From: Hanstruepera ponticola
GTDB lineage: Bacteria; Bacteroidota; Bacteroidia; Flavobacteriales; Flavobacteriaceae
Direction: 5' to 3'
Length of the DNA stretch: 64,000 nucleotides
Assembly (NCBI RefSeq): GCF_012931685.1
Contig: NZ_JABANC010000001.1
Span: 1,240,001 to 1,304,000, forward strand
Part shown: piece by piece, positions 1 through 64,000 of the stretch
How positions within the stretch are numbered: the first letter of the stretch is position 1
Layout of the letters: each line of letters opens with the position of its first letter
The notes under the pieces: generated by a model
Databases searched by the model: none
What the model was told of the DNA's origin: nothing
The model's input: only the letters and a program-made list of their open reading frames with translations
Program-made: the position numbers and the translations under genes

Positions 1-80
1 GCGTATTCTGGCAACATGCTTTTAGGGCATTTAGCCACATCAGAATTGCTCATTACGAATTCTGCCGATTTAATTTCCAT
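1..80 (-). CDS. engB: Ribosome biogenesis GTPase EngB/YihA, 5' end only
   Basis: The first 26 codons on the minus strand read MEIKSAEFVMSNSDVAKCPK and continue SMLPEY before the window ends. This is the usual N-terminus of the YihA/EngB (YsxC) GTPase, which helps assemble the large ribosomal subunit. The G1 loop and the rest of the GTPase domain lie outside the window. The gene starts 13 bases after the stop of the upstream alpha/beta hydrolase on the same strand, so the two are probably co-transcribed. The call rests on a short N-terminal segment, but the segment is characteristic for flavobacterial EngB and the position beside mraZ is common in this group. Confidence 0.8.
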   Translation of the reverse strand, partial: MEIKSAEFVMSNSDVAKCPKSMLPEY

Positions 81-93
81 AGCGAGATAAGGT

Positions 94-858
94 TTAGAAA
101 TTTCTTTTGTTCAACCAAGAATTAAGAATTTCATTAAACTCATCTGGATGCTCCATCATGGCAGCATGCCCACATTTGTCAATCCAGAATAATTCTGAAT
201 CTGGTAAGAGTTCATCAAATTCTTCAGCTACTTCAGGAGGTGTAACTGTATCGTTTTTACCCCAAATAATACAGGTAGGGGTTTTCATGTTTGGTAAATC
301 TTTTGCCATATTGTGTCTAATGGCACTTTTGGCAATGGCAAGTGTTTTTATGAGCTTGTTACGATCATTTACAGTTTCATAAACTTCGTCAACTATCTCT
401 TTTGTAGCAACTTCAGGATCATAGAAAACGTCTTGCGCTTTTTTCTTTATTACTTCATAATCACTGCGCTTGGTGTAACCACCACCCATAGCGCTTTCGT
501 ATAAACCAGAACTACCTGTTATAATCAGTGCCTTTACTTTTTTTGGGTATAATTTTGTGTGATATAAACCGATGTGTCCGCCAAGAGAATTTCCTAAAAG
601 AATAACATCGTCGAACCCTTTAAATTCAATAAAATCATGTAAGTATTTTGCAAAACTTTTAACATTGGTTTTAAGTAGAGACATGGTGTAAATAGGTAGT
701 TCAGGAATAATAACAGAATACCCTTTTTTACTAAAATAACTTGTGACAGAATCAAAATTACTCAAACCACCCATAAGCCCATGAAGAACAATAATGGGAG
801 TGCCTTCGCCTACCTCTATATAACTGTAACTTTTCTCTTTTTTTAATCGGTGCGCCAT
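94..858 (-). CDS. Alpha/beta hydrolase
   Basis: A 254-aa cytosolic alpha/beta-hydrolase fold protein with no signal peptide. An oxyanion-type HGLMG motif lies near residue 26, and the nucleophile elbow is GNSLGG with Ser91. WGKND near the C-terminus supplies the acid, and CGHAAMMEHP supplies the catalytic His. These complete a Ser-Asp-His triad. The substrate cannot be read from the sequence; relatives act on small esters, lactones or cyclic diketone-type compounds. It is transcribed away from mraZ and is followed after 13 bases by engB. The ATG at 858 is chosen because it directly precedes a normal first beta-strand. Confidence 0.85.
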   Translation of the reverse strand: MAHRLKKEKSYSYIEVGEGTPIIVLHGLMGGLSNFDSVTSYFSKKGYSVIIPELPIYTMSLLKTNVKSFAKYLHDFIEFKGFDDVILLGNSLGGHIGLYHTKLYPKKVKALIITGSSGLYESAMGGGYTKRSDYEVIKKKAQDVFYDPEVATKEIVDEVYETVNDRNKLIKTLAIAKSAIRHNMAKDLPNMKTPTCIIWGKNDTVTPPEVAEEFDELLPDSELFWIDKCGHAAMMEHPDEFNEILNSWLNKRNF

Positions 859-882
859 TATCTGGTTTAGCTATTCTAAAAG

Positions 883-890
883 CAAATATA
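883..890 (-). promoter_or_regulatory. -7 promoter element for the hydrolase-engB unit
   Basis: On the minus strand this reads TATATTTG, matching the Bacteroidota -7 consensus TAnnTTTG. It lies 25 bases upstream of the hydrolase ATG. A clear -33 TTG at the ideal spacing is not evident. Confidence 0.5.
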
Positions 891-1075
891 GTTAAATCAT
901 TCACAATATATGGATAATTATTGTTGACATGTAATACGCCATATTCCAAGATATTAACATTATAAAGTCAATATTTTTAGCGACTCTGTAACTCTCTGAA
1001 ATAAAGAGTTTAAGATGTTTTAAGCAATTTTAATATCGACATAATTCCACTTTTAATCGAAAAATTATCAACAAA

Positions 1076-1100
1076 GTGGTAAAATGTGGTAAAATGTGGT
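1076..1100 (+). promoter_or_regulatory. MraZ operator: three GTGGT repeats at 10-bp spacing
   Basis: GTGGT occurs at 1076-1080, 1086-1090 and 1096-1100, each separated by AAAAT, so the period is exactly one helical turn. MraZ proteins of other phyla bind direct GTGGG/TGGGA-type repeats with 5-base spacers upstream of their own gene. The array sits where the -33 region of the mraZ promoter should be, which would suit repression. Binding by this MraZ is inferred. Confidence 0.7.
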
Positions 1101-1111
1101 ATATTTTTCAA

Positions 1112-1119
1112 TATATTTG
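1112..1119 (+). promoter_or_regulatory. -7 element of the division/cell-wall operon promoter
   Basis: TATATTTG matches the Bacteroidota -7 consensus TAnnTTTG. It begins 12 bases after the last GTGGT repeat and 33 bases upstream of the mraZ TTG start. The operator therefore covers the polymerase -33 contact zone. Confidence 0.6.
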
Positions 1120-1151
1120 AAACTTAATCTCAAGAATCTGTAAATAGCGTT

Positions 1152-1622
1152 TTGAATTCATTAATAGGGACATACGAATGCAAGGTAGATGCCAAAGGGC
1201 GTTTAATGCTTCCGGCTGCTTTAAAAAAGCAGTTGTCACCTGTATTGCAAAACGGTTTTGTTTTAAAACGTGCTGTTTTTCAGCCTTGTTTGGAATTGTA
1301 TCCCATGTATGAATGGGAATCGCTCATGCAGAAGGTTAATAAACTAAACAGATTTAAGAAGAAAAATAATGATTTCATCCGTCGGTTCACTGCTGGTGTG
1401 AAAATGATTGAAGTGGATTCAACCGGTCGATTGTTAATACCTAAAGACTTGGTTGGTTTTGCAAATATTTCCAAAGAAATCGTTGTGTCTTCCGCTATAA
1501 ACATTGTGGAAATTTGGGATAAGGATAAATATGAGCAGGCTATTGATGATGCAACTGGTGATTTTGCAGATTTGGCTGAAGAAGTAATGGGACAAGATGA
1601 TGACGACCATGGAATATCATAA
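1152..1622 (+). CDS. mraZ: Transcriptional regulator MraZ
   Basis: A 156-aa protein with two SpoVT/AbrB-type repeats. The first is around GTYECKVDAKGRLMLP (residues 6-21) and the second around MIEVDSTGRLLIP (near residue 85). Each DxxGR-LxxP core is the DNA-binding signature of MraZ, a ring-forming regulator of the division and cell-wall cluster that it heads. The start is TTG at 1152, because the canonical NSLIGTYE N-terminus follows directly and no ATG is in frame. Its 3' end overlaps rsmH, so the two are translationally coupled. Autoregulation through the repeats at 1076-1100 is likely. Confidence 0.95.
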   Translation: MNSLIGTYECKVDAKGRLMLPAALKKQLSPVLQNGFVLKRAVFQPCLELYPMYEWESLMQKVNKLNRFKKKNNDFIRRFTAGVKMIEVDSTGRLLIPKDLVGFANISKEIVVSSAINIVEIWDKDKYEQAIDDATGDFADLAEEVMGQDDDDHGIS

Positions 1623-2505
1623 TCCCGTTTTATTAAAGGAAACAGTTGATGGTTTAGATATAATTGAAGATGGCGTCTATGTTGATGTCACTTTTGGAGG
1701 AGGAGGTCATAGCAAGGAAATATTAAAAAGGCTGGGTGAAAATGGGAAGTTGTATGCTTTTGATCAAGATCCAGACGCTCTTAAAAATAAGATTGATGAT
1801 AATCGCTTTACGCTGATACATGAGAATTTTAGATATCTCAAACGTTTTTTGCGATTCTATGGTGTTAAGCAGGTAAATGGAGTTTTGGCTGATTTTGGAG
1901 TTTCTTCACATCAGTTTGATGTTGCCGAAAGGGGTTTTTCAACACGATTTGAAGCTGATTTAGATATGAGAATGAATCAAAAGAATCAACTGTCAGCTTA
2001 TCATGTGGTTAATGAATATGATGAAGAAAAGTTGCGTCAGGTCTTGTGGCAGTATGGTGAGTTAAGGCAGGCGCCTGCAATGGCTAGAGTAATTGTTGAA
2101 AGTAGAAATGAAAACGAGATAAAAACAAGTGAGCAATTAAAGGCTGTGTTAAAGCAATTTTTACAACATAAAAAGGAGAATAAAGTATTAGCTCAAATTT
2201 TTCAAGCCATTCGTATTGAAGTGAATCAAGAAATAGAAGTATTAAAGGAGTTTTTATTGCAAACTTCCGAAGTGTTGATAAAGGGAGGGAGGTTAAGCGT
2301 TATATCCTATCACTCTCTAGAAGATAGATTGGTGAAAAGATTTATTAGAAATGGACTTTTTGAAGGAGAACCAGAACGTGATGTTTTTGGAAACTTTGAA
2401 GTGCCTTTTAAGAAAGTCGGTGGACTTATTGTGCCAACCAGAGAAGAAATTAAAATCAATAATAGAGCGCGTAGCGCAAAATTACGAATAGCTGAAAAGT
2501 TGTAA
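1609..2505 (+). CDS. rsmH: 16S rRNA m4C1402 methyltransferase RsmH (MraW)
   Basis: A 298-aa SAM-dependent enzyme that N4-methylates C1402 of 16S rRNA in the ribosomal P site. The N-terminus MEYHNPVLLKE is the family hallmark. The SAM loop VDVTFGGGGHS lies near residues 27-37, ADFGVSSHQ follows, and SYHSLEDRLVK is in the C-terminal half. The ATG at 1609 is preferred because it gives the canonical MxYHxPVLLxE start; two in-frame ATGs at 1597 and 1600 would add four residues. The start lies 14 bases inside the mraZ reading frame. Confidence 0.96.
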   Translation: MEYHNPVLLKETVDGLDIIEDGVYVDVTFGGGGHSKEILKRLGENGKLYAFDQDPDALKNKIDDNRFTLIHENFRYLKRFLRFYGVKQVNGVLADFGVSSHQFDVAERGFSTRFEADLDMRMNQKNQLSAYHVVNEYDEEKLRQVLWQYGELRQAPAMARVIVESRNENEIKTSEQLKAVLKQFLQHKKENKVLAQIFQAIRIEVNQEIEVLKEFLLQTSEVLIKGGRLSVISYHSLEDRLVKRFIRNGLFEGEPERDVFGNFEVPFKKVGGLIVPTREEIKINNRARSAKLRIAEKL

Positions 2506-2823
2506 ATGAAAAAAGGGTTATACAGTATTTTAAAAGGAACATTTCTCATTAGCGATGATGCTTTTAAAAACTGGCGTATGATTTTATTTATTTCTGCGCT
2601 TGCTATAATCATGATTGCAAGTTCTCATAGTGCTGATAAAAAAGTACATGAGATTGCACGATTGAGTAATGAAGTTAAAGAATTACGTTCAGCCATGATT
2701 GATGGCCGAGGAAAACTGATGAATCTCAAAAAGGAGACAGTGGTCGAAAAGAAGATGAAAGAAAAAGGTTTGGCAATTTCAGAAATACCACCAACCAAAA
2801 TTAAAGTGAAATCCCAAAATTAG
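2506..2823 (+). CDS. FtsL-like division protein
   Basis: A 105-aa bitopic membrane protein that begins immediately after the rsmH stop. A cytoplasmic segment of about 25 residues is followed by one transmembrane helix (about residues 27-44, ILFISALAIIMIAS). A periplasmic coiled-coil stretch (EIARLSNEVKELRS) and a short basic tail follow. The size, topology, coiled coil and location between rsmH and ftsI match the Bacteroidota FtsL-like family, a scaffold that links FtsQ to FtsW/FtsI. Sequence identity to proteobacterial FtsL is low, so the assignment depends on synteny and architecture. Confidence 0.85.
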   Translation: MKKGLYSILKGTFLISDDAFKNWRMILFISALAIIMIASSHSADKKVHEIARLSNEVKELRSAMIDGRGKLMNLKKETVVEKKMKEKGLAISEIPPTKIKVKSQN

Positions 2824-2829
2824 TTCAGC

Positions 2830-4836
2830 TTGGCAGCAAACGAGAAGAACATATTGAACCGATTGTATTTTATAGCAGGATGTATGTTCATCTTCGCTCT
2901 AGCAGTGGTGTTCAAATTATTGAGCATTCAGTTTATGCAAGGTGATAAGTACAGAAGTTTAGCTGAAGAACGAACTATTAAGGACGTAGTTATTCCTGCT
3001 AATCGTGGCAATGTGTATTCAGCAAATGGGAATCTTCTCGCTACCTCTATTCCAAAGTATGATATACGAATAGATGCTATTACACCATCATCCGTGACAT
3101 TTGAAAAGTACTTAAAGCCACTTTGCGATTCGCTATCGGTTTTTTCAGGAAAGTCAACCTCATATTATGAAAAATTGATTAGAAAGGCACGTGCCAATAA
3201 AAATAGGTACTTACTACTTGCTAGAAATATTGGCTATTCAGATTATATACGTGTTAGAAATTTTCCCATGTTAAATCTGGGTGCTTTTAAAGGAGGTTTA
3301 ATTGTTGAGCAGACCACCAAGCGTGAACATCCTATGGGTGGCATTGCGCAAAGGTCAATTGGTTATGAAAGACATGATGAAAATGGCAATATAACTAGAG
3401 CAGGGTTGGATGGTGCCTTTGGAGCTAAATATTTACGAGGGAAAGATGGTCATCGTCTTAAGCAAAGAATAGGTAAAGGTCAATGGAAACCTATAGTGGA
3501 TTATAATCAGGTTGAACCTAAAGACGGTTATGATATTTACACGACTATTAGCGTCAACATTCAAGATATTGCCCACCATGCTTTATTACAGCAATTAGAA
3601 TATTATGAAGCAGAGCATGGTTGTGTTGTTGTGATGGAAGTTGAAACAGGTGAAATTAGAGCGATTTCTAATCTAGGCAGAACGAGCAAAGGTACTTATT
3701 ATGAAAAGTTGAATTATGCCGTTGGTGAGTCACATGAGCCTGGCTCTACCTTTAAAGTTATGGCTTTAATGGCTGCATTGGAGGATAAAGTAATTGATAC
3801 TTCAACGATTGTTGATACCAAAAGAGGGCGTAAAATGTTCTATGGTCGATACATTAATGACTCCCGTCATGGTGGGTATGGAGAAATATCAGCTGCTAGA
3901 TCTTTAGAAGTTTCATCAAACATAGGCTTGGCAACTATAATTGATGATAACTATGCTAAAACACCAGAGAAGTTTTTAAATAGAATAAAAAGCTGGAAAC
4001 TTCATAAGCCTTTAGGATTACCAATTTTAGGTGAAGGTAAACCAGCAATTTATGAACCAGGCCATGAGAAATGGAGTAAAAATGCCTTGCCATCAATGGC
4101 TTATGGTTACAATCTGTCTCTTACGCCTTTGCAAACCTTAACTTTTTATAATGCGATAGCTAATAATGGTGTGATGGTGAAGCCACGTTTTATAAGGGAA
4201 GTTAAAGAATTGGATAAGCAAATAGAAAGTTTTGATAAGGAAATCATTAATAACAAAATCTGTTCAGATAAAACATTAAAAGAAGTTCAAGAAATACTTA
4301 AAAATGTTGTGGTTAGAGGAACCGGTCGGTCATTGTATTCACCATACTTTTCTATGGCTGGTAAAACTGGAACTGCCAAAACAGAATATTGGATGTCAGA
4401 TTGGGAAGACAATAGGCGTTACGTGTCTTCTTTCGCTGGATATTTTCCAGCAGAGAACCCAAAATATTCATGCATAGTAGTTATCCATAAGCCAAGTGTA
4501 GAAAAAGGATATTATGGAGCCGATGTAACAGGGCCAGTTTTTAAGCGAATTGCTCAAAAAATATTTACGGATACGCCATTAATTGATCAGGTGGAATCTT
4601 TAGAGATAAAACAGGCTTCAGTTGAAAACGAATATGAACTTTACTATGATATCTCTGAAAAACATAAAACGATAATGCCCAATGTTGTTGGATTACCTAC
4701 AATGGATGCTATTGCTATTCTAGAGAATATGGGATTAAAAGTGAGAACGCAAGGTGTTGGTGAAGTTAAATCACAGTCAATCAACAAAGGAGACAAAGTA
4801 AAGCGAAGTCAAACAGTAGTAATTGAAGCCTCATGA
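2830..4836 (+). CDS. ftsI: Septal peptidoglycan transpeptidase FtsI (PBP3) with PASTA domain
   Basis: A 668-aa class B penicillin-binding protein that cross-links septal peptidoglycan. An N-terminal transmembrane helix (about residues 10-30) is followed by the PBP dimerisation domain and the transpeptidase domain. The active-site motifs are STFK (Ser306-Lys309), SSN (362-364) and KTG (512-514). A single C-terminal PASTA domain (about 612-668, beginning MPNVVGLP) is present, as in other flavobacterial FtsI proteins. The start is TTG at 2830; no ATG precedes the hydrophobic helix. The last four bases overlap murE (ATGA), indicating coupled translation. Confidence 0.95.
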   Translation: MAANEKNILNRLYFIAGCMFIFALAVVFKLLSIQFMQGDKYRSLAEERTIKDVVIPANRGNVYSANGNLLATSIPKYDIRIDAITPSSVTFEKYLKPLCDSLSVFSGKSTSYYEKLIRKARANKNRYLLLARNIGYSDYIRVRNFPMLNLGAFKGGLIVEQTTKREHPMGGIAQRSIGYERHDENGNITRAGLDGAFGAKYLRGKDGHRLKQRIGKGQWKPIVDYNQVEPKDGYDIYTTISVNIQDIAHHALLQQLEYYEAEHGCVVVMEVETGEIRAISNLGRTSKGTYYEKLNYAVGESHEPGSTFKVMALMAALEDKVIDTSTIVDTKRGRKMFYGRYINDSRHGGYGEISAARSLEVSSNIGLATIIDDNYAKTPEKFLNRIKSWKLHKPLGLPILGEGKPAIYEPGHEKWSKNALPSMAYGYNLSLTPLQTLTFYNAIANNGVMVKPRFIREVKELDKQIESFDKEIINNKICSDKTLKEVQEILKNVVVRGTGRSLYSPYFSMAGKTGTAKTEYWMSDWEDNRRYVSSFAGYFPAENPKYSCIVVIHKPSVEKGYYGADVTGPVFKRIAQKIFTDTPLIDQVESLEIKQASVENEYELYYDISEKHKTIMPNVVGLPTMDAIAILENMGLKVRTQGVGEVKSQSINKGDKVKRSQTVVIEAS

Positions 4837-6296
4837 TGACTTTAAAAGACATATTGTATAAGGTTACTTTAAATGCTGTCGCAGGAAACACAAATGTACC
4901 TGTAAATAATATTGTGTTTGATTCACGAAAGATTTCAAAAGGGGATGTCTTTGTTGCAATTGTAGGAACTCAAGTAGATGGTCATGATTATATTGATAAG
5001 GCTATTTCTTTGGGCTGTATAGCTGTAGTTTCAGAAAAACTCCCTAAAAATCTCAAGCATGATGTTACCTATGTTGAAGTTGAGAATACATCGACAGCTC
5101 TGGCAATAATGGCTTCCAATTTTTATGAGGTACCATCTGAAAACTTAAAATTAGTTGGCGTAACTGGCACGAATGGAAAAACAACAATTGCAACTCTGTT
5201 GTACCAACTGTTTAAAAAAGCCGGCTATAAAGTAGGGCTATTGTCAACAGTCAGAATTATGGTTGATAATACCGAGTATAAAGCGACACATACAACACCA
5301 GATTCACTTACAATAAACAGTTATCTAAAGAAAATGAATGACGCTGGTGTTGAGTATTGTTTTATGGAAGTTAGCTCACATGGAATCCATCAAAAGCGTA
5401 CTGAAGGACTTCGTTTTGAAGGAGGAATTTTTACAAATCTTTCACATGACCATTTAGATTATCATAACAGTTTTGCAGAATATCGAGACGTTAAAAAAGC
5501 ATTTTTTGATGGTTTGCCAAAACAAGCATTCTCCTTGGTGAATATTGATGATAAAAATGGTTTGGTCATGATGCAAAATACCCAAGCTAGAAAATTCACC
5601 TACGCACTTAAAAGCTTCGCTGATTATAAAGCACAAATTTTAGAAAATCAATTTGGGGGATTATTATTGAAGATTAACGAGAATGAAGTCTGGACACGTT
5701 TGGTAGGTAATTTTAATGCTTACAATGTTTTAGCCATCTATGCAACTGCAGAACTTTTGGGTCTTGAGAAGGTAGAAGTTTTAAGACTGATAAGTGATTT
5801 AGAAAGTGTATCAGGGCGATTTCAATATCTTATTTCTGAAGAGAAAATCACTGCTATCGTTGATTACGCACATACACCAGATGCTTTGAAAAATGTTCTA
5901 GAAACAATTAATAGTATTAGAACCAAAAATGAAGAACTGATAACCGTTGTTGGGTGTGGTGGTGATCGTGATAAAACAAAGAGACCAAAAATGGGTCATA
6001 TTGCATCGGCTTTAAGTACCAAGGTCATTTTTACAAGTGACAATCCAAGAAGTGAAAATCCTGATATTATAATTAATGAGATAGAAGCTGGAGTAGAGCC
6101 ACAGAATTTCAAAAAAACCATTTCAATAACTGATAGAAAACAAGCTATAAAAGCAGCCTGTCAAATGGCCAAAACCAATGATATTATCCTTATAGCAGGT
6201 AAGGGACACGAAACCTATCAAGAAATTAAAGGAGAGCGTTTTGACTTTGATGATTTTATGATTGTACAAGAATTTTTAAAGCAATTACAAAAATAA
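4833..6296 (+). CDS. murE: UDP-MurNAc-L-Ala-D-Glu:meso-DAP ligase MurE
   Basis: A 487-aa cytosolic ATP-dependent Mur ligase that adds the third residue of the stem peptide. The ATP loop GTNGKTT is at residues 112-118. DNPR at 403-406, followed by SENP, is the signature of enzymes that select meso-diaminopimelate, so the peptidoglycan is predicted to be the DAP type. The late motif GKGHETYQ is also present. Two consecutive ATGs open the frame; the first overlaps the ftsI stop by four bases. Confidence 0.96.
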
Positions 6297-6297
6297 T

Positions 6298-7539
6298 ATG
6301 TTGTATTACTTATTTGAATATTTAGAGAAGCAGTATCAATTTCCAGGTGCATCCTTATTTGGGTTTATAACCTTTAGGGCAGCTATGGCTATTATTCTGT
6401 CACTCTTAATATCTACTATATATGGTAAGCGTATAATAAAGTTTTTACGTAAGCAACAAGTAGGAGAAACCATTCGTGATTTAGGTTTAGAAGGCCAAGT
6501 AGAGAAAGCTGGTACACCAACCATGGGTGGAATTATAATCATTTTAGCAACACTCATTCCTGTATTGTTATTGGCAAAACTTGAAAATGTCTATATCATA
6601 CTTTTAATAGTCACAACAGTCTGGATGGGAACTATTGGATTTATTGATGATTATATCAAAAAATTTAAAAATGATAAGGAAGGGTTAAAAGGAAGATTTA
6701 AGGTGCTAGGTCAAGTGGGATTGGGAATAATAGTTGGAGTAACTCTATTCTTTCATTCTGATGTTACTCTAAAGGAAAAGTTGCCACTAGCTGAACAGCA
6801 GGAAATTTTAGCTAAAAACCCAGATGCAAAACCAACAGATTTATTCGCATCAGAAGAACGTTCAACAAAAACAACAATTCCATTTGTAAAGGCCAATGAA
6901 TTTGATTATGCCGAAATAATTACATGGATTAATAAAGATTGGGCACAATATGCTTGGATCATTTTTATTCCTATTGTCATTTTTATTATCACGGCAGTTT
7001 CCAATGGGGCCAATCTTACAGATGGTATTGATGGGCTCGCAGCAGGTACTTCGGCAATAATTGTACTCACATTGGGCATTTTTGCTTGGGTATCTGGTAA
7101 TATAATATTTTCGGAATACTTAAATATTATGTATATCCCAAGGGTAGAGGAAATTACAATTTATATAGCCGCTTTTGTAGGAGCCTTAATTGGATTTCTA
7201 TGGTATAATACCTACCCAGCGCAGGTTTTTATGGGTGATACAGGTAGTTTAACTATTGGCGGCATCATTGCTGTAATAGCAATAGCTGTTAGAAAAGAAT
7301 GGTTAATACCTGTGCTATGTGGAATATTTTTAGCCGAAAATCTCTCTGTGGTTATGCAGGTAAGTTGGTTTAAATATACAAGGAAGAAATATGGTGAAGG
7401 CAGGCGTATTTTTAAAATGTCACCACTTCATCATCACTATCAAAAATCAGGATATCACGAAAGTAAAATTGTTACTAGGTTCTGGATTATAGGAATTCTG
7501 CTAGCTATTATTTCGATTGTGACATTGAAAATCAGATAG
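6298..7539 (+). CDS. mraY: Phospho-MurNAc-pentapeptide transferase MraY
   Basis: A 413-aa polytopic membrane enzyme that transfers phospho-MurNAc-pentapeptide to undecaprenyl phosphate, forming lipid I. Signature motifs are GxxTMGG (GTPTMGGI), the aspartate pair in [21 protein letters not shown] and the later MGDTGSL and HHHYQ. It is longer than the roughly 360-aa proteobacterial form. The extra sequence lies mainly in a polar stretch after the fourth membrane helix (about residues 155-210, rich in Lys, Glu and Asp). It starts one base after the murE stop. Confidence 0.96.
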
Positions 7540-7540
7540 T

Positions 7541-8872
7541 ATGAAAAGGCTTGTGATTTTGGGTGGAGGAGAAAGTGGTGTTGGAACCGCTTTATTGGGT
7601 AAAGCCAAAGGATATGATGTTTTTGTTTCAGATAAGGGAATAATCAAACAAAAATATCAAGACGTTCTTAAAAATAATGAGATTGATTGGGAAGATCAAC
7701 AGCATACTGAAAATAAAATATTGAATGCTGATGTTGTAATGAAAAGCCCTGGCATACCATCAAAGGTGGATTTGGTCCAGAGATTAATAGCAGCCAATGT
7801 TCCCGTGATTTCCGAGATAGAATTTGCCTCAAAGTTTACTGAAGCTACTATTGTGGGAATCACTGGGAGTAACGGCAAAACTACAACAGCATCCTTGACA
7901 CATCATATTTTGAAACAGGAACTTGATGTTGGATTGGCAGGGAATATAGGAGATAGTTTTGCTAAACAGGTTTTGGAAAAGCATTATGAAAATTATGTTT
8001 TAGAGATAAGTAGTTTTCAGTTGGATGATTGTTTGAATTTTAGGCCACATATTGCTGTTATTACCAATATAACACCAGATCATTTGGATAGGTATGATTA
8101 CAAATTTGAGAACTATATAGCGTCTAAATTTCGTATTGCTATGAATCAAAAATCAAGTGATTATCTAATTTATGATGCTGATGATTCAGTTATTACAAGT
8201 TGGTTATATCAAAACCCAGTGCAATCAACATTATTGCCGTTTTCATTAATAAAATCAATTGAAAACGGAGCCTTTTTAGAAAAAGATAATATAAAAATAA
8301 CAATAGATAACGAACAGATAATTATGCCAACAAAAAATTTAGCATTAGAAGGTAAGCACAATATAAAAAATGCTATGGCTGCTTCAACCGTAGCTCATTT
8401 ATTAAAAATAAGAAAACAAACCATCAGAGAGAGTTTGGAAAATTTTCATGGTGTAGAGCATCGTTTGGAGCAAGTTCTAAAAATTAATAAAGTTCAGTAT
8501 ATCAATGACTCTAAAGCCACGAATGTGAATGCTACTTATTATGCTTTAGAGAGCATGGAAGCTCCAACTGTATGGATTGTTGGAGGCCAAGACAAAGGCA
8601 ATGACTATACTGAATTATTTCCATTTGTTAATGAAAAAGTAAAAGCCATTATCTGTCTTGGTGTAGATAATGAAAAGCTAATGAATAATTTTAGTTCGAT
8701 GGTTGATGTCATTGTTGAGACACAATACATGAGTGAGGCTGTAAAAATAGCTTATAAAATAGCTGAATCTGGTGACAATGTGCTGCTATCTCCTGCCTGT
8801 GCAAGTTTTGATTTATTTGAAAACTACGAGGATAGAGGCAGGCAGTTTAAAGATGCTGTAAGAAACTTATAA
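7541..8872 (+). CDS. murD: UDP-MurNAc-L-alanine:D-glutamate ligase MurD
   Basis: A 443-aa Mur ligase that adds D-Glu to UDP-MurNAc-L-Ala. The N-terminal Rossmann part opens with VILGGGESGVG. The ATP loop GSNGKTT is at residues 109-115. ITNITPDHLDRY and the C-terminal NDSKATNVNAT and LSPACASFD motifs are typical of MurD. It starts one base after mraY, and ftsW follows after 12 bases. Confidence 0.96.
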   Translation: MKRLVILGGGESGVGTALLGKAKGYDVFVSDKGIIKQKYQDVLKNNEIDWEDQQHTENKILNADVVMKSPGIPSKVDLVQRLIAANVPVISEIEFASKFTEATIVGITGSNGKTTTASLTHHILKQELDVGLAGNIGDSFAKQVLEKHYENYVLEISSFQLDDCLNFRPHIAVITNITPDHLDRYDYKFENYIASKFRIAMNQKSSDYLIYDADDSVITSWLYQNPVQSTLLPFSLIKSIENGAFLEKDNIKITIDNEQIIMPTKNLALEGKHNIKNAMAASTVAHLLKIRKQTIRESLENFHGVEHRLEQVLKINKVQYINDSKATNVNATYYALESMEAPTVWIVGGQDKGNDYTELFPFVNEKVKAIICLGVDNEKLMNNFSSMVDVIVETQYMSEAVKIAYKIAESGDNVLLSPACASFDLFENYEDRGRQFKDAVRNL

Positions 8873-8884
8873 AAAACTATATAA

Positions 8885-10078
8885 ATGCAGGCTGTATTTA
8901 AAAACATAAAAGGAGATAGGTTAATTTGGGCAATAGCTGCGCTATTGGCTATTTTTTCTTTTCTACCAGTTTATAGTGCGGCTAGTAATCTTGCTTATGT
9001 TGGAGGCAATGGTAATACATTCACCTATTTTGTAAAACATTTTATGCACTTGTTTTTGGGTTTTGCAATTATGTATGGGGTTCATAAAATACCTTATAGA
9101 TATTTTAAGGGTTTGTCTATTATCATGTTGCCGGTGGTTATTGTTTTGCTTGTTTTGACTATGCTTCAAGGAACAACTATTGAAGGAGCCAATGCTAGTA
9201 GATGGATTCAAATACCCATAGTAAATATGTCTTTTCAAACATCAACCTTTGCATTTGTTGTTTTGATGGTTTATGTGGCGAGATATATGTCCAAAATCAA
9301 GGATAAAACAATATCATTTAAGGAATCTATTCTACCACTATGGATTCCGGTTTTTTTGGTGTTAGTATTGATTCTTCCTGCTAACTTTTCAACCGCTGCC
9401 ATTATGTTTTTAATGACTTTGGTGCTTGTGTTTTTAGGAGGTTACCCAGTAAAGTATTTAGCTATAATTATTGGAACTGGAATATTATGTCTGGCTTTTT
9501 TTGTTTTGATAGCAAAAGCATTTCCGGAGGCTATGCCTAATAGAATTGATACTTGGATGAGTCGTATTGAAAGTTTTTCCAATGATGAAGTAACTGAAGC
9601 TGATTATCAAATAGAAAAAGCAAAAATAGCCATTGCGTCAGGAGGGATTAAAGGCGTTGGGCCTGGAAAAAGTAAACAAAAAAACTTTTTACCGCAATCA
9701 TCATCTGATTTTATTTTTGCCATTATTGTTGAAGAGTATGGCTTATTAGGAGGCTTTACATTGATGGTTTTTTACTTATGGTTATTGTTCAGGATAGTAA
9801 TAGCATCTCAAAAGTCTGATACCATATTTGGGAAACTTTTGGTGCTTGGTGTGGGTCTTCCAATTGTATTTCAAGCACTTATTAACATGGCCGTTGCGGT
9901 AGAACTGTTCCCTGTAACTGGGCAGACATTACCACTAATAAGTAGTGGTGGTACATCTATTTGGATGACCTGTTTAGCAATTGGGATTATTTTAAGTGTA
10001 AGTGCCAAGCGAGAGGAGTTAAAGGAGCAAGAAATTGAAAGTGAAAATCCGTTGGAAATTTTATCAGAAACTATTTAA
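8885..10078 (+). CDS. ftsW: Septal peptidoglycan polymerase FtsW
   Basis: A 397-aa polytopic SEDS-family glycosyltransferase with about ten membrane helices. It polymerises lipid II at the septum together with FtsI. Diagnostic SEDS segments include GAxxxRWI ([10 protein letters not shown]), the [20 protein letters not shown] loop, EYGLLGG and the C-terminal [16 protein letters not shown]. The stop TAA and the next start ATG share one base (TAATG) with murG. Confidence 0.95.
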
Positions 10079-11181
10079 TGAGTCATTATAAAATTATATT
10101 ATCTGGAGGAGGAACAGGAGGTCATATTTATCCTGCTATTGCTATAGCCAATGAATTGAAATCTCGTCATAAAGATGCTGAATTTCTTTTTGTTGGAGCT
10201 AAAGATCGCATGGAAATGGACAAAGTGCCACAAGCTGGATACGATATAGTTGGTTTATGGATATCTGGTATTCAGCGTAAGCTAACAATTAAAAATTTAA
10301 CTTTTCCATTTAAGCTTTTGAGTAGTTTATTAAAGGCTAGAAAAATAGTTAAAAATTTCAAACCTGATGTTGTAATAGGAACAGGAGGTTTTGCAAGTGG
10401 ACCATTGTTGCAAGTGGCCACTTCAAGAGGAATTCCCTCATTAATCCAGGAACAGAATTCATATCCTGGAATAACCAATAAACTACTTTCCAAAAAAGCT
10501 AATAAAATATGTGTGGCTTATGACGGTTTGGAACGGTTTTTTCCTTCTGATAAAATTATAAAGACAGGAAATCCTGTACGTCAGGATTTATTGAACATTG
10601 ATGATAAGAGACAAGAGGCGCTAAGCTTATTTGGTCTAGAAAAAGAGAAAAAAACGCTTTTGGTCCTAGGAGGTAGTTTGGGTTCAAGACGTATAAATGA
10701 GTTAATTGAAAAAGAATTAGATTATTTACTGACACATAATATACAGGTGGTTTGGCAGTGTGGAAAACTTTATTATGATCAGTATAAAATTTACAGCCAC
10801 ACCAAGAATATTCAAGTACATGCATTTATAAATGATATGGCATGTGCCTATGCATCGGCAGATATTATTATTTCTCGAGCAGGAGCAAGTTCAGTTTCTG
10901 AATTATGTATTGTTGGAAAGCCAGTGATTTTTATTCCATCACCAAATGTTGCCGAAGATCATCAAGCAAAAAATGCCCAAGCAATTGTTGATGAAGATGC
11001 TGCTATATTAATTAGAGAAGCCGATTTGGAAGTGGATTTTCAAAATAAGTTTACCCAATTAATGGTTTCACCAGAAAGGCAAAAACAACTAGGAGAAAAT
11101 ATAAAGAAATTGGCGTTAGTAAATGCTACTAGCGAGATTGCTGATGAAGTAGATAAACTATTAAAGCAAAGCATTAAATGA
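10078..11181 (+). CDS. murG: UDP-GlcNAc:lipid I GlcNAc transferase MurG
   Basis: A 367-aa GT28-family enzyme on the inner face of the cytoplasmic membrane that converts lipid I to lipid II. The glycine loop [14 protein letters not shown] at residues 9-22 is the MurG signature. GTGGFASGP and [13 protein letters not shown] follow in the N-domain. The UDP-sugar site [12 protein letters not shown] and the EDHQAKNA motif lie in the C-domain. It overlaps ftsW by one base and murC by four. Confidence 0.96.
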
Positions 11182-12530
11182 ATCTAGATACTATCAATAA
11201 TGTTTATTTTATTGGAATTGGCGGTATAGGAATGAGCGCACTAGCAAGATATTTCCATGCTAACAATAAGTTTGTATCTGGATATGATAAGAATAAATCT
11301 GAAATTACTGATGGGCTCATAGAATTGGGTGTTCCTGTACATTTTGATGATTCTATAGCCAATATTGATTCCCGATTATTGAATACTAATAATACACTTG
11401 TTGTTTACACGCCAGCAGTGCCAAAAGATCATATGGAATTGGCTTATTTTAATAACAATCATTACACAGTTATGAAACGTGCGGCTGTTTTAGGGCTTAT
11501 AACGGAAAACACTAATTGCTTGGCAGTAGCAGGAACTCATGGGAAAACTACGACAACAAGTATTTTGGGTCATTTGTTGAATGTCTGTAATGTTCCAGTA
11601 ACGGCATTTCTTGGCGGTATCAGTGAAAATTATCAATCCAACTTAATTATAAATGGAACGGACGTTACAGTGGTTGAGGCTGATGAATTTGATCGTTCGT
11701 TTTTAACATTATCACCTAACATTGCTTGTATCACTTCAATGGATGCGGATCATCTAGATATTTATGGGGATGCCTCTGAACTAGAAAAGTCATTTATAGA
11801 TTTTGCCAATAAAATCAAGAAAAACGGAAAATTATTTGTCAGAAATGGTCTGCCTATTAAAGGTATTACTTATGGCATTGAAGATGATTCTGATTACACA
11901 GTAAAAAATATAAAAATAAAAAATGGAACATATGTTTTTGATGTAAGAACACCAGAAACAACCATTGAAAATTTCAAATTTAACCTACCTGGTAGACATA
12001 ATCTGTCGAATGCATTAATAGCCTTGGCGATGGCTGTAGAGTTTGGTTGCCCTCACCAGCAGCTCGCCAAAGCTTTAGCATCTTATATAGGGGTTAAACG
12101 TAGATTTTCATATCATATAAAAACAGATGATGTGGTTTATATTGATGATTATGCGCATCATCCGGAGGAAATAAAAGCTGTTCATCAAGCAGTGAGAGAA
12201 ATGTATCCAGAAAGTAGGGTTTTGGCAGTTTTTCAGCCGCACTTGTTCAGTAGAACTCGAGATTTTATTGATGAGTTTGCAAAGAGTCTTTCAAGTTTTG
12301 ATGAAGTAATCTTATTGGATATTTATCCAGCAAGAGAATTGCCTATTCCTGGAGTTACCTCACAGTTGTTATTGGATAAAATTGAAAATAATCATAAACA
12401 ATTGGTTGAAAAATCAGATTTAATTTCAAAAATAAAAGAGAGTCAAGCAAAAATTGTGCTTACAATCGGTGCCGGAGATATTGGGGAAGAAGTAAAACAT
12501 ATTAAAAAGGCTTTGTTGCGTGCGAGTTAA
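11178..12530 (+). CDS. murC: UDP-MurNAc:L-alanine ligase MurC
   Basis: A 450-aa ligase that starts the stem peptide. The Rossmann motif [11 protein letters not shown] is near the N-terminus. The ATP loop GTHGKTT is at residues 119-125. [10 protein letters not shown] and the C-terminal [10 protein letters not shown] and FQPHLFSRT motifs are typical of MurC. It overlaps murG by four bases (ATGA) and ftsQ by eleven. Confidence 0.96.
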
Positions 12531-13239
12531 TTGGAATTACATAAAAATGATTGGATTGCTGCTTTTGGTAGTGATGTTGTATGCTTTTTCGAACACCAAA
12601 AATAATGCTCGAAAAGTATCAGAGCCAGAAATAGTTTTTGAAGGAGAAAACAATCTTTTTATAACCCATGAAACTGTTAGTAAATTGTTAATACAAAATC
12701 AAGCAGGAGTTAAGAATGTGCCCAAAGAAACTTTAGATTTGAATCAATTGGAAACTGCCCTAAATAAAAATCCAATGATTCGTTCAGCACAGGTTTTTGT
12801 TGATGTTAATGGAAAACTCACTGCTGAAGTACAACAAAAAAAACCTATAGCACGAGTGTTTAACTCGGGTTCATTTTATATAGACGATCAAGGAGGATTC
12901 ATGCCTTTGTCAACAAATTACACTGCTAGAGTACCTATTGTAACAGGTGTTGTTGATAAAAATAATCTGGTTAATGTATATAAAATGTCAAAAAAAATAG
13001 AAAGTGATAACTTTTTAAAGAAGCATGTAACGCAAATTCATCAAGATCAACAAGGAGGTATTTCTTTGAGATTAAGACAATGTAACTTTAATGTGTATTT
13101 AGGAAGCTTGAAAAAACTTGATAAAAAAATTAACAACCTAAAGGTGTTTTATAAAAAAGCAACAAAAGAAAAATTAATGAATAAGTATAGTAAGGTTAAT
13201 CTGCAATTTGATAGCCAAGTGATATGCACTAAATCTTAA
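12520..13239 (+). CDS. ftsQ: Cell division protein FtsQ
   Basis: A 239-aa bitopic protein. It has a short cytoplasmic tail, one transmembrane helix (about residues 7-22) and a periplasmic POTRA-like segment (about 40-115, containing LNQLETALNKNPMIRSA). A beta domain follows. It connects FtsL/FtsB-type proteins to the divisome. The start is GTG at 12520, inside the last codons of murC, as no later start leaves the membrane helix intact. The assignment uses the POTRA pattern and its place directly before ftsA. Confidence 0.88.
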   Translation: MRVNWNYIKMIGLLLLVVMLYAFSNTKNNARKVSEPEIVFEGENNLFITHETVSKLLIQNQAGVKNVPKETLDLNQLETALNKNPMIRSAQVFVDVNGKLTAEVQQKKPIARVFNSGSFYIDDQGGFMPLSTNYTARVPIVTGVVDKNNLVNVYKMSKKIESDNFLKKHVTQIHQDQQGGISLRLRQCNFNVYLGSLKKLDKKINNLKVFYKKATKEKLMNKYSKVNLQFDSQVICTKS

Positions 13240-13242
13240 ACT

Positions 13243-14562
13243 ATGGAAGGGAATATAGCAGTAGGGTTGGATATTGGAACCACAAAGATTGTGGCTATGA
13301 TTGGTCGTAAAAATGAGTACGGCAAGGTTGATATTTTAGGAATAGGAAAATCTAAGAGTTTAGGTGTTCATCGTGGAGTTGTGAATAACATAACACAAAC
13401 TATTCAATCGATTCAATTGGCTATCCAAGAGGCTGAAATGGCATCTGAATTTAAAATTGAAGATGTTACCGTAGGTATCGCAGGTCAACACATACGAAGC
13501 TTACAGCACAGTGATTATATTACGCGACCAAATTCGGAATTGGTTATAGATGAAGATGATATTGATAGGCTTATTAATCAAGTTCATAAGTTGGTAATGT
13601 TACCAGGTGAAGAGATTATTCATGTATTGCCTCAAGAGTATAAAGTTGACGGTCAAGCTGAAATAAAAGAACCTATAGGTATGTATGGCGGTAGGTTGGA
13701 AGCTAATTTCCACGTGGTAGTTGGTCAGGTGTCATCCATTAGAAATATTGGTCGATGTGTAAAAAGTGCTGGTTTGAATTTGGAAGGAATCACACTTGAG
13801 CCTTTGGCATCTTCAAACGCAGTCTTGAGTCAAGAGGAAAAAGAAGCAGGTGTCGCATTAATTGACATTGGAGGTGGTACTACAGATTTAGCCATATTCA
13901 GAGATGGTATTATTCGTCATACCGCAGTTATCCCTTTTGGAGGTAATGTTATAACTGAAGACATAAAAGAAGGCTGTTCCATTATAGAAAAACAGGCTGA
14001 ATTATTAAAAATTAAGTTTGGATCGGCTTGGCCAGGAGAGAATAAAGAAAATGAAATTGTTTCAATTCCAGGATTAAGGGGAAGAGAGCCCAAGGAAATT
14101 ACATTAAAAAATCTATCCAAGATTATTCATGCTCGTGTAGTGGAAATCATTGAGCAAGTTTATGTAGAGATAAAAAATTATGGGCACGAAGAACAAAAGA
14201 AAAAATTGATAGCTGGGATTGTTTTAACAGGAGGAGGAAGTCAATTAAAACATTTAAAGCAGTTAGTAGAATATATAACAGGAATGGATACTCGAATTGG
14301 TTATCCAAATGAACATCTAGCAGGCGATAGTGATGATGAAGTGACAAGTCCACTTTATGCTACAGCTGTTGGATTGGTAATGGATGGACTAAAGAGACAG
14401 GAGCGCAAAAAAGTGGAGGCAGCTTACGTTGAAGCTGTAAAAGAACAAGAAACAAATGACGATGACAATGAAGAAATTATTGAGCCTCCAAAGCCAGTGA
14501 GACGATCATTTTTAGATAAATTAACTGATAGAGTAAAAGATTTTTTGGACAACGCCGAGTAA
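13243..14562 (+). CDS. ftsA: Cell division protein FtsA
   Basis: A 439-aa actin-like ATPase that tethers FtsZ to the membrane. The phosphate-1 loop GLDIGTTKIVAMIG lies at residues 8-21. SHS2/1C-domain sequences follow, then the phosphate-2 loop DIGGGTTDLA (near 208) and the adenosine motif GIVLTGGGSQL (near 325). The C-terminus FLDKLTDRVKDFLDNAE forms an amphipathic helix suited to membrane attachment. It starts three bases after ftsQ. Confidence 0.95.
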   Translation: MEGNIAVGLDIGTTKIVAMIGRKNEYGKVDILGIGKSKSLGVHRGVVNNITQTIQSIQLAIQEAEMASEFKIEDVTVGIAGQHIRSLQHSDYITRPNSELVIDEDDIDRLINQVHKLVMLPGEEIIHVLPQEYKVDGQAEIKEPIGMYGGRLEANFHVVVGQVSSIRNIGRCVKSAGLNLEGITLEPLASSNAVLSQEEKEAGVALIDIGGGTTDLAIFRDGIIRHTAVIPFGGNVITEDIKEGCSIIEKQAELLKIKFGSAWPGENKENEIVSIPGLRGREPKEITLKNLSKIIHARVVEIIEQVYVEIKNYGHEEQKKKLIAGIVLTGGGSQLKHLKQLVEYITGMDTRIGYPNEHLAGDSDDEVTSPLYATAVGLVMDGLKRQERKKVEAAYVEAVKEQETNDDDNEEIIEPPKPVRRSFLDKLTDRVKDFLDNAE

Positions 14563-14603
14563 ATCTTAAAAAACGATAAATAAAGAATAAATAAACGTAA
14601 TTC

Positions 14604-16556
14604 ATGAGCAGCAACAAAGAATTCGAACCAAGTATTTCATTTGATTTACCAAAGAATCAATCAAATGTTATTAAAGTGATAGGAGTTGGTGGAGGTGGCA
14701 GTAATGCCATCAATCACATGTTTCAACAAGGTATTAAAGGAGTTGATTTTGTGATTTGTAATACAGATGCGCAAGCACTTCAAAACAGTGGTGTGCCTAA
14801 TAAAATTCAGTTGGGTGTTAACCTAACAGAAGGTCTAGGAGCTGGAGCTAATCCTGATATAGGAGAAAAATCTGCAGTAGAGAGTGTTGAAGAAATTCAA
14901 ACTATGCTAGATACTAATACCAAAATGATTTTTATTACTGCCGGAATGGGTGGTGGTACAGGTACTGGAGCTGCGCCTATTATTGCAAAAATGGCAAAGG
15001 ATTTGGATATCTTGACAGTAGGTATTGTAACAATGCCTTTCCAATTTGAGGGAAAAATGAGAAATCAACAAGCTCAAATAGGTATTGAAAAATTGCGCGA
15101 TGTTGTAGATTCTTTGGTAGTAATAAACAATAATAAGCTTCGTGAAGTATATGGTAATTTAGGTTTTAAAGCTGGTTTTTCAAAAGCTGATGAGGTCTTA
15201 TCCACTGCTGCACGTGGAATAGCAGAAGTCATTACGCATCACTATACACAAAACATTGACTTACGTGATGCCAAAACTGTATTGAGTAATAGCGGTACAG
15301 CTATAATGGGCTCATCAACAGCTTCTGGTCAGGATCGAGCTAAAGAGGCTATCAGAAAAGCTTTAGACTCTCCTTTATTAAATGATAATAAGATAACAGG
15401 TGCTAAAAACGTATTGCTGCTTATAGTGTCTGGAGCTCAAGAAATTACTATTGATGAAATTGGTGAAATAAACGATCATATACAGGATGAGGCTGGACAT
15501 GGTGCCAATATTATAATGGGTGTTGGAGAAGACGAAGCTTTAGAAGATTCAATAGCCGTAACAATTATTGCAACAGGTTTTGATATTGAACAACAAGATG
15601 AAATTTCAAATACTGAAACAAAAAAAGTCATTCATGCTTTAGAAGACGATCAATCTATGGAGCAAGATTTGTCAAGAAAAATGAGAGAACCTGCTATTAT
15701 TACACCAAATATTGAGCTGGAAGAAAAACAAGAAAATCCGGTAGTAAAGCATACTTTGGATTTAGATGAATTAGAAGATTTAGAGCCTAAAAATACTGCT
15801 GCAGTTGATGAAGGGAATGATTTAATTCCGACTACCGAACAAATTAAAAACCTAAATGTTGTTTATGATGAGGTATTGTTGGATGTGCCTGAAGATGAAT
15901 TTATAATCACTCAAGCAGAGACTAAAGTTGAAGTTGAGAATATTGAAGATACAGACGATGAGCAACAAATCACATTAACATTTGATTTGCCTATAAGTGA
16001 AAGTTCTATTGAAAATAAAGGCGATGACATGGTTGTTCATGAGCTAGAGGAAAACATCAAAAAACTTCCTGTTAAGGATTATGTTGAGCTTATTCCGGTA
16101 ACTGAGTCAAATGAAGAAGGGGAAGTTCGCTATGCTCTAGATGATTATATAGAAGTTGAATCTAATATGAATCAGACGCAAGCGGAACCTCAAATTAAAG
16201 AGAAGATAGAAGTTGAGGATTCAGAGGTGGTTTTTGAAAAGAAAGTTGTTCAAACTGAAGTTAGTGAAGAACCTGTTTCAGAGGAATTAGATCCTATGAA
16301 CAGTCCAATATCAGATCTTTTAAAAGAACGTGCTGAAGAGCGCAGACGCAAAATGAAAGATTTTAATTATAAGTTCAATAATGCCAAGATTGATGATATT
16401 GAGAAAGTTCCTGCCTATAAAAGACAAGGCGTAAATTTGGATGAAACACAACATTCATCAGAATCTAACAGATCAAGTACCAGTTTGAGTATTGATGATA
16501 ACGATGATATCCAATTGCGTAACAATAATTCGTTTTTACACGACAACGTCGATTAA
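14604..16556 (+). CDS. ftsZ: Cell division GTPase FtsZ with long acidic C-terminal tail
   Basis: A 650-aa tubulin-like GTPase that forms the division ring. The GTP-binding loop GGGTGTG is at residues 116-122. The T7-type contact region and the globular domain end near residue 330. The remaining roughly 320 residues are acidic, repetitive and probably disordered. They end in a conserved flavobacterial peptide (DDIQLRNNNSFLHDNVD), not in the canonical DIPxFLR peptide of proteobacteria. This length is normal for flavobacteria but almost twice that of E. coli FtsZ. A terminator at 16590 ends the operon. Confidence 0.96.
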   Translation: MSSNKEFEPSISFDLPKNQSNVIKVIGVGGGGSNAINHMFQQGIKGVDFVICNTDAQALQNSGVPNKIQLGVNLTEGLGAGANPDIGEKSAVESVEEIQTMLDTNTKMIFITAGMGGGTGTGAAPIIAKMAKDLDILTVGIVTMPFQFEGKMRNQQAQIGIEKLRDVVDSLVVINNNKLREVYGNLGFKAGFSKADEVLSTAARGIAEVITHHYTQNIDLRDAKTVLSNSGTAIMGSSTASGQDRAKEAIRKALDSPLLNDNKITGAKNVLLLIVSGAQEITIDEIGEINDHIQDEAGHGANIIMGVGEDEALEDSIAVTIIATGFDIEQQDEISNTETKKVIHALEDDQSMEQDLSRKMREPAIITPNIELEEKQENPVVKHTLDLDELEDLEPKNTAAVDEGNDLIPTTEQIKNLNVVYDEVLLDVPEDEFIITQAETKVEVENIEDTDDEQQITLTFDLPISESSIENKGDDMVVHELEENIKKLPVKDYVELIPVTESNEEGEVRYALDDYIEVESNMNQTQAEPQIKEKIEVEDSEVVFEKKVVQTEVSEEPVSEELDPMNSPISDLLKERAEERRRKMKDFNYKFNNAKIDDIEKVPAYKRQGVNLDETQHSSESNRSSTSLSIDDNDDIQLRNNNSFLHDNVD

Positions 16557-16589
16557 TAGCAAATTAAGTTTAGTGTTTAGACTTCATGG

Positions 16590-16632
16590 AAAGCCCGAAG
16601 AACTTCTTAAGTTAATTCGGGTTTTCTTTTTA
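16590..16632 (+). terminator. Rho-independent terminator after ftsZ
   Basis: AAGCCCGAA (16591-16599) pairs with TTCGGGTTT (16616-16624), and the run continues TTCTTTTT. It lies 34 bases after the ftsZ stop and closes the division/cell-wall operon. Confidence 0.85.
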
Positions 16633-16638
16633 TCTTCG
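16631..16638 (+). promoter_or_regulatory. Candidate -7 element of yqeY
   Basis: TATCTTCG differs from TAnnTTTG at one base. It lies 20 bases upstream of the yqeY ATG and just past the ftsZ terminator, where a new promoter is needed. Confidence 0.4.
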
Positions 16639-16657
16639 CAGCAAATTAAAAAGTAAT

Positions 16658-17107
16658 ATGAGTTTACAGAATAATGTCATGGCTGCCTTAAAAGAGGCTA
16701 TGAAAGCGAAAGACCAAACAGCTTTAACAGCGTTAAGAGCCATTAAGTCAGCTATTTTATTGGCACAAACAGAGAGTGGTGTAAAATCTGATTTAACTGA
16801 AGAAGAAGAACTTAAAATATTACAGAAACAAGTTAAGCAACGTAAGGATAGCGCGGCAATTTTTATGAGTCAAGGTCGTGAAGATTTAGCCGCTCCGGAA
16901 TTGGCTGAAGCTGAAGTTATTAGTCAGTTTTTACCGGAGGCTTTGTCTGAAGAAGAAATTGAAGGTGTTGTTGTTGCAACAATTGAGAGTATTGGAGCAG
17001 AAGGAATGAAAGATATGGGTAAGGTTATGGGTATAGTTAGTAAAGAATTAGCTGGTCAGGCTGATGGTAAGACCATTTCTAATATTGTTAAAGCTAAACT
17101 TTCTTAA
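16658..17107 (+). CDS. GatB/YqeY domain protein
   Basis: A 149-aa, mostly helical cytosolic protein of the YqeY family. This family resembles the tail domain of the amidotransferase subunit GatB and may touch tRNA. Family features are the N-terminal ALRAIKSAIL helix, the central EEELKILQKQVKQRKDSA segment and the C-terminal MGKVMGIVSKELAGQADGK part. The length is typical. The physiological role of the family is not established. A tRNA gene follows 11 bases after its stop. Confidence 0.9.
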   Translation: MSLQNNVMAALKEAMKAKDQTALTALRAIKSAILLAQTESGVKSDLTEEEELKILQKQVKQRKDSAAIFMSQGREDLAAPELAEAEVISQFLPEALSEEEIEGVVVATIESIGAEGMKDMGKVMGIVSKELAGQADGKTISNIVKAKLS

Positions 17108-17118
17108 AATAACAATAT

Positions 17119-17192
17119 GGCTGCGTAGTTCAACTGGATAGAATATCAGATTTCGGCTCTGAGGGTTGGGGGTTCGAATCCCTCCGCGGTCA
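17119..17192 (+). tRNA. tRNA-Arg, anticodon TCG
   Basis: The sequence folds as a 74-nt cloverleaf. The acceptor stem is GGCTGCG/CGCGGTC with two G-U pairs. The D stem is GTTC/GAAT and the anticodon stem TCAGA/TCTGA encloses the loop TTTCGGC. The T stem GGGGG/CCCTC encloses TTCGAAT. The anticodon is TCG at 17153-17155, decoding CGA arginine codons. CCA is not encoded; the discriminator A at 17192 is followed by CGA. I folded it by hand. Confidence 0.88.
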
Positions 17193-17210
17193 CGAATAAA
17201 TTGTTTAATA

Positions 17211-17421
17211 ATGAAAAGCGCCAAACTTGTTTGAGCGTTTTTTGTTTAAACTATTTTCAAAACGGAACGTATAGGGAGCTATAATCCCTTTTAAAGATGA
17301 AAAGCGCCAAACTTGTTTGAGCGTTTTTTGTTTAAGCTATTTTCAAAACGGAACGTATAGGGAGCTATAATCCCTTTTAAAAGATGAAAAGCGCCAAACT
17401 TGTTTGAGCGTTTTTTTGTTT
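17211..17421. repeat. Tandem 86/87-bp repeat carrying terminator-like hairpins
   Basis: ATGAAAAGCGCC recurs at 17211, 17297 and 17384, giving two full units (86 and 87 bp) and a partial third. The first two differ by one substitution and one inserted A. Each unit begins with an imperfect hairpin, AAAAGCGCCAAAC / GTTTGAGCG, followed by six or seven T, resembling an intrinsic terminator. The two full units also hold AGGGA-GCTATAA-TCCCT, a 5-bp stem with a 7-base loop. The array fills the space between tRNA-Arg and the convergent glycosyltransferase gene. Confidence 0.85.
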
Positions 17422-17456
17422 AATCAGTTTTCATGATGATTAGGAAATTTAATTTA

Positions 17457-19520
17457 TTATAAAAAATCCGGTACTTCAAAAATAACATTTTGTTGTTTTA
17501 ATACATCAACAACCATTTTTAAAGTATCATCCTCTTTATCTAGTATGGTTTCATTTTTCAGCAAAGCCTCAACCTGTTCTTTCATATTGCGATTATGGTA
17601 TTCTAAGTAAAGATTATCACCATTTAATAAAATTAAACAATCATTCTCAGTATATTCAATTTCAATGGAAGGGTTCACCTTAAGAATAGACACATTTTTT
17701 GGATACGCTTTTTGGAGAAGTTTATAGATTGAACCAATTACTCTATTAACAGTAATAGAATGTAAGCATATTTTATGCTCACAATTTAAAATTACATCAT
17801 AATTACAACGAATATTACACACACCCTGTTTACCCCAAATGATTTCATTGTTTTCCGAAAAACTCCCCCAACTTCCAGGGCCTGTAGGACCATAAATACC
17901 TACTGTAGGTACATTAAAGGCACCCGCTACATGGGTGATTCCTGCATCGTTACCAATGTGAAACAATGCACCAGACATAGCTCTTCCAACATCTTCCATA
18001 CCACCTTTAATATATGTCACATGCGGCATTGGTTTGGAGAAACAGGTGTCTATATTTGGATCATTAGGACCTTGAATAATTTTACATTTTAAATGTGGGT
18101 AAATATCTCTTAACTTTTCTATTAGTTCAGCATACTTTTCTGTTGGCCAAATCTTCATTAAAAACCCAGCACCATGATGAACTACAAAATAATCTTGTTG
18201 CTTTTTTTGCCTTTTAAAATATGGGTATTTTTCATGTTTATTATCAATTGATATATGCAGTTTTGAAACGGTATCTATATAATGGCTAATGGCGTGTTGT
18301 TTTACCTTTTTATGTGTTGGATACTTCAATGCGTGCGGTAAATCGTAACCTCTAAATGCAGGGTAGTTGCCTAACTCATAAATATTATCATATAAATGTT
18401 CTTCTTTTCTGGCGACTTCTTCATTAATAACAATGACTTGTGTTAAATGGGTTTTAAAAAAGTCAACCAACCTTGGCGCAACAGCAAAATGAACACATTT
18501 CGAAACTTTTGCCAGTTTATTAATAGCAGGTATGGCAAAAAAAATATCACCTAATCCACCATAGCTTTTATAGACTAATACTTGACCTAGATTTTCTGAA
18601 GATTTTTGTGCTTCCTTGTTTAGAATGGTTTCCGTTTCAATCCAAAAATCATTTAGGGCATCTTTCATCTCCTGAATGGCTCTCACTTTGTCATCGGGAT
18701 AAAAGTCAAATGAAAATGTGCCTATCCTGTCATTTCCTATGATATTACAGCCGGAAAGAAATGCTTCAGCAGCTAGTCTTCCTGAGGGTTCAGGCCAAAC
18801 AGGTTGGCAAATGAAGGTCTCTGTTTTTCCTAGTATTTCCAGAACTTTATCGTTACTTATAGGCTCATGGAATGTGATGTTATCAGGTAAGACTTGCTTT
18901 AATTGATTTCGCCCGTAAACAGGAAATTTAACTTCTGGATGGTTTTCAGCGTAAGCAGCATATGCTTTACCACCTTTTAAATAATTTAAATCACCAAAAA
19001 AAGGAATATTATCATTAATTTTTTCATTTGATGGTTTTAAGTCATCAACGAAAACGGTAGGTGGCATAATGAAGTAGTTTGATAATGCTTCACCATAGAA
19101 TTCATAATGCGCTTGATAATGTTTTGGAGATTGAAAGATATTTAGATTGGCTTTAGCAAATAGTTTTCTGTAGAGATGAAATTTTTCTGAATTGCAACAA
19201 TTGGTGATTTTTTTATCAACCGTACATAAAATATTACGCCTTACGCAAAAATTGTAGTCAAATTCAATTTTTATATAGGGTTTATTTATTTTTAAAATTT
19301 GCTTAATTAAATCAATTTCAAAGCGACAACGGGAAGTGCTACAATAAATAATAATATCTGTTTCAGATATAAGTTTTTTGGTCTTTTCAAAGTTTCTTAA
19401 GCTGTCTAATTTGACATTGTGTCGTCGCTTTACACCTAATTCTATTAATTGTTTTATAGTAAGCTCTGCACCTCTGGGAGTTGATAAAGCAGTGTCATGT
19501 AAAAATAAAATGTTCTTCAA
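17457..19520 (-). CDS. Double glycosyltransferase (GT4-like + GT9) with PqqD/RRE-like C-terminus
   Basis: A 687-aa cytosolic protein with three parts. Residues 1-300 resemble a GT4 transferase: RGAELT near the start and EPSGRLAAEAFLSG as the EX7E-type nucleotide-sugar motif. Residues 315-600 resemble a GT9 heptosyltransferase: GGLGDIFFAIPA near 320, HHGAGFLMKIWPTEKYAEL near 450, and IGNDAGITHVAG...GIYGPTGPGSWG near 520. A C-x3-C...C-x3-C cluster follows, a usual GT9 ending. Residues 610-687 form two beta-strands and helices like a PqqD-type winged helix. The domain order is seen; the RRE resemblance is inferred by eye. The acceptor is unknown. It lies 65 bases downstream of the DDGYY lipopeptide gene on the same strand, suggesting co-transcription. 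Confidence 0.75.
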   Translation of the reverse strand: MKNILFLHDTALSTPRGAELTIKQLIELGVKRRHNVKLDSLRNFEKTKKLISETDIIIYCSTSRCRFEIDLIKQILKINKPYIKIEFDYNFCVRRNILCTVDKKITNCCNSEKFHLYRKLFAKANLNIFQSPKHYQAHYEFYGEALSNYFIMPPTVFVDDLKPSNEKINDNIPFFGDLNYLKGGKAYAAYAENHPEVKFPVYGRNQLKQVLPDNITFHEPISNDKVLEILGKTETFICQPVWPEPSGRLAAEAFLSGCNIIGNDRIGTFSFDFYPDDKVRAIQEMKDALNDFWIETETILNKEAQKSSENLGQVLVYKSYGGLGDIFFAIPAINKLAKVSKCVHFAVAPRLVDFFKTHLTQVIVINEEVARKEEHLYDNIYELGNYPAFRGYDLPHALKYPTHKKVKQHAISHYIDTVSKLHISIDNKHEKYPYFKRQKKQQDYFVVHHGAGFLMKIWPTEKYAELIEKLRDIYPHLKCKIIQGPNDPNIDTCFSKPMPHVTYIKGGMEDVGRAMSGALFHIGNDAGITHVAGAFNVPTVGIYGPTGPGSWGSFSENNEIIWGKQGVCNIRCNYDVILNCEHKICLHSITVNRVIGSIYKLLQKAYPKNVSILKVNPSIEIEYTENDCLILLNGDNLYLEYHNRNMKEQVEALLKNETILDKEDDTLKMVVDVLKQQNVIFEVPDFL

Positions 19521-19585
19521 TTCAATTGATTTTAAATGCCATAACTTAATAAAACAGCATCTTCTGAAAATAAATTTCGTTAATT

Positions 19586-19816
19586 CTAATAACCATCATC
19601 ATAATAACCATCATCATAATAACCATCATCATAATAACCATCATCATAATAACCATCATCATAATAACCATCATCATAATAACCATCACCATAATAGCCT
19701 CCATTGAAATTGTCATCATCATTACTGCATGATGTTATCAATGATGCTGTAATTGAAATAGCTGAAATTGCTAAAATTGTTTTTCCAGATTTTTTTATGA
19801 AGTTTCTTCTGTCCAT
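19586..19816 (-). CDS. Tat-signal lipopeptide with C-terminal DDGYY repeats
   Basis: A 76-aa protein with two parts. The N-terminus has twin arginines (MDRRNFIKK), a hydrophobic segment (about residues 13-27) and a lipobox ending at Cys30 (LITSC). This predicts Tat export and lipid attachment. The mature part is SNDDDNFN followed by GGYY, GDGYY and six DDGY(Y) units made of Asp, Gly and Tyr only. The stop TAG replaces a repeat TAT codon. No function is known to me. Tat use suggests that the chain is folded or modified in the cytoplasm before export. The downstream glycosyltransferase with an RRE-like tail is the candidate partner. Confidence 0.72.
   Translation of the reverse strand: MDRRNFIKKSGKTILAISAISITASLITSCSNDDDNFNGGYYGDGYYDDGYYDDGYYDDGYYDDGYYDDGYYDDGY
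19589..19695. repeat. 15-bp minisatellite inside the lipopeptide gene
   Basis: On the plus strand the unit AACCATCATCATAAT repeats six times without change from 19591 to 19680. A seventh copy at 19681-19695 has one substitution (CACC for CATC). On the coding strand each unit encodes five residues of the DDGYY pattern, so copy-number changes keep the frame. Confidence 0.92.
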
Positions 19817-20003
19817 AATATGAATAAGGATTTAAAATTAATAAAAAATTAGATCGTTTATAATATAACAACCTAGTTATTATTTCTCCTCAAAAAAAGA
19901 TGCTTTGTGTCTTTTTCTTAAAAGGAAACTAATGTTAAATCAATATAATTTGTATATTTAATTCCCTCTTTTATCATTTCCCTCAATAATTTTAAAGTCT
20001 AAT

Positions 20004-20011
20004 TACCGTTG
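20004..20011 (+). promoter_or_regulatory. Candidate -7 element of the MtfA-like gene
   Basis: TACCGTTG differs from TAnnTTTG at one base and ends 7 bases before the ATG at 20019. The transcript would be leaderless or nearly so. Confidence 0.35.
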
Positions 20012-20018
20012 TTTATTT

Positions 20019-20870
20019 ATGAATTATTTAATACTAATTCAAGATGATGCCATGGCAAGTAAATTAATACTCGGATTTTTATTTGCCATTCTTTTTTACA
20101 TGATGCTCCACTATGCATTTAAGATGTATGAGATGACATATGTTATGAAGAACAAAAAACCTTTATATAGGCATGGAATTGGTTGGTTACGTAAGTTGCC
20201 TGATACTCAAAAAAAACTACTTCATCAAGAGTTTTCTTTTTTTAGAAAGCTAAAAGAAAAGGAACAGAGATATTTTGAGCATCGCGTTGCATCGTTTATA
20301 AAAGATAAAACATTTATAGGAAGAGAGGGTTTGAATGTTACTGATGAAATGCGTGTGTTGATTTCGGCAACAGCAGTCATGTTGACGTTTGGATTTAGAG
20401 ATTTTTATATTGGGTTGGTTGGTAAAATATTTATCTATCCCGATCAATTTTTTTCTAATGCTAATGGTGAATATCACAAAGGAGAACTAAACCCTAAACT
20501 TGGAGCATTGGTTATTTCATGGAAACATTTCTTGGAAGGTTACGATATTGAAAATGATAATTTAAATTTAGGTATTCATGAGTTTGCTCATGCTATTCAT
20601 TTAAACAGTTTAAAAGAGCGAGATGTGAGCTCAACCATTTTTTCAGATTCGTTTCGAGAACTTACAGAATTACTTTCTAATGAAAAGTCATTGCGTGAAC
20701 GTTTAATAGAGTCGCAATATTTTAGAGAGTATGCCTATACTAATCAATATGAATTTATAGCAGTAATAATTGAAACATTTATTGAAACACCTCATGAATT
20801 TCGTTCTCAATTCCCTCAGGTTTATAATAAAACAAAACAGATGTTAAATTTTGGTTTTGCAGGCTATTGA
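20019..20870 (+). CDS. Membrane-anchored zinc metallopeptidase, MtfA (M90) family
   Basis: A 283-aa protein with one N-terminal transmembrane helix (about residues 15-33) and a cytosolic MtfA-like domain. The zinc motif HEFAH is at residues 187-191, with a downstream glutamate-rich helix (EFIAVIIETFIETP) supplying the third ligand. In enterobacteria MtfA cleaves peptides and inactivates the repressor Mlc; this link to sugar transport need not hold here. The family length without the anchor is about 260 aa. It is divergent from the lipopeptide gene across about 200 bases. Confidence 0.88.
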   Translation: MNYLILIQDDAMASKLILGFLFAILFYMMLHYAFKMYEMTYVMKNKKPLYRHGIGWLRKLPDTQKKLLHQEFSFFRKLKEKEQRYFEHRVASFIKDKTFIGREGLNVTDEMRVLISATAVMLTFGFRDFYIGLVGKIFIYPDQFFSNANGEYHKGELNPKLGALVISWKHFLEGYDIENDNLNLGIHEFAHAIHLNSLKERDVSSTIFSDSFRELTELLSNEKSLRERLIESQYFREYAYTNQYEFIAVIIETFIETPHEFRSQFPQVYNKTKQMLNFGFAGY

Positions 20871-20878
20871 AAAATTTA

Positions 20879-20894
20879 CATGATTTTTATCATG
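20879..20894. promoter_or_regulatory. Inverted repeat CATGAT-TTTT-ATCATG upstream of the CBS gene
   Basis: A perfect 6-bp dyad with a 4-base spacer. Its TGAT-N4-ATCA core matches the half-site spacing of Crp/Fnr-family operators. It lies 54 bases upstream of the CBS gene ATG and 8 bases after the MtfA-like stop. It could also act as a weak hairpin. Confidence 0.4.
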
Positions 20895-20947
20895 CTTTTT
20901 GGTTTTTAAGATTCTTAAATTTAAAGTAGAATTTTAATACGAGAAAG

Positions 20948-21367
20948 ATGAAAAAAAGAACACCAATTTCAGAGATAATGACTAGTAATGTCATTACATT
21001 AAATCATAATGATGATTTAGAGACAGCAGAACGTTTGTTTAAAACAAAAAAAATAAGACATATTCCGGTAGTAAGTGGCGATAGCATAATTGGTATGTTG
21101 AGTTATACGGATTTATTGCGTATCAGTTTTGCAGATGCAGTAGATGAAGATGAAGACACTGTAGATACCGTAGTTTACAATATGTTTACAATTGAACAGG
21201 TAATGGCAAAAAACCTTATAAGCGTGTCATCTAGTACGACTATTAAGGAAGTTGCTGAAATACTTTCCAAACGTGAATTTCATGCTTTGCCAGTAGTAGA
21301 TAGTGATAAACTTGTTGGTATTGTAACAACAACGGATTTAATTAACTACTTAATTGACCAATTTTAA
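20948..21367 (+). CDS. CBS-domain pair protein
   Basis: A 139-aa cytosolic protein made only of two CBS motifs: about residues 8-60 (PISEIMTSNVITL...IPVVSGDSIIGMLSYTDLL) and about 78-135 (VMAKNLISVSS...LPVVDSDKLVGIVTTTDLI). Such Bateman modules sense adenine nucleotides and regulate partner proteins. It has no fused catalytic part. The partner is unknown. A bidirectional terminator lies just past the stop. Confidence 0.9.
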   Translation: MKKRTPISEIMTSNVITLNHNDDLETAERLFKTKKIRHIPVVSGDSIIGMLSYTDLLRISFADAVDEDEDTVDTVVYNMFTIEQVMAKNLISVSSSTTIKEVAEILSKREFHALPVVDSDKLVGIVTTTDLINYLIDQF

Positions 21368-21381
21368 CTAACACTTAAAGT

Positions 21382-21414
21382 AAAAAAAGCTCCTTTATTG
21401 GAGCTTTTTTTTTT
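21382..21414. terminator. Bidirectional terminator between the CBS gene and rpe
   Basis: AAAAAAAGCTCC and GGAGCTTTTTTTTTT flank TTTATT. The A-run and T-run make it active in both directions, serving two convergent genes. It overlaps the last bases of rpe. Confidence 0.88.
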
Positions 21415-22075
21415 ATGAGTTTGCAAGTTCTTTCAATCGTTTAATAGTTTCAGTTGGATTGTCACTTCTAAACACATGACTACCTGCAACAAAGGCATCA
21501 GCACCTGCTTCTACTAGTGCTTTTATATTTTTGTCTGTTACACCACCATCAACTTCAATACGTGTGTCTAGGCCTTGATCATTTGCCATTTTACGTAATT
21601 TCTTAATACGATTATACGTGATATCTTCAAATTTCTGACCGCCAAAACCAGGATTAATTGACATTAGTAAAACCATATAGCATTTTGGTAGAATATCTTC
21701 TAGTACATTAATGGGAGTTGTTAAATTTAAAACGACACCTGCTTTGCAGCCTACGTCTTCAATTTGTGTTAGCGTTCTATGCAAATGCACAGTCGATTCA
21801 TAATGTACGGTAATAATATCAGCACCTACTTTTGCGAATTCTTCGATGTAGCGTTCTGGCTTTTCAATCATTAAATGAACGTCCAGAGGTTTAGTGGCAT
21901 GTTTTTTTATGGCTTGAATAACTGGCATACCATACGAAATGTTGGGTACAAAATGCCCATCCATAACATCAATATGAAACCAATCGGCTTCACTGTTATT
22001 AACCATCTCGGTATCACGTTGTAGATTGCCAAAATCGGCAGCAAGCATAGAAGGTGCTATTATTTTTGAATTCAT
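21413..22075 (-). CDS. rpe: Ribulose-phosphate 3-epimerase
   Basis: A 220-aa TIM-barrel enzyme of the pentose phosphate pathway, interconverting ribulose-5-P and xylulose-5-P. Family motifs are APSMLAADFGNL at the start, FHIDVMDGHFVPN (metal and catalytic Asp), DVHLMIEKPERY, INPGFGGQKF and the C-terminal EVDGGV and AGSHVF. The length is typical. It has its own promoter at 22099 behind the rpoD terminator. Confidence 0.96.
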   Translation of the reverse strand: MNSKIIAPSMLAADFGNLQRDTEMVNNSEADWFHIDVMDGHFVPNISYGMPVIQAIKKHATKPLDVHLMIEKPERYIEEFAKVGADIITVHYESTVHLHRTLTQIEDVGCKAGVVLNLTTPINVLEDILPKCYMVLLMSINPGFGGQKFEDITYNRIKKLRKMANDQGLDTRIEVDGGVTDKNIKALVEAGADAFVAGSHVFRSDNPTETIKRLKELANS

Positions 22076-22098
22076 TAGTGAGGTGTTGTTTGTTTCGG

Positions 22099-22106
22099 CA
22101 AAAATA
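22099..22106 (-). promoter_or_regulatory. -7 element of rpe
   Basis: On the minus strand it reads TATTTTTG, a full TAnnTTTG match. It lies 24 bases upstream of the rpe ATG and just downstream of the rpoD terminator. Confidence 0.6.
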
Positions 22107-22110
22107 ATGT

Positions 22111-22150
22111 AAAAAAGTGAACCCTCGGTAATCAGCCGAGGGTTCTTTCA
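22111..22150 (-). terminator. Terminator of rpoD
   Basis: GAACCCTCGG (22119-22128) pairs with CCGAGGGTTC (22136-22145) around TAATCAG. On the minus strand the stem is followed by ACTTTTTTAC, a U-tract suited to ending rpoD transcription. Confidence 0.82.
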
Positions 22151-22217
22151 TCAATCAAAAAACGAACAGTTATGTTTTGTAACTGTTTGTTACTGTTATT
22201 TAGTCGTAAGAAACTTA

Positions 22218-23081
22218 CTAACCTAAATATGTTTTTAATATTTTACTTCTAGACGTATGTTTTAATCTACGAATAGCTTTTTCTTTAATTTGTCTTACAC
22301 GTTCACGTGTTAAATCAAACGTTTCTCCAATTTCTTCTAATGTCATTGGGTGTTGATTACCTAAACCAAAGTATAATCGAATTACATCGGCTTCACGAGG
22401 CGTTAAGGTTTCAAGTGCACGCTCAATTTCTGTACGTAAAGACTCATGTAGTAAATCTTTATCTGGGTTTGGTGACTCACCAGAATTTAATACATCGTAT
22501 AAGTTAGAGTCTTCACCTTCAACTAAAGGAGCATCCATACTTACGTGACGACCAGAATTTTTCATAGACTCCTTAACATCGTTAATAGTCATATCTAATT
22601 CTTTCGCAATTTCTTCAGCACTTGGCGGACGCTCATGTGCTTGCTCTAAAAAAGCAAAAGTTTTATTGATTTTGTTAATCGAACCAATTTTGTTTAGAGG
22701 TAAACGTACAATACGAGATTGTTCAGCTAATGCTTGTAAGATAGATTGACGAATCCACCAAACAGCGTAAGAAATAAATTTAAAACCACGTGTTTCATCA
22801 AAACGTTGCGCAGCTTTAATTAAACCTAAATTACCTTCATTAATTAAATCTGGTAAGGTTAATCCTTGATTTTGGTATTGCTTTGCTACCGAAACAACGA
22901 AACGTAAATTAGCTTTAGTTAATTTTTCCAAAGCTATTTGATCTCCAGCTTTAATGCGTTGTGCTAATTCTACTTCTTCATCTGCGGTAATTAAGTCAAC
23001 TTTTCCTATTTCTTGTAGATATTTATCTAACGAAGCAGTTTCTCTGTTGGTAACCTGCTTGGTGATTTTAAGTTGTCTCAT
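22218..23081 (-). CDS. rpoD: Primary RNA polymerase sigma factor RpoD
   Basis: A 287-aa group 1 sigma factor. It lacks region 1.1, as is normal in Bacteroidota. Region 1.2 opens with [10 protein letters not shown]. Region 2 carries [16 protein letters not shown] and the -7-melting segment [15 protein letters not shown]. Region 3 follows [14 protein letters not shown], and region 4 contains [15 protein letters not shown] and the helix-turn-helix [19 protein letters not shown]. It should read the TAnnTTTG promoters found across this window. A palindrome lies upstream of its start (23110-23123). Confidence 0.96.
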
Positions 23082-23109
23082 GTAAAGAATTTCTGTATTT
23101 AAATTGTTC

Positions 23110-23123
23110 GAACATTAATGTTC
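23110..23123. promoter_or_regulatory. Palindrome GAACATTAATGTTC upstream of rpoD
   Basis: A perfect 14-bp inverted repeat 29 bases before the rpoD start. It overlaps a second palindrome, GTTCGAAC (23106-23113). Its position suits an operator or leader element, but no regulator is known from the sequence. Confidence 0.4.
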
Positions 23124-23251
23124 TATATAGTTATACGTAAGAAAAGCAGTTTTTGTTACAAAAATGTATTTTTTTTTCAATTTAATAAAAATTAAAGCTG
23201 TTTTTACAGAAATGTAGTATCTTGTGTTAGAATTTTAACCTTGAAATAATT

Positions 23252-23638
23252 ATGAAAAAGTTATTGTTTATTTTTTTAGCATGTAGTATGATGCAAGTTA
23301 TGGGACAAGAAATTACGCCATTGTCTCAATCTGATTCCGAAACCATTACTGATAATGTAGCTGAAGCTCAAATGAAGCTTTTGTCTAAACGATTGAATTT
23401 AAATAAAGCTCAACAAGGCGTTGTTGTTAATATGGTGACAAGTCAATTAAGAAGCGAAAAATTTCAAAAAATCCTGGCTACAATTGGTATTGAAAAGTTA
23501 CTAGATTCTAGTAAATCGAATGAAGTTAATGAACAAATACAAAATGCGTTGTTTCTTGATCCAAGTTTTAAAAAAACAATAGGTTATGTTTTAGATGCCA
23601 ATCAGAAGCAATCTATGGAAGATTATACGCCTAAATAG
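23252..23638 (+). CDS. Small secreted helical protein, unknown function
   Basis: A 128-aa protein with a clear Sec signal peptide (MKKLLFIFLACSMMQVMGQ, cleavage after residue 18). The mature part of about 110 residues is predicted to be helical, with the segment LLSKRLNLNKAQQGVVVNMV. This resembles the short periplasmic LTxxQ/Spy-like helical proteins only loosely. It has no cysteines after the signal. It is divergent from rpoD and ends before a bidirectional terminator. I do not recognise a named family with confidence. Confidence 0.75.
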   Translation: MKKLLFIFLACSMMQVMGQEITPLSQSDSETITDNVAEAQMKLLSKRLNLNKAQQGVVVNMVTSQLRSEKFQKILATIGIEKLLDSSKSNEVNEQIQNALFLDPSFKKTIGYVLDANQKQSMEDYTPK

Positions 23639-23657
23639 AATAAAATATTCACATACT

Positions 23658-23689
23658 AAAAAAGCCCATCAAATTTGATGGGCTTTTAA
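23658..23689. terminator. Bidirectional terminator before pnp
   Basis: AAAAGCCCATCAAA pairs with TTTGATGGGCTTTT as a nearly perfect palindromic stem with flanking A and T runs. It separates the convergent small secreted protein gene and pnp. Confidence 0.9.
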
Positions 23690-23707
23690 TTTTATTGAAT
23701 AGAACAA

Positions 23708-25972
23708 TTAATCGTCCTTTTTATCTTCTCTAGGTTTTCTATCGTCACGACGGTTATCGCGACCACGATTATCTCTACCTCTGTTGTCTCTTCCGCGATT
23801 ATCACGATTACCTTTGTTATTATCTCTTGGAGGCCTTTCTTTAAAACCTTCTGGTTTAGGTAAAATTGCTTTACGTGATACTTTTTCTTTACGAGTTCTA
23901 GGATCTAAACCAAAGTACTTCACATCAAAAACGTCGCCCATATTTACAACATCAGATACGTTTTCTGTGCGTTCCCAAGCTAATTCACTTACGTGTAATA
24001 ACACTTCGTTTCCTGGAGCTTCAGTATATTCAACAACAGCACCAAAATCTAACATCTTGATTACTTTTACTTCATATATACTACCAACTTCTGGTTTAAA
24101 TAATAACGAATCTATTTTCGCCATTACAGCTTCAATACCTTTTTTACCAACACCAAGAACTTCAACAATACCTTCTTCTGTTACCGGATCTTCATTAATA
24201 ACTATGGTAGTATCAGTTTCTTTTTGTAGTTCTTGAATTACTTTTCCACCAGGACCAATTAATGCTCCAATAAATTCGTTAGGAATACGTCTTGTAACCA
24301 TTGTTGGTGCGTGTTCTTTAACTTCAGGATTTGGTGCAGCAATTGTGTCTGTTAATTTTTCAAGAATATGTAAACGACCATCGCGCGCTTGTTTTAAAGC
24401 ATTCACTAAAATCTCGTATGATAATCCTTTTACTTTAATATCCATTTGGCAAGCGGTAATACCATCGGCAGTACCAGTTACTTTAAAGTCCATATCACCT
24501 AAATGATCTTCATCACCTAGGATATCAGATAGTACAGCATATTTTCCAGAATCGGCATCAGAAATTAATCCCATTGCGATACCAGAAACAGGCTTCTTTA
24601 ATTGAACACCAGCATCCATTAATGCCATTGTTCCCGAACACACCGTTGCCATTGAAGAGGAACCATTAGATTCTAACACTTCTGATACAACACGGACTGT
24701 ATAAGGACAATCTTCAGGAACCATACCTTTTAAAGCACGTTGCGCTAAATTACCATGTCCTACTTCTCTACGAGATGTGCCACGAATTGGTCTAGCTTCA
24801 CCTGTTGAAAAAGGAGGGAAGTTATAGTGTAAGTAAAAACGCTCTTCGCCTTCAAACGATGGCATATCTATTTGGTTAGCTTCTCTACTTGTTCCTAAAG
24901 TAACAGTTGCTAGTGCTTGAGTTTCTCCACGTGTAAATATAGCTGAACCATGAGTTGATGGTAAATAATCAACTTCACACCAGATTGGTCGAATCTCATC
25001 AGTCTTACGACCATCTAATCGCAACCCCTCGTTTAAGGTTAAATCACGAACAGCAGCTTTTTCGGCTTGACTGTAATATTTAGAAATTAAACCTCCTAAA
25101 TCTTCTAATTCTTCTTCAGAAAAAGTGGCTTTTATTTCTTCTTTAATTTCTGCGAAAGCTGCGCCTCTTTCATGTTTGGCTGAACCAGCTTTTGCTACAG
25201 CATACACTTTATCATAGGCCATATCATGAATTTTTTTAGCTAAATCTTCATCTTCACGTTCAGGCTCATATTCACGAACTTCTTTTTTGCCAAATGCTTC
25301 AGCAAGACGAACTTGTGCAGCACATTGTATTTTAATAGCTTCGTGAGCAAACTTAATGGCTTCAGTCATTTCTTCTTCAGAAATTTCATCCATTTCACCC
25401 TCAACCATCATTACTGAATCGGCAGAAGCACCAATCATCATATCAATGTCAGATTCTTCTAATTGAGCACGTGTTGGGTTGATAATAAACTCACCATTCA
25501 CACGACCAACTCTAGCTTCAGAAATTGGGCACTCAAAAGGGAAGTCTGATAACTGAATAGCAGCAGATGCAGCTAAACCAGCCATTGCATCTGGCATGAC
25601 TTCATCATCATGAGACATTAACTGAATCATAACTTGTGTTTCAGAATGATAATCTTTTGGAAATAACGGACGTAAAACACGGTCTACTAAACGCATAGTT
25701 AGTACTTCACCGTCACTTGGTCTTGCTTCTCTTTTAAAGAAACCGCCTGGATAACGTCCAGCGGCTGCAAATTTTTCACGATAATCTACCGTTAAGGGTA
25801 GAAAGTCAACATCTGCTTGTTTGTAATTGGAAACAACTGTACATAATAACATACATTTTCCAGATTGCACAACAACGCTACCATGAGCTTGTTTTGCTAA
25901 TTTTCCGGTTTCAATAGAGATTTCTCTACCATCACCAAGGTCTATGACCTCTTTAAAAACTTGTGGAATCAT
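23708..25972 (-). CDS. pnp: Polyribonucleotide nucleotidyltransferase (PNPase)
   Basis: A 754-aa 3'-5' phosphorolytic exoribonuclease. It contains two RNase PH domains (about residues 10-230 and 315-545), a KH domain (about 560-620, [13 protein letters not shown]) and an S1 domain (about 625-695). The tail is rich in Arg, Asp, Asn and Gly ([14 protein letters not shown]) and probably binds RNA. The second PH domain carries the FxR motif [19 protein letters not shown]. It follows rpsO on the same strand, the same order as in E. coli, but with a terminator between them. Confidence 0.97.
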
Positions 25973-26082
25973 AAATTTTTTAATTCTAATTTCGATACAT
26001 TTATTTGCACGTCGAAATTCTGTTAAACAATGGTCGTTGTGTTGTTGTGTAGTTGTTGTGAGACCAATGAAAAACCTTTAGC

Positions 26083-26099
26083 CCTGAATTTAATTCAGG
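26083..26099. promoter_or_regulatory. Inverted repeat CCTGAATT-T-AATTCAGG in the pnp leader region
   Basis: A perfect 8-bp dyad around one base, about 110 bases upstream of the pnp start and 50 bases past the rpsO terminator. In RNA it would need a slightly larger loop but could form a hairpin. It could be an operator or a processing hairpin; neither is proven. Confidence 0.4.
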
Positions 26100-26149
26100 A
26101 TCCAGCTTCTTATTTACGATTGTTATACTCTTACGTTTGAGTTATATTA

Positions 26150-26177
26150 AAACAAAAAAGAGGCTAAAAGCCTCTTA
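26150..26177 (-). terminator. Terminator of rpsO
   Basis: AAGAGGCT (26158-26165) pairs with AGCCTCTT (26169-26176). On the minus strand the stem is followed by TTTTTGTTTTAA. It begins about 10 bases after the rpsO stop. Confidence 0.88.
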
Positions 26178-26185
26178 TATTGTGA

Positions 26186-26455
26186 TTATTTTCTTAATCC
26201 TAATTCTTTAACAATTGCACGATATCTCATGATATCTTTTTTAGTTAAGTAGTCAAGTAAAGCACGACGCTTACCAACCAACTTTACTAATGAACGCTCT
26301 GTATTAAAATCTTTACGATTGATTTTTAAGTGTTCTGTTAAATGATTAATTCGGTGCGTAAACAACGCAATTTGAGCTTCAGCAGTACCAGTATCATTTT
26401 TACCTTTACCGTACTTTGAGAAAATCTCTTCTTTTTTTTCTTTTGTTAAATACAT
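26186..26455 (-). CDS. rpsO: 30S ribosomal protein S15
   Basis: An 89-aa primary binding protein of the 16S rRNA central domain. MYLTKEKKEEIFSKYGKG opens the protein, followed by the family motifs QIALFTHRINHLTEHL, LVKLVGKRRALLDYLTKKD and YRAIVKELGLRK. The start is set at 26455, giving the normal length. An upstream in-frame ATG at 26512 is rejected because the -7 promoter element (26510-26517) overlaps it. The leader of about 48 bases could hold an S15 autoregulatory structure, but I see no clear one. Confidence 0.97.
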   Translation of the reverse strand: MYLTKEKKEEIFSKYGKGKNDTGTAEAQIALFTHRINHLTEHLKINRKDFNTERSLVKLVGKRRALLDYLTKKDIMRYRAIVKELGLRK

Positions 26456-26509
26456 GCTAATATTATTGTAAATGATTGTTATGTATATGAAAGCCTTTCT
26501 TTCAAGCGG

Positions 26510-26517
26510 CAAATATA
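26510..26517 (-). promoter_or_regulatory. -7 element of rpsO
   Basis: On the minus strand it reads TATATTTG, a full TAnnTTTG match, 55 bases upstream of the S15 start. Confidence 0.62.
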
Positions 26518-26584
26518 GTAATTTTTAACCATTTACAAGTTTTCATCAAAATAATTATTGTCAATAAAAAAGTAATTTTCATTA

Positions 26585-26592
26585 AACCTTTG
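26585..26592 (+). promoter_or_regulatory. Candidate -7 element of the lipoprotein gene
   Basis: AACCTTTG differs from TAnnTTTG at one base and lies 43 bases before the start codon at 26636. Confidence 0.35.
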
Positions 26593-26635
26593 CGTTATTA
26601 TGTTGTCTTAACATTATATTAACTATAAAGAAGTA

Positions 26636-27481
26636 ATGATGAAAACATGTAATTTAACAAAGGTGGTTTTAGCTCTTGTGGTTTTAGGGCTGACATTCAC
26701 TGGGTGTACAGAAAATGACACAACTGATCCTGTTCCTCAAGAACAAGATGTATCTGAAGTGATGCAAGCTGCTGAAATGGATGAAGTTTCAGCCTCATTG
26801 GAAGATTTTATTATTGAAACGTATGAAAACCAAGAAGCTTCTGAAGCTCGAGGAATGTCTGTTTCAACGGCAAAAATGCCAGATTGTGTGACACTGACTT
26901 TAGTTGCACAACAAAACTTTAGGGAACTAACTGTTGATTTTGGAATTGATGGGTGCATGATAAGAGGTCATAGATATAGAGGTGAAATAGTTATCAATTG
27001 GGAACGTGATCCTCAAGCCCAGCAAGTTACTTTGGGTTATGTGCTGAATGATTTCTATTTTGATGCTAAGCAAGTAATTGGAAGTAATTCTATTTTGCGA
27101 GAATTGTCAAATATTAACGGCAATCCTCAATTTACACATACTGTTGATATAACTGTTATTTGGCCAAATGGTGTTGAGGCATCACGTGAAGGACAAATAA
27201 TAAGAGAATGGATTGAAGGTTTTGGCAGTGGTGAATTTACTGACAATGTTTTTGAAGTAACAGGCTATTGGAATGCAACTTTTAGAAATGGTAACTCACA
27301 TGCTTATGAAGTTATTTTACCTCTACGTCGTGAAGTAACATGCTACCACTTTGTAGGAGGATCTGTAGATGTGGAAAGAACTTATTTTGGCGGTTTGTTA
27401 GATTTTGGAGATGGTGCTTGTGATAATTTGGCAACATTTACGTTTAATGATGGTAATACTATTGATATTATTTTAAGATAG
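26636..27481 (+). CDS. Lipoprotein of unknown function
   Basis: A 281-aa protein with a lipoprotein signal peptide. Its hydrophobic core VVLALVVLGLTFTGC ends at the lipid-accepting Cys24. A spacer rich in Asp, Glu and Pro follows, then a mature domain of about 200 residues that looks all-beta, with three further cysteines and many aromatic residues. It starts with two ATGs. I do not recognise the family. It stands alone between rpsO (divergent) and accD (convergent), with its own terminator. Confidence 0.8.
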   Translation: MMKTCNLTKVVLALVVLGLTFTGCTENDTTDPVPQEQDVSEVMQAAEMDEVSASLEDFIIETYENQEASEARGMSVSTAKMPDCVTLTLVAQQNFRELTVDFGIDGCMIRGHRYRGEIVINWERDPQAQQVTLGYVLNDFYFDAKQVIGSNSILRELSNINGNPQFTHTVDITVIWPNGVEASREGQIIREWIEGFGSGEFTDNVFEVTGYWNATFRNGNSHAYEVILPLRREVTCYHFVGGSVDVERTYFGGLLDFGDGACDNLATFTFNDGNTIDIILR

Positions 27482-27504
27482 TAAACTGAAAAGTTTTAAT
27501 ACAT

Positions 27505-27539
27505 AAAAAAAAAAGCGACCATTTGGTCGCTTTTTTTTA
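27505..27539. terminator. Bidirectional terminator between the lipoprotein gene and accD
   Basis: AAAAGCGACC pairs with GGTCGCTTTT around ATTT, with long A and T runs on either side, so it serves both convergent genes. Confidence 0.9.
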
Positions 27540-28394
27540 TTCTCTTAAGGGTTGATTCGTAATTAAATCAATATACAAGTTCACTTTCTTTTTTAGGTCT
27601 TTTCTATGAGTAATGAAATCTAAAAACCCATGTTCTAATAAGAACTCTGATGTTTGGAAACCTTCAGGTAATTCCTGTCCCGTAGTATCACGTACCACTC
27701 GTGGGCCTGCAAACCCAATTAAAGCACCAGGTTCTGATATATTGATATCTCCTAGCATGGCAAACGACGCTGTCGTACCTCCAGTTGTTGGGTCAGTACA
27801 CAATGAAATATAAGGTATGCCAGCATCAGCTAATTGAGCTAATTTAACAGATGTTTTGGCTAATTGCATTAGTGATAGTGCTGCCTCCATCATACGAGCC
27901 CCTCCTGATTTTGAGATAATCATAAAAGGAGTTTTCTTCTTTAATGCATAATCGGCTGCACGTGCTATTTTTTCACCCACAACACTTCCCATTGAACCAC
28001 CAATAAATGAAAAGTCCATACATGCTACAACCAAATCTTTGCCTTTAGATTTTCCAACGGCACAACGTACAGCATCTTTTAGTTTCGTTTTTTCCTGTGC
28101 TGCTTTTAAACGGTCTGGATATTTTTTTGTGTCCTCGAATTTTAAAGGGTCTTTAGATTCTAGTTTGGCGTCTAATTCTTTGTATTTGTTTTCGTCAAAA
28201 AGGATACTGAAATATTCTTCACTACCTATTCTTACGTGGTAACCATCTTCTGGACTAACAAAGTAATTTTGCTCAAGTTCTTTAGCATCAACTATTTTAC
28301 CTGTTGGCGATTTATACCACAGACCTCGCGGTGTATCTTTCTTCTGTTCTGTTGAGGTTTGAATCCCCTTCTCTTTTCTTTTAAACCAAGCCAT
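27537..28394 (-). CDS. accD: Acetyl-CoA carboxylase carboxyltransferase beta subunit, zinc ribbon cysteines absent
   Basis: A 285-aa subunit that moves the carboxyl group from biotin to acetyl-CoA in the first step of fatty acid synthesis. The crotonase-like carboxyltransferase domain spans about residues 90-280, with [34 protein letters not shown] and GFAGPRVV. The N-terminal zinc ribbon segment aligns with the usual one by its surrounding sequence (LWYKSP...[10 protein letters not shown]). All four metal-binding Cys are replaced. The domain length is kept, so a metal-free fold is likely. Confidence 0.95.
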
Positions 28395-28424
28395 GACTAT
28401 TTTGTTTAGTTGTTAGTTAGGGTG

Positions 28425-28432
28425 CAAATTTA
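28425..28432 (-). promoter_or_regulatory. -7 element of accD
   Basis: On the minus strand it reads TAAATTTG, a full TAnnTTTG match, 30 bases upstream of the accD ATG. It overlaps the stop codon of fbaA, so accD can be expressed separately from the aldolase. Confidence 0.55.
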
Positions 28433-29497
28433 TAAAGTATTTACATTATTAAGGTCTTCAAAAGCCTTTTTTAATCTTTCAACAAAGGTATTTTCGCCTT
28501 TTCGCAGCCAAACTCTTGGGTCATAATACTTTTTATTAGGAACGTCATCACCATCAGGGTTGCCAATTTGTGATTGTAAATAGGCTTCCTTTTCTTTCAT
28601 ATAATCACGGACACCACTCATAAAGGCATATTGCATATCAGTGTCAATATTCATTTTTATAACCCCATAACCAATGGCTTCACGAATTTCTTCAACTGTT
28701 GATCCTGAACCACCATGGAAAACAAAATCTATGTGGTTGTGTTTCAAACCAAATTTTTTACTCACATATTCTTGGGAATTCTTTAGTATTTTAGGTGTTA
28801 GCTTAACATTTCCAGGTTTGTAAACACCGTGAACATTTCCAAATGCAGCAGCGATTGTGAATTGGTCACTTACCTTACTTAATTCTTCATAGGCATATGC
28901 TACTTCTTCAGGTTGCGTGTATAATTTAGAATCGTCAACATCCGTATTGTCAACGCCATCTTCTTCACCGCCTGTTATACCTAATTCAATTTCAAGGGTC
29001 ATCCCCATTTTACTCATTCTTGATAGATATTGTTTACAGATTTCAATATTTTCTTCGATAGGTTCCTCACTTAAATCTATCATATGTGAACTGTAAAGCG
29101 GCTTTCCAGTTTCGGCAAACTGTTTTTCACTAGCTTCCAATAAACCATCTATCCATGGCAGCAATTTTTTAGCACAATGATCAGTATGTAAGATGACAGG
29201 TACACCATAAGCTTCAGCCATTAAGTGAACATGTTTGGCGCCAGCAATGCTACCAGCAATGGCTGCCTTTTGGTTTTCATTACTCAATCCTTTACCTGCA
29301 TTAAAAACACCACCTCCATTAGAAAACTGAATAATAACAGGTGCATTTAAATCTCTGGCGGTTTCTAAAACACCATTGATACTGTTTGATCCTACTACGT
29401 TAACAGCAGGTAGGGCAAACCCTTTTTCTTTGGCAAGTTTAAATATTTCTTGAACTTCGTGGCCAGTGGCGACACCAGCTTTAATATTGTGAGACAT
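28430..29497 (-). CDS. fbaA: Class II fructose-bisphosphate aldolase
   Basis: A 355-aa zinc-dependent aldolase of glycolysis and gluconeogenesis that cleaves fructose-1,6-bisphosphate. The zinc and substrate motifs are HTDHCAKK (near residue 110), the Glu-rich ELGITGGEEDGVD loop, AAFGNVHGVYKPG and VFHGGSGST. Together they mark the class IIA form found in E. coli. The length is typical. Confidence 0.96.
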   Translation of the reverse strand: MSHNIKAGVATGHEVQEIFKLAKEKGFALPAVNVVGSNSINGVLETARDLNAPVIIQFSNGGGVFNAGKGLSNENQKAAIAGSIAGAKHVHLMAEAYGVPVILHTDHCAKKLLPWIDGLLEASEKQFAETGKPLYSSHMIDLSEEPIEENIEICKQYLSRMSKMGMTLEIELGITGGEEDGVDNTDVDDSKLYTQPEEVAYAYEELSKVSDQFTIAAAFGNVHGVYKPGNVKLTPKILKNSQEYVSKKFGLKHNHIDFVFHGGSGSTVEEIREAIGYGVIKMNIDTDMQYAFMSGVRDYMKEKEAYLQSQIGNPDGDDVPNKKYYDPRVWLRKGENTFVERLKKAFEDLNNVNTL

Positions 29498-29517
29498 ATT
29501 TTAAAAATTTTGAATAA

Positions 29518-29525
29518 CAAAAATA
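29518..29525 (-). promoter_or_regulatory. -7 element of fbaA
   Basis: On the minus strand it reads TATTTTTG, a full TAnnTTTG match, about 20 bases upstream of the aldolase ATG. Confidence 0.5.
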
Positions 29526-29540
29526 ATAAAATAAAACAGC

Positions 29541-32066
29541 TTAAAAAGGGTAATTGATACCAATGTTATAAACAGCACTCTTGAAGTTGTAATCATTAAA
29601 CCATCTATTTGAATTTTGATAAGAGGGGTCATAGGTTTTAAACCCTATGTCAAAACGAAAAACAACAAAGCCAAAATCATACCTTAAGCCAAAACCTGTG
29701 CCTAGAGCAATGTCTTCTAGTGAGCTAAAATCAGTGAAAGTGGCACTTTCATCTTCAACATTGTCCAATACATTCCAGATATTTCCAGCATCAGCAAAAA
29801 GGGCACCATGCAGACTTTCAAAAATATTAAAGCGGTATTCTAAATTCAAGGCTATTTTAAGGTTAGCTTCATTAAATTCATCATTACTATCAGAACTTCC
29901 GGGTCCTAAACTATATGCTGTCCAAGCTCTATTGTCATTAGTTCCACCCGCAAAGAAACTTTTTGAAAATGGGATACTATTTGAATTCCCATATGGAATA
30001 GCTATTCCAAAAAACGACCTCATTGCCAATACCCGTTTATTGCCTAGATCCCAATGTTTAATATAATCTAGTTCTGGTTTTACATATTGGGAGTAAGCAA
30101 CATTAAAAATTTCATAATTACCATCATTATTTTTCTCTAAATTAAAAACGCTTGAAGCTAATGATAATACATTTCCTGCTGATTCTAGCTTAACCCTGAA
30201 AATTGAAAAACTTTCGTCAAAAAGACTTGATCTATTGTCACGCACATAATTAAAGCTAGAGGATATGATTAAGTTGTTTTCAGTAAGTCGAGTTTGTCTT
30301 TCATCAATGTAATTTACGGTTTGAATATCGTCATCTGTCAATCCAGGTGGTGGGTTATTGCTTAATACTTCATCAATAAACTCGTTGGCTTGACCAGGGA
30401 TTCCTAGTTCATCATCTGGTCCAATGTAGCCAATGTCTTGTGCAATATCATTTAATGTAGTAAACGAAGTGCTATAAACATTAAAATAATTGTCAGGATT
30501 TAGATTTCTAACATATTGTGAACTCAATAAATCAAATCGGTTTGTTACTTTATCATTGGGTCGCCACTTATAATTAATCGCTCCTGTAAAAGTGCGTTTA
30601 TCAAGGCCAATATTAGTTTGGTTTGAACTTGATATGCTAATACGTGTAGAAGGAGACATGCTTTTTGGAATGATACTTTCAGTATTAAAAGGAAAAAATA
30701 GTCTTGGAATAGTTAATTTTAAATCGGCACCCCATTCTTGAATATCAAAAAATCGATCTTCATCATTGGCAGCGTCTTTAGAAGCTCCAATACTTCCAAA
30801 TGCTGTTAATTCTAAAGTTTCGGCTCCTCCAAATACATTTCTCATTAAAATGGAAGGATTGAAGGACAATCCAATTTGTTGGATATTGCTCTGTGAAACT
30901 TCAGCGCCAAAACTTAAACTAAACTTCTTTAAAGGAGTTAAGTACACATTGGCGGTAAGCGTGGTGTCTTGATTCTCAATATATTCAATGTTAGGATACT
31001 TAAACGTGCGCAGTTCAGAAATATGTCTGTATGACATGGTTCGGTCCCTATCCTTAAAAACCGATCCTGGTGTAATGAATATAGCATCAGTTAGAGCCTT
31101 GGGTTTGAACCGTAATTCATCATTGCTGTACAGATTATAACCCTCGTAACTGGTGGAATCTTTTTGAGTTTTATTACGGTCTAAATATGAATAGTCGGTA
31201 AATATATTGACTTCTTTTATTTTGTAAATATTGAAAGGTTCTCGTCTTGAAGAGTCATCAATTTTTATTAACCTATTTTGAATTTGTAAATCTACTTTTA
31301 CTTTTTTATTTGTGTCGATGGTGTCCATTTCAAAATAGACATAATCTTCACTAAAATGATAAACACCATTGTTTCTGAAATAGTTGGTTAAGCGGTCTTT
31401 TTCTTTTTCAAAAGTAGCTGTTTTATATTGTTTGTTTAGTTTGATATACGATTTGCCTTTGGAGACTAAATAAAGCGAGTCAACAACACGAGAATCTATT
31501 TTTGTTGACAAGGAGTCAACAATATAGGGTTCACCTGTTGCTACTTGGTAATCAACGGTCGCTCTTTGATTATCGTTTCGCGTGATTTTTGATGTGGCTT
31601 TTGCATTGAACCAGCCATTATGAAAATAGTAGGCTTCCAATCGCCTTATTGAGCGCTCAACTTTAGAATCATCTAAAATCACAGGTGCTTCTCCTGTTTT
31701 TTTTAGCCAATTATTGAATCCTATGCGCGATTCAACATATTTGTCCAATTGTTTTTTTGATAAAAACTTTTCTAATCGTTCTCTTTTTTTAGGCTTCTTA
31801 TCAATATTACTATTAACTATGGAGTCTATATTAGGTCTAGCTAAATTATAGATATGTAGTCTAAACGGAAAGCCCAAAAATTTTCTGTTATCCTTTTGAT
31901 AGAGGAGGTTATTTATGGTTTCAGTTTTATTAACTTTGTCGTTAACGTAAATAGTGTTATTAGTAAGTAGATGCTCATCATCAGCTACGCGCTTAATAGA
32001 ATTACAGGATGCCAAAAGCAAAGCTATAGTTATATTTAGTGCTATTTTATTGATGTCTATTTTCAA
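29541..32066 (-). CDS. tamL: TamL: BamA/TamA-family outer membrane lipoprotein
   Basis: An 841-aa Omp85-family protein. A lipoprotein signal ends in LLASC (Cys21), followed by POTRA-type repeats (about residues 30-400). A C-terminal 16-strand-like barrel ends in Phe (INYPF), with the conserved FFAGGTNDNRAW (VRGF-like) and RFDIGF segments. Lipid attachment of a TamA homologue is the mark of Bacteroidota TamL, which partners a TamB in envelope assembly. The start is taken as TTG at 32066; no ATG precedes the signal and another TTG two codons earlier is possible. No tamB lies in this window. Confidence 0.9.
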   Translation of the reverse strand: MKIDINKIALNITIALLLASCNSIKRVADDEHLLTNNTIYVNDKVNKTETINNLLYQKDNRKFLGFPFRLHIYNLARPNIDSIVNSNIDKKPKKRERLEKFLSKKQLDKYVESRIGFNNWLKKTGEAPVILDDSKVERSIRRLEAYYFHNGWFNAKATSKITRNDNQRATVDYQVATGEPYIVDSLSTKIDSRVVDSLYLVSKGKSYIKLNKQYKTATFEKEKDRLTNYFRNNGVYHFSEDYVYFEMDTIDTNKKVKVDLQIQNRLIKIDDSSRREPFNIYKIKEVNIFTDYSYLDRNKTQKDSTSYEGYNLYSNDELRFKPKALTDAIFITPGSVFKDRDRTMSYRHISELRTFKYPNIEYIENQDTTLTANVYLTPLKKFSLSFGAEVSQSNIQQIGLSFNPSILMRNVFGGAETLELTAFGSIGASKDAANDEDRFFDIQEWGADLKLTIPRLFFPFNTESIIPKSMSPSTRISISSSNQTNIGLDKRTFTGAINYKWRPNDKVTNRFDLLSSQYVRNLNPDNYFNVYSTSFTTLNDIAQDIGYIGPDDELGIPGQANEFIDEVLSNNPPPGLTDDDIQTVNYIDERQTRLTENNLIISSSFNYVRDNRSSLFDESFSIFRVKLESAGNVLSLASSVFNLEKNNDGNYEIFNVAYSQYVKPELDYIKHWDLGNKRVLAMRSFFGIAIPYGNSNSIPFSKSFFAGGTNDNRAWTAYSLGPGSSDSNDEFNEANLKIALNLEYRFNIFESLHGALFADAGNIWNVLDNVEDESATFTDFSSLEDIALGTGFGLRYDFGFVVFRFDIGFKTYDPSYQNSNRWFNDYNFKSAVYNIGINYPF

Positions 32067-32260
32067 GTACAAATAAATTAAAAGTATTTTAGTCTGATAA
32101 TTGTAAAAAGGTATTAGTTTTATTTAAAATGCTTACTAAATATATGATTCAAAAGTACATTATTTCTATTAAAAAAGATAGTTTATCATCAAAGCTTTGT
32201 ATGAGCTATTTTCAATTTTTTTTAATTGTTTTTCTACTGTAAAAAAGTAAGATAAGTTAT

Positions 32261-32977
32261 ATGCTTTCAAAAAATCAAATAAAATTAATAACAAGTTTAA
32301 AACATAAAAAGTTCAGGCAAGAGCATGGGCTCTTTGTGGCTGAAGGGATTAAAACAATTAAAGAGTTTTTAAATGCTCCATTTGAATTAGTTCAGTTATT
32401 TACGGTAAAACCGTTCAATATTGATGCCAAATTTGAAACTTTAATTACTGATCAAGAATTAAAAAAAATAAGTTTTTTAAAATCACCTAATCAGGCTTTG
32501 GCACTTTTTAAAATCCCAAATAGCCATGTAATTGATTTTAATAACCTTGTTGTAGTTTTGGACGCAGTAAGAGACCCAGGCAATTTAGGTACTATTATCA
32601 GGCTATGTGATTGGTTTGGTATTCCTGATTTGATTTGCAGTGAAACAACAGTCGATGCGTATAATCCTAAAGTGATTCAGGCTACAATGGGATCATTAAC
32701 CAGAGTAAATATTACGTATTTAAATTTAGATGCCTTTTTAGAAAAAACGTCTTTGCCAATTTTTGGAGCCTTTATGGAAGGGAATAATGTATATCAAGAA
32801 AAATTACCTAAAAAAGGGATTTTGGTACTGGGAAATGAGGCCAATGGTATTTCTAAATCTATAGAAGAAAAAATTAATCAACGTATTGCTATTCCAAGAT
32901 TTGGTACTATTCAAAAAACCGAAAGTTTAAATGTAGCTACTGCCGCTGCAATTTTAATAAGTGAATTTAAGCGTTAA
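32261..32977 (+). CDS. TrmH/SpoU family RNA 2'-O-methyltransferase
   Basis: A 238-aa enzyme with an N-terminal substrate-binding part (about residues 1-85) and a knotted SPOUT domain. The three SpoU motifs are DPGNLGTIIR, VLGNEANGIS and SLNVATAAAI. It probably uses SAM to methylate a ribose 2'-OH in rRNA or tRNA; the target base cannot be read. It is convergent with porT across 8 bases. Confidence 0.92.
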   Translation: MLSKNQIKLITSLKHKKFRQEHGLFVAEGIKTIKEFLNAPFELVQLFTVKPFNIDAKFETLITDQELKKISFLKSPNQALALFKIPNSHVIDFNNLVVVLDAVRDPGNLGTIIRLCDWFGIPDLICSETTVDAYNPKVIQATMGSLTRVNITYLNLDAFLEKTSLPIFGAFMEGNNVYQEKLPKKGILVLGNEANGISKSIEEKINQRIAIPRFGTIQKTESLNVATAAAILISEFKR

Positions 32978-32985
32978 AATTTAGA

Positions 32986-33702
32986 TTACTGAAATGTGAA
33001 GTTTATAAAAACGCCTCTAGTTTTCATACTGTTCACGTTTCCTGTCCACGGACTATTAGGGTCTTTGTCTCGAACCAATTCATCGTTTATGGCAAATACA
33101 CCTCTTATAGAAGGTGTGAACTTGAAATAGTGTAAGTAGAAATCAATACCAAAACCAATTTCATAAAAATACATGTTTCTTTTAGTTCTAAATTGACCTG
33201 AACTATTGTCGTCAGGATTGTTTTCATTACTAGATAAATTAAGCGCAGTAGAAACGCCACCAACCACAAACGGTTTAAAGTTATTGAGGCGTTTGGTAGA
33301 GAATTTCAATAACAAAGGCACATGAATATAGGTTGATTGTACTTCCCTTTTAAGGTCAGAATCTGTAAAATCTTCAACACCATTAAAATAACTCTCATCA
33401 TATTCTAAATTTCGAGTAGAAATATATAGACCTGGTTCCAAGCGCAAATCAATATGTTCATGAATTCTCATATTACCAATTAATCCCACATTAAATCCTG
33501 TTCCTTTTTGGACAAGAATATCGGCTTTATCTTCGTTGTAATCAAAATTGAAATCGTAGCTATTAAACCCTAAAAAGTAGCCGTAGCTTAAAAATTTCTT
33601 ATCTTCATTATCGAGATTTCTAATCTTTTCTTTTGAAAAGAGCTGGGCAGAAACCGACTGAAAGGTTAATATAAATACAAGTAGAACAAATATATTCTTC
33701 AT
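32986..33702 (-). CDS. porT: Type IX secretion protein PorT
   Basis: A 238-aa outer-membrane beta-barrel protein with a Sec signal peptide (MKNIFVLLVFILTFQSVSAQ). The mature part has alternating beta-strands ending in FINFTFQ. PorT (SprT) is required for T9SS function and gliding in Bacteroidota. The family is recognised from the LEPGLYISTRNLEY-type strands, the barrel pattern and the conserved linkage to ubiE, whose stop lies four bases upstream. An ATG 25 codons earlier lies inside ubiE and is rejected. Confidence 0.88.
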   Translation of the reverse strand: MKNIFVLLVFILTFQSVSAQLFSKEKIRNLDNEDKKFLSYGYFLGFNSYDFNFDYNEDKADILVQKGTGFNVGLIGNMRIHEHIDLRLEPGLYISTRNLEYDESYFNGVEDFTDSDLKREVQSTYIHVPLLLKFSTKRLNNFKPFVVGGVSTALNLSSNENNPDDNSSGQFRTKRNMYFYEIGFGIDFYLHYFKFTPSIRGVFAINDELVRDKDPNSPWTGNVNSMKTRGVFINFTFQ

Positions 33703-33706
33703 AGTT

Positions 33707-34432
33707 TTATTTAGATGATGTATAAATAGTTGCCACACCAAAAGTTTGTGGCAAATCATTAACATTAATAAACCCAATTTTACGTAAAATATTGTTCATA
33801 GCTTCACCATAAGGAAAAACAGATGCAGATTCACATAAATATTTGTAAGCACTTTTGTCTTTAGAAAATACTTTGCCAATTATAGGTAAAATATTTTTTG
33901 TGTAGAAATTATAACCCTGTTTGTAAGGTGTTTTTGTAGGTATTGATGTTTCAAGTATTACAAACGTACCACCAGGTTTAAGAACACGATAAATTTCAGC
34001 TAGTCCTTTTTCAAGAGTTTCAAAATTACGGATGCCAAATGCTACAGTGATGGCGTCAAAATAATTATCTTCAAAAGGCATGTTTTCGGAATCACCCAAA
34101 ACCAATTCTACTGTATTTTCTAACCCTTTTTTTCTGATTTTTTGTTTTCCAATCTCGAGCATGCCACTACTAATATCTAACCCAATAATGGTTTTGGCAT
34201 TGGTTTCAGTAAGATTAATTGCTAAATCTCCTGTTCCTGTTGCAATATCAAGAATATTTTCTGGGTTTTTCTCACTAACTATTGCAACTACTTTTTTTCG
34301 CCAAGATATATCAATTCCAAATGATATAACACGATTCAATCCATCGTAATCTCCGGAAATATTATCAAACATTTTAGCTACTTGTTCCTTCTTACCAAGA
34401 TCACTATCCTTATATGGTTTAACTTTTGACAA
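33707..34432 (-). CDS. ubiE: Demethylmenaquinone methyltransferase UbiE/MenG
   Basis: A 241-aa class I SAM methyltransferase that makes menaquinone. It carries DIATGTGDLAI (SAM loop), VKPYKDS and FDNISGDYDGLNRVISFG near the N-terminus, VAFGIRNFE and LKPGGTFVILE. The start is TTG at 34432 (SKVKPYKDS), because an upstream TTG at 34450 lies within the -7 promoter element. Menaquinone links to the Na+-NQR encoded later in this window. Confidence 0.95.
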   Translation of the reverse strand: MSKVKPYKDSDLGKKEQVAKMFDNISGDYDGLNRVISFGIDISWRKKVVAIVSEKNPENILDIATGTGDLAINLTETNAKTIIGLDISSGMLEIGKQKIRKKGLENTVELVLGDSENMPFEDNYFDAITVAFGIRNFETLEKGLAEIYRVLKPGGTFVILETSIPTKTPYKQGYNFYTKNILPIIGKVFSKDKSAYKYLCESASVFPYGEAMNNILRKIGFINVNDLPQTFGVATIYTSSK

Positions 34433-34447
34433 ACTGTATTTTTTTCG

Positions 34448-34455
34448 CAAATATA
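34448..34455 (-). promoter_or_regulatory. -7 element of ubiE-porT
   Basis: On the minus strand it reads TATATTTG. It overlaps the upstream TTG of the open frame and lies 16 bases before the TTG chosen as start. Confidence 0.6.
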
Positions 34456-34536
34456 AACTATTAACAAGGCATTAAGCAACTAGTTAGTAATTTATTATAA
34501 TACCTTTAATTAATATGGCAATAGTTATTTTTGCTT

Positions 34537-34544
34537 TATATTTG
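34537..34544 (+). promoter_or_regulatory. -7 element of trkA-trkH
   Basis: TATATTTG matches TAnnTTTG and lies 25 bases before the TrkA ATG at 34569. It sits inside the 5' extension of the open frame, which supports the shorter protein. Confidence 0.6.
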
Positions 34545-34568
34545 TACTACTTTTTAGTAATACTACAC

Positions 34569-35918
34569 ATGAAAATAATTATTGCTGGTGCTGGTGAAGT
34601 TGGATTTCATTTAGCAAAATTATTGTCTTTTGAATCACAAGAAATCACACTTATAGATACGAATAAAGATAGTTTGCTCTATGCAGATAATCATCTTGAT
34701 ATCAAGGTTATAAAAGGCGATGCAACATCTATTTCTATTTTAAAGGATGCGCGTGTCAATACAAGTGATTTAGTAATTGCAGTTACCTCTTCTGAAACTA
34801 CTAATATTACAGTTTGTGTATTGGCAAAGCAATTGGGTGCCAAACGAACCATTGCAAGAATATCAAATACAGAATTCATAAATCATAAGGATGAGGTTGG
34901 CTTTACCAAGTTTGGAATAGATGAATTGATTTCGCCTGAAGCGTTAGCAGCATCTGAAATCAAATTATTATTAGATCAATCGGCCTTTAGTGATACCTAT
35001 GCTTTTGAAGATGGCGCTTTGACTATGGTGGGATTGGATCTTTCTAGAACGATGGCTTTTGCAGGTAAAACTGTAAAAGAGGCTGCTCAAATTTTTCCTG
35101 AAATTCATTTTGTACCCATTGCCATTCAACGTTTTGGAACACAATACACTATTATCCCAAGAGGAGATACGATGTTGAAAGAAGGTGATCATGTGGTTTT
35201 TATAACCTCTGAAGGTGGTGCCGAAGAACTCTGTAAGATTACTGGTAAGATTAATACTGACATCAAGAATGTTATGATTTTGGGCGGTAGTAAAATTGGA
35301 TACAAAACAGCACGCGATCTGGCAAACAGTAACTTGAACATCAAATTAATAGAAAAAGATAAAAATAGAGCCTTTGATTTAGCTGATGAATTACCTAATG
35401 TGTTGGTTATTAATGGTGATGGACGAAATGTGGATTTACTTGATGAAGAAAATATTAGTGATATGGATGCCTTTATTGCTGTTACTGGTAATAGTGAAAT
35501 CAACATTATGTCAAGTCTAGTTGCGAAATCAAAAAATGTAAAAAAAACAATAGCTCTTGTTGAGAATATGGATTATTTTGAGTTATCCCAATCCATAGGT
35601 ATTGATACTCTGATAAACAAAAAGCTACTAGCTGCCAATAATATTTTTAGATATGTAAGACGTGGCGAAGTGGTAGCCATGACCAAGCTGAATAATATGG
35701 ATGCTGAATTATTGGAGTTCAAAGTAAAACCATCATCCAAAATTTGTAATAAGTTTATCAAGGATGTTGGTTTTCCAAGATCAGCTATCATTGGTGGTGT
35801 TATTCGCGATGATATTGGTTATATTGCTTTAGGAGATTTTAAAATACAAGAAGGTGATCGGGTTGTTATTTGTGGCTTGCCGCGATCAATTGTTGAGGTA
35901 GAAAAGCTCTTTTTATAA
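34569..35918 (+). CDS. trkA: Trk potassium uptake regulatory protein TrkA
   Basis: A 449-aa peripheral cytosolic protein that gates the TrkH channel in response to nucleotides. It is a duplicated RCK protein. The first Rossmann motif is GAGEVGFHLAK at the N-terminus and the second is GGSKIGYKTA near residue 236. Each is followed by a TrkA_C domain (ends of both halves, VVFITSEGG and VVICGLPR). The ATG at 34569 starts exactly at the beta-strand MKIIIAGAG. It is followed after one base by trkH. Confidence 0.95.
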   Translation: MKIIIAGAGEVGFHLAKLLSFESQEITLIDTNKDSLLYADNHLDIKVIKGDATSISILKDARVNTSDLVIAVTSSETTNITVCVLAKQLGAKRTIARISNTEFINHKDEVGFTKFGIDELISPEALAASEIKLLLDQSAFSDTYAFEDGALTMVGLDLSRTMAFAGKTVKEAAQIFPEIHFVPIAIQRFGTQYTIIPRGDTMLKEGDHVVFITSEGGAEELCKITGKINTDIKNVMILGGSKIGYKTARDLANSNLNIKLIEKDKNRAFDLADELPNVLVINGDGRNVDLLDEENISDMDAFIAVTGNSEINIMSSLVAKSKNVKKTIALVENMDYFELSQSIGIDTLINKKLLAANNIFRYVRRGEVVAMTKLNNMDAELLEFKVKPSSKICNKFIKDVGFPRSAIIGGVIRDDIGYIALGDFKIQEGDRVVICGLPRSIVEVEKLFL

Positions 35919-35919
35919 T

Positions 35920-37413
35920 ATGAAGCTTAATTACAAAATCATTTTTCATTTTTTTGGATTATTACTACTGTTCAACGGTGGTTTCATTCTATTATCTGCA
36001 TTAGTAAGCTTTATTTATAAGGATGGTGTAACTAATAATCTATTGTTAGGAGGAATCATTATTATAGCCATTGGTGCATTTCTTATGTTCAAAACTAGAG
36101 ATCATAGAAAAGAAATGAACAAACGTGAAGGCTATGTCGTTGTTACCTTTGGGTGGATTATTATGGCTTTATCAGGCACGCTGCCATATGTTTTAACAGG
36201 TGCCATTCCAGAGTTTACCAATGCATTTTTTGAGACTATGTCAGGTTACACAACAACTGGTGCTTCCATTTTGGATGATATAGAAGCTGTTCCTTACGGT
36301 GTATTGTTTTGGCGAAGTTTAACGCACTGGATAGGAGGTATGGGAATTATAGTTCTCGCAGTTGCCATATTACCGCTTTTAGGAATTGGTGGCATGCAGT
36401 TATTTGCTGCTGAAGCGCCTGGTCCAAGTGCTGATAAACTCCATCCCAGGATTACCGATACAGCTAAACGCTTATGGTTAATATATTTCGGGTATACAGC
36501 TGTTGAAACCATATTGTTAAAAGTAGCAGGAATGTCATTTTTTGATGCTATTAATCATGCTATGAGTACTTTGTCTACTGGTGGTTTTTCAACTAAAAAT
36601 GCGAGTGTAGCACATTGGAATGACCAGCCAATCATTCAGTACATTATCATAGTATTTATGTTTTTGGCGGGAACAAACTTCGTTTTAAGCTATTTTGCTT
36701 TTAAAGGAAAAGTGCAAAAAATTATCCGAGATGAAGAGTTTAAATTGTACTTCAAATTTATATTGGTTTTTACAATTATAGCATCGTTGATAATTTATTT
36801 TAAGTCAGATCCAACCTTGTCTTCAATTTCTCATCCTATGATTTTTGGAGCTGGCGAGAGTGCATTTAGGCATGCGCTTTTTCAAGTATTGGCAATTGTA
36901 ACAACAACTGGTTTTGTGACGGCCGATTACACGCTTTGGACACCATTCTTGGTTGTGTTTTTCTTTGGATTGATGTTTTTGGGTGGTTCGGCAGGAAGTA
37001 CTTCAGGTGGTGTAAAAGTAGTAAGACATTTATTGATGATAAAAAATGGATTTGTAGAATTTAGGCGCTCATTACATCCAAATGCTATACTTCCCGTACG
37101 CTATAATACCAAATCGGTTTCCGGAGATATTGTCTTCAATATACTAGCATTCTTTATTCTCTATATGTTATCTTTTATTGTTGGTGCTTTAGTTTTTTCA
37201 ATGTTTAATATTGATTTTCAATCAGCTATTGGTTTGGCTGCTTCGAGTTTGGGTAACGTTGGTCCTGCATTGGGTGATTTTGGACCTGTAAATAATTATG
37301 CGGCATTACCGGCTTTAGGAAAATGGTGGAGCGCCTTCTTAATGTTAATTGGAAGGTTGGAACTATTCACAGTACTCATATTATTGACGCCATTCTTTTG
37401 GAGGAATCGCTAG
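35920..37413 (+). CDS. trkH: Trk/Ktr potassium transporter subunit TrkH
   Basis: A 497-aa polytopic membrane channel protein for K+ uptake. Four repeated membrane-pore-membrane units are visible through the selectivity loop sequences TMSGYTTTGAS, STLSTGGFST, VTTTGFVTAD and SSLGNVGPALG. The intramembrane loop glycine segment FFGLMFLGGSAGSTSGGVK is also present. It is co-transcribed with its regulator trkA. Confidence 0.95.
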   Translation: MKLNYKIIFHFFGLLLLFNGGFILLSALVSFIYKDGVTNNLLLGGIIIIAIGAFLMFKTRDHRKEMNKREGYVVVTFGWIIMALSGTLPYVLTGAIPEFTNAFFETMSGYTTTGASILDDIEAVPYGVLFWRSLTHWIGGMGIIVLAVAILPLLGIGGMQLFAAEAPGPSADKLHPRITDTAKRLWLIYFGYTAVETILLKVAGMSFFDAINHAMSTLSTGGFSTKNASVAHWNDQPIIQYIIIVFMFLAGTNFVLSYFAFKGKVQKIIRDEEFKLYFKFILVFTIIASLIIYFKSDPTLSSISHPMIFGAGESAFRHALFQVLAIVTTTGFVTADYTLWTPFLVVFFFGLMFLGGSAGSTSGGVKVVRHLLMIKNGFVEFRRSLHPNAILPVRYNTKSVSGDIVFNILAFFILYMLSFIVGALVFSMFNIDFQSAIGLAASSLGNVGPALGDFGPVNNYAALPALGKWWSAFLMLIGRLELFTVLILLTPFFWRNR

Positions 37414-37491
37414 TAAATTAATTTTTTGATTGTTGTAACAATTTTTAAAATGGCTCGTCTTAATTATGTAACCAATTTAAAAACCAAAATC

Positions 37492-37749
37492 ATGGAATTA
37501 GTTTTAACAAATCAAGAAATAGAGTCGCTTTCCATAAGCGAGCATGAAATTATTCATAATAAACCTATGGGATTTTTAACGTCAAATTATAAAGCCTGTA
37601 CTTCAATTGACAGCTTAAATTATTCTGATCATACCCTTTTTGGTAAAAGGCAAAACATAAAAAGTCGTTTTTACAATACAGAATCTAATGTTGACTTTAC
37701 TTTGAAGATAGCGCTATTTTTGACTGCATTCTTGGTGTTTTTCATCTAA
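37492..37749 (+). CDS. Small membrane protein, unknown
   Basis: An 85-aa protein with a polar N-terminal part and one C-terminal hydrophobic helix (DFTLKIALFLTAFLVFFI), so probably tail-anchored in a membrane. The ATG at 37492 (MELVLTNQEIESLS) is favoured; an upstream in-frame start at 37426 would add 22 residues of less protein-like sequence. I do not recognise a family. Confidence 0.5.
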   Translation: MELVLTNQEIESLSISEHEIIHNKPMGFLTSNYKACTSIDSLNYSDHTLFGKRQNIKSRFYNTESNVDFTLKIALFLTAFLVFFI

Positions 37750-37876
37750 TCATCGTTATCTGAATATATTCCTGTAACATTTTTTAAATTTTATCTACAT
37801 ATATAGTATAAGTGCTTATTGAACTTTTACTGTGTGTTAATTGGATTTCCTCATAACACCACATGATTTTATAGTA

Positions 37877-37898
37877 ATCAACAACTTTTTTTGTTGAT
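37877..37898. promoter_or_regulatory. Hairpin or dyad ATCAACAA-CTTTTT-TTGTTGAT
   Basis: A perfect 8-bp inverted repeat with a 6-base loop, about 48 bases upstream of the next small gene. It has no U-tract on either side, so it is not a standard terminator. It could be an operator or a leader hairpin. Confidence 0.4.
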
Positions 37899-37945
37899 AA
37901 TACTTCACTGAAATTACAACGGATAATATTTTAAAATTGATGAAT

Positions 37946-38212
37946 ATGGGATTTGGAGGATCTGCTCAATCAATGATAACTATTCTTAAAAATAACAAGA
38001 ATATGTTATCTGAAATAAGAAATAAAAAACACTCTTTAACAGGTTATAAAACTACAGACACTGAATTTAAAATAGGTGAAGCTTCACCGCAAGTACTGCG
38101 TGAAATAAGAGAACGTTTACAAAAAGAGCAACGCAGTAAAAGAAGAAAAATACTAATATTATTTGGATTAATAATGTCGCTTATTTTATCAGTATTTATA
38201 TATTTCTATTAA
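37946..38212 (+). CDS. Small conserved membrane protein, unknown
   Basis: An 88-aa protein beginning MGFGGSAQSMITILKNNK. It has a basic cytoplasmic stretch (LREIRERLQKEQRSKRRK) and one C-terminal transmembrane helix (about residues 68-86). The MGFGGS opening with a basic middle and membrane tail is a pattern I recall from other flavobacteria, without a known function. The ATG at 37946 is preferred over the TTG at 37937 and the ATG at 37940 for that reason. Confidence 0.65.
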   Translation: MGFGGSAQSMITILKNNKNMLSEIRNKKHSLTGYKTTDTEFKIGEASPQVLREIRERLQKEQRSKRRKILILFGLIMSLILSVFIYFY

Positions 38213-38298
38213 AAAGTATGCAGACAAAATAGTAGAAAAAAGTAGCTGTCTGATTGATAAACGGACTAGATAAGAATTTAGATACGTGTAAATTATTT

Positions 38299-39507
38299 TT
38301 AGCTGACAGCTCTTTTTATCCGCTTTATAGCTTCAACAATTTGTTCTTGGCTTGCTGCATAAGAAATGCGAATACAATCAGGATTACCAAAAGCGTCACC
38401 TGTTACGGTAGCAACTAAAGCTTCTTCTAGCAAATATAATGAGAAATCCGTGGCATTGTTAATCGTTTTTCCTCTTAAAGTTTTTCCAAAGAAAGCAGAA
38501 ATATTAGGAAATACATAAAATGCACCTTCAGGTGTGTTGGTTATAAACCCAGGCACATCATCTAGCAGTTTTAGAACTAAATCACGACGGGTTTTAAATT
38601 CCTGTATCATGTAGTCAACTCGAGAAGGCGATTCATTTAAAGCTGTAATTACAGCGCGTTGCGCAATACAATTTGCACCACTAGTTACCTGACCTTGCAT
38701 TTTATTACAAGCTCTAGCTATTGTTTCTGGAGCGCCAATATAGCCAATACGCCATCCTGTCATTGCGAATGCTTTTGAAACACCGTTTATGGTAATCGTT
38801 CGGTTGTACATATCACTAAATTCAGCCATACTTGTGTGGCCTTTTTCAGTGAAATTAATATGTTCATAGATTTCATCTGAAACCACATAAATATCTGGAT
38901 GTTTTTTAAGTACATCAGCTAAAGCACGCAGTTCTTCTTTACTGTATAATGAACCACTAGGATTGCATGGCGAACTATACCAGAGCATTTTAGTTTTTGG
39001 TGTGATAGCAGCTTCTAGCTGTTCAGCTGTGATTTTAAAATCAGTCGCAATACTTGTTTGAACTTCCACTGGCACACCTTCGGCTAGCTTAACAATATCA
39101 GCATAGCTTACCCAGTAAGGGCAAGGTAAAATAACTTCATCCCCAGGATTAAGCATTACTTGAGCAACATTATATAAGGCTTGTTTTGCTCCTGTAGATA
39201 CCACAATTTGTGGTAACGTATAATTAAGATTATTGTCTCGTCTAAACTTCGTAATGATGGCTTCTTTTAGCTCCACATAACCATCTACTGGTGTGTAGGC
39301 ATTGTAATCATCATGAATGGCCTGTATGGCTGCTTCTTTAATGTAATCAGGTGTGTTAAAATCAGGCTCGCCTAAACTCAAGCCTATTATATCTTTGCCT
39401 TCAGCTCGTAATTCACGAGCTTTTGCTGCCATAGCTAAAGTGGCAGATGTGGACATGTTCAGTACTCTGTCTGAAAGTGAACTTTTTGTAATTGCTGTTT
39501 CTGACAT
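38299..39507 (-). CDS. Pyridoxal-phosphate aminotransferase, aspartate aminotransferase type
   Basis: A 402-aa class I aminotransferase of the Igamma type. Family features are LSLGEPDFNTPDYI near the N-terminus, STGAKQALYN, CNPSGSLYS, VSDEIYEHI and the PLP lysine in TINGVSKAFAMTGWRIGYIG. A C-terminal substrate Arg lies in the DCIRISYA segment. It probably transfers the amino group between aspartate and 2-oxoglutarate; related enzymes also accept aromatic or prephenate substrates. It starts 8 bases after the desaturase stop, so the two form a unit. Confidence 0.9.
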   Translation of the reverse strand: MSETAITKSSLSDRVLNMSTSATLAMAAKARELRAEGKDIIGLSLGEPDFNTPDYIKEAAIQAIHDDYNAYTPVDGYVELKEAIITKFRRDNNLNYTLPQIVVSTGAKQALYNVAQVMLNPGDEVILPCPYWVSYADIVKLAEGVPVEVQTSIATDFKITAEQLEAAITPKTKMLWYSSPCNPSGSLYSKEELRALADVLKKHPDIYVVSDEIYEHINFTEKGHTSMAEFSDMYNRTITINGVSKAFAMTGWRIGYIGAPETIARACNKMQGQVTSGANCIAQRAVITALNESPSRVDYMIQEFKTRRDLVLKLLDDVPGFITNTPEGAFYVFPNISAFFGKTLRGKTINNATDFSLYLLEEALVATVTGDAFGNPDCIRISYAASQEQIVEAIKRIKRAVS

Positions 39508-39515
39508 TATAAAAA

Positions 39516-40610
39516 TTAGGCCATACTCGGTTTATGACCAAGTGTTTTTAATTGCTGGTAATGTTCTGCGATGGCTTTCCAAATAGAATTGTATTCGTTG
39601 TAAGGTAAGCTAAATTCATTTGCCGTTTCTTTTACAATTTTAGCAATATCTCTATAATGTACATGGCTAATATTTGAAAATAAGTGATGCTCTACTTGTC
39701 TGTTTAATCCACCTGTGTAAAACTCAACAATCCAGCTTTTAGGAGAAAAATTAGATGTTGTAAACAATTGATGTATAGCCCATGTGTTTTTCATGCTACC
39801 ATTTTCATCAGGTAAAGGCATTTCAGTATTTGGCATAACGTGAGCTAACTGAAAAATAACACTCAAAATTATTCCTGCTGTATAATGCATGATAAAGAAC
39901 CCAATCAGTACTTGCCACCAAGCATAACCTAACATTAACGGTAAAACTACCCAAATGGAATAATAAATTATTTTTCCAATAATTAGCTTAGTCCATTGCG
40001 TAGCAGGACTAGGGAAATCACCATAAGATAATTTTCGTTTAAGATATTGATAGGTTTGTTTAAAATCGGTTGTTAATGCCCAATTGACAGTCAAGAAACC
40101 ATATAAAAAGAAAGCGTAATATTTTTGGTACTTATGAATTTTAAACCATTTTGCATGTTTTGAAAAGCGAATAATTCTTCCAGCATCTATATCTTCATCA
40201 TGTCCTTGGATATTTGTATATGTGTGATGCAAGACGTTGTGTTGCACTTTCCAATTATAATCATTACCAGCTAAAATATGGATACTACTACCCATTAATT
40301 TATTTACCCATTTCTTGCTTGAAAAAGAACCGTGATTAGCATCATGCATAACATTCATACCAACACCTGCTATTCCTACACCAATAATAACCATTGAAAT
40401 AATTTGTAACCAAACAGGTAGGTTAACCGTTAGTAGTAATACAAAAGGACCTAAAAGCAAGGTAAACATAAATATGGCCTTTGCATACAATTTCCAGTTT
40501 CCGGTTTTCTTTATGTCATTTTCTTTAAAATAATTATTGACACGCTTGTTAAGCGTTCTAAAAAAATTTGCTGGATCTTTTCTTGAAAAAGATACTGTTT
40601 GTTGAGTCAT
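39516..40610 (-). CDS. Membrane acyl-lipid/acyl-CoA fatty acid desaturase
   Basis: A 364-aa membrane di-iron enzyme that introduces double bonds into acyl chains. Three histidine boxes are present: HDANHGS, HNVLHHTY and the front-end-type QVEHHLF. About four membrane helices are seen. The third box with Q in first position is typical of delta-5/delta-6-like desaturases annotated as linoleoyl-CoA desaturases. It lacks a fused cytochrome b5. The ATG at 40610 (MTQQTVSF) is chosen because the longer frame runs into the -7 promoter at 40667. Confidence 0.9.
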   Translation of the reverse strand: MTQQTVSFSRKDPANFFRTLNKRVNNYFKENDIKKTGNWKLYAKAIFMFTLLLGPFVLLLTVNLPVWLQIISMVIIGVGIAGVGMNVMHDANHGSFSSKKWVNKLMGSSIHILAGNDYNWKVQHNVLHHTYTNIQGHDEDIDAGRIIRFSKHAKWFKIHKYQKYYAFFLYGFLTVNWALTTDFKQTYQYLKRKLSYGDFPSPATQWTKLIIGKIIYYSIWVVLPLMLGYAWWQVLIGFFIMHYTAGIILSVIFQLAHVMPNTEMPLPDENGSMKNTWAIHQLFTTSNFSPKSWIVEFYTGGLNRQVEHHLFSNISHVHYRDIAKIVKETANEFSLPYNEYNSIWKAIAEHYQQLKTLGHKPSMA

Positions 40611-40666
40611 ATTATTGCTATTAAATAAAAATAAAATTATGAAAAATAAAATAATTTTATAATCTC

Positions 40667-40674
40667 CAAAGATA
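40667..40674 (-). promoter_or_regulatory. -7 element of the desaturase-aminotransferase unit
   Basis: On the minus strand it reads TATCTTTG, a full TAnnTTTG match. It lies 57 bases upstream of the chosen start. Confidence 0.6.
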
Positions 40675-40731
40675 ACCATTATCTGTATCCTCTTCTATAA
40701 AGTTTTCATAAAAATATGCACAAAAAATGGT

Positions 40732-40739
40732 TACTTTTG
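40732..40739 (+). promoter_or_regulatory. -7 element of rsmG
   Basis: TACTTTTG matches TAnnTTTG and lies 17 bases before the rsmG ATG, so the leader is short. Confidence 0.6.
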
Positions 40740-40755
40740 TTGAAAATTCAATAAA

Positions 40756-41385
40756 ATGGAGCTTATTCTGAAATATTTTCCAAATTTAACAGACGATCAG
40801 GTATTGAAATTCAAGCAATTAGAGTCTCTCTATCAAGATTGGAATTTGAAGATTAATGTGGTGTCTAGAAAGGATATTGATGAGTTGTATTTACGTCATG
40901 TTTTACATTCATTAGCCATCGCCAAGATTATTGAATTTAAACCTGAAACTAAAATCATGGATGTTGGAACGGGTGGTGGCTTTCCGGGAATTCCGTTAGC
41001 CATTTTATTTCCCCAATGTTCTTTTCATTTAGTAGATAGTATAGCTAAAAAGTTAAAAGTTGTCAATGAAGTTGTTGAAGGACTAGGATTGGAAAATGTA
41101 AAAACCTCTCATTCGCGTGTAGAGGACGTTAACGATACTTATGATTTTATAATAAGTCGTGCTGTAGCTGCTATGCCAACGTTTGTTCATTGGATAAAAG
41201 GAAAAGTTGCCAAAAAACAAAACCACGATTTAAAAAATGGCATACTATATTTAAAAGGTGGTGATTTGTCTGAAGAACTTCAAGATTATAAAACAGCAGA
41301 AATCTACAATATTTCAGATTATTTTGATGAAGATTTCTTTGAAACTAAAAAGGTTGTTCACTTGCCAATTAAATTTAAGGGTTAA
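40756..41385 (+). CDS. rsmG: 16S rRNA m7G527 methyltransferase RsmG (GidB)
   Basis: A 209-aa SAM-dependent enzyme that methylates N7 of G527 in 16S rRNA; loss of family members gives low-level streptomycin resistance. Motifs are NVVSRKDIDELYLRHVLHSL, the SAM loop MDVGTGGGFPGIPLAILFP and HLVDSIAKKLKVV. ISRAVA follows. The length is typical. It ends three bases before the convergent T9SS hydrolase gene, with no terminator between. Confidence 0.95.
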   Translation: MELILKYFPNLTDDQVLKFKQLESLYQDWNLKINVVSRKDIDELYLRHVLHSLAIAKIIEFKPETKIMDVGTGGGFPGIPLAILFPQCSFHLVDSIAKKLKVVNEVVEGLGLENVKTSHSRVEDVNDTYDFIISRAVAAMPTFVHWIKGKVAKKQNHDLKNGILYLKGGDLSEELQDYKTAEIYNISDYFDEDFFETKKVVHLPIKFKG

Positions 41386-41388
41386 TAG

Positions 41389-43044
41389 TTAATTAACAAT
41401 TAGCTTCATTGTTTTTAATGAATTATCTGTTGTGTTAATTTGCATGGCGTACATCCCAGAAGGTAGGTTTATGCTAATATCCGTTTTGTTTGCTATGTCT
41501 ATTTTTTCATTAAAAACAACTTGTCCAGTCATATCAATAATTGATACGGAAGAATTGTAGTGATTTCGCTCACTCAATAATGTGATTTGGTTGTGAACAG
41601 GATTTTGTTGGAGCATCATGTCGTTTATAGCTATTAAGCTTTGTGAAACATTGAGAGTTTCGCTTCTAATTTCTTCTAGAGCAAAAGCGACGTTTCCATC
41701 AGTTAGAGTGACGTGTGGTTCATTGTTGGTTGGTATGTAGGTGTTGGCAAATGGTGCATCGTTAGCATCAGGAATCGTGTACCAATCCGTTTCGCTACTT
41801 ATTGCTAAACCACTTAATGTGGGAATGAAATTAAAATATTGCGAATTCAAATTATCAACAAACTCTGTAATTAATGGGTTTGTTCCGTCATCAAAAGCAT
41901 ATAAATCAAATTGCCCTCCAGGAGCACTGTCCAGACCATCTGATGTGCTTGTAGATTCTGCTGATGCACTATACTCAAAGCCAGTAACCCAACCAATAAA
42001 AATGAAAGCTTGCCCAACAAAATCAGTAACTTCAATATTTTGATTGGCATCAGGTGTAAAATTGACTCTAATAATGGCTCGTGTATTAAATCCACTTGTC
42101 ATACCCGTATTAAAAGTATGATTAATAAGTTCCATACCTGGTGTTCCAGTTAATTGGCCTGTTCCGCTTCCGTTTGTGATAGATACATTTCGAACATTTT
42201 GAGGAAAACCAAGGCCATCGAGTTCACTTTGAAAGCTGTCTCTAAAATTAGGAGCGCCTTTTGGAGTGGGTGACGTACCATCTTGGTTAATCCCACCAGA
42301 ATCAACATGTCCTAGATAATGATCAATTAACATTTGTTTCGCTGCAGCACTATTTAACAAACCAGAAACTAATGGTTCGGCTTCCGAAATACCTGGTTCA
42401 CCATTAACCATATAATTAAATAAATATTGAATGCCAATAGGAACATTGGCTCCTAAATGCGGTGAGTCGAACGAAATATAAAGTCTCGTATCATGATCTA
42501 TGCTCTGACTTTCCATATATGCCAAAGCATATCGTGATATCAATCCACCCATACTTGGTCCAATTACGACATTTTCTTCTGCACCCATGACTTTGCTTTG
42601 GTTAATGGTATTTATTAGCTCAACTAAAATAAATGCATTGCGCTGAATGAAATCGGCTCCACCTTTTATCATAGTCGTTCCGTCAGTTGGGCTTAAGTAT
42701 TCTTCAGGGAAATTTAAAACTACTAAATCATACCCTTCATCTCTTACAGTATCACCTAAATTTTCACCTGAATTTCCATAATTCAATAAACTGTACATAG
42801 CATCTATGTCGCGCGTATCATTAGGGTCAAAACCATCAACGAAAAAAATAGGTTTATCCAAAACGCCATCAACATTATCGTAGTAAATTTTGTACTCACC
42901 TGATCCTAATAATGCTAAAGATTCTCCAAAGCCTTGATATGGTATAGTCGCATCAATTGTTGTGATAGCACTTTCTCCACCAGGTGTTTGAGCATGAAGT
43001 GTCACAGTAAAAACTAAAATAAATAAGAACGTAATTTTTTTCAT
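41389..43044 (-). CDS. T9SS-exported alpha/beta hydrolase with type A sorting domain
   Basis: A 551-aa protein with a Sec signal peptide (MKKITFLFILVFTVTLHAQ). A hydrolase-like domain carries the nucleophile elbow GPSMGGL (near residue 165) and the following YISFDSPHLGANVP, as in lipases and thioesterases. The last 75 residues match a T9SS type A sorting domain: LQQNPVHNQITL, SVSIIDMTGQVVF, LPSGMYAMQI and MKLIVN. It is therefore exported across the outer membrane by the system that includes porT and Plug. The substrate is unknown. The ATG at 43044 gives a clean signal peptide. Confidence 0.85.
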   Translation of the reverse strand: MKKITFLFILVFTVTLHAQTPGGESAITTIDATIPYQGFGESLALLGSGEYKIYYDNVDGVLDKPIFFVDGFDPNDTRDIDAMYSLLNYGNSGENLGDTVRDEGYDLVVLNFPEEYLSPTDGTTMIKGGADFIQRNAFILVELINTINQSKVMGAEENVVIGPSMGGLISRYALAYMESQSIDHDTRLYISFDSPHLGANVPIGIQYLFNYMVNGEPGISEAEPLVSGLLNSAAAKQMLIDHYLGHVDSGGINQDGTSPTPKGAPNFRDSFQSELDGLGFPQNVRNVSITNGSGTGQLTGTPGMELINHTFNTGMTSGFNTRAIIRVNFTPDANQNIEVTDFVGQAFIFIGWVTGFEYSASAESTSTSDGLDSAPGGQFDLYAFDDGTNPLITEFVDNLNSQYFNFIPTLSGLAISSETDWYTIPDANDAPFANTYIPTNNEPHVTLTDGNVAFALEEIRSETLNVSQSLIAINDMMLQQNPVHNQITLLSERNHYNSSVSIIDMTGQVVFNEKIDIANKTDISINLPSGMYAMQINTTDNSLKTMKLIVN

Positions 43045-43086
43045 AAATTGGTTAATTAGCAATGTTATAAATGTAGCAATTTTTCA

Positions 43087-43120
43087 TAAAAAAAGCTACT
43101 CATATTTTGAGTAGCTTTCG
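43087..43120 (-). terminator. Terminator of pruA
   Basis: AAAGCTACTCA pairs with TGAGTAGCTTT around TATTT. On the minus strand a TTTTTTTATG tract follows. It lies between the pruA stop and the next gene on the same strand. Confidence 0.85.
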
Positions 43121-43144
43121 TTTAAGATGTTTATTTACAGTTTT

Positions 43145-44770
43145 TTATCCTAAAAATGGATAGCGATAATCTGTTGGTGTTACAAAGGTTTCTTTTATCA
43201 TTCTAGGTGAAACCCAACGTAATAGGTTTTGAGCAGAACCCGCTTTGTCATTTGTTCCCGAAGCTCTAGCGCCACCAAATGGTTGTTGCCCAACAACAGC
43301 ACCAGTTGGTTTATCGTTAATATAGAAGTTTCCAGCACAATTTTGTAAAGCAGTTGTTGCCTCGTTAATAGCATAACGATCTGTAGCTAAAATAGCACCT
43401 GTTAAAGCATATTCGCTAGTTTCGTCAACTAATTTTAAGGTTTCAGAATATTGATTGGCATCATATACATAAATAGTAATTACAGGGCCAAATAATTCAG
43501 TACACATCGTACTATATTTTGGATTACTTGTAACAATTACAGTAGGCTCAACAAAGTAGCCTTTTGATTTATCATAATTTCCTCCAACAATAATTTCTGC
43601 ATCGGCATCAGCTTTTGCGGCATCAATATATTTTGCTAATTTATCAAAAGACCCTTCGTGAATTACAGCTGTAATGAAATTACTCATATCTTCTGGAGAA
43701 CCCATTTTGAAAGATTTCACATCTTCTATTACATAGTTCTTAACGTCATCCCATAAATTATTCGGTATGTAAGCTCGAGATGCTGCACTACATTTCTGAC
43801 CTTGGAACTCAAATGCACCACGAGTAATAGCTGTAGCTACTTGTTTTGCGTTAGCCGATTTGTGTGCAACGATGAAATCTTTTCCACCTGTTTCACCCAC
43901 AATTCTTGGGTAGGTTTTATAATTGTGAATATTATTTCCTATTTGTTTCCAAAGCTCTTTAAAGATAAATGTAGAGCCTGTGAAATGTAAACCAGAAAAG
44001 TCAGGGCTTGCCATAACTGTATTGGTAATCATTACTGGATCTCCAAATACAACATTAATTACACCATCAGGCACACCAGCTTCTTTAAACACATCCATAA
44101 TTACTTTAGCCGAATAAATTTGGCTGTCACTTGGCTTCCAAACCACAACATTACCCATTAATGCCATACAAGCCGGAAGGTTTCCAGCAATTGCTGTAAA
44201 GTTAAATGGTGTAACCGCATATGTAAAACCTTCTAATGGTCTATACTCAATACGGTTCCAAGCATCACTTGTACTTTCAGGTTGTTCCATGTAGATGTCA
44301 GTCATAAACTGAACATTGAAACGCAAGAAATCTATAAGCTCACAAGCGGCATCAATTTCTGCTTGATGAATAGTTTTAGACTGTGCTATCATGGTAGCTG
44401 CATTAATTTTTGCACGATAAGGTCCTGCGATTAATTCGGCAGCCTTTAAGAAAATACCAGCACGTTGTTCCCAAGGTAATTGTGACCACGTTTTACGAGC
44501 TTCTAAAGCCGTAGCAATAGCTTCATCAATATGAGATTTTTCAGCTTTATGATAAGTTCCAACTATATGTTGGTGATCATGAGGAGGTGACATGGTTTGT
44601 GTGTTCCCAGTTGTAACATCTTTACCATTAATGTACATTGGCACATCAATTTTGCTGTTAAACATCTCTTTATATGCTTTCAATACTGCTTCGCGTTCTG
44701 CTGAACCTGGTGCATAAGACATTACAGGTTCGTTAACAGCTATTGGTACATTAAAAAATCCTTTTCCCAT
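43145..44770 (-). CDS. pruA: L-glutamate gamma-semialdehyde dehydrogenase (P5C dehydrogenase)
   Basis: A 541-aa NAD-dependent aldehyde dehydrogenase that converts glutamate semialdehyde to glutamate in proline breakdown. It is the stand-alone form, without a proline dehydrogenase domain. Motifs are VTPFNFTAIAGNLPA (cofactor), FTGSTFIFKEL, RIVGETGGKDF (catalytic Glu) and FQGQKCSAASR (catalytic Cys). GGARASGTNDKAG and a C-terminal RYPFLG follow. The length fits the eukaryote-like and Bacteroidota form. It has a strong promoter at 44809. Confidence 0.95.
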   Translation of the reverse strand: MGKGFFNVPIAVNEPVMSYAPGSAEREAVLKAYKEMFNSKIDVPMYINGKDVTTGNTQTMSPPHDHQHIVGTYHKAEKSHIDEAIATALEARKTWSQLPWEQRAGIFLKAAELIAGPYRAKINAATMIAQSKTIHQAEIDAACELIDFLRFNVQFMTDIYMEQPESTSDAWNRIEYRPLEGFTYAVTPFNFTAIAGNLPACMALMGNVVVWKPSDSQIYSAKVIMDVFKEAGVPDGVINVVFGDPVMITNTVMASPDFSGLHFTGSTFIFKELWKQIGNNIHNYKTYPRIVGETGGKDFIVAHKSANAKQVATAITRGAFEFQGQKCSAASRAYIPNNLWDDVKNYVIEDVKSFKMGSPEDMSNFITAVIHEGSFDKLAKYIDAAKADADAEIIVGGNYDKSKGYFVEPTVIVTSNPKYSTMCTELFGPVITIYVYDANQYSETLKLVDETSEYALTGAILATDRYAINEATTALQNCAGNFYINDKPTGAVVGQQPFGGARASGTNDKAGSAQNLLRWVSPRMIKETFVTPTDYRYPFLG

Positions 44771-44808
44771 GGGTATTTATTTTTTCAATTAGTATAATTT
44801 TCGAGCCG

Positions 44809-44816
44809 CAAAGGTA
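44809..44816 (-). promoter_or_regulatory. -7 element of pruA
   Basis: On the minus strand it reads TACCTTTG, one of the best matches in this window to TAnnTTTG, 38 bases before the pruA ATG. Confidence 0.62.
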
Positions 44817-44918
44817 CGATATTTTTAGCTATTTTTTTGAAAGAAAGCCTCTTAAAAGCACGTTAAAAGTTTTTGAAATTTTGTAAGTTGCCCAGATAAA
44901 TTCAGACTATTGATTTTT

Positions 44919-45638
44919 ATGTGTACCGTTACTTTAACACCATTAGGAAAAACCGATTTTGTTCTTTATTCTAATAGAGATGAAGCACCATCTCGAGTTT
45001 CTACACCTCCTGAATTTTATGTATATAATGATACCCAGCTTCTGTATCCAAGGGATGTTGAATCTGGAGGAACTTGGGTTGGATTAAGCGAAAAAAATCG
45101 TTGTATATGTTTGCTAAATGGTGGTTTCGATATTCATGAAAGAAAACCAAGTTACAGACAGAGCAGAGGTATTGTAGTTAAAGATTTATTGTCCTCTGTT
45201 ACTATTGTAGAAGCAATTGATAATTATAATCTTAATGATATTGAGCCATTTACAATGGTGATTGTGGATTGGACAAACCAACTTGAGTTTTATGAATTAG
45301 TTTGGGACGGTCATCAAAAACACTTTAAATCGTTAGAAAAAGAATCGCATATTTGGTCTTCATCAACACTATTCAATGTAAAAATGAGAGAAGAGCGTAT
45401 GCAGTGGTTTAATGATTTTAAAAGTGAAAACAAATTGAATTCAGAATCGCTTGCGCTTTTTCATAAAACAGCCGGAAAAGGAAATAATGATTATGGTGTT
45501 ATTATGAATCGTGGCTTTGTAAAGACGACGAGTATTACTCGAGTTGAAAAACAAGATGCAACAATAAGAATGTATTACGAAGATCTAGCCACCAATAACC
45601 AAAGTGAAAAAATATTAAATCAAGTACCAGCTAGTTAA
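44919..45638 (+). CDS. NRDE family protein (TANGO2-like)
   Basis: A 239-aa protein whose N-terminus MCTVTL...YSNRDEAPSR carries the NRDE motif (near residue 22) and an invariant Cys2. If the Met is removed the Cys becomes N-terminal, as in Ntn-type hydrolases, to which TANGO2-like proteins are structurally similar. GGTWVGLSEKNR and LLNGGFD follow. In animals TANGO2 is linked to lipid and heme handling; bacterial roles are unclear. The ATG at 44919 is chosen because it places Cys at position 2; a TTG three codons earlier is rejected. Its stop shares one base with the next start. Confidence 0.88.
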   Translation: MCTVTLTPLGKTDFVLYSNRDEAPSRVSTPPEFYVYNDTQLLYPRDVESGGTWVGLSEKNRCICLLNGGFDIHERKPSYRQSRGIVVKDLLSSVTIVEAIDNYNLNDIEPFTMVIVDWTNQLEFYELVWDGHQKHFKSLEKESHIWSSSTLFNVKMREERMQWFNDFKSENKLNSESLALFHKTAGKGNNDYGVIMNRGFVKTTSITRVEKQDATIRMYYEDLATNNQSEKILNQVPAS

Positions 45639-46639
45639 TGAATAACGATGCTATTATTTTAACTTTAGCTTACCCTGAAACTATTGTTTTGCATGCTGAA
45701 GAATGGTATTCTACCTATTTAAAGTATTTGGGGATAGGTAATAAAACTCATGTGAGAGCAGGTCATGCCGCTTTAGTTTTAATTAGTAAAGAAACAGGAG
45801 AGTTAGAGTATCATGATTTTGGTCGCTATATAACTCCAGAGCCCAATGGTAGAGTTAGAGGCAAGGATACAGATTGTGAATTAGACTTCCCCTTAATAGC
45901 TGAAATAAAAAATGACGATATAGTGAATCTTGAAGCTATTTTGCATTTTTTGGGTACACATCCAAAACTTACTCATGGCGATGGTACATTGTATGCATCA
46001 GTGTGTGTTGATGTTAATTACCAAGCTGCTAGAAGTCATATAACTCACATGCAAAATAAGCACTTCATTAAATATGCTGCATTTGAGGTTGATGCTTGTA
46101 ATTGTGCACGCTTTGTTACAGATACACTAATCTCTTCAATAACTAATTCAAAAATTAAGAATAAACTCATGCAATCAAAATGGTTTACACCAAGTACAGT
46201 GGGTAATGTGGTTTTAGCTGATACTGAAAATAAAGTTTATAAAGTAGATGAAACAGGTGTGATATCAGAATTTAAAGGCTCGGTTGGAAACATAAATAGA
46301 GCTTGTTTTTTAGATGGTTTAAAAGAATTCAAACCTAATTATAAGGGAACACAACTGCCAAAATATAACGATGAGAAACATGAAAACGCCCAATGGTTAA
46401 GTGGCATTGCTGCTGGAGCTTGGTTTGAATTGCATACTTCAATCAATGAATACGAATACCGATATCGAAGAATTGCACCTAATGGTCGCGTTGATGTTGA
46501 AGGTATATATATAAATGATAATTTCGGATTTAATCATCAAGAACCTTATGAATTTGTCCATTACTCAAATTGCAAATTCTTTCATATCATGCAAAACGAG
46601 AAAACTTACAAATTTGTTTTAAAAGAAAGACTAATTTAA
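45638..46639 (+). CDS. Unknown protein with permuted papain/LRAT-like H...NC motif
   Basis: A 333-aa cytosolic protein with no signal peptide. Residues 40-70 contain AGHAALVLI...YHDFGRY, and residues 154-160 contain CNCARFV. The order His43 then Cys156 (NCxxFV) resembles the circularly permuted NlpC/P60-LRAT group of cysteine hydrolases and acyltransferases. The rest (about 190-333) is not recognised. The start overlaps the stop of the NRDE gene by one base (TAATG), so translation is coupled. Enzyme activity is inferred from motif order only. It may correspond to a flavobacterial DUF; I am not sure of the number. Confidence 0.7.
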   Translation: MNNDAIILTLAYPETIVLHAEEWYSTYLKYLGIGNKTHVRAGHAALVLISKETGELEYHDFGRYITPEPNGRVRGKDTDCELDFPLIAEIKNDDIVNLEAILHFLGTHPKLTHGDGTLYASVCVDVNYQAARSHITHMQNKHFIKYAAFEVDACNCARFVTDTLISSITNSKIKNKLMQSKWFTPSTVGNVVLADTENKVYKVDETGVISEFKGSVGNINRACFLDGLKEFKPNYKGTQLPKYNDEKHENAQWLSGIAAGAWFELHTSINEYEYRYRRIAPNGRVDVEGIYINDNFGFNHQEPYEFVHYSNCKFFHIMQNEKTYKFVLKERLI

Positions 46640-47017
46640 TGCGAAAGGTGCGCTTAATTTGAAACTAGGAATGCCGACCTTAAACTTTTTAGTAGAAGCT
46701 AAATTAATCATGCTGTAATAGCCTTGCATGGCGCCAAAAGGAGAAGTTAATAAACAACCAGACGTGTATGTGTGTGATTCGCCAGGTTTTAGAACTGGTT
46801 TTTTGCCTATAACGCCTTCGCCCGAAACAACTTCAGTATTGTTAAGCGCATCTAAAATATTCCACTCTCTAGCATACAATTGAACTGAATCTTTACTTTG
46901 ATTCTCAATAGTTACCTTATAACCATAGGCAAATTGTATTTTATAGTTTTTATAAAATGTACCTTCAAAATTTGTTTCAACCGAAATTTTTATGCCTTTT
47001 GTTACTTGTTGAACCAT
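46631..47017 (-). CDS. apaG: ApaG domain protein
   Basis: A 128-aa protein with a fibronectin III-like beta-sandwich of the ApaG family, with YKIQFAYGYKVTIENQSKDSVQLYAREWNI, GVIGKKPVLKPGESHTYTSGC and MQGYYSM. In enterobacteria ApaG is linked to Co2+ resistance and Mg2+ efflux, but its biochemical role is unsettled. The start is the ATG at 47017 (MVQQVTKG), the usual N-terminus. Its 3' end overlaps the convergent upstream gene by nine bases. Confidence 0.93.
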   Translation of the reverse strand: MVQQVTKGIKISVETNFEGTFYKNYKIQFAYGYKVTIENQSKDSVQLYAREWNILDALNNTEVVSGEGVIGKKPVLKPGESHTYTSGCLLTSPFGAMQGYYSMINLASTKKFKVGIPSFKLSAPFALN

Positions 47018-47113
47018 GCTATTATAGGAAATCAAAGGGATTAGCTTGTAGCTAAAATAGTAAAATTAAAGGGATAATAAAAAAAATAGTGATTTAGTCG
47101 ATTAAATACCTCA

Positions 47114-48370
47114 TTAGTTAGATATATCAACGGAATTTCCTTGTCCAACTCCTACAATACGGTCATACCTAGCTCCCAAATCACGATAATAGACTATCAC
47201 TTTGTAGTCATTTTCGGTTTGCCAAAAATTTCCGCCTATAGCTCCCTCATCCAGTTTGTTTGTTTTTTTGTCAACAACAACATATTTGTAGTTGTAAAAA
47301 CCTTGTTTTAGCAAAATAGGAACTTGGTAGAGATTTTGCTGGTCGTTATAGGTCATTTCTGTGCTCTCATTAATATCGTAATTATTAAAGTTACCATAAA
47401 CATGAACAGATTTGTTGCTTGGGAGTTTGTTCATGGATAATGCAAAGTGAATCCAAACATAATCTGCCTCAATATAAGGTTTCTCTACATCGATAGCTGT
47501 AATAAGAAAGTTTCCGTTAATATCAGGGTTGTAGGTGTAAGGTCTGTTTTTTCTAACAATATTGGCAAAGAGATAATTATTGTATAAATCACCCAATTCT
47601 ATAAACTGAATTGATGAAGTGGCACCACGAACATCTTTGTTTTCAAAGAAGAAATACTCGTTTCCCGCAAAAAAACTGGTTTCAGTATTGTATTTATATA
47701 TTAACTCATTACCAATGGTGTATTGGGGTTTTACATTGTAAATGGCTGTGTTAAGGTTGTTGTTTTGGATGATGACTGTATTGACCGTTTGCGTTGGATT
47801 TGTAAATTGAATGTTATTGGAGTTGATTACAATATCGACACTTTGCTTTTCGTCAATGAAATTGACATCTCTGGATCGCTTGATTGAGACACCAACATTT
47901 GCAGCATTTTCATGAACCATAAATCGTCTAGAGAACACCAATTCATCTAAATCATTGAATACTTTAACCATGTAATTACCAGAAACCCTTAAGCCTCGAG
48001 TCCGTTCGTTTGGTAGTCTTAAAGTGTAGTGAGAATATATTTGATAGGTGTTGAATGAGTTCTCATAATGTCTAATCCGCTGATTGTCATAGCCATTTAA
48101 GAACTCTGTTTTCATGAGCTGCGATGGTGACCAATCATAATCATAATGTTCAATTTTATAATAAAAATCTTCTTCGTCACCATTTAGAACATCAAACTCC
48201 AATAAAAGGTTTTCTCCAAGCCTTAAAAGTGGCAATTGACTTTCTTGCGTATTGCCTTGAAATGTTATGGTTTTTATATGGTCAGGCGGATTTAGTTCTG
48301 TTTCAACTTGTGAGTATAGGTTGCAAACTAGAAATAGAAAACCAATATAGAATAAAGTTCTTTTAATCAT
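47114..48370 (-). CDS. Type IX secretion system Plug protein (DUF5103)
   Basis: A 418-aa secreted protein with a Sec signal peptide (MIKRTLFYIGFLFLVCNLYSQ). The mature part is mostly beta, with segments such as LPLLRLGENLLLEFDVLNGDEEDFYYKIEH and NKSVHVYGNFNNYDINE (carbohydrate-module-like). This is the DUF5103 family, now named T9SS plug after the protein that closes the periplasmic side of the SprA translocon. The family call is from recollection of the pattern and of the apaG-DUF5103-nqrA gene order seen in flavobacteria. The ATG at 48370 gives the clean signal. Confidence 0.85.
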   Translation of the reverse strand: MIKRTLFYIGFLFLVCNLYSQVETELNPPDHIKTITFQGNTQESQLPLLRLGENLLLEFDVLNGDEEDFYYKIEHYDYDWSPSQLMKTEFLNGYDNQRIRHYENSFNTYQIYSHYTLRLPNERTRGLRVSGNYMVKVFNDLDELVFSRRFMVHENAANVGVSIKRSRDVNFIDEKQSVDIVINSNNIQFTNPTQTVNTVIIQNNNLNTAIYNVKPQYTIGNELIYKYNTETSFFAGNEYFFFENKDVRGATSSIQFIELGDLYNNYLFANIVRKNRPYTYNPDINGNFLITAIDVEKPYIEADYVWIHFALSMNKLPSNKSVHVYGNFNNYDINESTEMTYNDQQNLYQVPILLKQGFYNYKYVVVDKKTNKLDEGAIGGNFWQTENDYKVIVYYRDLGARYDRIVGVGQGNSVDISN

Positions 48371-48491
48371 TGAAAATGTAATTTGAAGCATAAAGATAAG
48401 CAAATTTTGTGCCTAATGGCATCTTGTTATTTAGAACTAATATAAATAACAAAAGTCATTCATCTCTAGCATTTTTTCATATAGAAATTCG

Positions 48492-48499
48492 TAAATTTG
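48492..48499 (+). promoter_or_regulatory. -7 element of the nqr operon
   Basis: TAAATTTG matches TAnnTTTG, 66 bases upstream of the NqrA ATG. The last three bases form the TTG of an extended open frame, which is therefore not the true start. Confidence 0.6.
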
Positions 48500-48565
48500 C
48501 ACGGATTTTTCGAGTTTATTGAAAATCACATTTATATTTTACTATTAACAAATAGATTTATAAGC

Positions 48566-49921
48566 ATGTCAAACGACATTAAGATTAAAAAGGGTCTAGA
48601 CATTAAACTTAAGGGTGCTGCTGAAAAAGCAACTGAAAATGCTATAATTAGCAATACATGCACCATTAGACCTGAAGACTTTCACGGCGTAATTCCAAAA
48701 TTAATTGCCAAAGTTGGGGACAAAGTTAAAGCAGGGCAACCTGTTTTTTATAACAAAGATATTGAGGCTATTAAATTTGTAGCTCCTGTTTCTGGAGAGG
48801 TTGTTGAGGTAGTTCGTGGAGAGCGAAGACGTATCATGGCTGTTAAAATTCAAGCTGATAAAGAACAAGCTTATCAAGATAATGGCAAATTCAATTTGGA
48901 TGCTGCCGATGGGAATGCTTTAAAAGCGCACTTATTGGCAACAGGTTGTTGGTCATTTATTAAGCAACGTCCGTATGATATTATTGCTAACCCAGAGAGA
49001 GCTCCAAAGGCTATTTTTATTTCAGGTTATGCAAGTGCCCCTTTAGCGGCAGATTTAGATTATGTGTTGCAAGGTAAGGAAGCTGAATTGCAAGCTGCAA
49101 TAACTGCTTTAGGAAAAATGACTGAAGGTCAGGTTCATGTTTCTGTTGGTAAAAATGCCAATTCACCATTGTCTGGTTTAAATGGTATTACACTTCACAC
49201 AGTAACGGGTCCTCATCCTTCAGGGAATGTTGGAACTTTAATTAATAAAATTGATCCTGTAAATAAAGGTGAAACAGTTTGGACAGTCAATGCACAAGAT
49301 TTAGTAATTATAGGAGAGCTGTTATTAACTGGTAAGTTTAATGCAGAGCGTATTGTTGCTCTTGTTGGTTCTTCAGTTAAAAAGCCAAGATATTTTAGAA
49401 CGAAAATTGGTAGTGAAGTAGCTACAATGGTATATGATAATGGTGTTGATAAGGATGGTAATGACCGCATAATTTCTGGTAATGTGCTTACAGGCAAACA
49501 AGTAAAACCAGATGGGGCATTAGATTACTACAGCAATACAATTAGCGTAATTCCTGAAGGTGATGATTATGAGTTTTTTGGGTGGAATAAACCTGTATTT
49601 AATAAGGTTTCAACTTCGAGAGCGATGACATTTTCGTGGTTAACACCAAATAAAAAGTATGAATTAGATACTAACACTAATGGTGAACATCGTGCTTTTG
49701 TGTTAACCGGTAATTATGAAGAGGTTTTTCCATTAGATATATATCCATTGCAAATTTTAAAAGCTTGCATGTATAGTGATTTGGACGAAATGGAAGCATT
49801 AGGAATGTATGAGGTGGCACCAGAAGATTTTGCTCTAACAGAATTTATATGTGTGTCAAAACAACCACATCAAGAGATTATAAGAAAAGGGTTGGACGTA
49901 ATGATTAAAGAAATAGGATAA
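48566..49921 (+). CDS. nqrA: Na+-translocating NADH:quinone reductase subunit A
   Basis: A 451-aa peripheral cytosolic subunit without a bound redox cofactor, linked to quinone binding. It begins MSNDIKIKKGLDIKLKG and contains PEDFHGVIPKLIAKVGDKVKAG (a biotinyl/lipoyl-like fold), GYASAPLAADL and TGPHPSGNVG. The ATG at 48566 is chosen over an earlier TTG in the promoter. It is the first of six genes that form a complete Nqr complex. Confidence 0.96.
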   Translation: MSNDIKIKKGLDIKLKGAAEKATENAIISNTCTIRPEDFHGVIPKLIAKVGDKVKAGQPVFYNKDIEAIKFVAPVSGEVVEVVRGERRRIMAVKIQADKEQAYQDNGKFNLDAADGNALKAHLLATGCWSFIKQRPYDIIANPERAPKAIFISGYASAPLAADLDYVLQGKEAELQAAITALGKMTEGQVHVSVGKNANSPLSGLNGITLHTVTGPHPSGNVGTLINKIDPVNKGETVWTVNAQDLVIIGELLLTGKFNAERIVALVGSSVKKPRYFRTKIGSEVATMVYDNGVDKDGNDRIISGNVLTGKQVKPDGALDYYSNTISVIPEGDDYEFFGWNKPVFNKVSTSRAMTFSWLTPNKKYELDTNTNGEHRAFVLTGNYEEVFPLDIYPLQILKACMYSDLDEMEALGMYEVAPEDFALTEFICVSKQPHQEIIRKGLDVMIKEIG

Positions 49922-49928
49922 CATAGCT

Positions 49929-51128
49929 ATGGGTTTAAAAAGTACATTACATAATTTAAAAGAAAAGTATAAAGGAACCAAAATGGCTCCAGCATTTAAT
50001 GCGTTACATACTTTTTTATACTTACCTAATGAGACTACACATAATGGTACTCACATTAAGGTTGCAGACGATTTAAAGCGTACTATGAATACGGTAATCA
50101 TGGCAATGGTACCGTGTTTAATATTCGGTATGTTTAATGCAGGTTATCAGCATTATGCCGCATTTGGTACGCCAGTAGAGTTTTTATCTTGGGATGCATT
50201 TTACATTGGTTTAATTAAAATTTTACCATTAGTAATTGTGTCTTATGGTGTTGGTTTAGCCATCGAGTTCTTATTTGCTGTTATTAAAAAGCACGAAGTA
50301 GAGGAAGGTTATTTGGTAACGGGAATGCTAGTGCCATTAATAGTACCAGTAGATACACCGCTTTGGATGTTGGCAGTTGCTGTTGCATTTGGTGTTGTCA
50401 TTGGAAAAGAAGTTTTTGGCGGAACAGGAATGAATATTCTTAATCCAGCATTAACTATTCGTGCCTTTTTATTCTTTGCTTATCCAACTTGGATGTCAGG
50501 AGATAAAGTTTGGGTTCATGGTGCTGTGGAACGTGCTCAAAAGATTGCAGATGGTGCGGAACTAGATGCTATTTCAGGAGAAACTATTTTAGGTGGTTTG
50601 GCTCAAGGTAAGGATTTAGGATATTCTGTTGCTGATATGTTTTACGGATTTATTCCTGGTTCGGTTGGTGAAACATCTACATTATTAATTCTTTTAGGGG
50701 GCTTATTTTTAATCTTCACCAAGATAGGAAGTTGGAGAATAATGCTGTCTTCTGTATTAGGAGCATTGGCTATGGGATTAATTTTCAATGGTGTTGTAGA
50801 TGCTGGTTGGATAACGGAATCCAGTAAATTTTATGGATTAATGAGTACCATGTGGTGGCATCATTTACTAATTGGTGGTTTTGCTTTTGGTACAGTATTT
50901 ATGGCCACAGATCCGGTAACAGCTTCGCAAACCAATAAAGGGAAATGGTATTACGGATTTTTAATTGGATTTATTTCAATTTTAATTCGAGTATTTAATC
51001 CGGCTTATCCAGAGGGTGTCATGTTGGCTATACTTCTTATGAATGTATTTGCACCAACAATTGATCACTACGTAGTTCAAGGAAATGTAAAACGACGTAT
51101 GAAGCGTTTAAAAGTTAAAACGGCGTAA
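49929..51128 (+). CDS. nqrB: Na+-NQR subunit B
   Basis: A 399-aa polytopic membrane subunit that holds riboflavin and a covalently bound FMN and lies on the Na+ path. The FMN-attachment region is LDAISGETIL (near residue 216), with Glu where the common motif has Ala (SGAT). GKEVFGGTGMNILNPAL and FMATDPVTASQTNKGKW are conserved family segments. It starts seven bases after nqrA. Confidence 0.95.
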   Translation: MGLKSTLHNLKEKYKGTKMAPAFNALHTFLYLPNETTHNGTHIKVADDLKRTMNTVIMAMVPCLIFGMFNAGYQHYAAFGTPVEFLSWDAFYIGLIKILPLVIVSYGVGLAIEFLFAVIKKHEVEEGYLVTGMLVPLIVPVDTPLWMLAVAVAFGVVIGKEVFGGTGMNILNPALTIRAFLFFAYPTWMSGDKVWVHGAVERAQKIADGAELDAISGETILGGLAQGKDLGYSVADMFYGFIPGSVGETSTLLILLGGLFLIFTKIGSWRIMLSSVLGALAMGLIFNGVVDAGWITESSKFYGLMSTMWWHHLLIGGFAFGTVFMATDPVTASQTNKGKWYYGFLIGFISILIRVFNPAYPEGVMLAILLMNVFAPTIDHYVVQGNVKRRMKRLKVKTA

Positions 51129-51130
51129 TT

Positions 51131-51883
51131 ATGAGTAATAAAACAGATTCAAATATATATACAATAATATTTGCCATTGCAATGGTAATAGTTGTAGGTT
51201 CTTTATTGGCTTTTATGGCATCGTCATTAGAGCCAACTATTTCTGAAAATAAGCGTTTAGAAAAGCAACAAAATATTTTATATGCTATGGGTGTCAACGC
51301 GAATGACGAAGGTAGTGCCGTTTTTATATCTACTGATAAAGCACCTCAAGCATTTTCAGAATACATTACGAAACAATTGGTTATTCAAGATGGTGAAGTA
51401 ACTGAAAATGACCAAGCTTATTTAATTGATGTAAAGAAAGAGAAATCATTAGCAAAAAAAGATGATTATTCAAGACGCTTGCCATTATTTATTGGAGAAA
51501 AAGATGGTCAGACTTATTATATAGCACCAATTTATGGTAAAGGTCTTTGGGATGCCATTTGGGGATATGTAGCTGTTGATGAAGATATGGTAATTCGTGG
51601 TGCCTATTTTGACCATAAAGGTGAAACACCTGGTCTGGGTGCCAATATTAAGCAACGCTATTTTATGGATGACTTCATTGGTGAACACTTATTGGATGGT
51701 AATGGCAATTTTGTTGGTGTTACAGTTTCCAAAAGTAACGCAGACCCAACAAACAAAGATAAAATGGATAATGAAGTAGATGCTATTGCAGGTGCTACTA
51801 TTACTGGTGATGGCGTTTCTGCTATGGTTAAAAGCGATTTGAGGCTTTACGAACCTTATTTTAAAAATTTAAAAAACAACTAA
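51131..51883 (+). CDS. nqrC: Na+-NQR subunit C
   Basis: A 250-aa subunit with one N-terminal transmembrane helix (about residues 9-30) and a periplasmic FMN-binding domain. The motif DAIAGATITGDGV (near residue 218) contains the Thr that carries FMN through a phosphoester bond in this family. GAYFDHKGETPGLGANI is also typical. It starts two bases after nqrB. Confidence 0.95.
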   Translation: MSNKTDSNIYTIIFAIAMVIVVGSLLAFMASSLEPTISENKRLEKQQNILYAMGVNANDEGSAVFISTDKAPQAFSEYITKQLVIQDGEVTENDQAYLIDVKKEKSLAKKDDYSRRLPLFIGEKDGQTYYIAPIYGKGLWDAIWGYVAVDEDMVIRGAYFDHKGETPGLGANIKQRYFMDDFIGEHLLDGNGNFVGVTVSKSNADPTNKDKMDNEVDAIAGATITGDGVSAMVKSDLRLYEPYFKNLKNN

Positions 51884-51886
51884 TTT

Positions 51887-52534
51887 ATGGGACTTTTATC
51901 AAAAAAAGACGCCAAATTAATTACTGATCCATTAGCGGATAACAATCCAATTACGATTCAGGTATTAGGGATTTGTTCTGCTTTAGCAATTACTGCCGAA
52001 TTAGAAGCGTCAATAGTTATGTCTATTTCGGTATTATTTGTTTTAGGTGTTGGAAACGTAGTGGTTTCATTAATGCGAAATATAATCCCTAATAAAATTA
52101 GAATTATCGTGCAACTAATAGTAGTTGCTACATTGGTGATTATAGTGGATTTGGTATTAAAAGCATTTGCTTATGAGTTAAGTAAAACGCTATCTGTATT
52201 CGTTGGATTAATAATTACGAACTGTATTATTATGGGTCGTTTTGAAGCTTTTGCTTTAGGAAATGGACCATGGAAATCCTTTTTGGATGGTATTGGTAAT
52301 GCTGCAGGATACGGTGTTATACTTATAATAGTTGGATTTTTTAGAGAATTACTAGGTTCAGGAACCTTATTAGGAATTCCTGTTCTAGGAGACCCTATTG
52401 AAAAAACAGGATTGTATGCAATAGGTTATGAAAACAATGGGTTTATGCTGTTGTCACCTATGGCGTTAATTGTTGTAGGAATCATTATTTGGGTACAACG
52501 TACAAGAAATAAAGCATTAGTAGAAGATCATTAA
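51887..52534 (+). CDS. nqrD: Na+-NQR subunit D
   Basis: A 215-aa integral membrane subunit with six helices. The half-helix cysteine motifs GICSALAITAELEA (near residue 29) and ITNCIIMGR (near residue 112) provide two of the four Cys that hold an intramembrane iron-sulfur centre between NqrD and NqrE. It starts three bases after nqrC. The spacer to nqrE is unusually long for this operon (78 bases). Confidence 0.95.
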   Translation: MGLLSKKDAKLITDPLADNNPITIQVLGICSALAITAELEASIVMSISVLFVLGVGNVVVSLMRNIIPNKIRIIVQLIVVATLVIIVDLVLKAFAYELSKTLSVFVGLIITNCIIMGRFEAFALGNGPWKSFLDGIGNAAGYGVILIIVGFFRELLGSGTLLGIPVLGDPIEKTGLYAIGYENNGFMLLSPMALIVVGIIIWVQRTRNKALVEDH

Positions 52535-52612
52535 AAAAATTAGTATGCAGCGGACAGAGGCAGTAGGCTCTTACTGATAGCTGAAAACTGAATACTAAAT
52601 ACTAAAAAACAT
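52535..52612. repeat. Repeat-like spacer inside the nqr operon
   Basis: The 78 bases between nqrD and nqrE contain repeated CTGAxxACT-like words (CTGATAGCTGAAAACTGAATACTAAATACTAA in two overlapping stretches). All other nqr gaps are seven bases or shorter. It resembles the degenerate CTGAATACTGA-type spacers found scattered in flavobacterial genomes. No hairpin strong enough for a terminator is evident. Confidence 0.45.
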
Positions 52613-53326
52613 ATGGAACATTTAGAATTATTTTTAAAATCAATATTTATAGATAACATGGTATTTGCCACGTTCTTGGGAATGTGTTCTTACTTGGCTG
52701 TATCTAAAAAAGTTTCAACAGCTGTTGGTTTAGGAGCAGCCGTAATATTCGTGTTAGCAATAACAGTTCCTTTAAACTGGTTGTTAGATCAATATTTATT
52801 GCAACCAGGTGCCTTATCATGGTTAGGAGAAGAATATGCAACTTATGATTTAAGTTTCCTGTCCTTTATCATGTTTATAGCTACGATTGCAACCATGGTA
52901 CAATTAGTAGAAATAGTTGTAGAAAAATTTTCACCATCATTATATAATTCACTAGGTATTTTCTTACCGCTAATTGCTGTAAACTGTGCTATTTTAGGTG
53001 GTTCATTATTTATGCAATCTCGTGAAATTCCAACTTTAGGATTAGCAACTACGTATGGAATAGGTTCTGGTATAGGATGGTTTTTAGCCATTTTAGCGAT
53101 AGCTGCTATACGCGAGAAAATCCGTTATTCAAATGTGCCACCTGCATTAAGAGGATTAGGAATTACATTCATTATTACAGGTTTAATGGCTATTGGTTTT
53201 ATGAGTTTTGGTGGGATGCTTACTGGAGGCGATGAGGAAGCAGCAAAAGAAACAAAATCAGCTCAAGTTGATGAATTAAATGATACTGAAAAGGAATTAG
53301 CTAACAATACAAAAGTAATCGAGTAA
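52613..53326 (+). CDS. nqrE: Na+-NQR subunit E
   Basis: A 237-aa integral membrane subunit, homologous to NqrD in inverted topology, with six helices. [12 protein letters not shown] (near residue 25) and [10 protein letters not shown] (near residue 124) supply the other two iron-sulfur Cys. The C-terminal 30 residues are polar and acidic, longer than in proteobacterial NqrE. Confidence 0.95.
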
Positions 53327-53327
53327 C

Positions 53328-54638
53328 ATGATATTAGCTTCAAGTACAATAGGAACAGTTATAACAACAGTAGTGGCCTTTTTAGTAGTCACAATATTAT
53401 TAGTTGCCTTATTATTATTCGTAAAGCAAAAATTATCACCATCTGGTCCTGTAACCATTAAAATTAATGGTGAAAAGGAAATAGAAGTTGCATCAGGTGG
53501 AACTTTACTATCTACTTTGGGTAATCAAAAAATATTTTTACCGTCGGCATGTGGTGGTGGTGGAACCTGTATTCAGTGCGAATGTCATGTTTTATCTGGA
53601 GGTGGAGAAGCTTTACCAACAGAGACACCTCATTTTACGCGTAAAGAATTAAAAGATGGTGCACGTTTATCATGTCAGGTAAAAGTGAAGCAGGACATGG
53701 AAATCACCATTCCTGAAGAAGTTTTTGGTATCAAGAAATGGGAAGCAACTGTTGTGAGAAATTATAACGTGGCTTCTTTTATCAAGGAATTCGTTGTTGA
53801 AATTCCAGAAGATATGGGCTATAAAGCTGGTGGATATATTCAAATTGAAATTCCACCATGTACTATTAAATATGAAGATATTGATATTACAGCGCATCCT
53901 GAAGAGCATGATACACCAGATAAATTCCAAGCAGAATGGGATAAGTTTGGATTGTGGCCTTTAGTTATGAAAAACGACGAAACTGTTGAGAGAGCTTATT
54001 CTATGGCTTCTTACCCAGCAGAAGGTCGTGAGATTATGTTGAATGTTCGTATTGCAACACCACCATGGGATCGTGCTAAAAATGGATGGATGGATGTTAA
54101 TCCTGGTATTGCTTCGTCATATATTTTTGCTCAAAAACCAGGTGATAAAGTAACAATTTCTGGACCTTATGGTGAATTCTTTATCAACGAGTCTGAATCT
54201 GAAATGTTATATGTAGGAGGTGGAGCAGGTATGGCACCAATGCGTTCACACTTGTATCACTTATTCAAAACATTAAAGACCAATAGAAAAGTTACCTATT
54301 GGTATGGTGGTCGTTCTAAACGTGAATTGTTCTATCTAGATCATTTTCAACAATTAGAAAAAGATTTCCCGAATTTTAAATTCTATTTAGCATTATCTGA
54401 ACCTTTAGAGGAAGATAACTGGAAAGTTAAAAAGGATATTAATGATGAAGAAGGAGACGGTTTTGTTGGATTTATACACAATTGCGTAATTGATAATTAC
54501 TTAAATCATCATGAATCTCCAGAAGATATAGAATTGTATTTTTGTGGTCCACCATTAATGAACCAGGCTGTTCAGAAAATGGGAGAAGATTTTGGAATCC
54601 CAGATGAGCATATTCGATTTGATGACTTTGGAGGATAA
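53328..54638 (+). CDS. nqrF: Na+-NQR subunit F
   Basis: A 436-aa NADH-input subunit. One N-terminal transmembrane helix (about residues 8-30) is followed by a plant-type [2Fe-2S] domain with Cys75, Cys81, Cys84 and Cys116. FAD- and NAD-binding ferredoxin-reductase domains follow, with RAYSMASYPAEG, GPYGEFFI, YVGGGAGMAPMRSH and CGPPLMNQAV. It accepts electrons from NADH for transfer through the complex to menaquinone. A bidirectional terminator closes the operon. Confidence 0.96.
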   Translation: MILASSTIGTVITTVVAFLVVTILLVALLLFVKQKLSPSGPVTIKINGEKEIEVASGGTLLSTLGNQKIFLPSACGGGGTCIQCECHVLSGGGEALPTETPHFTRKELKDGARLSCQVKVKQDMEITIPEEVFGIKKWEATVVRNYNVASFIKEFVVEIPEDMGYKAGGYIQIEIPPCTIKYEDIDITAHPEEHDTPDKFQAEWDKFGLWPLVMKNDETVERAYSMASYPAEGREIMLNVRIATPPWDRAKNGWMDVNPGIASSYIFAQKPGDKVTISGPYGEFFINESESEMLYVGGGAGMAPMRSHLYHLFKTLKTNRKVTYWYGGRSKRELFYLDHFQQLEKDFPNFKFYLALSEPLEEDNWKVKKDINDEEGDGFVGFIHNCVIDNYLNHHESPEDIELYFCGPPLMNQAVQKMGEDFGIPDEHIRFDDFGG

Positions 54639-54651
54639 ATTCCAATTCAAT

Positions 54652-54690
54652 AAAAAAAAAGCCCAACATGAAAGTGTTGGGCTTTTTTAT
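54652..54690. terminator. Bidirectional terminator after nqrF
   Basis: GCCCAACA (54661-54668) pairs with TGTTGGGC (54675-54682), with nine A before and six T after. It serves nqrF and the convergent gene at 54710. Confidence 0.9.
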
Positions 54691-54709
54691 TTACTTCATT
54701 TAAAATATG

Positions 54710-55171
54710 CTATTCTATTGTTTGCAATGACCTCATAGAGGTTTTCTCCGATTTAAATTTGAATAGGCTTGAACAATCCATGACGTCAGGAATATTGTCA
54801 AGCTTGCACATGTAACTGACAACAGCCTGTAAGCCATTAAAAAGCGTATCAGGATGTGTTGGATTCTTTGGCTTATGATTTTTATGATGTAAGGGTAATT
54901 GATAACCACAGCCTTTTAAAAACGTTCTTTCTAGTTGCAAGAGTTCTAACGGTGTAAAGCCGTTAAACCGTTTCCCTAATTTTTGATTGACCAATCCAAC
55001 ATAATTTAAAGTTAATGATCCATGATCATCTGACAGATGCTTCCAAAAATCTTGATTGTTTAAAATATTACCAACAGCACATTGTTTACAATCTTCGGGA
55101 TGAAGCGTGTGGTTATGAAAGGCATTGTACAATTTTTGGACGGCATTATTAAAGCGCAACGATGTTTTCAT
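54710..55171 (-). CDS. Small conserved protein with CxxC motif, unknown
   Basis: A 153-aa soluble protein with HPEDCKQCAVGN (Cys28 and Cys31), further Cys near residues 88, 121 and 132, and many His. This suggests a metal site, but no fold is recognised. LLQLERTFLKGCGY is another conserved-looking segment. Proteins of this kind in flavobacteria have sometimes been labelled as NqrF; the sequence shows no NqrF domain and only the neighbourhood is shared. It is the last gene of the minus-strand run that begins near 59660. Confidence 0.72.
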   Translation of the reverse strand: MKTSLRFNNAVQKLYNAFHNHTLHPEDCKQCAVGNILNNQDFWKHLSDDHGSLTLNYVGLVNQKLGKRFNGFTPLELLQLERTFLKGCGYQLPLHHKNHKPKNPTHPDTLFNGLQAVVSYMCKLDNIPDVMDCSSLFKFKSEKTSMRSLQTIE

Positions 55172-55214
55172 GATTAATACTTGTTATCTTTTTCAATAAA
55201 AAGGTACAAAATAA

Positions 55215-55343
55215 TCAGGAAATTATATCATTATCAGATTCGCTACTTGAACGAGCTTCTTTAGCGAACTTAAATATTACTTTAATTATTACCCGTAAAA
55301 TTAGCGCAGCGGCAACTAGATAGATTATGGTTTTAGTTTCCAT
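55215..55343 (-). CDS. 42-aa membrane microprotein
   Basis: A short open frame from the ATG at 55343. It gives METKTIIYLVAAALILRVII, then a basic stretch (KVIFKFAKEARS) and an acidic end (ESDNDIIS). One transmembrane helix of about 18 residues is predicted, with positive-inside charge on its C-terminal side. It fits neatly between the genes at 54710 and 55360 on the same strand and has an ordinary codon pattern. There is no homology evidence beyond this. Confidence 0.55.
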   Translation of the reverse strand: METKTIIYLVAAALILRVIIKVIFKFAKEARSSSESDNDIIS

Positions 55344-55359
55344 TTATTTAAATTACTTG

Positions 55360-55551
55360 TTATCCTGCTTTACCATCACCATCAATATCTTGCACCAAAT
55401 GTGTTTCTAAGGCTATTAATGTTTTTTTAAGTAAGGCTTTAGTACATGCCAATTCTTCTTCTAATAACTTGACACGTTCTTCAACACTATCAGCTTGTTC
55501 TTGTTGTTTTTCTAATTCGTCTTGTTGTAATAAATCCCAGAATATTCCCAT
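55360..55551 (-). CDS. Small coiled-coil protein, unknown
   Basis: A 63-aa protein. It begins MGIFWDLLQQDELEKQQEQA, continues as a heptad-like coiled coil (about residues 18-48) and ends DIDGDGKAG, resembling half of an EF-hand or dockerin-like loop. I recall similar short proteins from other flavobacteria with the same MGIFWDL start and DIDGDG end. Function unknown. It starts 19 bases downstream of the last DUF6090 gene. Confidence 0.65.
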   Translation of the reverse strand: MGIFWDLLQQDELEKQQEQADSVEERVKLLEEELACTKALLKKTLIALETHLVQDIDGDGKAG

Positions 55552-55570
55552 AATTAGTTCTTGTTTTATG

Positions 55571-56332
55571 TTAGCTTTTTAGTTTAGCATCAATTAATTT
55601 TAGCAGACCAGTTGCTAATTCTTTTTGAATTATTATGCGGTTTACTACGCGTTCTTTTCGCGTATAATCTGCATATAGTCTATTTCTGAATTTATTAGAT
55701 GTTATAAAATTCACTATCTCATTTCTTGTATTATCATCTAAATTTGGTAATTGTGTGTTTTCAATGCTTTTGTTTAATACTGAAAGGTCAATATTGTCAT
55801 ATTCCAGAAACTCACTGTCATTCATATCAATAGTTTGTTCCTTGTCCCATTCAATATATTCACCATAAATTTTATATTCTACAGTGTAGTATAAACTAAT
55901 GGTATTAAATAGCTCTCTGTATTCTTTGGCTTCGGTAAAACCAGTATTTAATAGTTTTGTATATGTTGAATTATTTATTTGATAGATGCGCATAGAATGA
56001 TGAATTCTTAATATGTCATATAATGAATCTTTTGTGATTGAATTAAAATCATTAGCTGCAATAATAGCTTTGTCTTTTTGGATTGTATTATTAGCACGTT
56101 TTAAGGCTCTGTTAAAAATTATAGTATCGTTTACAAGGTCTTTTTTAAAATCTTCAAGATAATCAATGGTAAGCTCTTTATTGCGTTGTTTTTGATTCCA
56201 ATTATTAATTTGTAAAGCAATCAAAATACCGATCACGACTAGTATGATTTCACCAATGGCATATTTAAAATACTTCCGAGTTTTATTTTCACTCATAAGA
56301 TTATAGCGTATTTTTCTGAAAATTTTAATCAT
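55571..56332 (-). CDS. DUF6090 family membrane protein (array copy 5)
   Basis: A 253-aa bitopic protein. It has a basic amphipathic N-terminus (MIKIFRKIRYNLMSENKT), one transmembrane helix (KYAIGEIILVVIGILIALQI, about residues 22-43) and a NNWNQ motif at its outer end. A mostly helical periplasmic domain of about 200 residues follows. The C-terminal domain is most like that of copy 1 (58570-59313): NDT near the start of the domain, a KDYxxLTxDSL-like segment and LLKLIDAKL at the end. It overlaps copy 4 by four bases (ATGA). Function unknown. Confidence 0.85.
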   Translation of the reverse strand: MIKIFRKIRYNLMSENKTRKYFKYAIGEIILVVIGILIALQINNWNQKQRNKELTIDYLEDFKKDLVNDTIIFNRALKRANNTIQKDKAIIAANDFNSITKDSLYDILRIHHSMRIYQINNSTYTKLLNTGFTEAKEYRELFNTISLYYTVEYKIYGEYIEWDKEQTIDMNDSEFLEYDNIDLSVLNKSIENTQLPNLDDNTRNEIVNFITSNKFRNRLYADYTRKERVVNRIIIQKELATGLLKLIDAKLKS

Positions 56333-57093
56333 TCAATATTGGCTTCTATAAGTGTTAACGTGTTTTCTAAGTAGTTCATTATTTGATCTTCATTTATAGT
56401 TACAAAAGATTGATTCATATAATAATCAAAAAACATATTGTCTACTTCCATTTTGTTTAGAAATTCAATATAATATGATTTTGGTACCTGTATCGGTTTA
56501 ATTAATATATCTCGTTTATAATCTTCTCGATCCATTGATGCATCTGCATTTCTAATTGGAATGTATTTATTAATTATTGAGGGAACATTGTTAATCCAAT
56601 ATTCTCTGCGTATAATTACATCCTCTGCATAATCGCCTAGTTCTCCTGTCCATTGATTTAAAGCATAGCGTAGCTTTGAGTCTCTAATTAATTGTAGATT
56701 CCCAGATGAAATAACATCATTCATTACACCAAGTCTAGCATCAAAAGTTGCAAAATTGAATATTTGTCCAATCAGGCTATCAATAGTTTTTGTTTCAAAA
56801 TCTTGGTTGGTATCAAAATTTAAGAGTGTCACAATAGCATTAATGCAACTCAAATTTATGTTATGGTCAAATTCAAGTTCATTTATGTTTTGCTGAAATT
56901 CTTCCTTTAAACTTAAAAGTATTTGTTGTTCTTTTTCCAGTTCTTTTTTATGTTGGTTCCAATTGTTTATTTGAAGGGCAATTAAAATACCAATAACCAC
57001 AAGTACAACTTCACCTATTGCGTATTTAAAGTATTTAGATGTTTTGTTTTCCATAAGTAGGGATTTGCGAATTTGTCGAAAGAATTTAATCAT
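56329..57093 (-). CDS. DUF6090 family membrane protein (array copy 4)
   Basis: A 254-aa paralogue with the shared N-terminal module (MIKFFRQIRKSLLMENKT and KYAIGEVVLVVIGILIALQI) followed by NNWNQ. Its periplasmic part is divergent: a coiled-coil start (KELEKEQQILLSLKEEFQQN), SSGNLQLIRDSKLRYALNQW and EDQIMNYLENTLTLIE at the end. The SSGNLxLI segment occurs in other DUF6090 proteins that I recall. It overlaps copy 5 by four bases and copy 3 by one. Confidence 0.85.
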   Translation of the reverse strand: MIKFFRQIRKSLLMENKTSKYFKYAIGEVVLVVIGILIALQINNWNQHKKELEKEQQILLSLKEEFQQNINELEFDHNINLSCINAIVTLLNFDTNQDFETKTIDSLIGQIFNFATFDARLGVMNDVISSGNLQLIRDSKLRYALNQWTGELGDYAEDVIIRREYWINNVPSIINKYIPIRNADASMDREDYKRDILIKPIQVPKSYYIEFLNKMEVDNMFFDYYMNQSFVTINEDQIMNYLENTLTLIEANIE

Positions 57094-57824
57094 TAATATT
57101 GAAGTTTTGAATCTATTTTACTGATGACATTTTCAACATCTAATTTTGTGTTATTTAATGCGTGATAAATATTTTGAAAATTTATTTTTGCTGTTAAAAC
57201 ATTGTTCATAAAAACGATGTCATTCATTAATTCATCATAATTAATTGGGATGTAAATTACTTCATCAGAATTAGTATAATCGAATTTAAATTTTACTCTC
57301 ATTTCAGGTCTGAAAAAAGCAATTAGATTATTACTAAAATTATCAATATAATTTTGTAATTCGGGATAATTCATATTGTATAATCTTACAATATCGTTTT
57401 TTATGTCAGGGTCTTTTATTATTTGAATACCTTCATTTTCAAGGTTTTTGTATGCCGTAATTTCATATTTAAAAGCCTTACTAAACATCAGTGATCTGTA
57501 TTTTGGATTTAATGAATCGTTATATGCCAGTTTGTCTTTAATAGCTGCTTCGATATCATTTATGTTTTTAAGATCCTGCAGTATGGTTTCTATATTAGGG
57601 TTTAACTGATTGACAATATCTCCATTTAATGACTTTTTTATATCCTTTAAGATATCCGTTTCCAATATACGTGCCTTTCTACTTTCATTCCAATTATTAA
57701 TTTGAAGCGCAATAAGAATACCAATGACCACAAGCACAATTTCACCAATAGCGTATTTTAAATATTTACCAGTTTGGTTCTTCATAAGTAGCGATTTACG
57801 AATATGTCTAAAGAATTTAATCAC
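57093..57824 (-). CDS. DUF6090 family membrane protein (array copy 3)
   Basis: A 243-aa paralogue with the shared module (MIKFFRHIRKSLLMKNQT and KYAIGEIVLVVIGILIALQI). The periplasmic domain contains TDILKDIKKSLNGDI, YKNLENEGIQIIKDPDIKNDI and a terminal DVENVISKIDSKL helix. It is separated from copy 2 by 36 bases and overlaps copy 4 by one base (TAATG). Function unknown. Confidence 0.85.
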   Translation of the reverse strand: MIKFFRHIRKSLLMKNQTGKYLKYAIGEIVLVVIGILIALQINNWNESRKARILETDILKDIKKSLNGDIVNQLNPNIETILQDLKNINDIEAAIKDKLAYNDSLNPKYRSLMFSKAFKYEITAYKNLENEGIQIIKDPDIKNDIVRLYNMNYPELQNYIDNFSNNLIAFFRPEMRVKFKFDYTNSDEVIYIPINYDELMNDIVFMNNVLTAKINFQNIYHALNNTKLDVENVISKIDSKLQY

Positions 57825-57860
57825 GATTTCTTTTCTTATTGGAATAACTATATACTAATG

Positions 57861-58577
57861 CTATAGCTTATTAAGATAATTATTCAGTTTTAATCGTAAT
57901 TGGTCGTTGTCTTTAAGAAAACGTTCTGTTTGACTATAACAATTTTGATTACTCCCCATAAGTATTGTCAAATAACCTTCCAGGTTTTCTGTCTCACAAT
58001 AAACTTTATAATCTAAAAGGCTCATGGGTTTATTGAATTGCGAGATTTTATCATGTTCAATTCTAAAAATATTATCAAATTTTCTGACAGTTTCGTTGGT
58101 AATTTCAATTGCGGTAGATATAAACACGAAAGATTTATTATAATTACGCAATGCTTGTTTAATACTGTCATCAGAAATCTGTTCCATGATGTCCTGGCTA
58201 TTATTAATTACATCTGAATAATTCGCAGCTTTAACAAAAGGTGTTTCGAAGTCTTCAAGAATTAATGAATCTTTAGGTAAGTTCTCGGCACTTGAACACA
58301 TTTTATAAATATTATTGTAAACATTAATTTGTTTGCTGAAAAGCTCTAATCTCGAGTTGTAAAAAATAGAGTCCGCTTTGACATCTGCTATTAACCTATT
58401 TACCAATTTAATTTCAACAGCTCTTGTTTTTCGGTTTTCATTCCAATTATTGATTTGAAGGGCTATAAGAATCCCTATAACTACAAGAACAATTTCACCA
58501 ATAGCATATTTGAAGTATTTACTTGTTTTATTTTCCATAAGAAGGGATTTGCGAATATGCCTAAAGAATTTAATCAT
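57861..58577 (-). CDS. DUF6090 family membrane protein (array copy 2)
   Basis: A 238-aa paralogue. The start at 58577 (MIKFFRHIRKSLLMENKT) is chosen because it matches the other copies; an upstream ATG would add eight residues. The membrane helix and NNWNENRK follow. The periplasmic domain (LVNRLIADVKADSIFYNSRL, NNSQDIMEQISDDSIKQALRNYN) contains three extra Cys, unlike the other copies. Its ATG overlaps the stop of copy 1 by eight bases (ATGATTAA). Confidence 0.85.
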   Translation of the reverse strand: MIKFFRHIRKSLLMENKTSKYFKYAIGEIVLVVIGILIALQINNWNENRKTRAVEIKLVNRLIADVKADSIFYNSRLELFSKQINVYNNIYKMCSSAENLPKDSLILEDFETPFVKAANYSDVINNSQDIMEQISDDSIKQALRNYNKSFVFISTAIEITNETVRKFDNIFRIEHDKISQFNKPMSLLDYKVYCETENLEGYLTILMGSNQNCYSQTERFLKDNDQLRLKLNNYLNKL

Positions 58578-59313
58578 TGAGTGTTGTTTCTGTAGTTTCA
58601 ATTAATTTAATTAGGCGATCATTTAATATGTTTAGCGCTTCAATTGCTCGCTCATTTCTACGATAATCTATTTTTAAAATGTTTCGTGCTGTTGGAGATT
58701 GTAATAGAATAATTAGATTTTTTTTAGAGTCTTCTTTTTTTTGCCTAGACTCCAATTCATTATTGTAAGTAAATTCATAAGAATTCTGATTGTACCTCCA
58801 ATAATTATCCTCTTGATCCACAGCGCGATTATGAGTTTCTGATGATTCAATAAAATCTGGAATGATATAATTATAGTAGATTTTTAAATCTTCAATCAAA
58901 GATTCGTACTCACCATAATTTGTAATCCCAGAACTCTCTAATTTTTTAAATGCGGAACTATTAAATGGTACTTTAGAGTAAAACGTTTCTAAATTTTTTT
59001 CTAAACTATCTATAGTTAATGTGCTGTAGTCTTTTAATGCCAAGAATGATTTAGTGGTTTGTATGCGTTTTTTTGTAAAATCTAGTTCGATATGTATGGT
59101 TGTGGTATCATTTTTTAAATCTTTAATAATCTCGGTTAAATAGTCTCTTAATTTGCTGTTATTTATTCGGTTCTGGTTCCAATTATTAATCTGCAGTGCA
59201 ATCAGAATACCAATTACAACGAGTATTATTTCACCAATAGCGTATTTAAAATATTTGTTTGTTTGGCTATTCATGATAAGGTTTTGGCGAATTTTACGAA
59301 AGAATTTAATCAT
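58570..59313 (-). CDS. DUF6090 family membrane protein (array copy 1)
   Basis: A 247-aa paralogue and the first of the five in transcription order. The module is MIKFFRKIRQNLIMNSQT, KYAIGEIILVVIGILIALQI and NNWNQNR. The periplasmic domain carries EIIKDLKNDTTTIHIELD and LKDYSTLTIDSLEKNL, and a C-terminal helix with RLIKLIE. Its outer domain aligns by eye with copy 5 better than with copies 2-4. It starts 11 bases after the gene at 59325. Confidence 0.85.
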   Translation of the reverse strand: MIKFFRKIRQNLIMNSQTNKYFKYAIGEIILVVIGILIALQINNWNQNRINNSKLRDYLTEIIKDLKNDTTTIHIELDFTKKRIQTTKSFLALKDYSTLTIDSLEKNLETFYSKVPFNSSAFKKLESSGITNYGEYESLIEDLKIYYNYIIPDFIESSETHNRAVDQEDNYWRYNQNSYEFTYNNELESRQKKEDSKKNLIILLQSPTARNILKIDYRRNERAIEALNILNDRLIKLIETTETTLND

Positions 59314-59324
59314 TCAGCATATTA

Positions 59325-59660
59325 TTAATACAGAATGTTGTCCAATATTCTGTCTAGATTGCGTTCCATCATTTTAAAGTCACAATCGCTGAAGAAGATT
59401 TCATATATTTCTCTCCGAAGTTGAGCCAATTCCATGTTTGTGAATTCGTGAAGATGAATATTGTCATCAATTTTTTCGATACGTTCATCCTCATCATCAT
59501 TTTTAAATTCCGTGTAAATACGCTCAAAGGTAACTTTGTCAACTTTAGACTTAATTAAATTTAATTCTTCTTCAGTTTCCATAGAATCTGCATTGGCACA
59601 GCATAGTAAAATGTAAATTTGCAATTCAATTTTACTTAATTTATTGGTTTTTGAATTCAT
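59325..59660 (-). CDS. Small helical acidic protein, possibly TerB-like
   Basis: A 111-aa soluble protein. LQIYILLCCANADSMETEEELNLI near residues 12-35 resembles the first helices and acidic loop of TerB-like domains (YxLLxxADGxxxxxE). The rest is helical and acidic, ending RNLDRILDNILY. TerB domains often act as adaptors near membrane stress systems. The resemblance is visual and weak. It is the probable first gene of the DUF6090 run. Confidence 0.6.
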   Translation of the reverse strand: MNSKTNKLSKIELQIYILLCCANADSMETEEELNLIKSKVDKVTFERIYTEFKNDDEDERIEKIDDNIHLHEFTNMELAQLRREIYEIFFSDCDFKMMERNLDRILDNILY

Positions 59661-59723
59661 TTGTAATTATTTATTTTGGTTGCTTATATTAAAATTTGAT
59701 TATGACCTAAAATGTACCAGTTA

Positions 59724-60026
59724 TCAAGCTTCTATTTGGGTATAGTATCTCCATGTAAAGTACAATAGAAATCCTGCTGTAATAAGCCCTAAAACTTTAT
59801 TGACGGTTAAAATAGCCTTTCGAGAAGCTTTATAAGCTAGAAAAATAGATATTAGTAAGGCGAAAAATGCACTTATTATACCATATCCAAATACAATGGC
59901 ACCACCTGCTAATCCTTGACCTTTTGCTGCATCTGTAATACCAGCATAAAACATTCCCAAGAAAAAGAATGTAATGCTTGCCAAAAGGTATAACAGTAAA
60001 CTGTAGGGTTTGATAAAACGTTTCAT
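59724..60026 (-). CDS. Small polytopic membrane protein, unknown
   Basis: A 100-aa protein with three hydrophobic helices (about residues 8-30, 40-64 and 76-94). It has short basic loops and a Gly-rich segment between helices 1 and 2 (DAAKGQGLAGGAIVFGYG). It has no recognisable motif. It lies 63 bases upstream of the DUF6090 run on the same strand and is divergent from the gene at 60140. Confidence 0.7.
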   Translation of the reverse strand: MKRFIKPYSLLLYLLASITFFFLGMFYAGITDAAKGQGLAGGAIVFGYGIISAFFALLISIFLAYKASRKAILTVNKVLGLITAGFLLYFTWRYYTQIEA

Positions 60027-60127
60027 GTACTTTTTTAATTAAGCAAAGAAAGTTCACTAAGTAGTTTTGGTTGGTGCTTTTAAAGTTAAACAATTTTTAA
60101 TTCTGTTGTAGTCAATTTATTTAATAT

Positions 60128-60135
60128 TATTTTTG
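60128..60135 (+). promoter_or_regulatory. -7 element of the gene at 60140
   Basis: TATTTTTG matches TAnnTTTG and ends four bases before the ATG. With the usual spacing the transcript would start at or next to the ATG, giving a leaderless mRNA. Confidence 0.5.
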
Positions 60136-60139
60136 CAGT

Positions 60140-60517
60140 ATGAAGAAAGAACTTACAGAACAAGAATTACATAATCTAGCTATGAATCACGTAGGAAAAG
60201 AGTTAGAAAAACGTGGTTTTGAATTTGTTGCAATAAATAGTAAATTGAAAAAGCATCCGCAATTTGTTTGTATTGATAAAAACAATCAGTATTTTTTTGT
60301 GTTAGTAAGAGCTGTTTTGTTACCTGAAAATCCAAACAATTATGATGTGATTTGGATGGAGACTTTTAAAAAGCATGCTCGTGAAAAAGATGCTAAAGTA
60401 CTTTATGCAGGTGTTGGATTGGGTAATCCACAAGGTGAGGATTTGCCAATTTATTTAAATGAAAATTACTTAATTGAATACAATGGTATTCAGGTTATTG
60501 AAACACATCTGAACTAG
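60140..60517 (+). CDS. Conserved small flavobacterial protein, unknown
   Basis: A 125-aa soluble protein beginning MKKELTEQELHNLAMNHVGKE. It has alternating strands and helices (FEFVAINSKLKKHPQFVCID, YFFVLVRAVLLPE, AKVLYAGVGLGN). The alpha-beta pattern with KHPQFVCID...FFVLVRA is vaguely like a restriction-endonuclease-type core, but catalytic residues are not evident. I recall similar proteins in flavobacteria mislabelled as NqrF. It is convergent with the OmpA-like gene across six bases. Confidence 0.75.
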   Translation: MKKELTEQELHNLAMNHVGKELEKRGFEFVAINSKLKKHPQFVCIDKNNQYFFVLVRAVLLPENPNNYDVIWMETFKKHAREKDAKVLYAGVGLGNPQGEDLPIYLNENYLIEYNGIQVIETHLN

Positions 60518-60523
60518 AGCTAA

Positions 60524-62392
60524 TTATTTTAATATAATAAACTCACAGCGTCTGTTGATGGCATGCTCATCTTCTGTGCAATTATCACCACAGTTTACTA
60601 ACGGTTGACTTTCGCCAAATCCTTTTGATAGTAGCCTTTTGGAATCAATACCATTTGAAACTAAATATTCTAGAGTAGCACGAGCTCTATTGTTTGAAAG
60701 TTTTAAGTTATAAGCTTCGGTGCTTCTTGAATCTGTATGAGCGCCTAATTGTATTTCCATTCGCGGGTATTTTTTTAGTAAGTCAACTAGAACATCTAAA
60801 GTTTTGGCTGCTTGCGGTTTAATATCCCATTTGTCTAAATCAAAATAGATGTTTTCCAGTTCAATGTAAATATAACCATCAACTTTTGTGACTACAATTT
60901 CTTCAGCATCGTCATATGATTCAATTTCCAATTCAATATTTAGTTCAATTTTCCCTTCATCAGAAGTATCAAATGCTTCTGTGGTAGGGATGTAAAAATC
61001 TCGGTATCCTTCAATCTTATATTTTTTATTAGGTTCAGTTTCAAAAACATACTTTCCATCTTCACCAACATAAGTTTCACCTGCTATACTACCATCTTCA
61101 TTCAAGAGCGTGATTTTAGTTCCGGGTAAAATGGCTTTGGTGTTTTTATCTCTAACCTCACCTTCAACTAAATAAGTTCTTTTGTTTTCCTGACGCTGAA
61201 AGGCATAAATTTTATCAATTCCATCTCTGTTTGAAGAGAAATACCCTTTTTCAAATGAGCCTTTAAGAACAAAACCAAAATCGTCTATACCTGAATTTAT
61301 AGTGCTTCCTAAATTCATGGGTGTAGAGTGACCTTCTTCATTTAAATGAGTCATGTAGATATCCAAGCCACCAAGACCTTGATGACCATTAGAAGCAAAA
61401 TATAATACATTGTCTTTTGAAACGAATGGGAATTGCTCTCTGTGCTTTGTGTTTATTGTTTCACCTAAATTTACTGGTTCTCCATAGGAATCACCATTAA
61501 CGTCTACATAAAAGATGTCAAATGAGCCAAAAGAGCTGGGCATATCGCTGGCAAAGTACAGCCTACTGTTTTTTTCATCGAGAAAAGGGTGTTGCGTAGA
61601 GTAGGAGTCATCTGTAAACGGTAAGACTTCAATATTAGTCCAAATATCATCAACTAATTCAGCACGATAAATTTTGACTACAGCATATTTTGATTCACCA
61701 ATTTTAACTTGCTTATTATGTGTTCTTGAGAAATACATGGTCTTTCCATCGGTTGTAAATGTAGCATTGCTTTCATGGGTGTCAGTATTTATTTCTTCTG
61801 AAAAAGGAATAACATTGTCAAAACTTATATCATTTGATACAGAGGCTTTATATAAATCTAGGTAAGGTTTCTCATTCCATTTATAGCTTGGACTTTCAAA
61901 GTTTCTCAAAGATGCAAAAACAACCTCATTTCCTAAATATGAAACTCCAAAATCGCCAGCTGAAGACCCAGTGTTGACCGCCTTTACAGTATAGTTATAT
62001 GGCACTGTTCGCGTTAATTTATCAATAAAGTTTTGGGTATTGACTTCTGTTGAGAGGTATTCTTCAAGTATTTTATCAGCTTTTTTATAATCATTCAGAC
62101 CTTTTAATACATGTGAATATCTAAAATAAACCTCTTTGTCAACGCTGTCCTTAAATTTGCTGAACAATTGGTCGTAAGTATTTTTAGCTTCTTGAATTTG
62201 CGAATTATAGTAGTATGAATCTCCCAAATTGGTTAATACTTCTTGGTTTGGTTCTAATTCTTGGTATAGAGAAGCGGCTTCTACATAGGCCTTATTTTCA
62301 AAAAGTCTATTGGCTTGTTTGAGTTTTCTTGCTTGACCAAAATGGGATTGGGCTATAAATAAAAGAATAATAATGATGATGCCTCTTTTCAT
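60524..62392 (-). CDS. T9SS-associated OmpA family protein (TPR-PD40-OmpA)
   Basis: A 622-aa secreted protein with a signal peptide (MKRGIIIIILLFIAQSHFGQ) and a TPR region (about residues 20-135). PD40/WD40-like propeller blades follow (about 140-410; repeated YFASDMPSSFGSFDIYY-like units with SNGHQGLGGLDIYM). Then come a carboxypeptidase-regulatory-like beta domain (about 415-490) and a C-terminal OmpA peptidoglycan-binding domain (about 510-622; FDLDKWDIKPQA, GAHTDSRST, LSNNRARAT). This architecture is that of PorE/PG1058-type proteins paired with PorP/SprF. The ATG at 62392 lies four bases after the PorP stop. Confidence 0.9.
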   Translation of the reverse strand: MKRGIIIIILLFIAQSHFGQARKLKQANRLFENKAYVEAASLYQELEPNQEVLTNLGDSYYYNSQIQEAKNTYDQLFSKFKDSVDKEVYFRYSHVLKGLNDYKKADKILEEYLSTEVNTQNFIDKLTRTVPYNYTVKAVNTGSSAGDFGVSYLGNEVVFASLRNFESPSYKWNEKPYLDLYKASVSNDISFDNVIPFSEEINTDTHESNATFTTDGKTMYFSRTHNKQVKIGESKYAVVKIYRAELVDDIWTNIEVLPFTDDSYSTQHPFLDEKNSRLYFASDMPSSFGSFDIFYVDVNGDSYGEPVNLGETINTKHREQFPFVSKDNVLYFASNGHQGLGGLDIYMTHLNEEGHSTPMNLGSTINSGIDDFGFVLKGSFEKGYFSSNRDGIDKIYAFQRQENKRTYLVEGEVRDKNTKAILPGTKITLLNEDGSIAGETYVGEDGKYVFETEPNKKYKIEGYRDFYIPTTEAFDTSDEGKIELNIELEIESYDDAEEIVVTKVDGYIYIELENIYFDLDKWDIKPQAAKTLDVLVDLLKKYPRMEIQLGAHTDSRSTEAYNLKLSNNRARATLEYLVSNGIDSKRLLSKGFGESQPLVNCGDNCTEDEHAINRRCEFIILK

Positions 62393-62396
62393 AAGT

Positions 62397-63335
62397 CTAA
62401 AAGAATCTTGGTGATTTATCATAACCGTTACCTAGTTTTCCAATATCAAATAATATGATGATTTCATGTGAACCTGAATTGAATCTTCCTAAGTTTGATA
62501 GGGTGTAATCATAAGCGTATCCAATACGTAATGGCTCAATAATTCTAAAATTTGCTAAAGCACTTACAGAATCATCAAACCTATAGCCTACACCAAACTC
62601 TAATTTATTATTAATTAGAACATTTGTTGTTAAATCTAATGAGATAGGTGCTCCTGAAACAGCTTTTGTCATAAAGGCAGGTTTTAATTTTAGATTAGAA
62701 TTTAAATCAAAGACGTAGCCACCTGTTAGAAAAAAATGCATCTCTTCTGTTCCAGAAGTAACTACACCATTGCTATTATCTAAATGTTCAGATTTTAATA
62801 AATTTGGAACCGAAAATCCAACATAATAGTTTTCAGCGAAATAGAAAGCACCTACGCCTATATTTGGAAATGTTTTATTTAAGTTATTTGCAAAAGCTTG
62901 ATCAGGTAGTGGATCTGAATAAACAAATCCATTAAAATTGGTGCTAAAAAAGGTCGCGCCAGCTTTTACACCGAATGATAATTTTGAATTTTCATTTATA
63001 GGGATAGCATAGGCAAAATCAGCAAAAACATTAGTTTCCTTAACAACATCACCAATTTGGTCATGTACTATAGAAATACCTCCTTCCATTCGTTTTCCTA
63101 TAACGCCGTGAGCAAAAAAAGTTCCTGTAGTAGGACCTCCAACAGAACCAACCCACTGGGCTCTATAAAGAACTCCTAGATTTATCAAATCAGGATTGTC
63201 TGTTGCATAACCTGGGTTTATAACACTCATGTTATACATGTACTGCGTGTATTGAGAATCTTGTTGGGAATAAGTTTGTGTACCCCAAAAAAAGATAAGT
63301 AATATAGTATATTTTATAAAGTATTTTGTCTTCAT
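62397..63335 (-). CDS. PorP/SprF family type IX secretion membrane protein
   Basis: A 312-aa outer-membrane barrel protein with a signal peptide (MKTKYFIKYTILLIFFWGTQTYSQ). QDSQYTQYMYNMSVINPGYA just after cleavage is the PorP/SprF hallmark. Later strands include GGISIVHDQIG, NIGVGAFYF and FGVGYRFDDSV. SprF-type proteins help export and anchor the large CHU_C adhesin encoded next to them, as SprF does for SprB in gliding. It starts 11 bases after the adhesin gene. Confidence 0.93.
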   Translation of the reverse strand: MKTKYFIKYTILLIFFWGTQTYSQQDSQYTQYMYNMSVINPGYATDNPDLINLGVLYRAQWVGSVGGPTTGTFFAHGVIGKRMEGGISIVHDQIGDVVKETNVFADFAYAIPINENSKLSFGVKAGATFFSTNFNGFVYSDPLPDQAFANNLNKTFPNIGVGAFYFAENYYVGFSVPNLLKSEHLDNSNGVVTSGTEEMHFFLTGGYVFDLNSNLKLKPAFMTKAVSGAPISLDLTTNVLINNKLEFGVGYRFDDSVSALANFRIIEPLRIGYAYDYTLSNLGRFNSGSHEIIILFDIGKLGNGYDKSPRFF

Positions 63336-63346
63336 ATTTTCTTAAG

Positions 63347-64000
63347 CTATCGGCTTAAATAAACCCTGCCTTGTATTGGTTTTCTGTTTCCATCGTTAAA
63401 CTTTAGAATATAGAAATAAACACCCACTGGTAATTCAGAATTGCCTAATGTTATACCTTTTTCAGAATAGCCATTCCAGTTTGGAGTGTCAATATTTCCT
63501 TTGTATAAAATATTCCCATAGCGATTATAGACTTCTAAAGTAAAATTTGGATATAAGTCTCTTAAGTTTACGATATTAAAATCATCGTTAATATTATCTC
63601 CATTTGGAGAAAAACCATCTGGAATAATAATATCATTAGGGCAATCATCAAGCTGAACTGTAACCTCTAATCTTGGAATGCTTTCACAGCCTTCGGCAGT
63701 AAGTGTAGAAGCATAATATGTTTCTCCATCTTCTAATAATGTAGTATCTGAATAATTGGTACCTCCATTTGGGTCATCATACCATGTAATGGGAGCATTA
63801 CCAACTATACTTGCTGTTAAATCAGAAATTGTTGGTTCATCTTGTTCGCAAAAAATGTTTCCTTCTTCAATAATTTCAGGAGTTACATTGTCAAACACTA
63901 TGAAATCTGCGGATGTAATTAATGTTACATCGGCACTACACATGGAATTCATTGGGATTAGTGAAATGATAGCTATAGTTGTGGTACCAATATTGGTCAA
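63347..64000 (-). CDS. CHU_C (T9SS type B) surface protein, C-terminal part only
   Basis: The last 217 codons of a gene that continues beyond the window; no start is present here. The visible part ends an Ig-like repeat region (APITWYDDPNGGTNYSDTTL, a typical repeat of these adhesins). It then carries the gliding-motility-associated C-terminal domain: DGFSPNGDNINDDFNI, LEVYNRYGNILYKG, WNGYS and GVYFYILKFNDG, ending GRVYLSR. This domain sends the protein through the T9SS. It heads the operon with porP/sprF and the OmpA-like gene. Confidence 0.92.
   Translation of the reverse strand: MTNIGTTTIAIISLIPMNSMCSADVTLITSADFIVFDNVTPEIIEEGNIFCEQDEPTISDLTASIVGNAPITWYDDPNGGTNYSDTTLLEDGETYYASTLTAEGCESIPRLEVTVQLDDCPNDIIIPDGFSPNGDNINDDFNIVNLRDLYPNFTLEVYNRYGNILYKGNIDTPNWNGYSEKGITLGNSELPVGVYFYILKFNDGNRKPIQGRVYLSR

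Follow-up and report, generated by a model that had tools for sequence, protein, structure and literature searches.

A GT4-GT9 glycosyltransferase with an RRE-like tail and a Tat-type DGYY-repeat lipopeptide: a candidate maturase and its substrate encoded side by side in Hanstruepera ponticola and its relatives

In the analysed 64,000-nt stretch of the Hanstruepera ponticola genome (the window; contig NZ_JABANC010000001.1, positions 1,240,001 to 1,304,000), a short gene encoding a predicted Tat-type lipopeptide with a DGYY repeat lies directly upstream of a gene encoding a fused glycosyltransferase. The two products are probably a substrate and its maturase; the GT9 domain of the enzyme would glycosylate the repeat, most likely on Tyr, before export through the Tat system. 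The enzyme is composed of a GT4 domain, a GT9 domain and an 82-residue tail; the features of both genes are listed in Table 1.

Table 1. Features of the gene pair, in positions of the window
Feature	Positions	Strand	Basis
Fused glycosyltransferase gene, 687 aa	17457..19520	minus	ORF; TTG start
GT4-fold domain (predicted), residues 1-303, E244-x7-E252	18612..19520	minus	VIA-align Z 21.8
GT9 domain, residues 310-605	17706..18593	minus	Pfam PF01075, WaaC profile alignment
Four-cysteine cluster, C568-x3-C572-x7-C580-x4-C585	17766..17819	minus	invariant in 19 aligned GT9 sequences
RRE-like winged-helix tail (predicted), residues 606-687, beyond GT9	17460..17705	minus	tail model, Foldseek, VIA-align
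DGYY peptide gene (76 aa), encoding a Tat signal, a lipobox and a D/G/Y repeat	19586..19816	minus	ORF, translation re-read
Tat-type signal peptide (predicted), residues 1-29, M-x-R-R-x-F-[IL]-K	19730..19816	minus	motif count
Lipobox Cys30, followed by SNDDD	19727..19729	minus	translation re-read
Repeat region, 7 xxGYY pentads and partial DDGY	19589..19705	minus	pentad analysis, translation re-read

The 76-residue and 687-residue ORFs are both on the minus strand and are separated by 65 bases. Re-reading of the ORFs and translations agrees with the preliminary description, which had reported two minus-strand genes at this distance, a short chain with a twin-Arg signal, lipobox Cys30 and a mature part of Asp, Gly and Tyr, and an enzyme of GT4-like plus GT9 type. 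The enzyme starts with TTG in the host genome, and Met occupies the equivalent residue in 15 of 15 aligned homologues. The pair is confirmed to be real, beyond one genome and beyond chance. Whether homologues of the two genes are neighbours elsewhere, a point raised in the preliminary description, can now be answered with yes: at all 37 distinct loci whose upstream sequence is intact (L025, at a contig edge, was left out), the peptide gene lies upstream of the enzyme gene on the same strand, with a gap of 3-183 nt (median 63). As the nearest downstream neighbour, 13 different families occur. In a survey of 397 genomes of the family, the enzyme was found in 27 (about 7%) and the peptide in 26; all 26 peptide-bearing genomes also carry the enzyme, and in the one enzyme-bearing genome without peptide the locus lies at a contig edge. 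The hypergeometric probability of this co-occurrence is 7e-40, a value that ignores kinship and linkage. G034, G271, G276 and G371, which encode ordinary lipoproteins without the repeat, were excluded from the 26. In the class-wide profile search of 345 genomes, the host alone was matched at E 1e-45; one class-level match to the peptide (G495) turned out to be an unrelated Asn/Tyr-rich protein and was rejected.

The GT9 assignment is based on a Pfam match to PF01075 (residues 418-564, E 1.2e-17, 64.5 bits against a cut-off of 22) and on a profile alignment with WaaC, in which D325, K456 and D525 of the enzyme align with WaaC residues that we take to be catalytic. WaaC and TibC are among the top Foldseek matches. 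The N-terminal half is less evident by sequence: with Pfam Glycos_transf_1 the window protein gives E 0.0017, below the cut-off, and the N-terminus of the G132 enzyme had no Pfam match, an assignment of it to GT25 being dropped; the homologue L040 matches the Pfam GT4 model above the cut-off (E 1e-6). The predicted fold of residues 1-303 is clear, with VIA-align Z up to 21.8, and E244 and E252 form an E-x7-E, presumably the GT4 motif. As judged by alignment and motif reading, the active-site residues of both GT9 and GT4 are intact in the window enzyme. Thus, the enzyme qualifies as a GT9 by profile and catalytic residues and as a GT4 by predicted fold and E-x7-E. The 50 matches listed by VIA-align for the full model, GT4-type and other chains, covered residues 1-303, so that this comparison says little on the GT9 half or the tail.

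Modelled alone, the tail appears RRE-like in its predicted fold. All of the top 8 Foldseek matches in the PDB are RRE-bearing chains, with weak E-values (0.012-0.11); RRE-bearing chains are also the top 5 entries of VIA-align, the best being the PbtF RRE with a Z of 8.4, borderline by the tool's own note; PqqD gives a Z of 5.0. The predicted order is b-b-b-b-a-a-b and thus includes two helices, one short of the bbb-aaa of the strict RRE definition given in PMC12710340. In L024 and L027 the tail has a longer loop, in which the missing helix may lie. Sequence comparison gave no RRE match: the Pfam and NCBIfam matches at E up to 5 include no PqqD or RRE family, hhalign against one PqqD-like protein was negative (probability 0.1%), and the best 60 of 67 PDB sequence matches at E up to 10 are short stretches of viral haemagglutinin chains, which we take as chance matches, with no RRE among them. 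The tail is also much less conserved than the GT9 core, with a mean pairwise identity of 28% compared to 57% in 19 sequences. The idea that it is an extension of the GT9 domain was rejected, as the GT9 model TIGR02195 already stops at residue 602. Taken together, the interpretation given in the preliminary description is partly supported: the structural comparison with RRE models came out in favour of the PqqD-type winged helix proposed there, whereas no PqqD or RRE match in sequence and no complete set of helices was found to go with it. An RRE is expected to have a precursor peptide encoded nearby, and a candidate precursor gene is present at each of the 37 distinct loci whose upstream sequence is intact.

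The window peptide reads MDRRNFIKKSG...ITSC(30)SNDDDNFNGGYYGDGYY(DDGYY)nDDGY. In the 400-nt stretches that precede the enzyme genes, 37 GYY-repeat ORFs were collected with no filter for M-x-R-R-x-F, and all of them have this motif. Entry into the sets used for repeats, pN/pS and Cys position required at least 3 GYY and M-x-R-R-x-F, so in these sets the signal motif is partly there by construction. TatC was detected in 28 of 28 enzyme-bearing genomes; since the cells have a Tat system and the signal a twin-arginine motif, the DGYY peptide is a predicted Tat substrate. The lipobox Cys is at position 30 in 38 of 39 distinct peptides and at position 31 in the remaining one, and 2-4 of the six residues after it are acidic in all 39. 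In the window peptide, the SNDDD after Cys30 resembles the Bacteroidetes lipoprotein export signal (LES), whose consensus is SDDFE/SDDDD (PMC5080379). We had considered the conserved signal as evidence for a leader and dropped it. Tat lipoproteins of the Gluconate_2-dh3 type (nine controls, two of them with the same kind of start, from 6 of the 28 genomes) have signals of constant length within each of two subtypes; because these same-genome proteins behave alike, the constant length of the DGYY signal is no argument for a leader.

Across relatives, the repeats follow xDGYY. Among 321 pentads, with the two terminal ones in every gene anchored on GYY, Tyr5 is kept in 321, Tyr4 in 319, Gly in 317 and Asp2 in 309, and position 1 is variable. 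The pooled pN/pS between repeat units is 0.046 (321 pentads from 37 genes; 2 of the 39 peptides, with out-of-register repeats, were excluded). Since silent sites are saturated and DGYY is nevertheless kept, the repeat is maintained by selection and not by slippage. That it is functionless low-complexity DNA would agree with the window copy, whose 7 full, near-identical units have 3 distinct DNA forms and a pS of 0.17, and whose repeat DNA is young; most of the other copies encode the same protein repeat by DNA that differs between almost all units (for example 14 of 14 in L016), and together with the pN/pS value this rules out a slippage artefact and makes the functionless reading scarcely credible.

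In the mature repeat regions, Asp is as frequent as Tyr (673 and 670 of 1980 residues). The same maturase and substrate could be at work with a sugar ester on Asp, or with another Asp or Tyr modification triggered by the RRE-like tail, and the Asp2 count is in keeping with this. Against it, both Tyr positions are stricter than Asp2, glycosyl esters of Asp are rare and, by analogy with WaaC and TibC, the GT9 base D325 would suit a hydroxyl acceptor. We regard this alternative as quite unlikely.

Judged from the gene arrangements, the GT9 domain with its tail is the constant core of the system and the partner glycosyltransferase varies. L026 and L028 encode a stand-alone GT9 plus tail, and L027 has a remnant of the GT4 N-terminus beside a kept GT9 plus tail. 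One GT2 family is found in 6 of the 397 family genomes and at the DGYY locus in 5 of the 6; its gene adjoins the peptide gene in the host, and in the remaining four genomes it sits beside the GT9 gene, twice on the opposite strand. The host has a second DGYY gene, with a GT2 and no GT9 as neighbour, which counts against the maturase-substrate reading. By eye, the G409 homologue of this GT2 sits among genes like those of an ordinary surface-glycan cluster.

With two or three different glycosyltransferases per locus (the fused GT4 and GT9, and a separate GT2 or DUF5672-GT2), the DGYY lipoprotein could also be a carrier or primer, like glycogenin, on which these enzymes merely begin a longer glycan, and the product a lipoprotein-anchored surface polysaccharide instead of a short glycopeptide; the G409 setting would fit such a role. 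However, the shared flanking families to which a name could be given include no polymerase or flippase (at 27 of the 37 loci the flanks covered reach no further than about 1.5 kb on each side), a long chain would need to pass through Tat, and 31 of 39 peptides contain at least 6 GYY units and thus at least 12 closely packed Tyr. A carrier role is unlikely on this evidence.

A further possibility is that the peptide is no substrate at all: the enzyme would make a surface glycan and the lipoprotein would stay unmodified, binding for instance a metal ion or this glycan itself. The GT9 half matches NCBIfam models of LPS core enzymes, none of them above the cut-off, and DDG repeats could bind cations. 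The RRE-like tail, the use of a Tat rather than a Sec signal, the strict adjacency of the two genes and the retention of GT9 plus tail where the other glycosyltransferase domain is lost all speak against this, and we consider it very improbable.

For the maturase and its substrate, we infer glycosylation, its acceptor, the order of steps and the location of the product as follows. The Tat-lipobox peptide would be synthesised in the cytoplasm and gripped by the RRE-like tail or by the N-lobe of the GT4 domain; there the GT9 domain would add a sugar to the repeat units, most likely on Tyr, and further sugars may come from the fused GT4 or, in other genomes, from the neighbouring GT2. The modified peptide would then leave via Tat, which carries finished chains, be lipidated at Cys30 and, given the acidic stretch after the Cys, flip to the outer face of the cell, where it would be a short glycolipopeptide. 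The donor that GT9 enzymes usually employ is probably absent, because rfaE domain II (ADP-heptose synthase) was found at E 1e-5 in none of the 28 enzyme-bearing genomes; 11 of 14 control genomes matched, with 3 over the cut-off. In the expectation of the DAG-RiPP authors, most lipidated RiPPs do not depend on a leader (PMC12636315); this argues against signal recognition by an RRE. Tentatively, with slightly less than even confidence, we propose a new class of RiPP-like surface glycolipopeptides in which an RRE-tailed GT9 densely glycosylates the Tyr of DGYY repeats in the cytoplasm, Tat is used because it permits the peptide to be finished first, and the product forms a short, mucin-like, lipid-anchored coat of flavobacteria; the two genes would be a portable unit with exchangeable enzymes for the second sugar.

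In the literature searched (open-licence PubMed Central text), we did not find the pair of enzyme and DGYY peptide described. It is a new variant related to known lipoprotein-RiPP hybrids and glycosylated RiPPs. DAG-RiPPs, from dyb and ned clusters with MNIO enzymes, are RiPPs that use the lipoprotein pathway; some are from Bacteroidota, and NedA has three repeated motifs (PMC12636315). Like them, the DGYY system has a small encoded peptide, a dedicated enzyme and a lipoprotein signal with an N-terminal lipobox Cys, the modification being predicted here. Those described depend on oxidative MNIO enzymes, in place of which the DGYY system has a glycosyltransferase bearing an RRE-like tail, and its peptide carries a Tat-type signal; the terms glycosyl, Tat and twin-arginine are absent from the main text of that paper (PMC12636315). 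Cacaoidin, a class V lanthipeptide, carries a disaccharide O-linked to Tyr, with GT2 and GT4 enzymes in its cluster; unlike the DGYY peptide, it is a Streptomyces product with one glycosylated Tyr, and the cited sections state no lipidation, GT9 or RRE-glycosyltransferase fusion (PMC8068269).

TibC, one of the TibC/AAH autotransporter heptosyltransferases (BAHT), is a protein glycosyltransferase of GT9 fold; as proposed here, it glycosylates an exported protein with repeats from the neighbouring gene, and it too has a Cys cluster in the C-lobe. Features of its own are a Ser acceptor in the autotransporter, an N-terminal beta-barrel and ADP-heptose as donor (PMC4358343). The BAHT iron finger is C-x2-C-x15-C-x11-C (PMC4358343), compared to spacings of x3, x7 and x4 here. 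The Cys spacing, the GT4-fold N-terminus and the lipopeptide neighbour rule out membership in the TibC-type BAHT, and the donor synthase domain was not found. Structure-based RRE mining has yielded RRE-fused glycosyltransferases, which share with our enzyme the joining of a glycosyltransferase to an RRE (RRE-like here); the family named in the cited sections is PF00535, with GT9 unnamed there (PMC12710340).

If the proposed reading is true, a protein-glycosylating GT9, RRE-guided modification and lipoprotein-RiPP hybrids, so far known separately, would be joined in one compact unit. This would give a new route to Tyr-glycosylated peptides and a means of testing why certain modified lipoproteins exit by Tat and not by Sec; the DAG-RiPP authors remark that modification in their system is rapid enough to keep pace with export of the lipoprotein (PMC12636315). 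A repeat peptide with a single fused enzyme should be easy to reconstitute. The targets of the Cys-Xaa-Xaa-Xaa repeat radical SAM system (TIGR04117) are likewise short repeat proteins named as enzyme targets, but their repeats contain Cys and the enzyme belongs to the radical SAM type; TIGR04117 weakly matches the signal of the L027 peptide at residues 2-34 only, with E 0.0022 and 18 bits against a cut-off of 50.

The two genes of the pair, encoding an enzyme of fused GT4, GT9 and tail regions and a DGYY-repeat lipopeptide, were both re-found as open reading frames at the positions assigned to them in the preliminary description, and their translations were re-read. The enzyme is 687 residues in length and starts with a TTG codon; Met occupies the equivalent residue in 15 aligned homologues. 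On one side, the pair is flanked by ftsQ, presumed ftsA and ftsZ genes, YqeY and tRNA-Arg; the other side carries genes for an M90 peptidase and a CBS protein. All of these are ordinary genes. Downstream of the 3' end of the enzyme gene, one near-identical stretch, AAAACGCTCAAACAAGTTTGGCGC (minus strand), occurs twice, and a promoter scan gave the same TTCAAA-N18-TATAAT match twice. The repeat DNA is also traversed by two open frames with many His/Asn and Met/Val residues, apparently a by-product of the repetition.

Coordinates of the gene pair, related genes and minor features
Feature	Location	Strand	Basis
Enzyme gene	window 17457-19520	-	ORF
Peptide gene	window 19586-19816	-	ORF
GT4-type half of the enzyme, with five invariant N-lobe Cys	window 18612-19520	-	
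Near-identical stretches	window 17300-17420	-	
TTCAAA-N18-TATAAT matches	window 17256 and 17342	+	promoter scan
Open frame through repeat	window 19378-19707	+	
Open frame through repeat	window 19546-19722	-	
DUF5672 + GT2 gene	L026:97-1473	-	Pfam
DUF5672 + GT2-like gene	L028:1-1298	-	alike in sequence to L026 gene
Second host DGYY Tat lipoprotein gene	L075:8153-8332	-	
GT2 gene beside it	L075:7081-7842	-	
Peptide with extra domain	L016:3640-4305		

The neighbourhood of the two genes, noticed in this one genome, recurs elsewhere. In all 37 distinct gathered loci with intact upstream sequence, the peptide gene lies directly upstream of the enzyme gene on the same strand, with a gap of 3-183 nt (median 63). 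Ten of these loci come from named records. The nearest downstream neighbours belong to 13 families, GT2 among them; therefore, the two genes remain joined in differing surroundings. The enzyme is present in 27 of 397 Flavobacteriaceae genomes. The peptide search matched 30, four of which were ordinary lipoproteins, and the remaining 26 all carry the enzyme; in the 27th enzyme genome (G132), the enzyme gene is at a contig edge. The evidence for a conserved pair is strong. The two-gene unit is rare outside the family, since samples of the class gave the host alone for the enzyme profile (1/345 genomes, E 1e-45), and the host plus one false match for the peptide (2/247); a named collection yielded one member of the unit, from Moheibacter lacus, a species placed in the Weeksellaceae.

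The mature peptide consists largely of Asp, Gly and Tyr. Over 39 distinct peptides, the repeat units are DDGYY (230), GDGYY (50), NDGYY (16) and rarer forms. Among 321 pentads of 37 in-register genes, Tyr5 is conserved in 321, Tyr4 in 319, Gly3 in 317 and Asp2 in 309, counts slightly flattered by the anchoring of end pentads on GYY; position 1 is variable. When units were compared within genes, silent sites were saturated (pooled pS about 1.0; the window gene is exceptional at 0.17) and pN was 0.046. The case for selection on the repeat is strong. Nine of the 39 peptides continue beyond the repeat with a domain of ~112 residues, which gave no match in Pfam (L016) or NCBIfam (L016, L006). This domain, conserved as N-G-S-N-T-N-x-G-x-W ... 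D-x-S-G-G-G-x-G-T-D-I-L, was noted in L016 and likewise in L013, L014, L017, L018, L019, L022, L060 and L063.

The twin-Arg signal and lipobox read earlier in the peptide hold: it begins M-D-R-R-N-F-I-K and has Cys30, and M-x-R-R-x-F is found in all 37 repeat ORFs upstream of the enzyme gene, counted without a filter for the motif. Cys is at position 30 in 38 and at 31 in one of the 39 distinct peptides, and TatC is encoded in 28/28 enzyme-bearing genomes. Every one of the 39 has 2-4 acidic residues among the six after Cys; because these are similar to SDDFE, the signal for lipoprotein export in flavobacteria described in the available text of PMC5080379, surface display of the lipopeptide is likely.

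The GT9 model TIGR02195 stops at enzyme residue 602, so residues 606-687 form an added domain, which the preliminary description took for a PqqD-type winged helix. By fold, this reading stands in part. Modelled alone, the tail has a pLDDT of 79.2 and the order b-b-b-b-a-a-b. Against 350,542 PDB chains, Foldseek gave no match at E 0.001 or better; ranks 1-8 (E 0.012-0.11) were ThcOx (three chains), TruD, LynD (two; we take the 4v1 entries to be LynD), the PbtF RRE and TbiB1. ThcOx, TruD and LynD carry an RRE. With VIA-align, the PbtF RRE ranked first (Z 8.4, 74 residues, rmsd 2.6), followed by ThcOx (7.8), TbiB1 (7.7), ThcOx (7.7) and TbiB1 (7.5); ribosomal oxygenases and a lasso-peptide B1 protein came from Z 6.9 downward, and PqqD at Z 5.0. 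In ThcOx, LynD and TruD, the ranges aligned by VIA-align lie in the N-terminal ~90 residues. Sequence comparison, however, does not bear it out: the tail matched no PqqD or RRE model in Pfam or NCBIfam, no RRE was among the PDB sequence matches listed, and hhalign with one PqqD-like protein was negative. The tail also has one helix fewer than the strict RRE definition in the available text of PMC12710340. We call the tail RRE-like, a reading of moderate weight.

Pfam places GT9 at residues 418-564 (E 1.2e-17). In the AlphaFold model (mean pLDDT 81.2), residues 1-303 form the GT4-type half (VIA Z 21.8, rmsd 3.0, 289 residues aligned), which contains E244-x7-E252, the GT4 signature. WaaC, a Veillonella GT9 and TibC were among the high Foldseek ranks of the whole model. 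D325 aligned with the catalytic Asp of WaaC, K456 with a Lys and D525 with an Asp. C568, C572, C580 and C585 are invariant across 19 aligned GT9 sequences. Five cysteines of the GT4-type N-lobe (C65, C92, C99, C108 and C109) are invariant in 16 sequences and are perhaps a metal site.

GT9 and the tail are present in every enzyme locus, and the partner domain varies, being GT4 in most. In L027, the GT4 half is reduced to its N-terminal part without the E-x7-E stretch; some of the N-lobe cysteines are still present in this remnant. L026 and L028 have GT9 and tail alone, adjoining a DUF5672 + GT2-type gene and a DGYY gene. The second host DGYY gene, shorter than the window copy, has a GT2 gene beside it, between rluD-like and yaaA-like genes. 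At this site, L007, L008 and L023 have the GT4-GT9 pair, and L026 shares the rluD side. That GT2 occurs in 6/397 family genomes and at a DGYY locus in five, adjoining the peptide gene in the host and the GT9 gene in four others; in two of the four, it is on the opposite strand. The sixth genome has it within an apparent surface-glycan cluster. Various transferases gathered round one repeat peptide are as expected if the peptide is the acceptor.

Glycosylation of the repeat by the enzyme is predicted as likely. ADP-heptose is an unlikely donor by the usual route, because rfaE domain II was detected in 0/28 enzyme-bearing genomes; it was seen in 5/24 other genomes, below the curated cut-off only, and in 11/14 control genomes. 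The acceptor residue is probably Tyr, the strictest of the repeat; we infer this site, the order of the sugars and the surface location. Tyr glycosylation is described for cacaoidin and for S-layers in the available text of PMC8068269 and PMC2943079, respectively. The nearest kinds of system are lipoprotein-RiPP hybrids (available text of PMC12636315), glycosylated RiPPs and TibC-type enzymes. In the accessible text of the literature searched, no example was found of a Tat lipopeptide combined with both GT9 and an RRE-like tail. Fusions of a GT with an RRE are, in themselves, described for PF00535 in the available text of PMC12710340.
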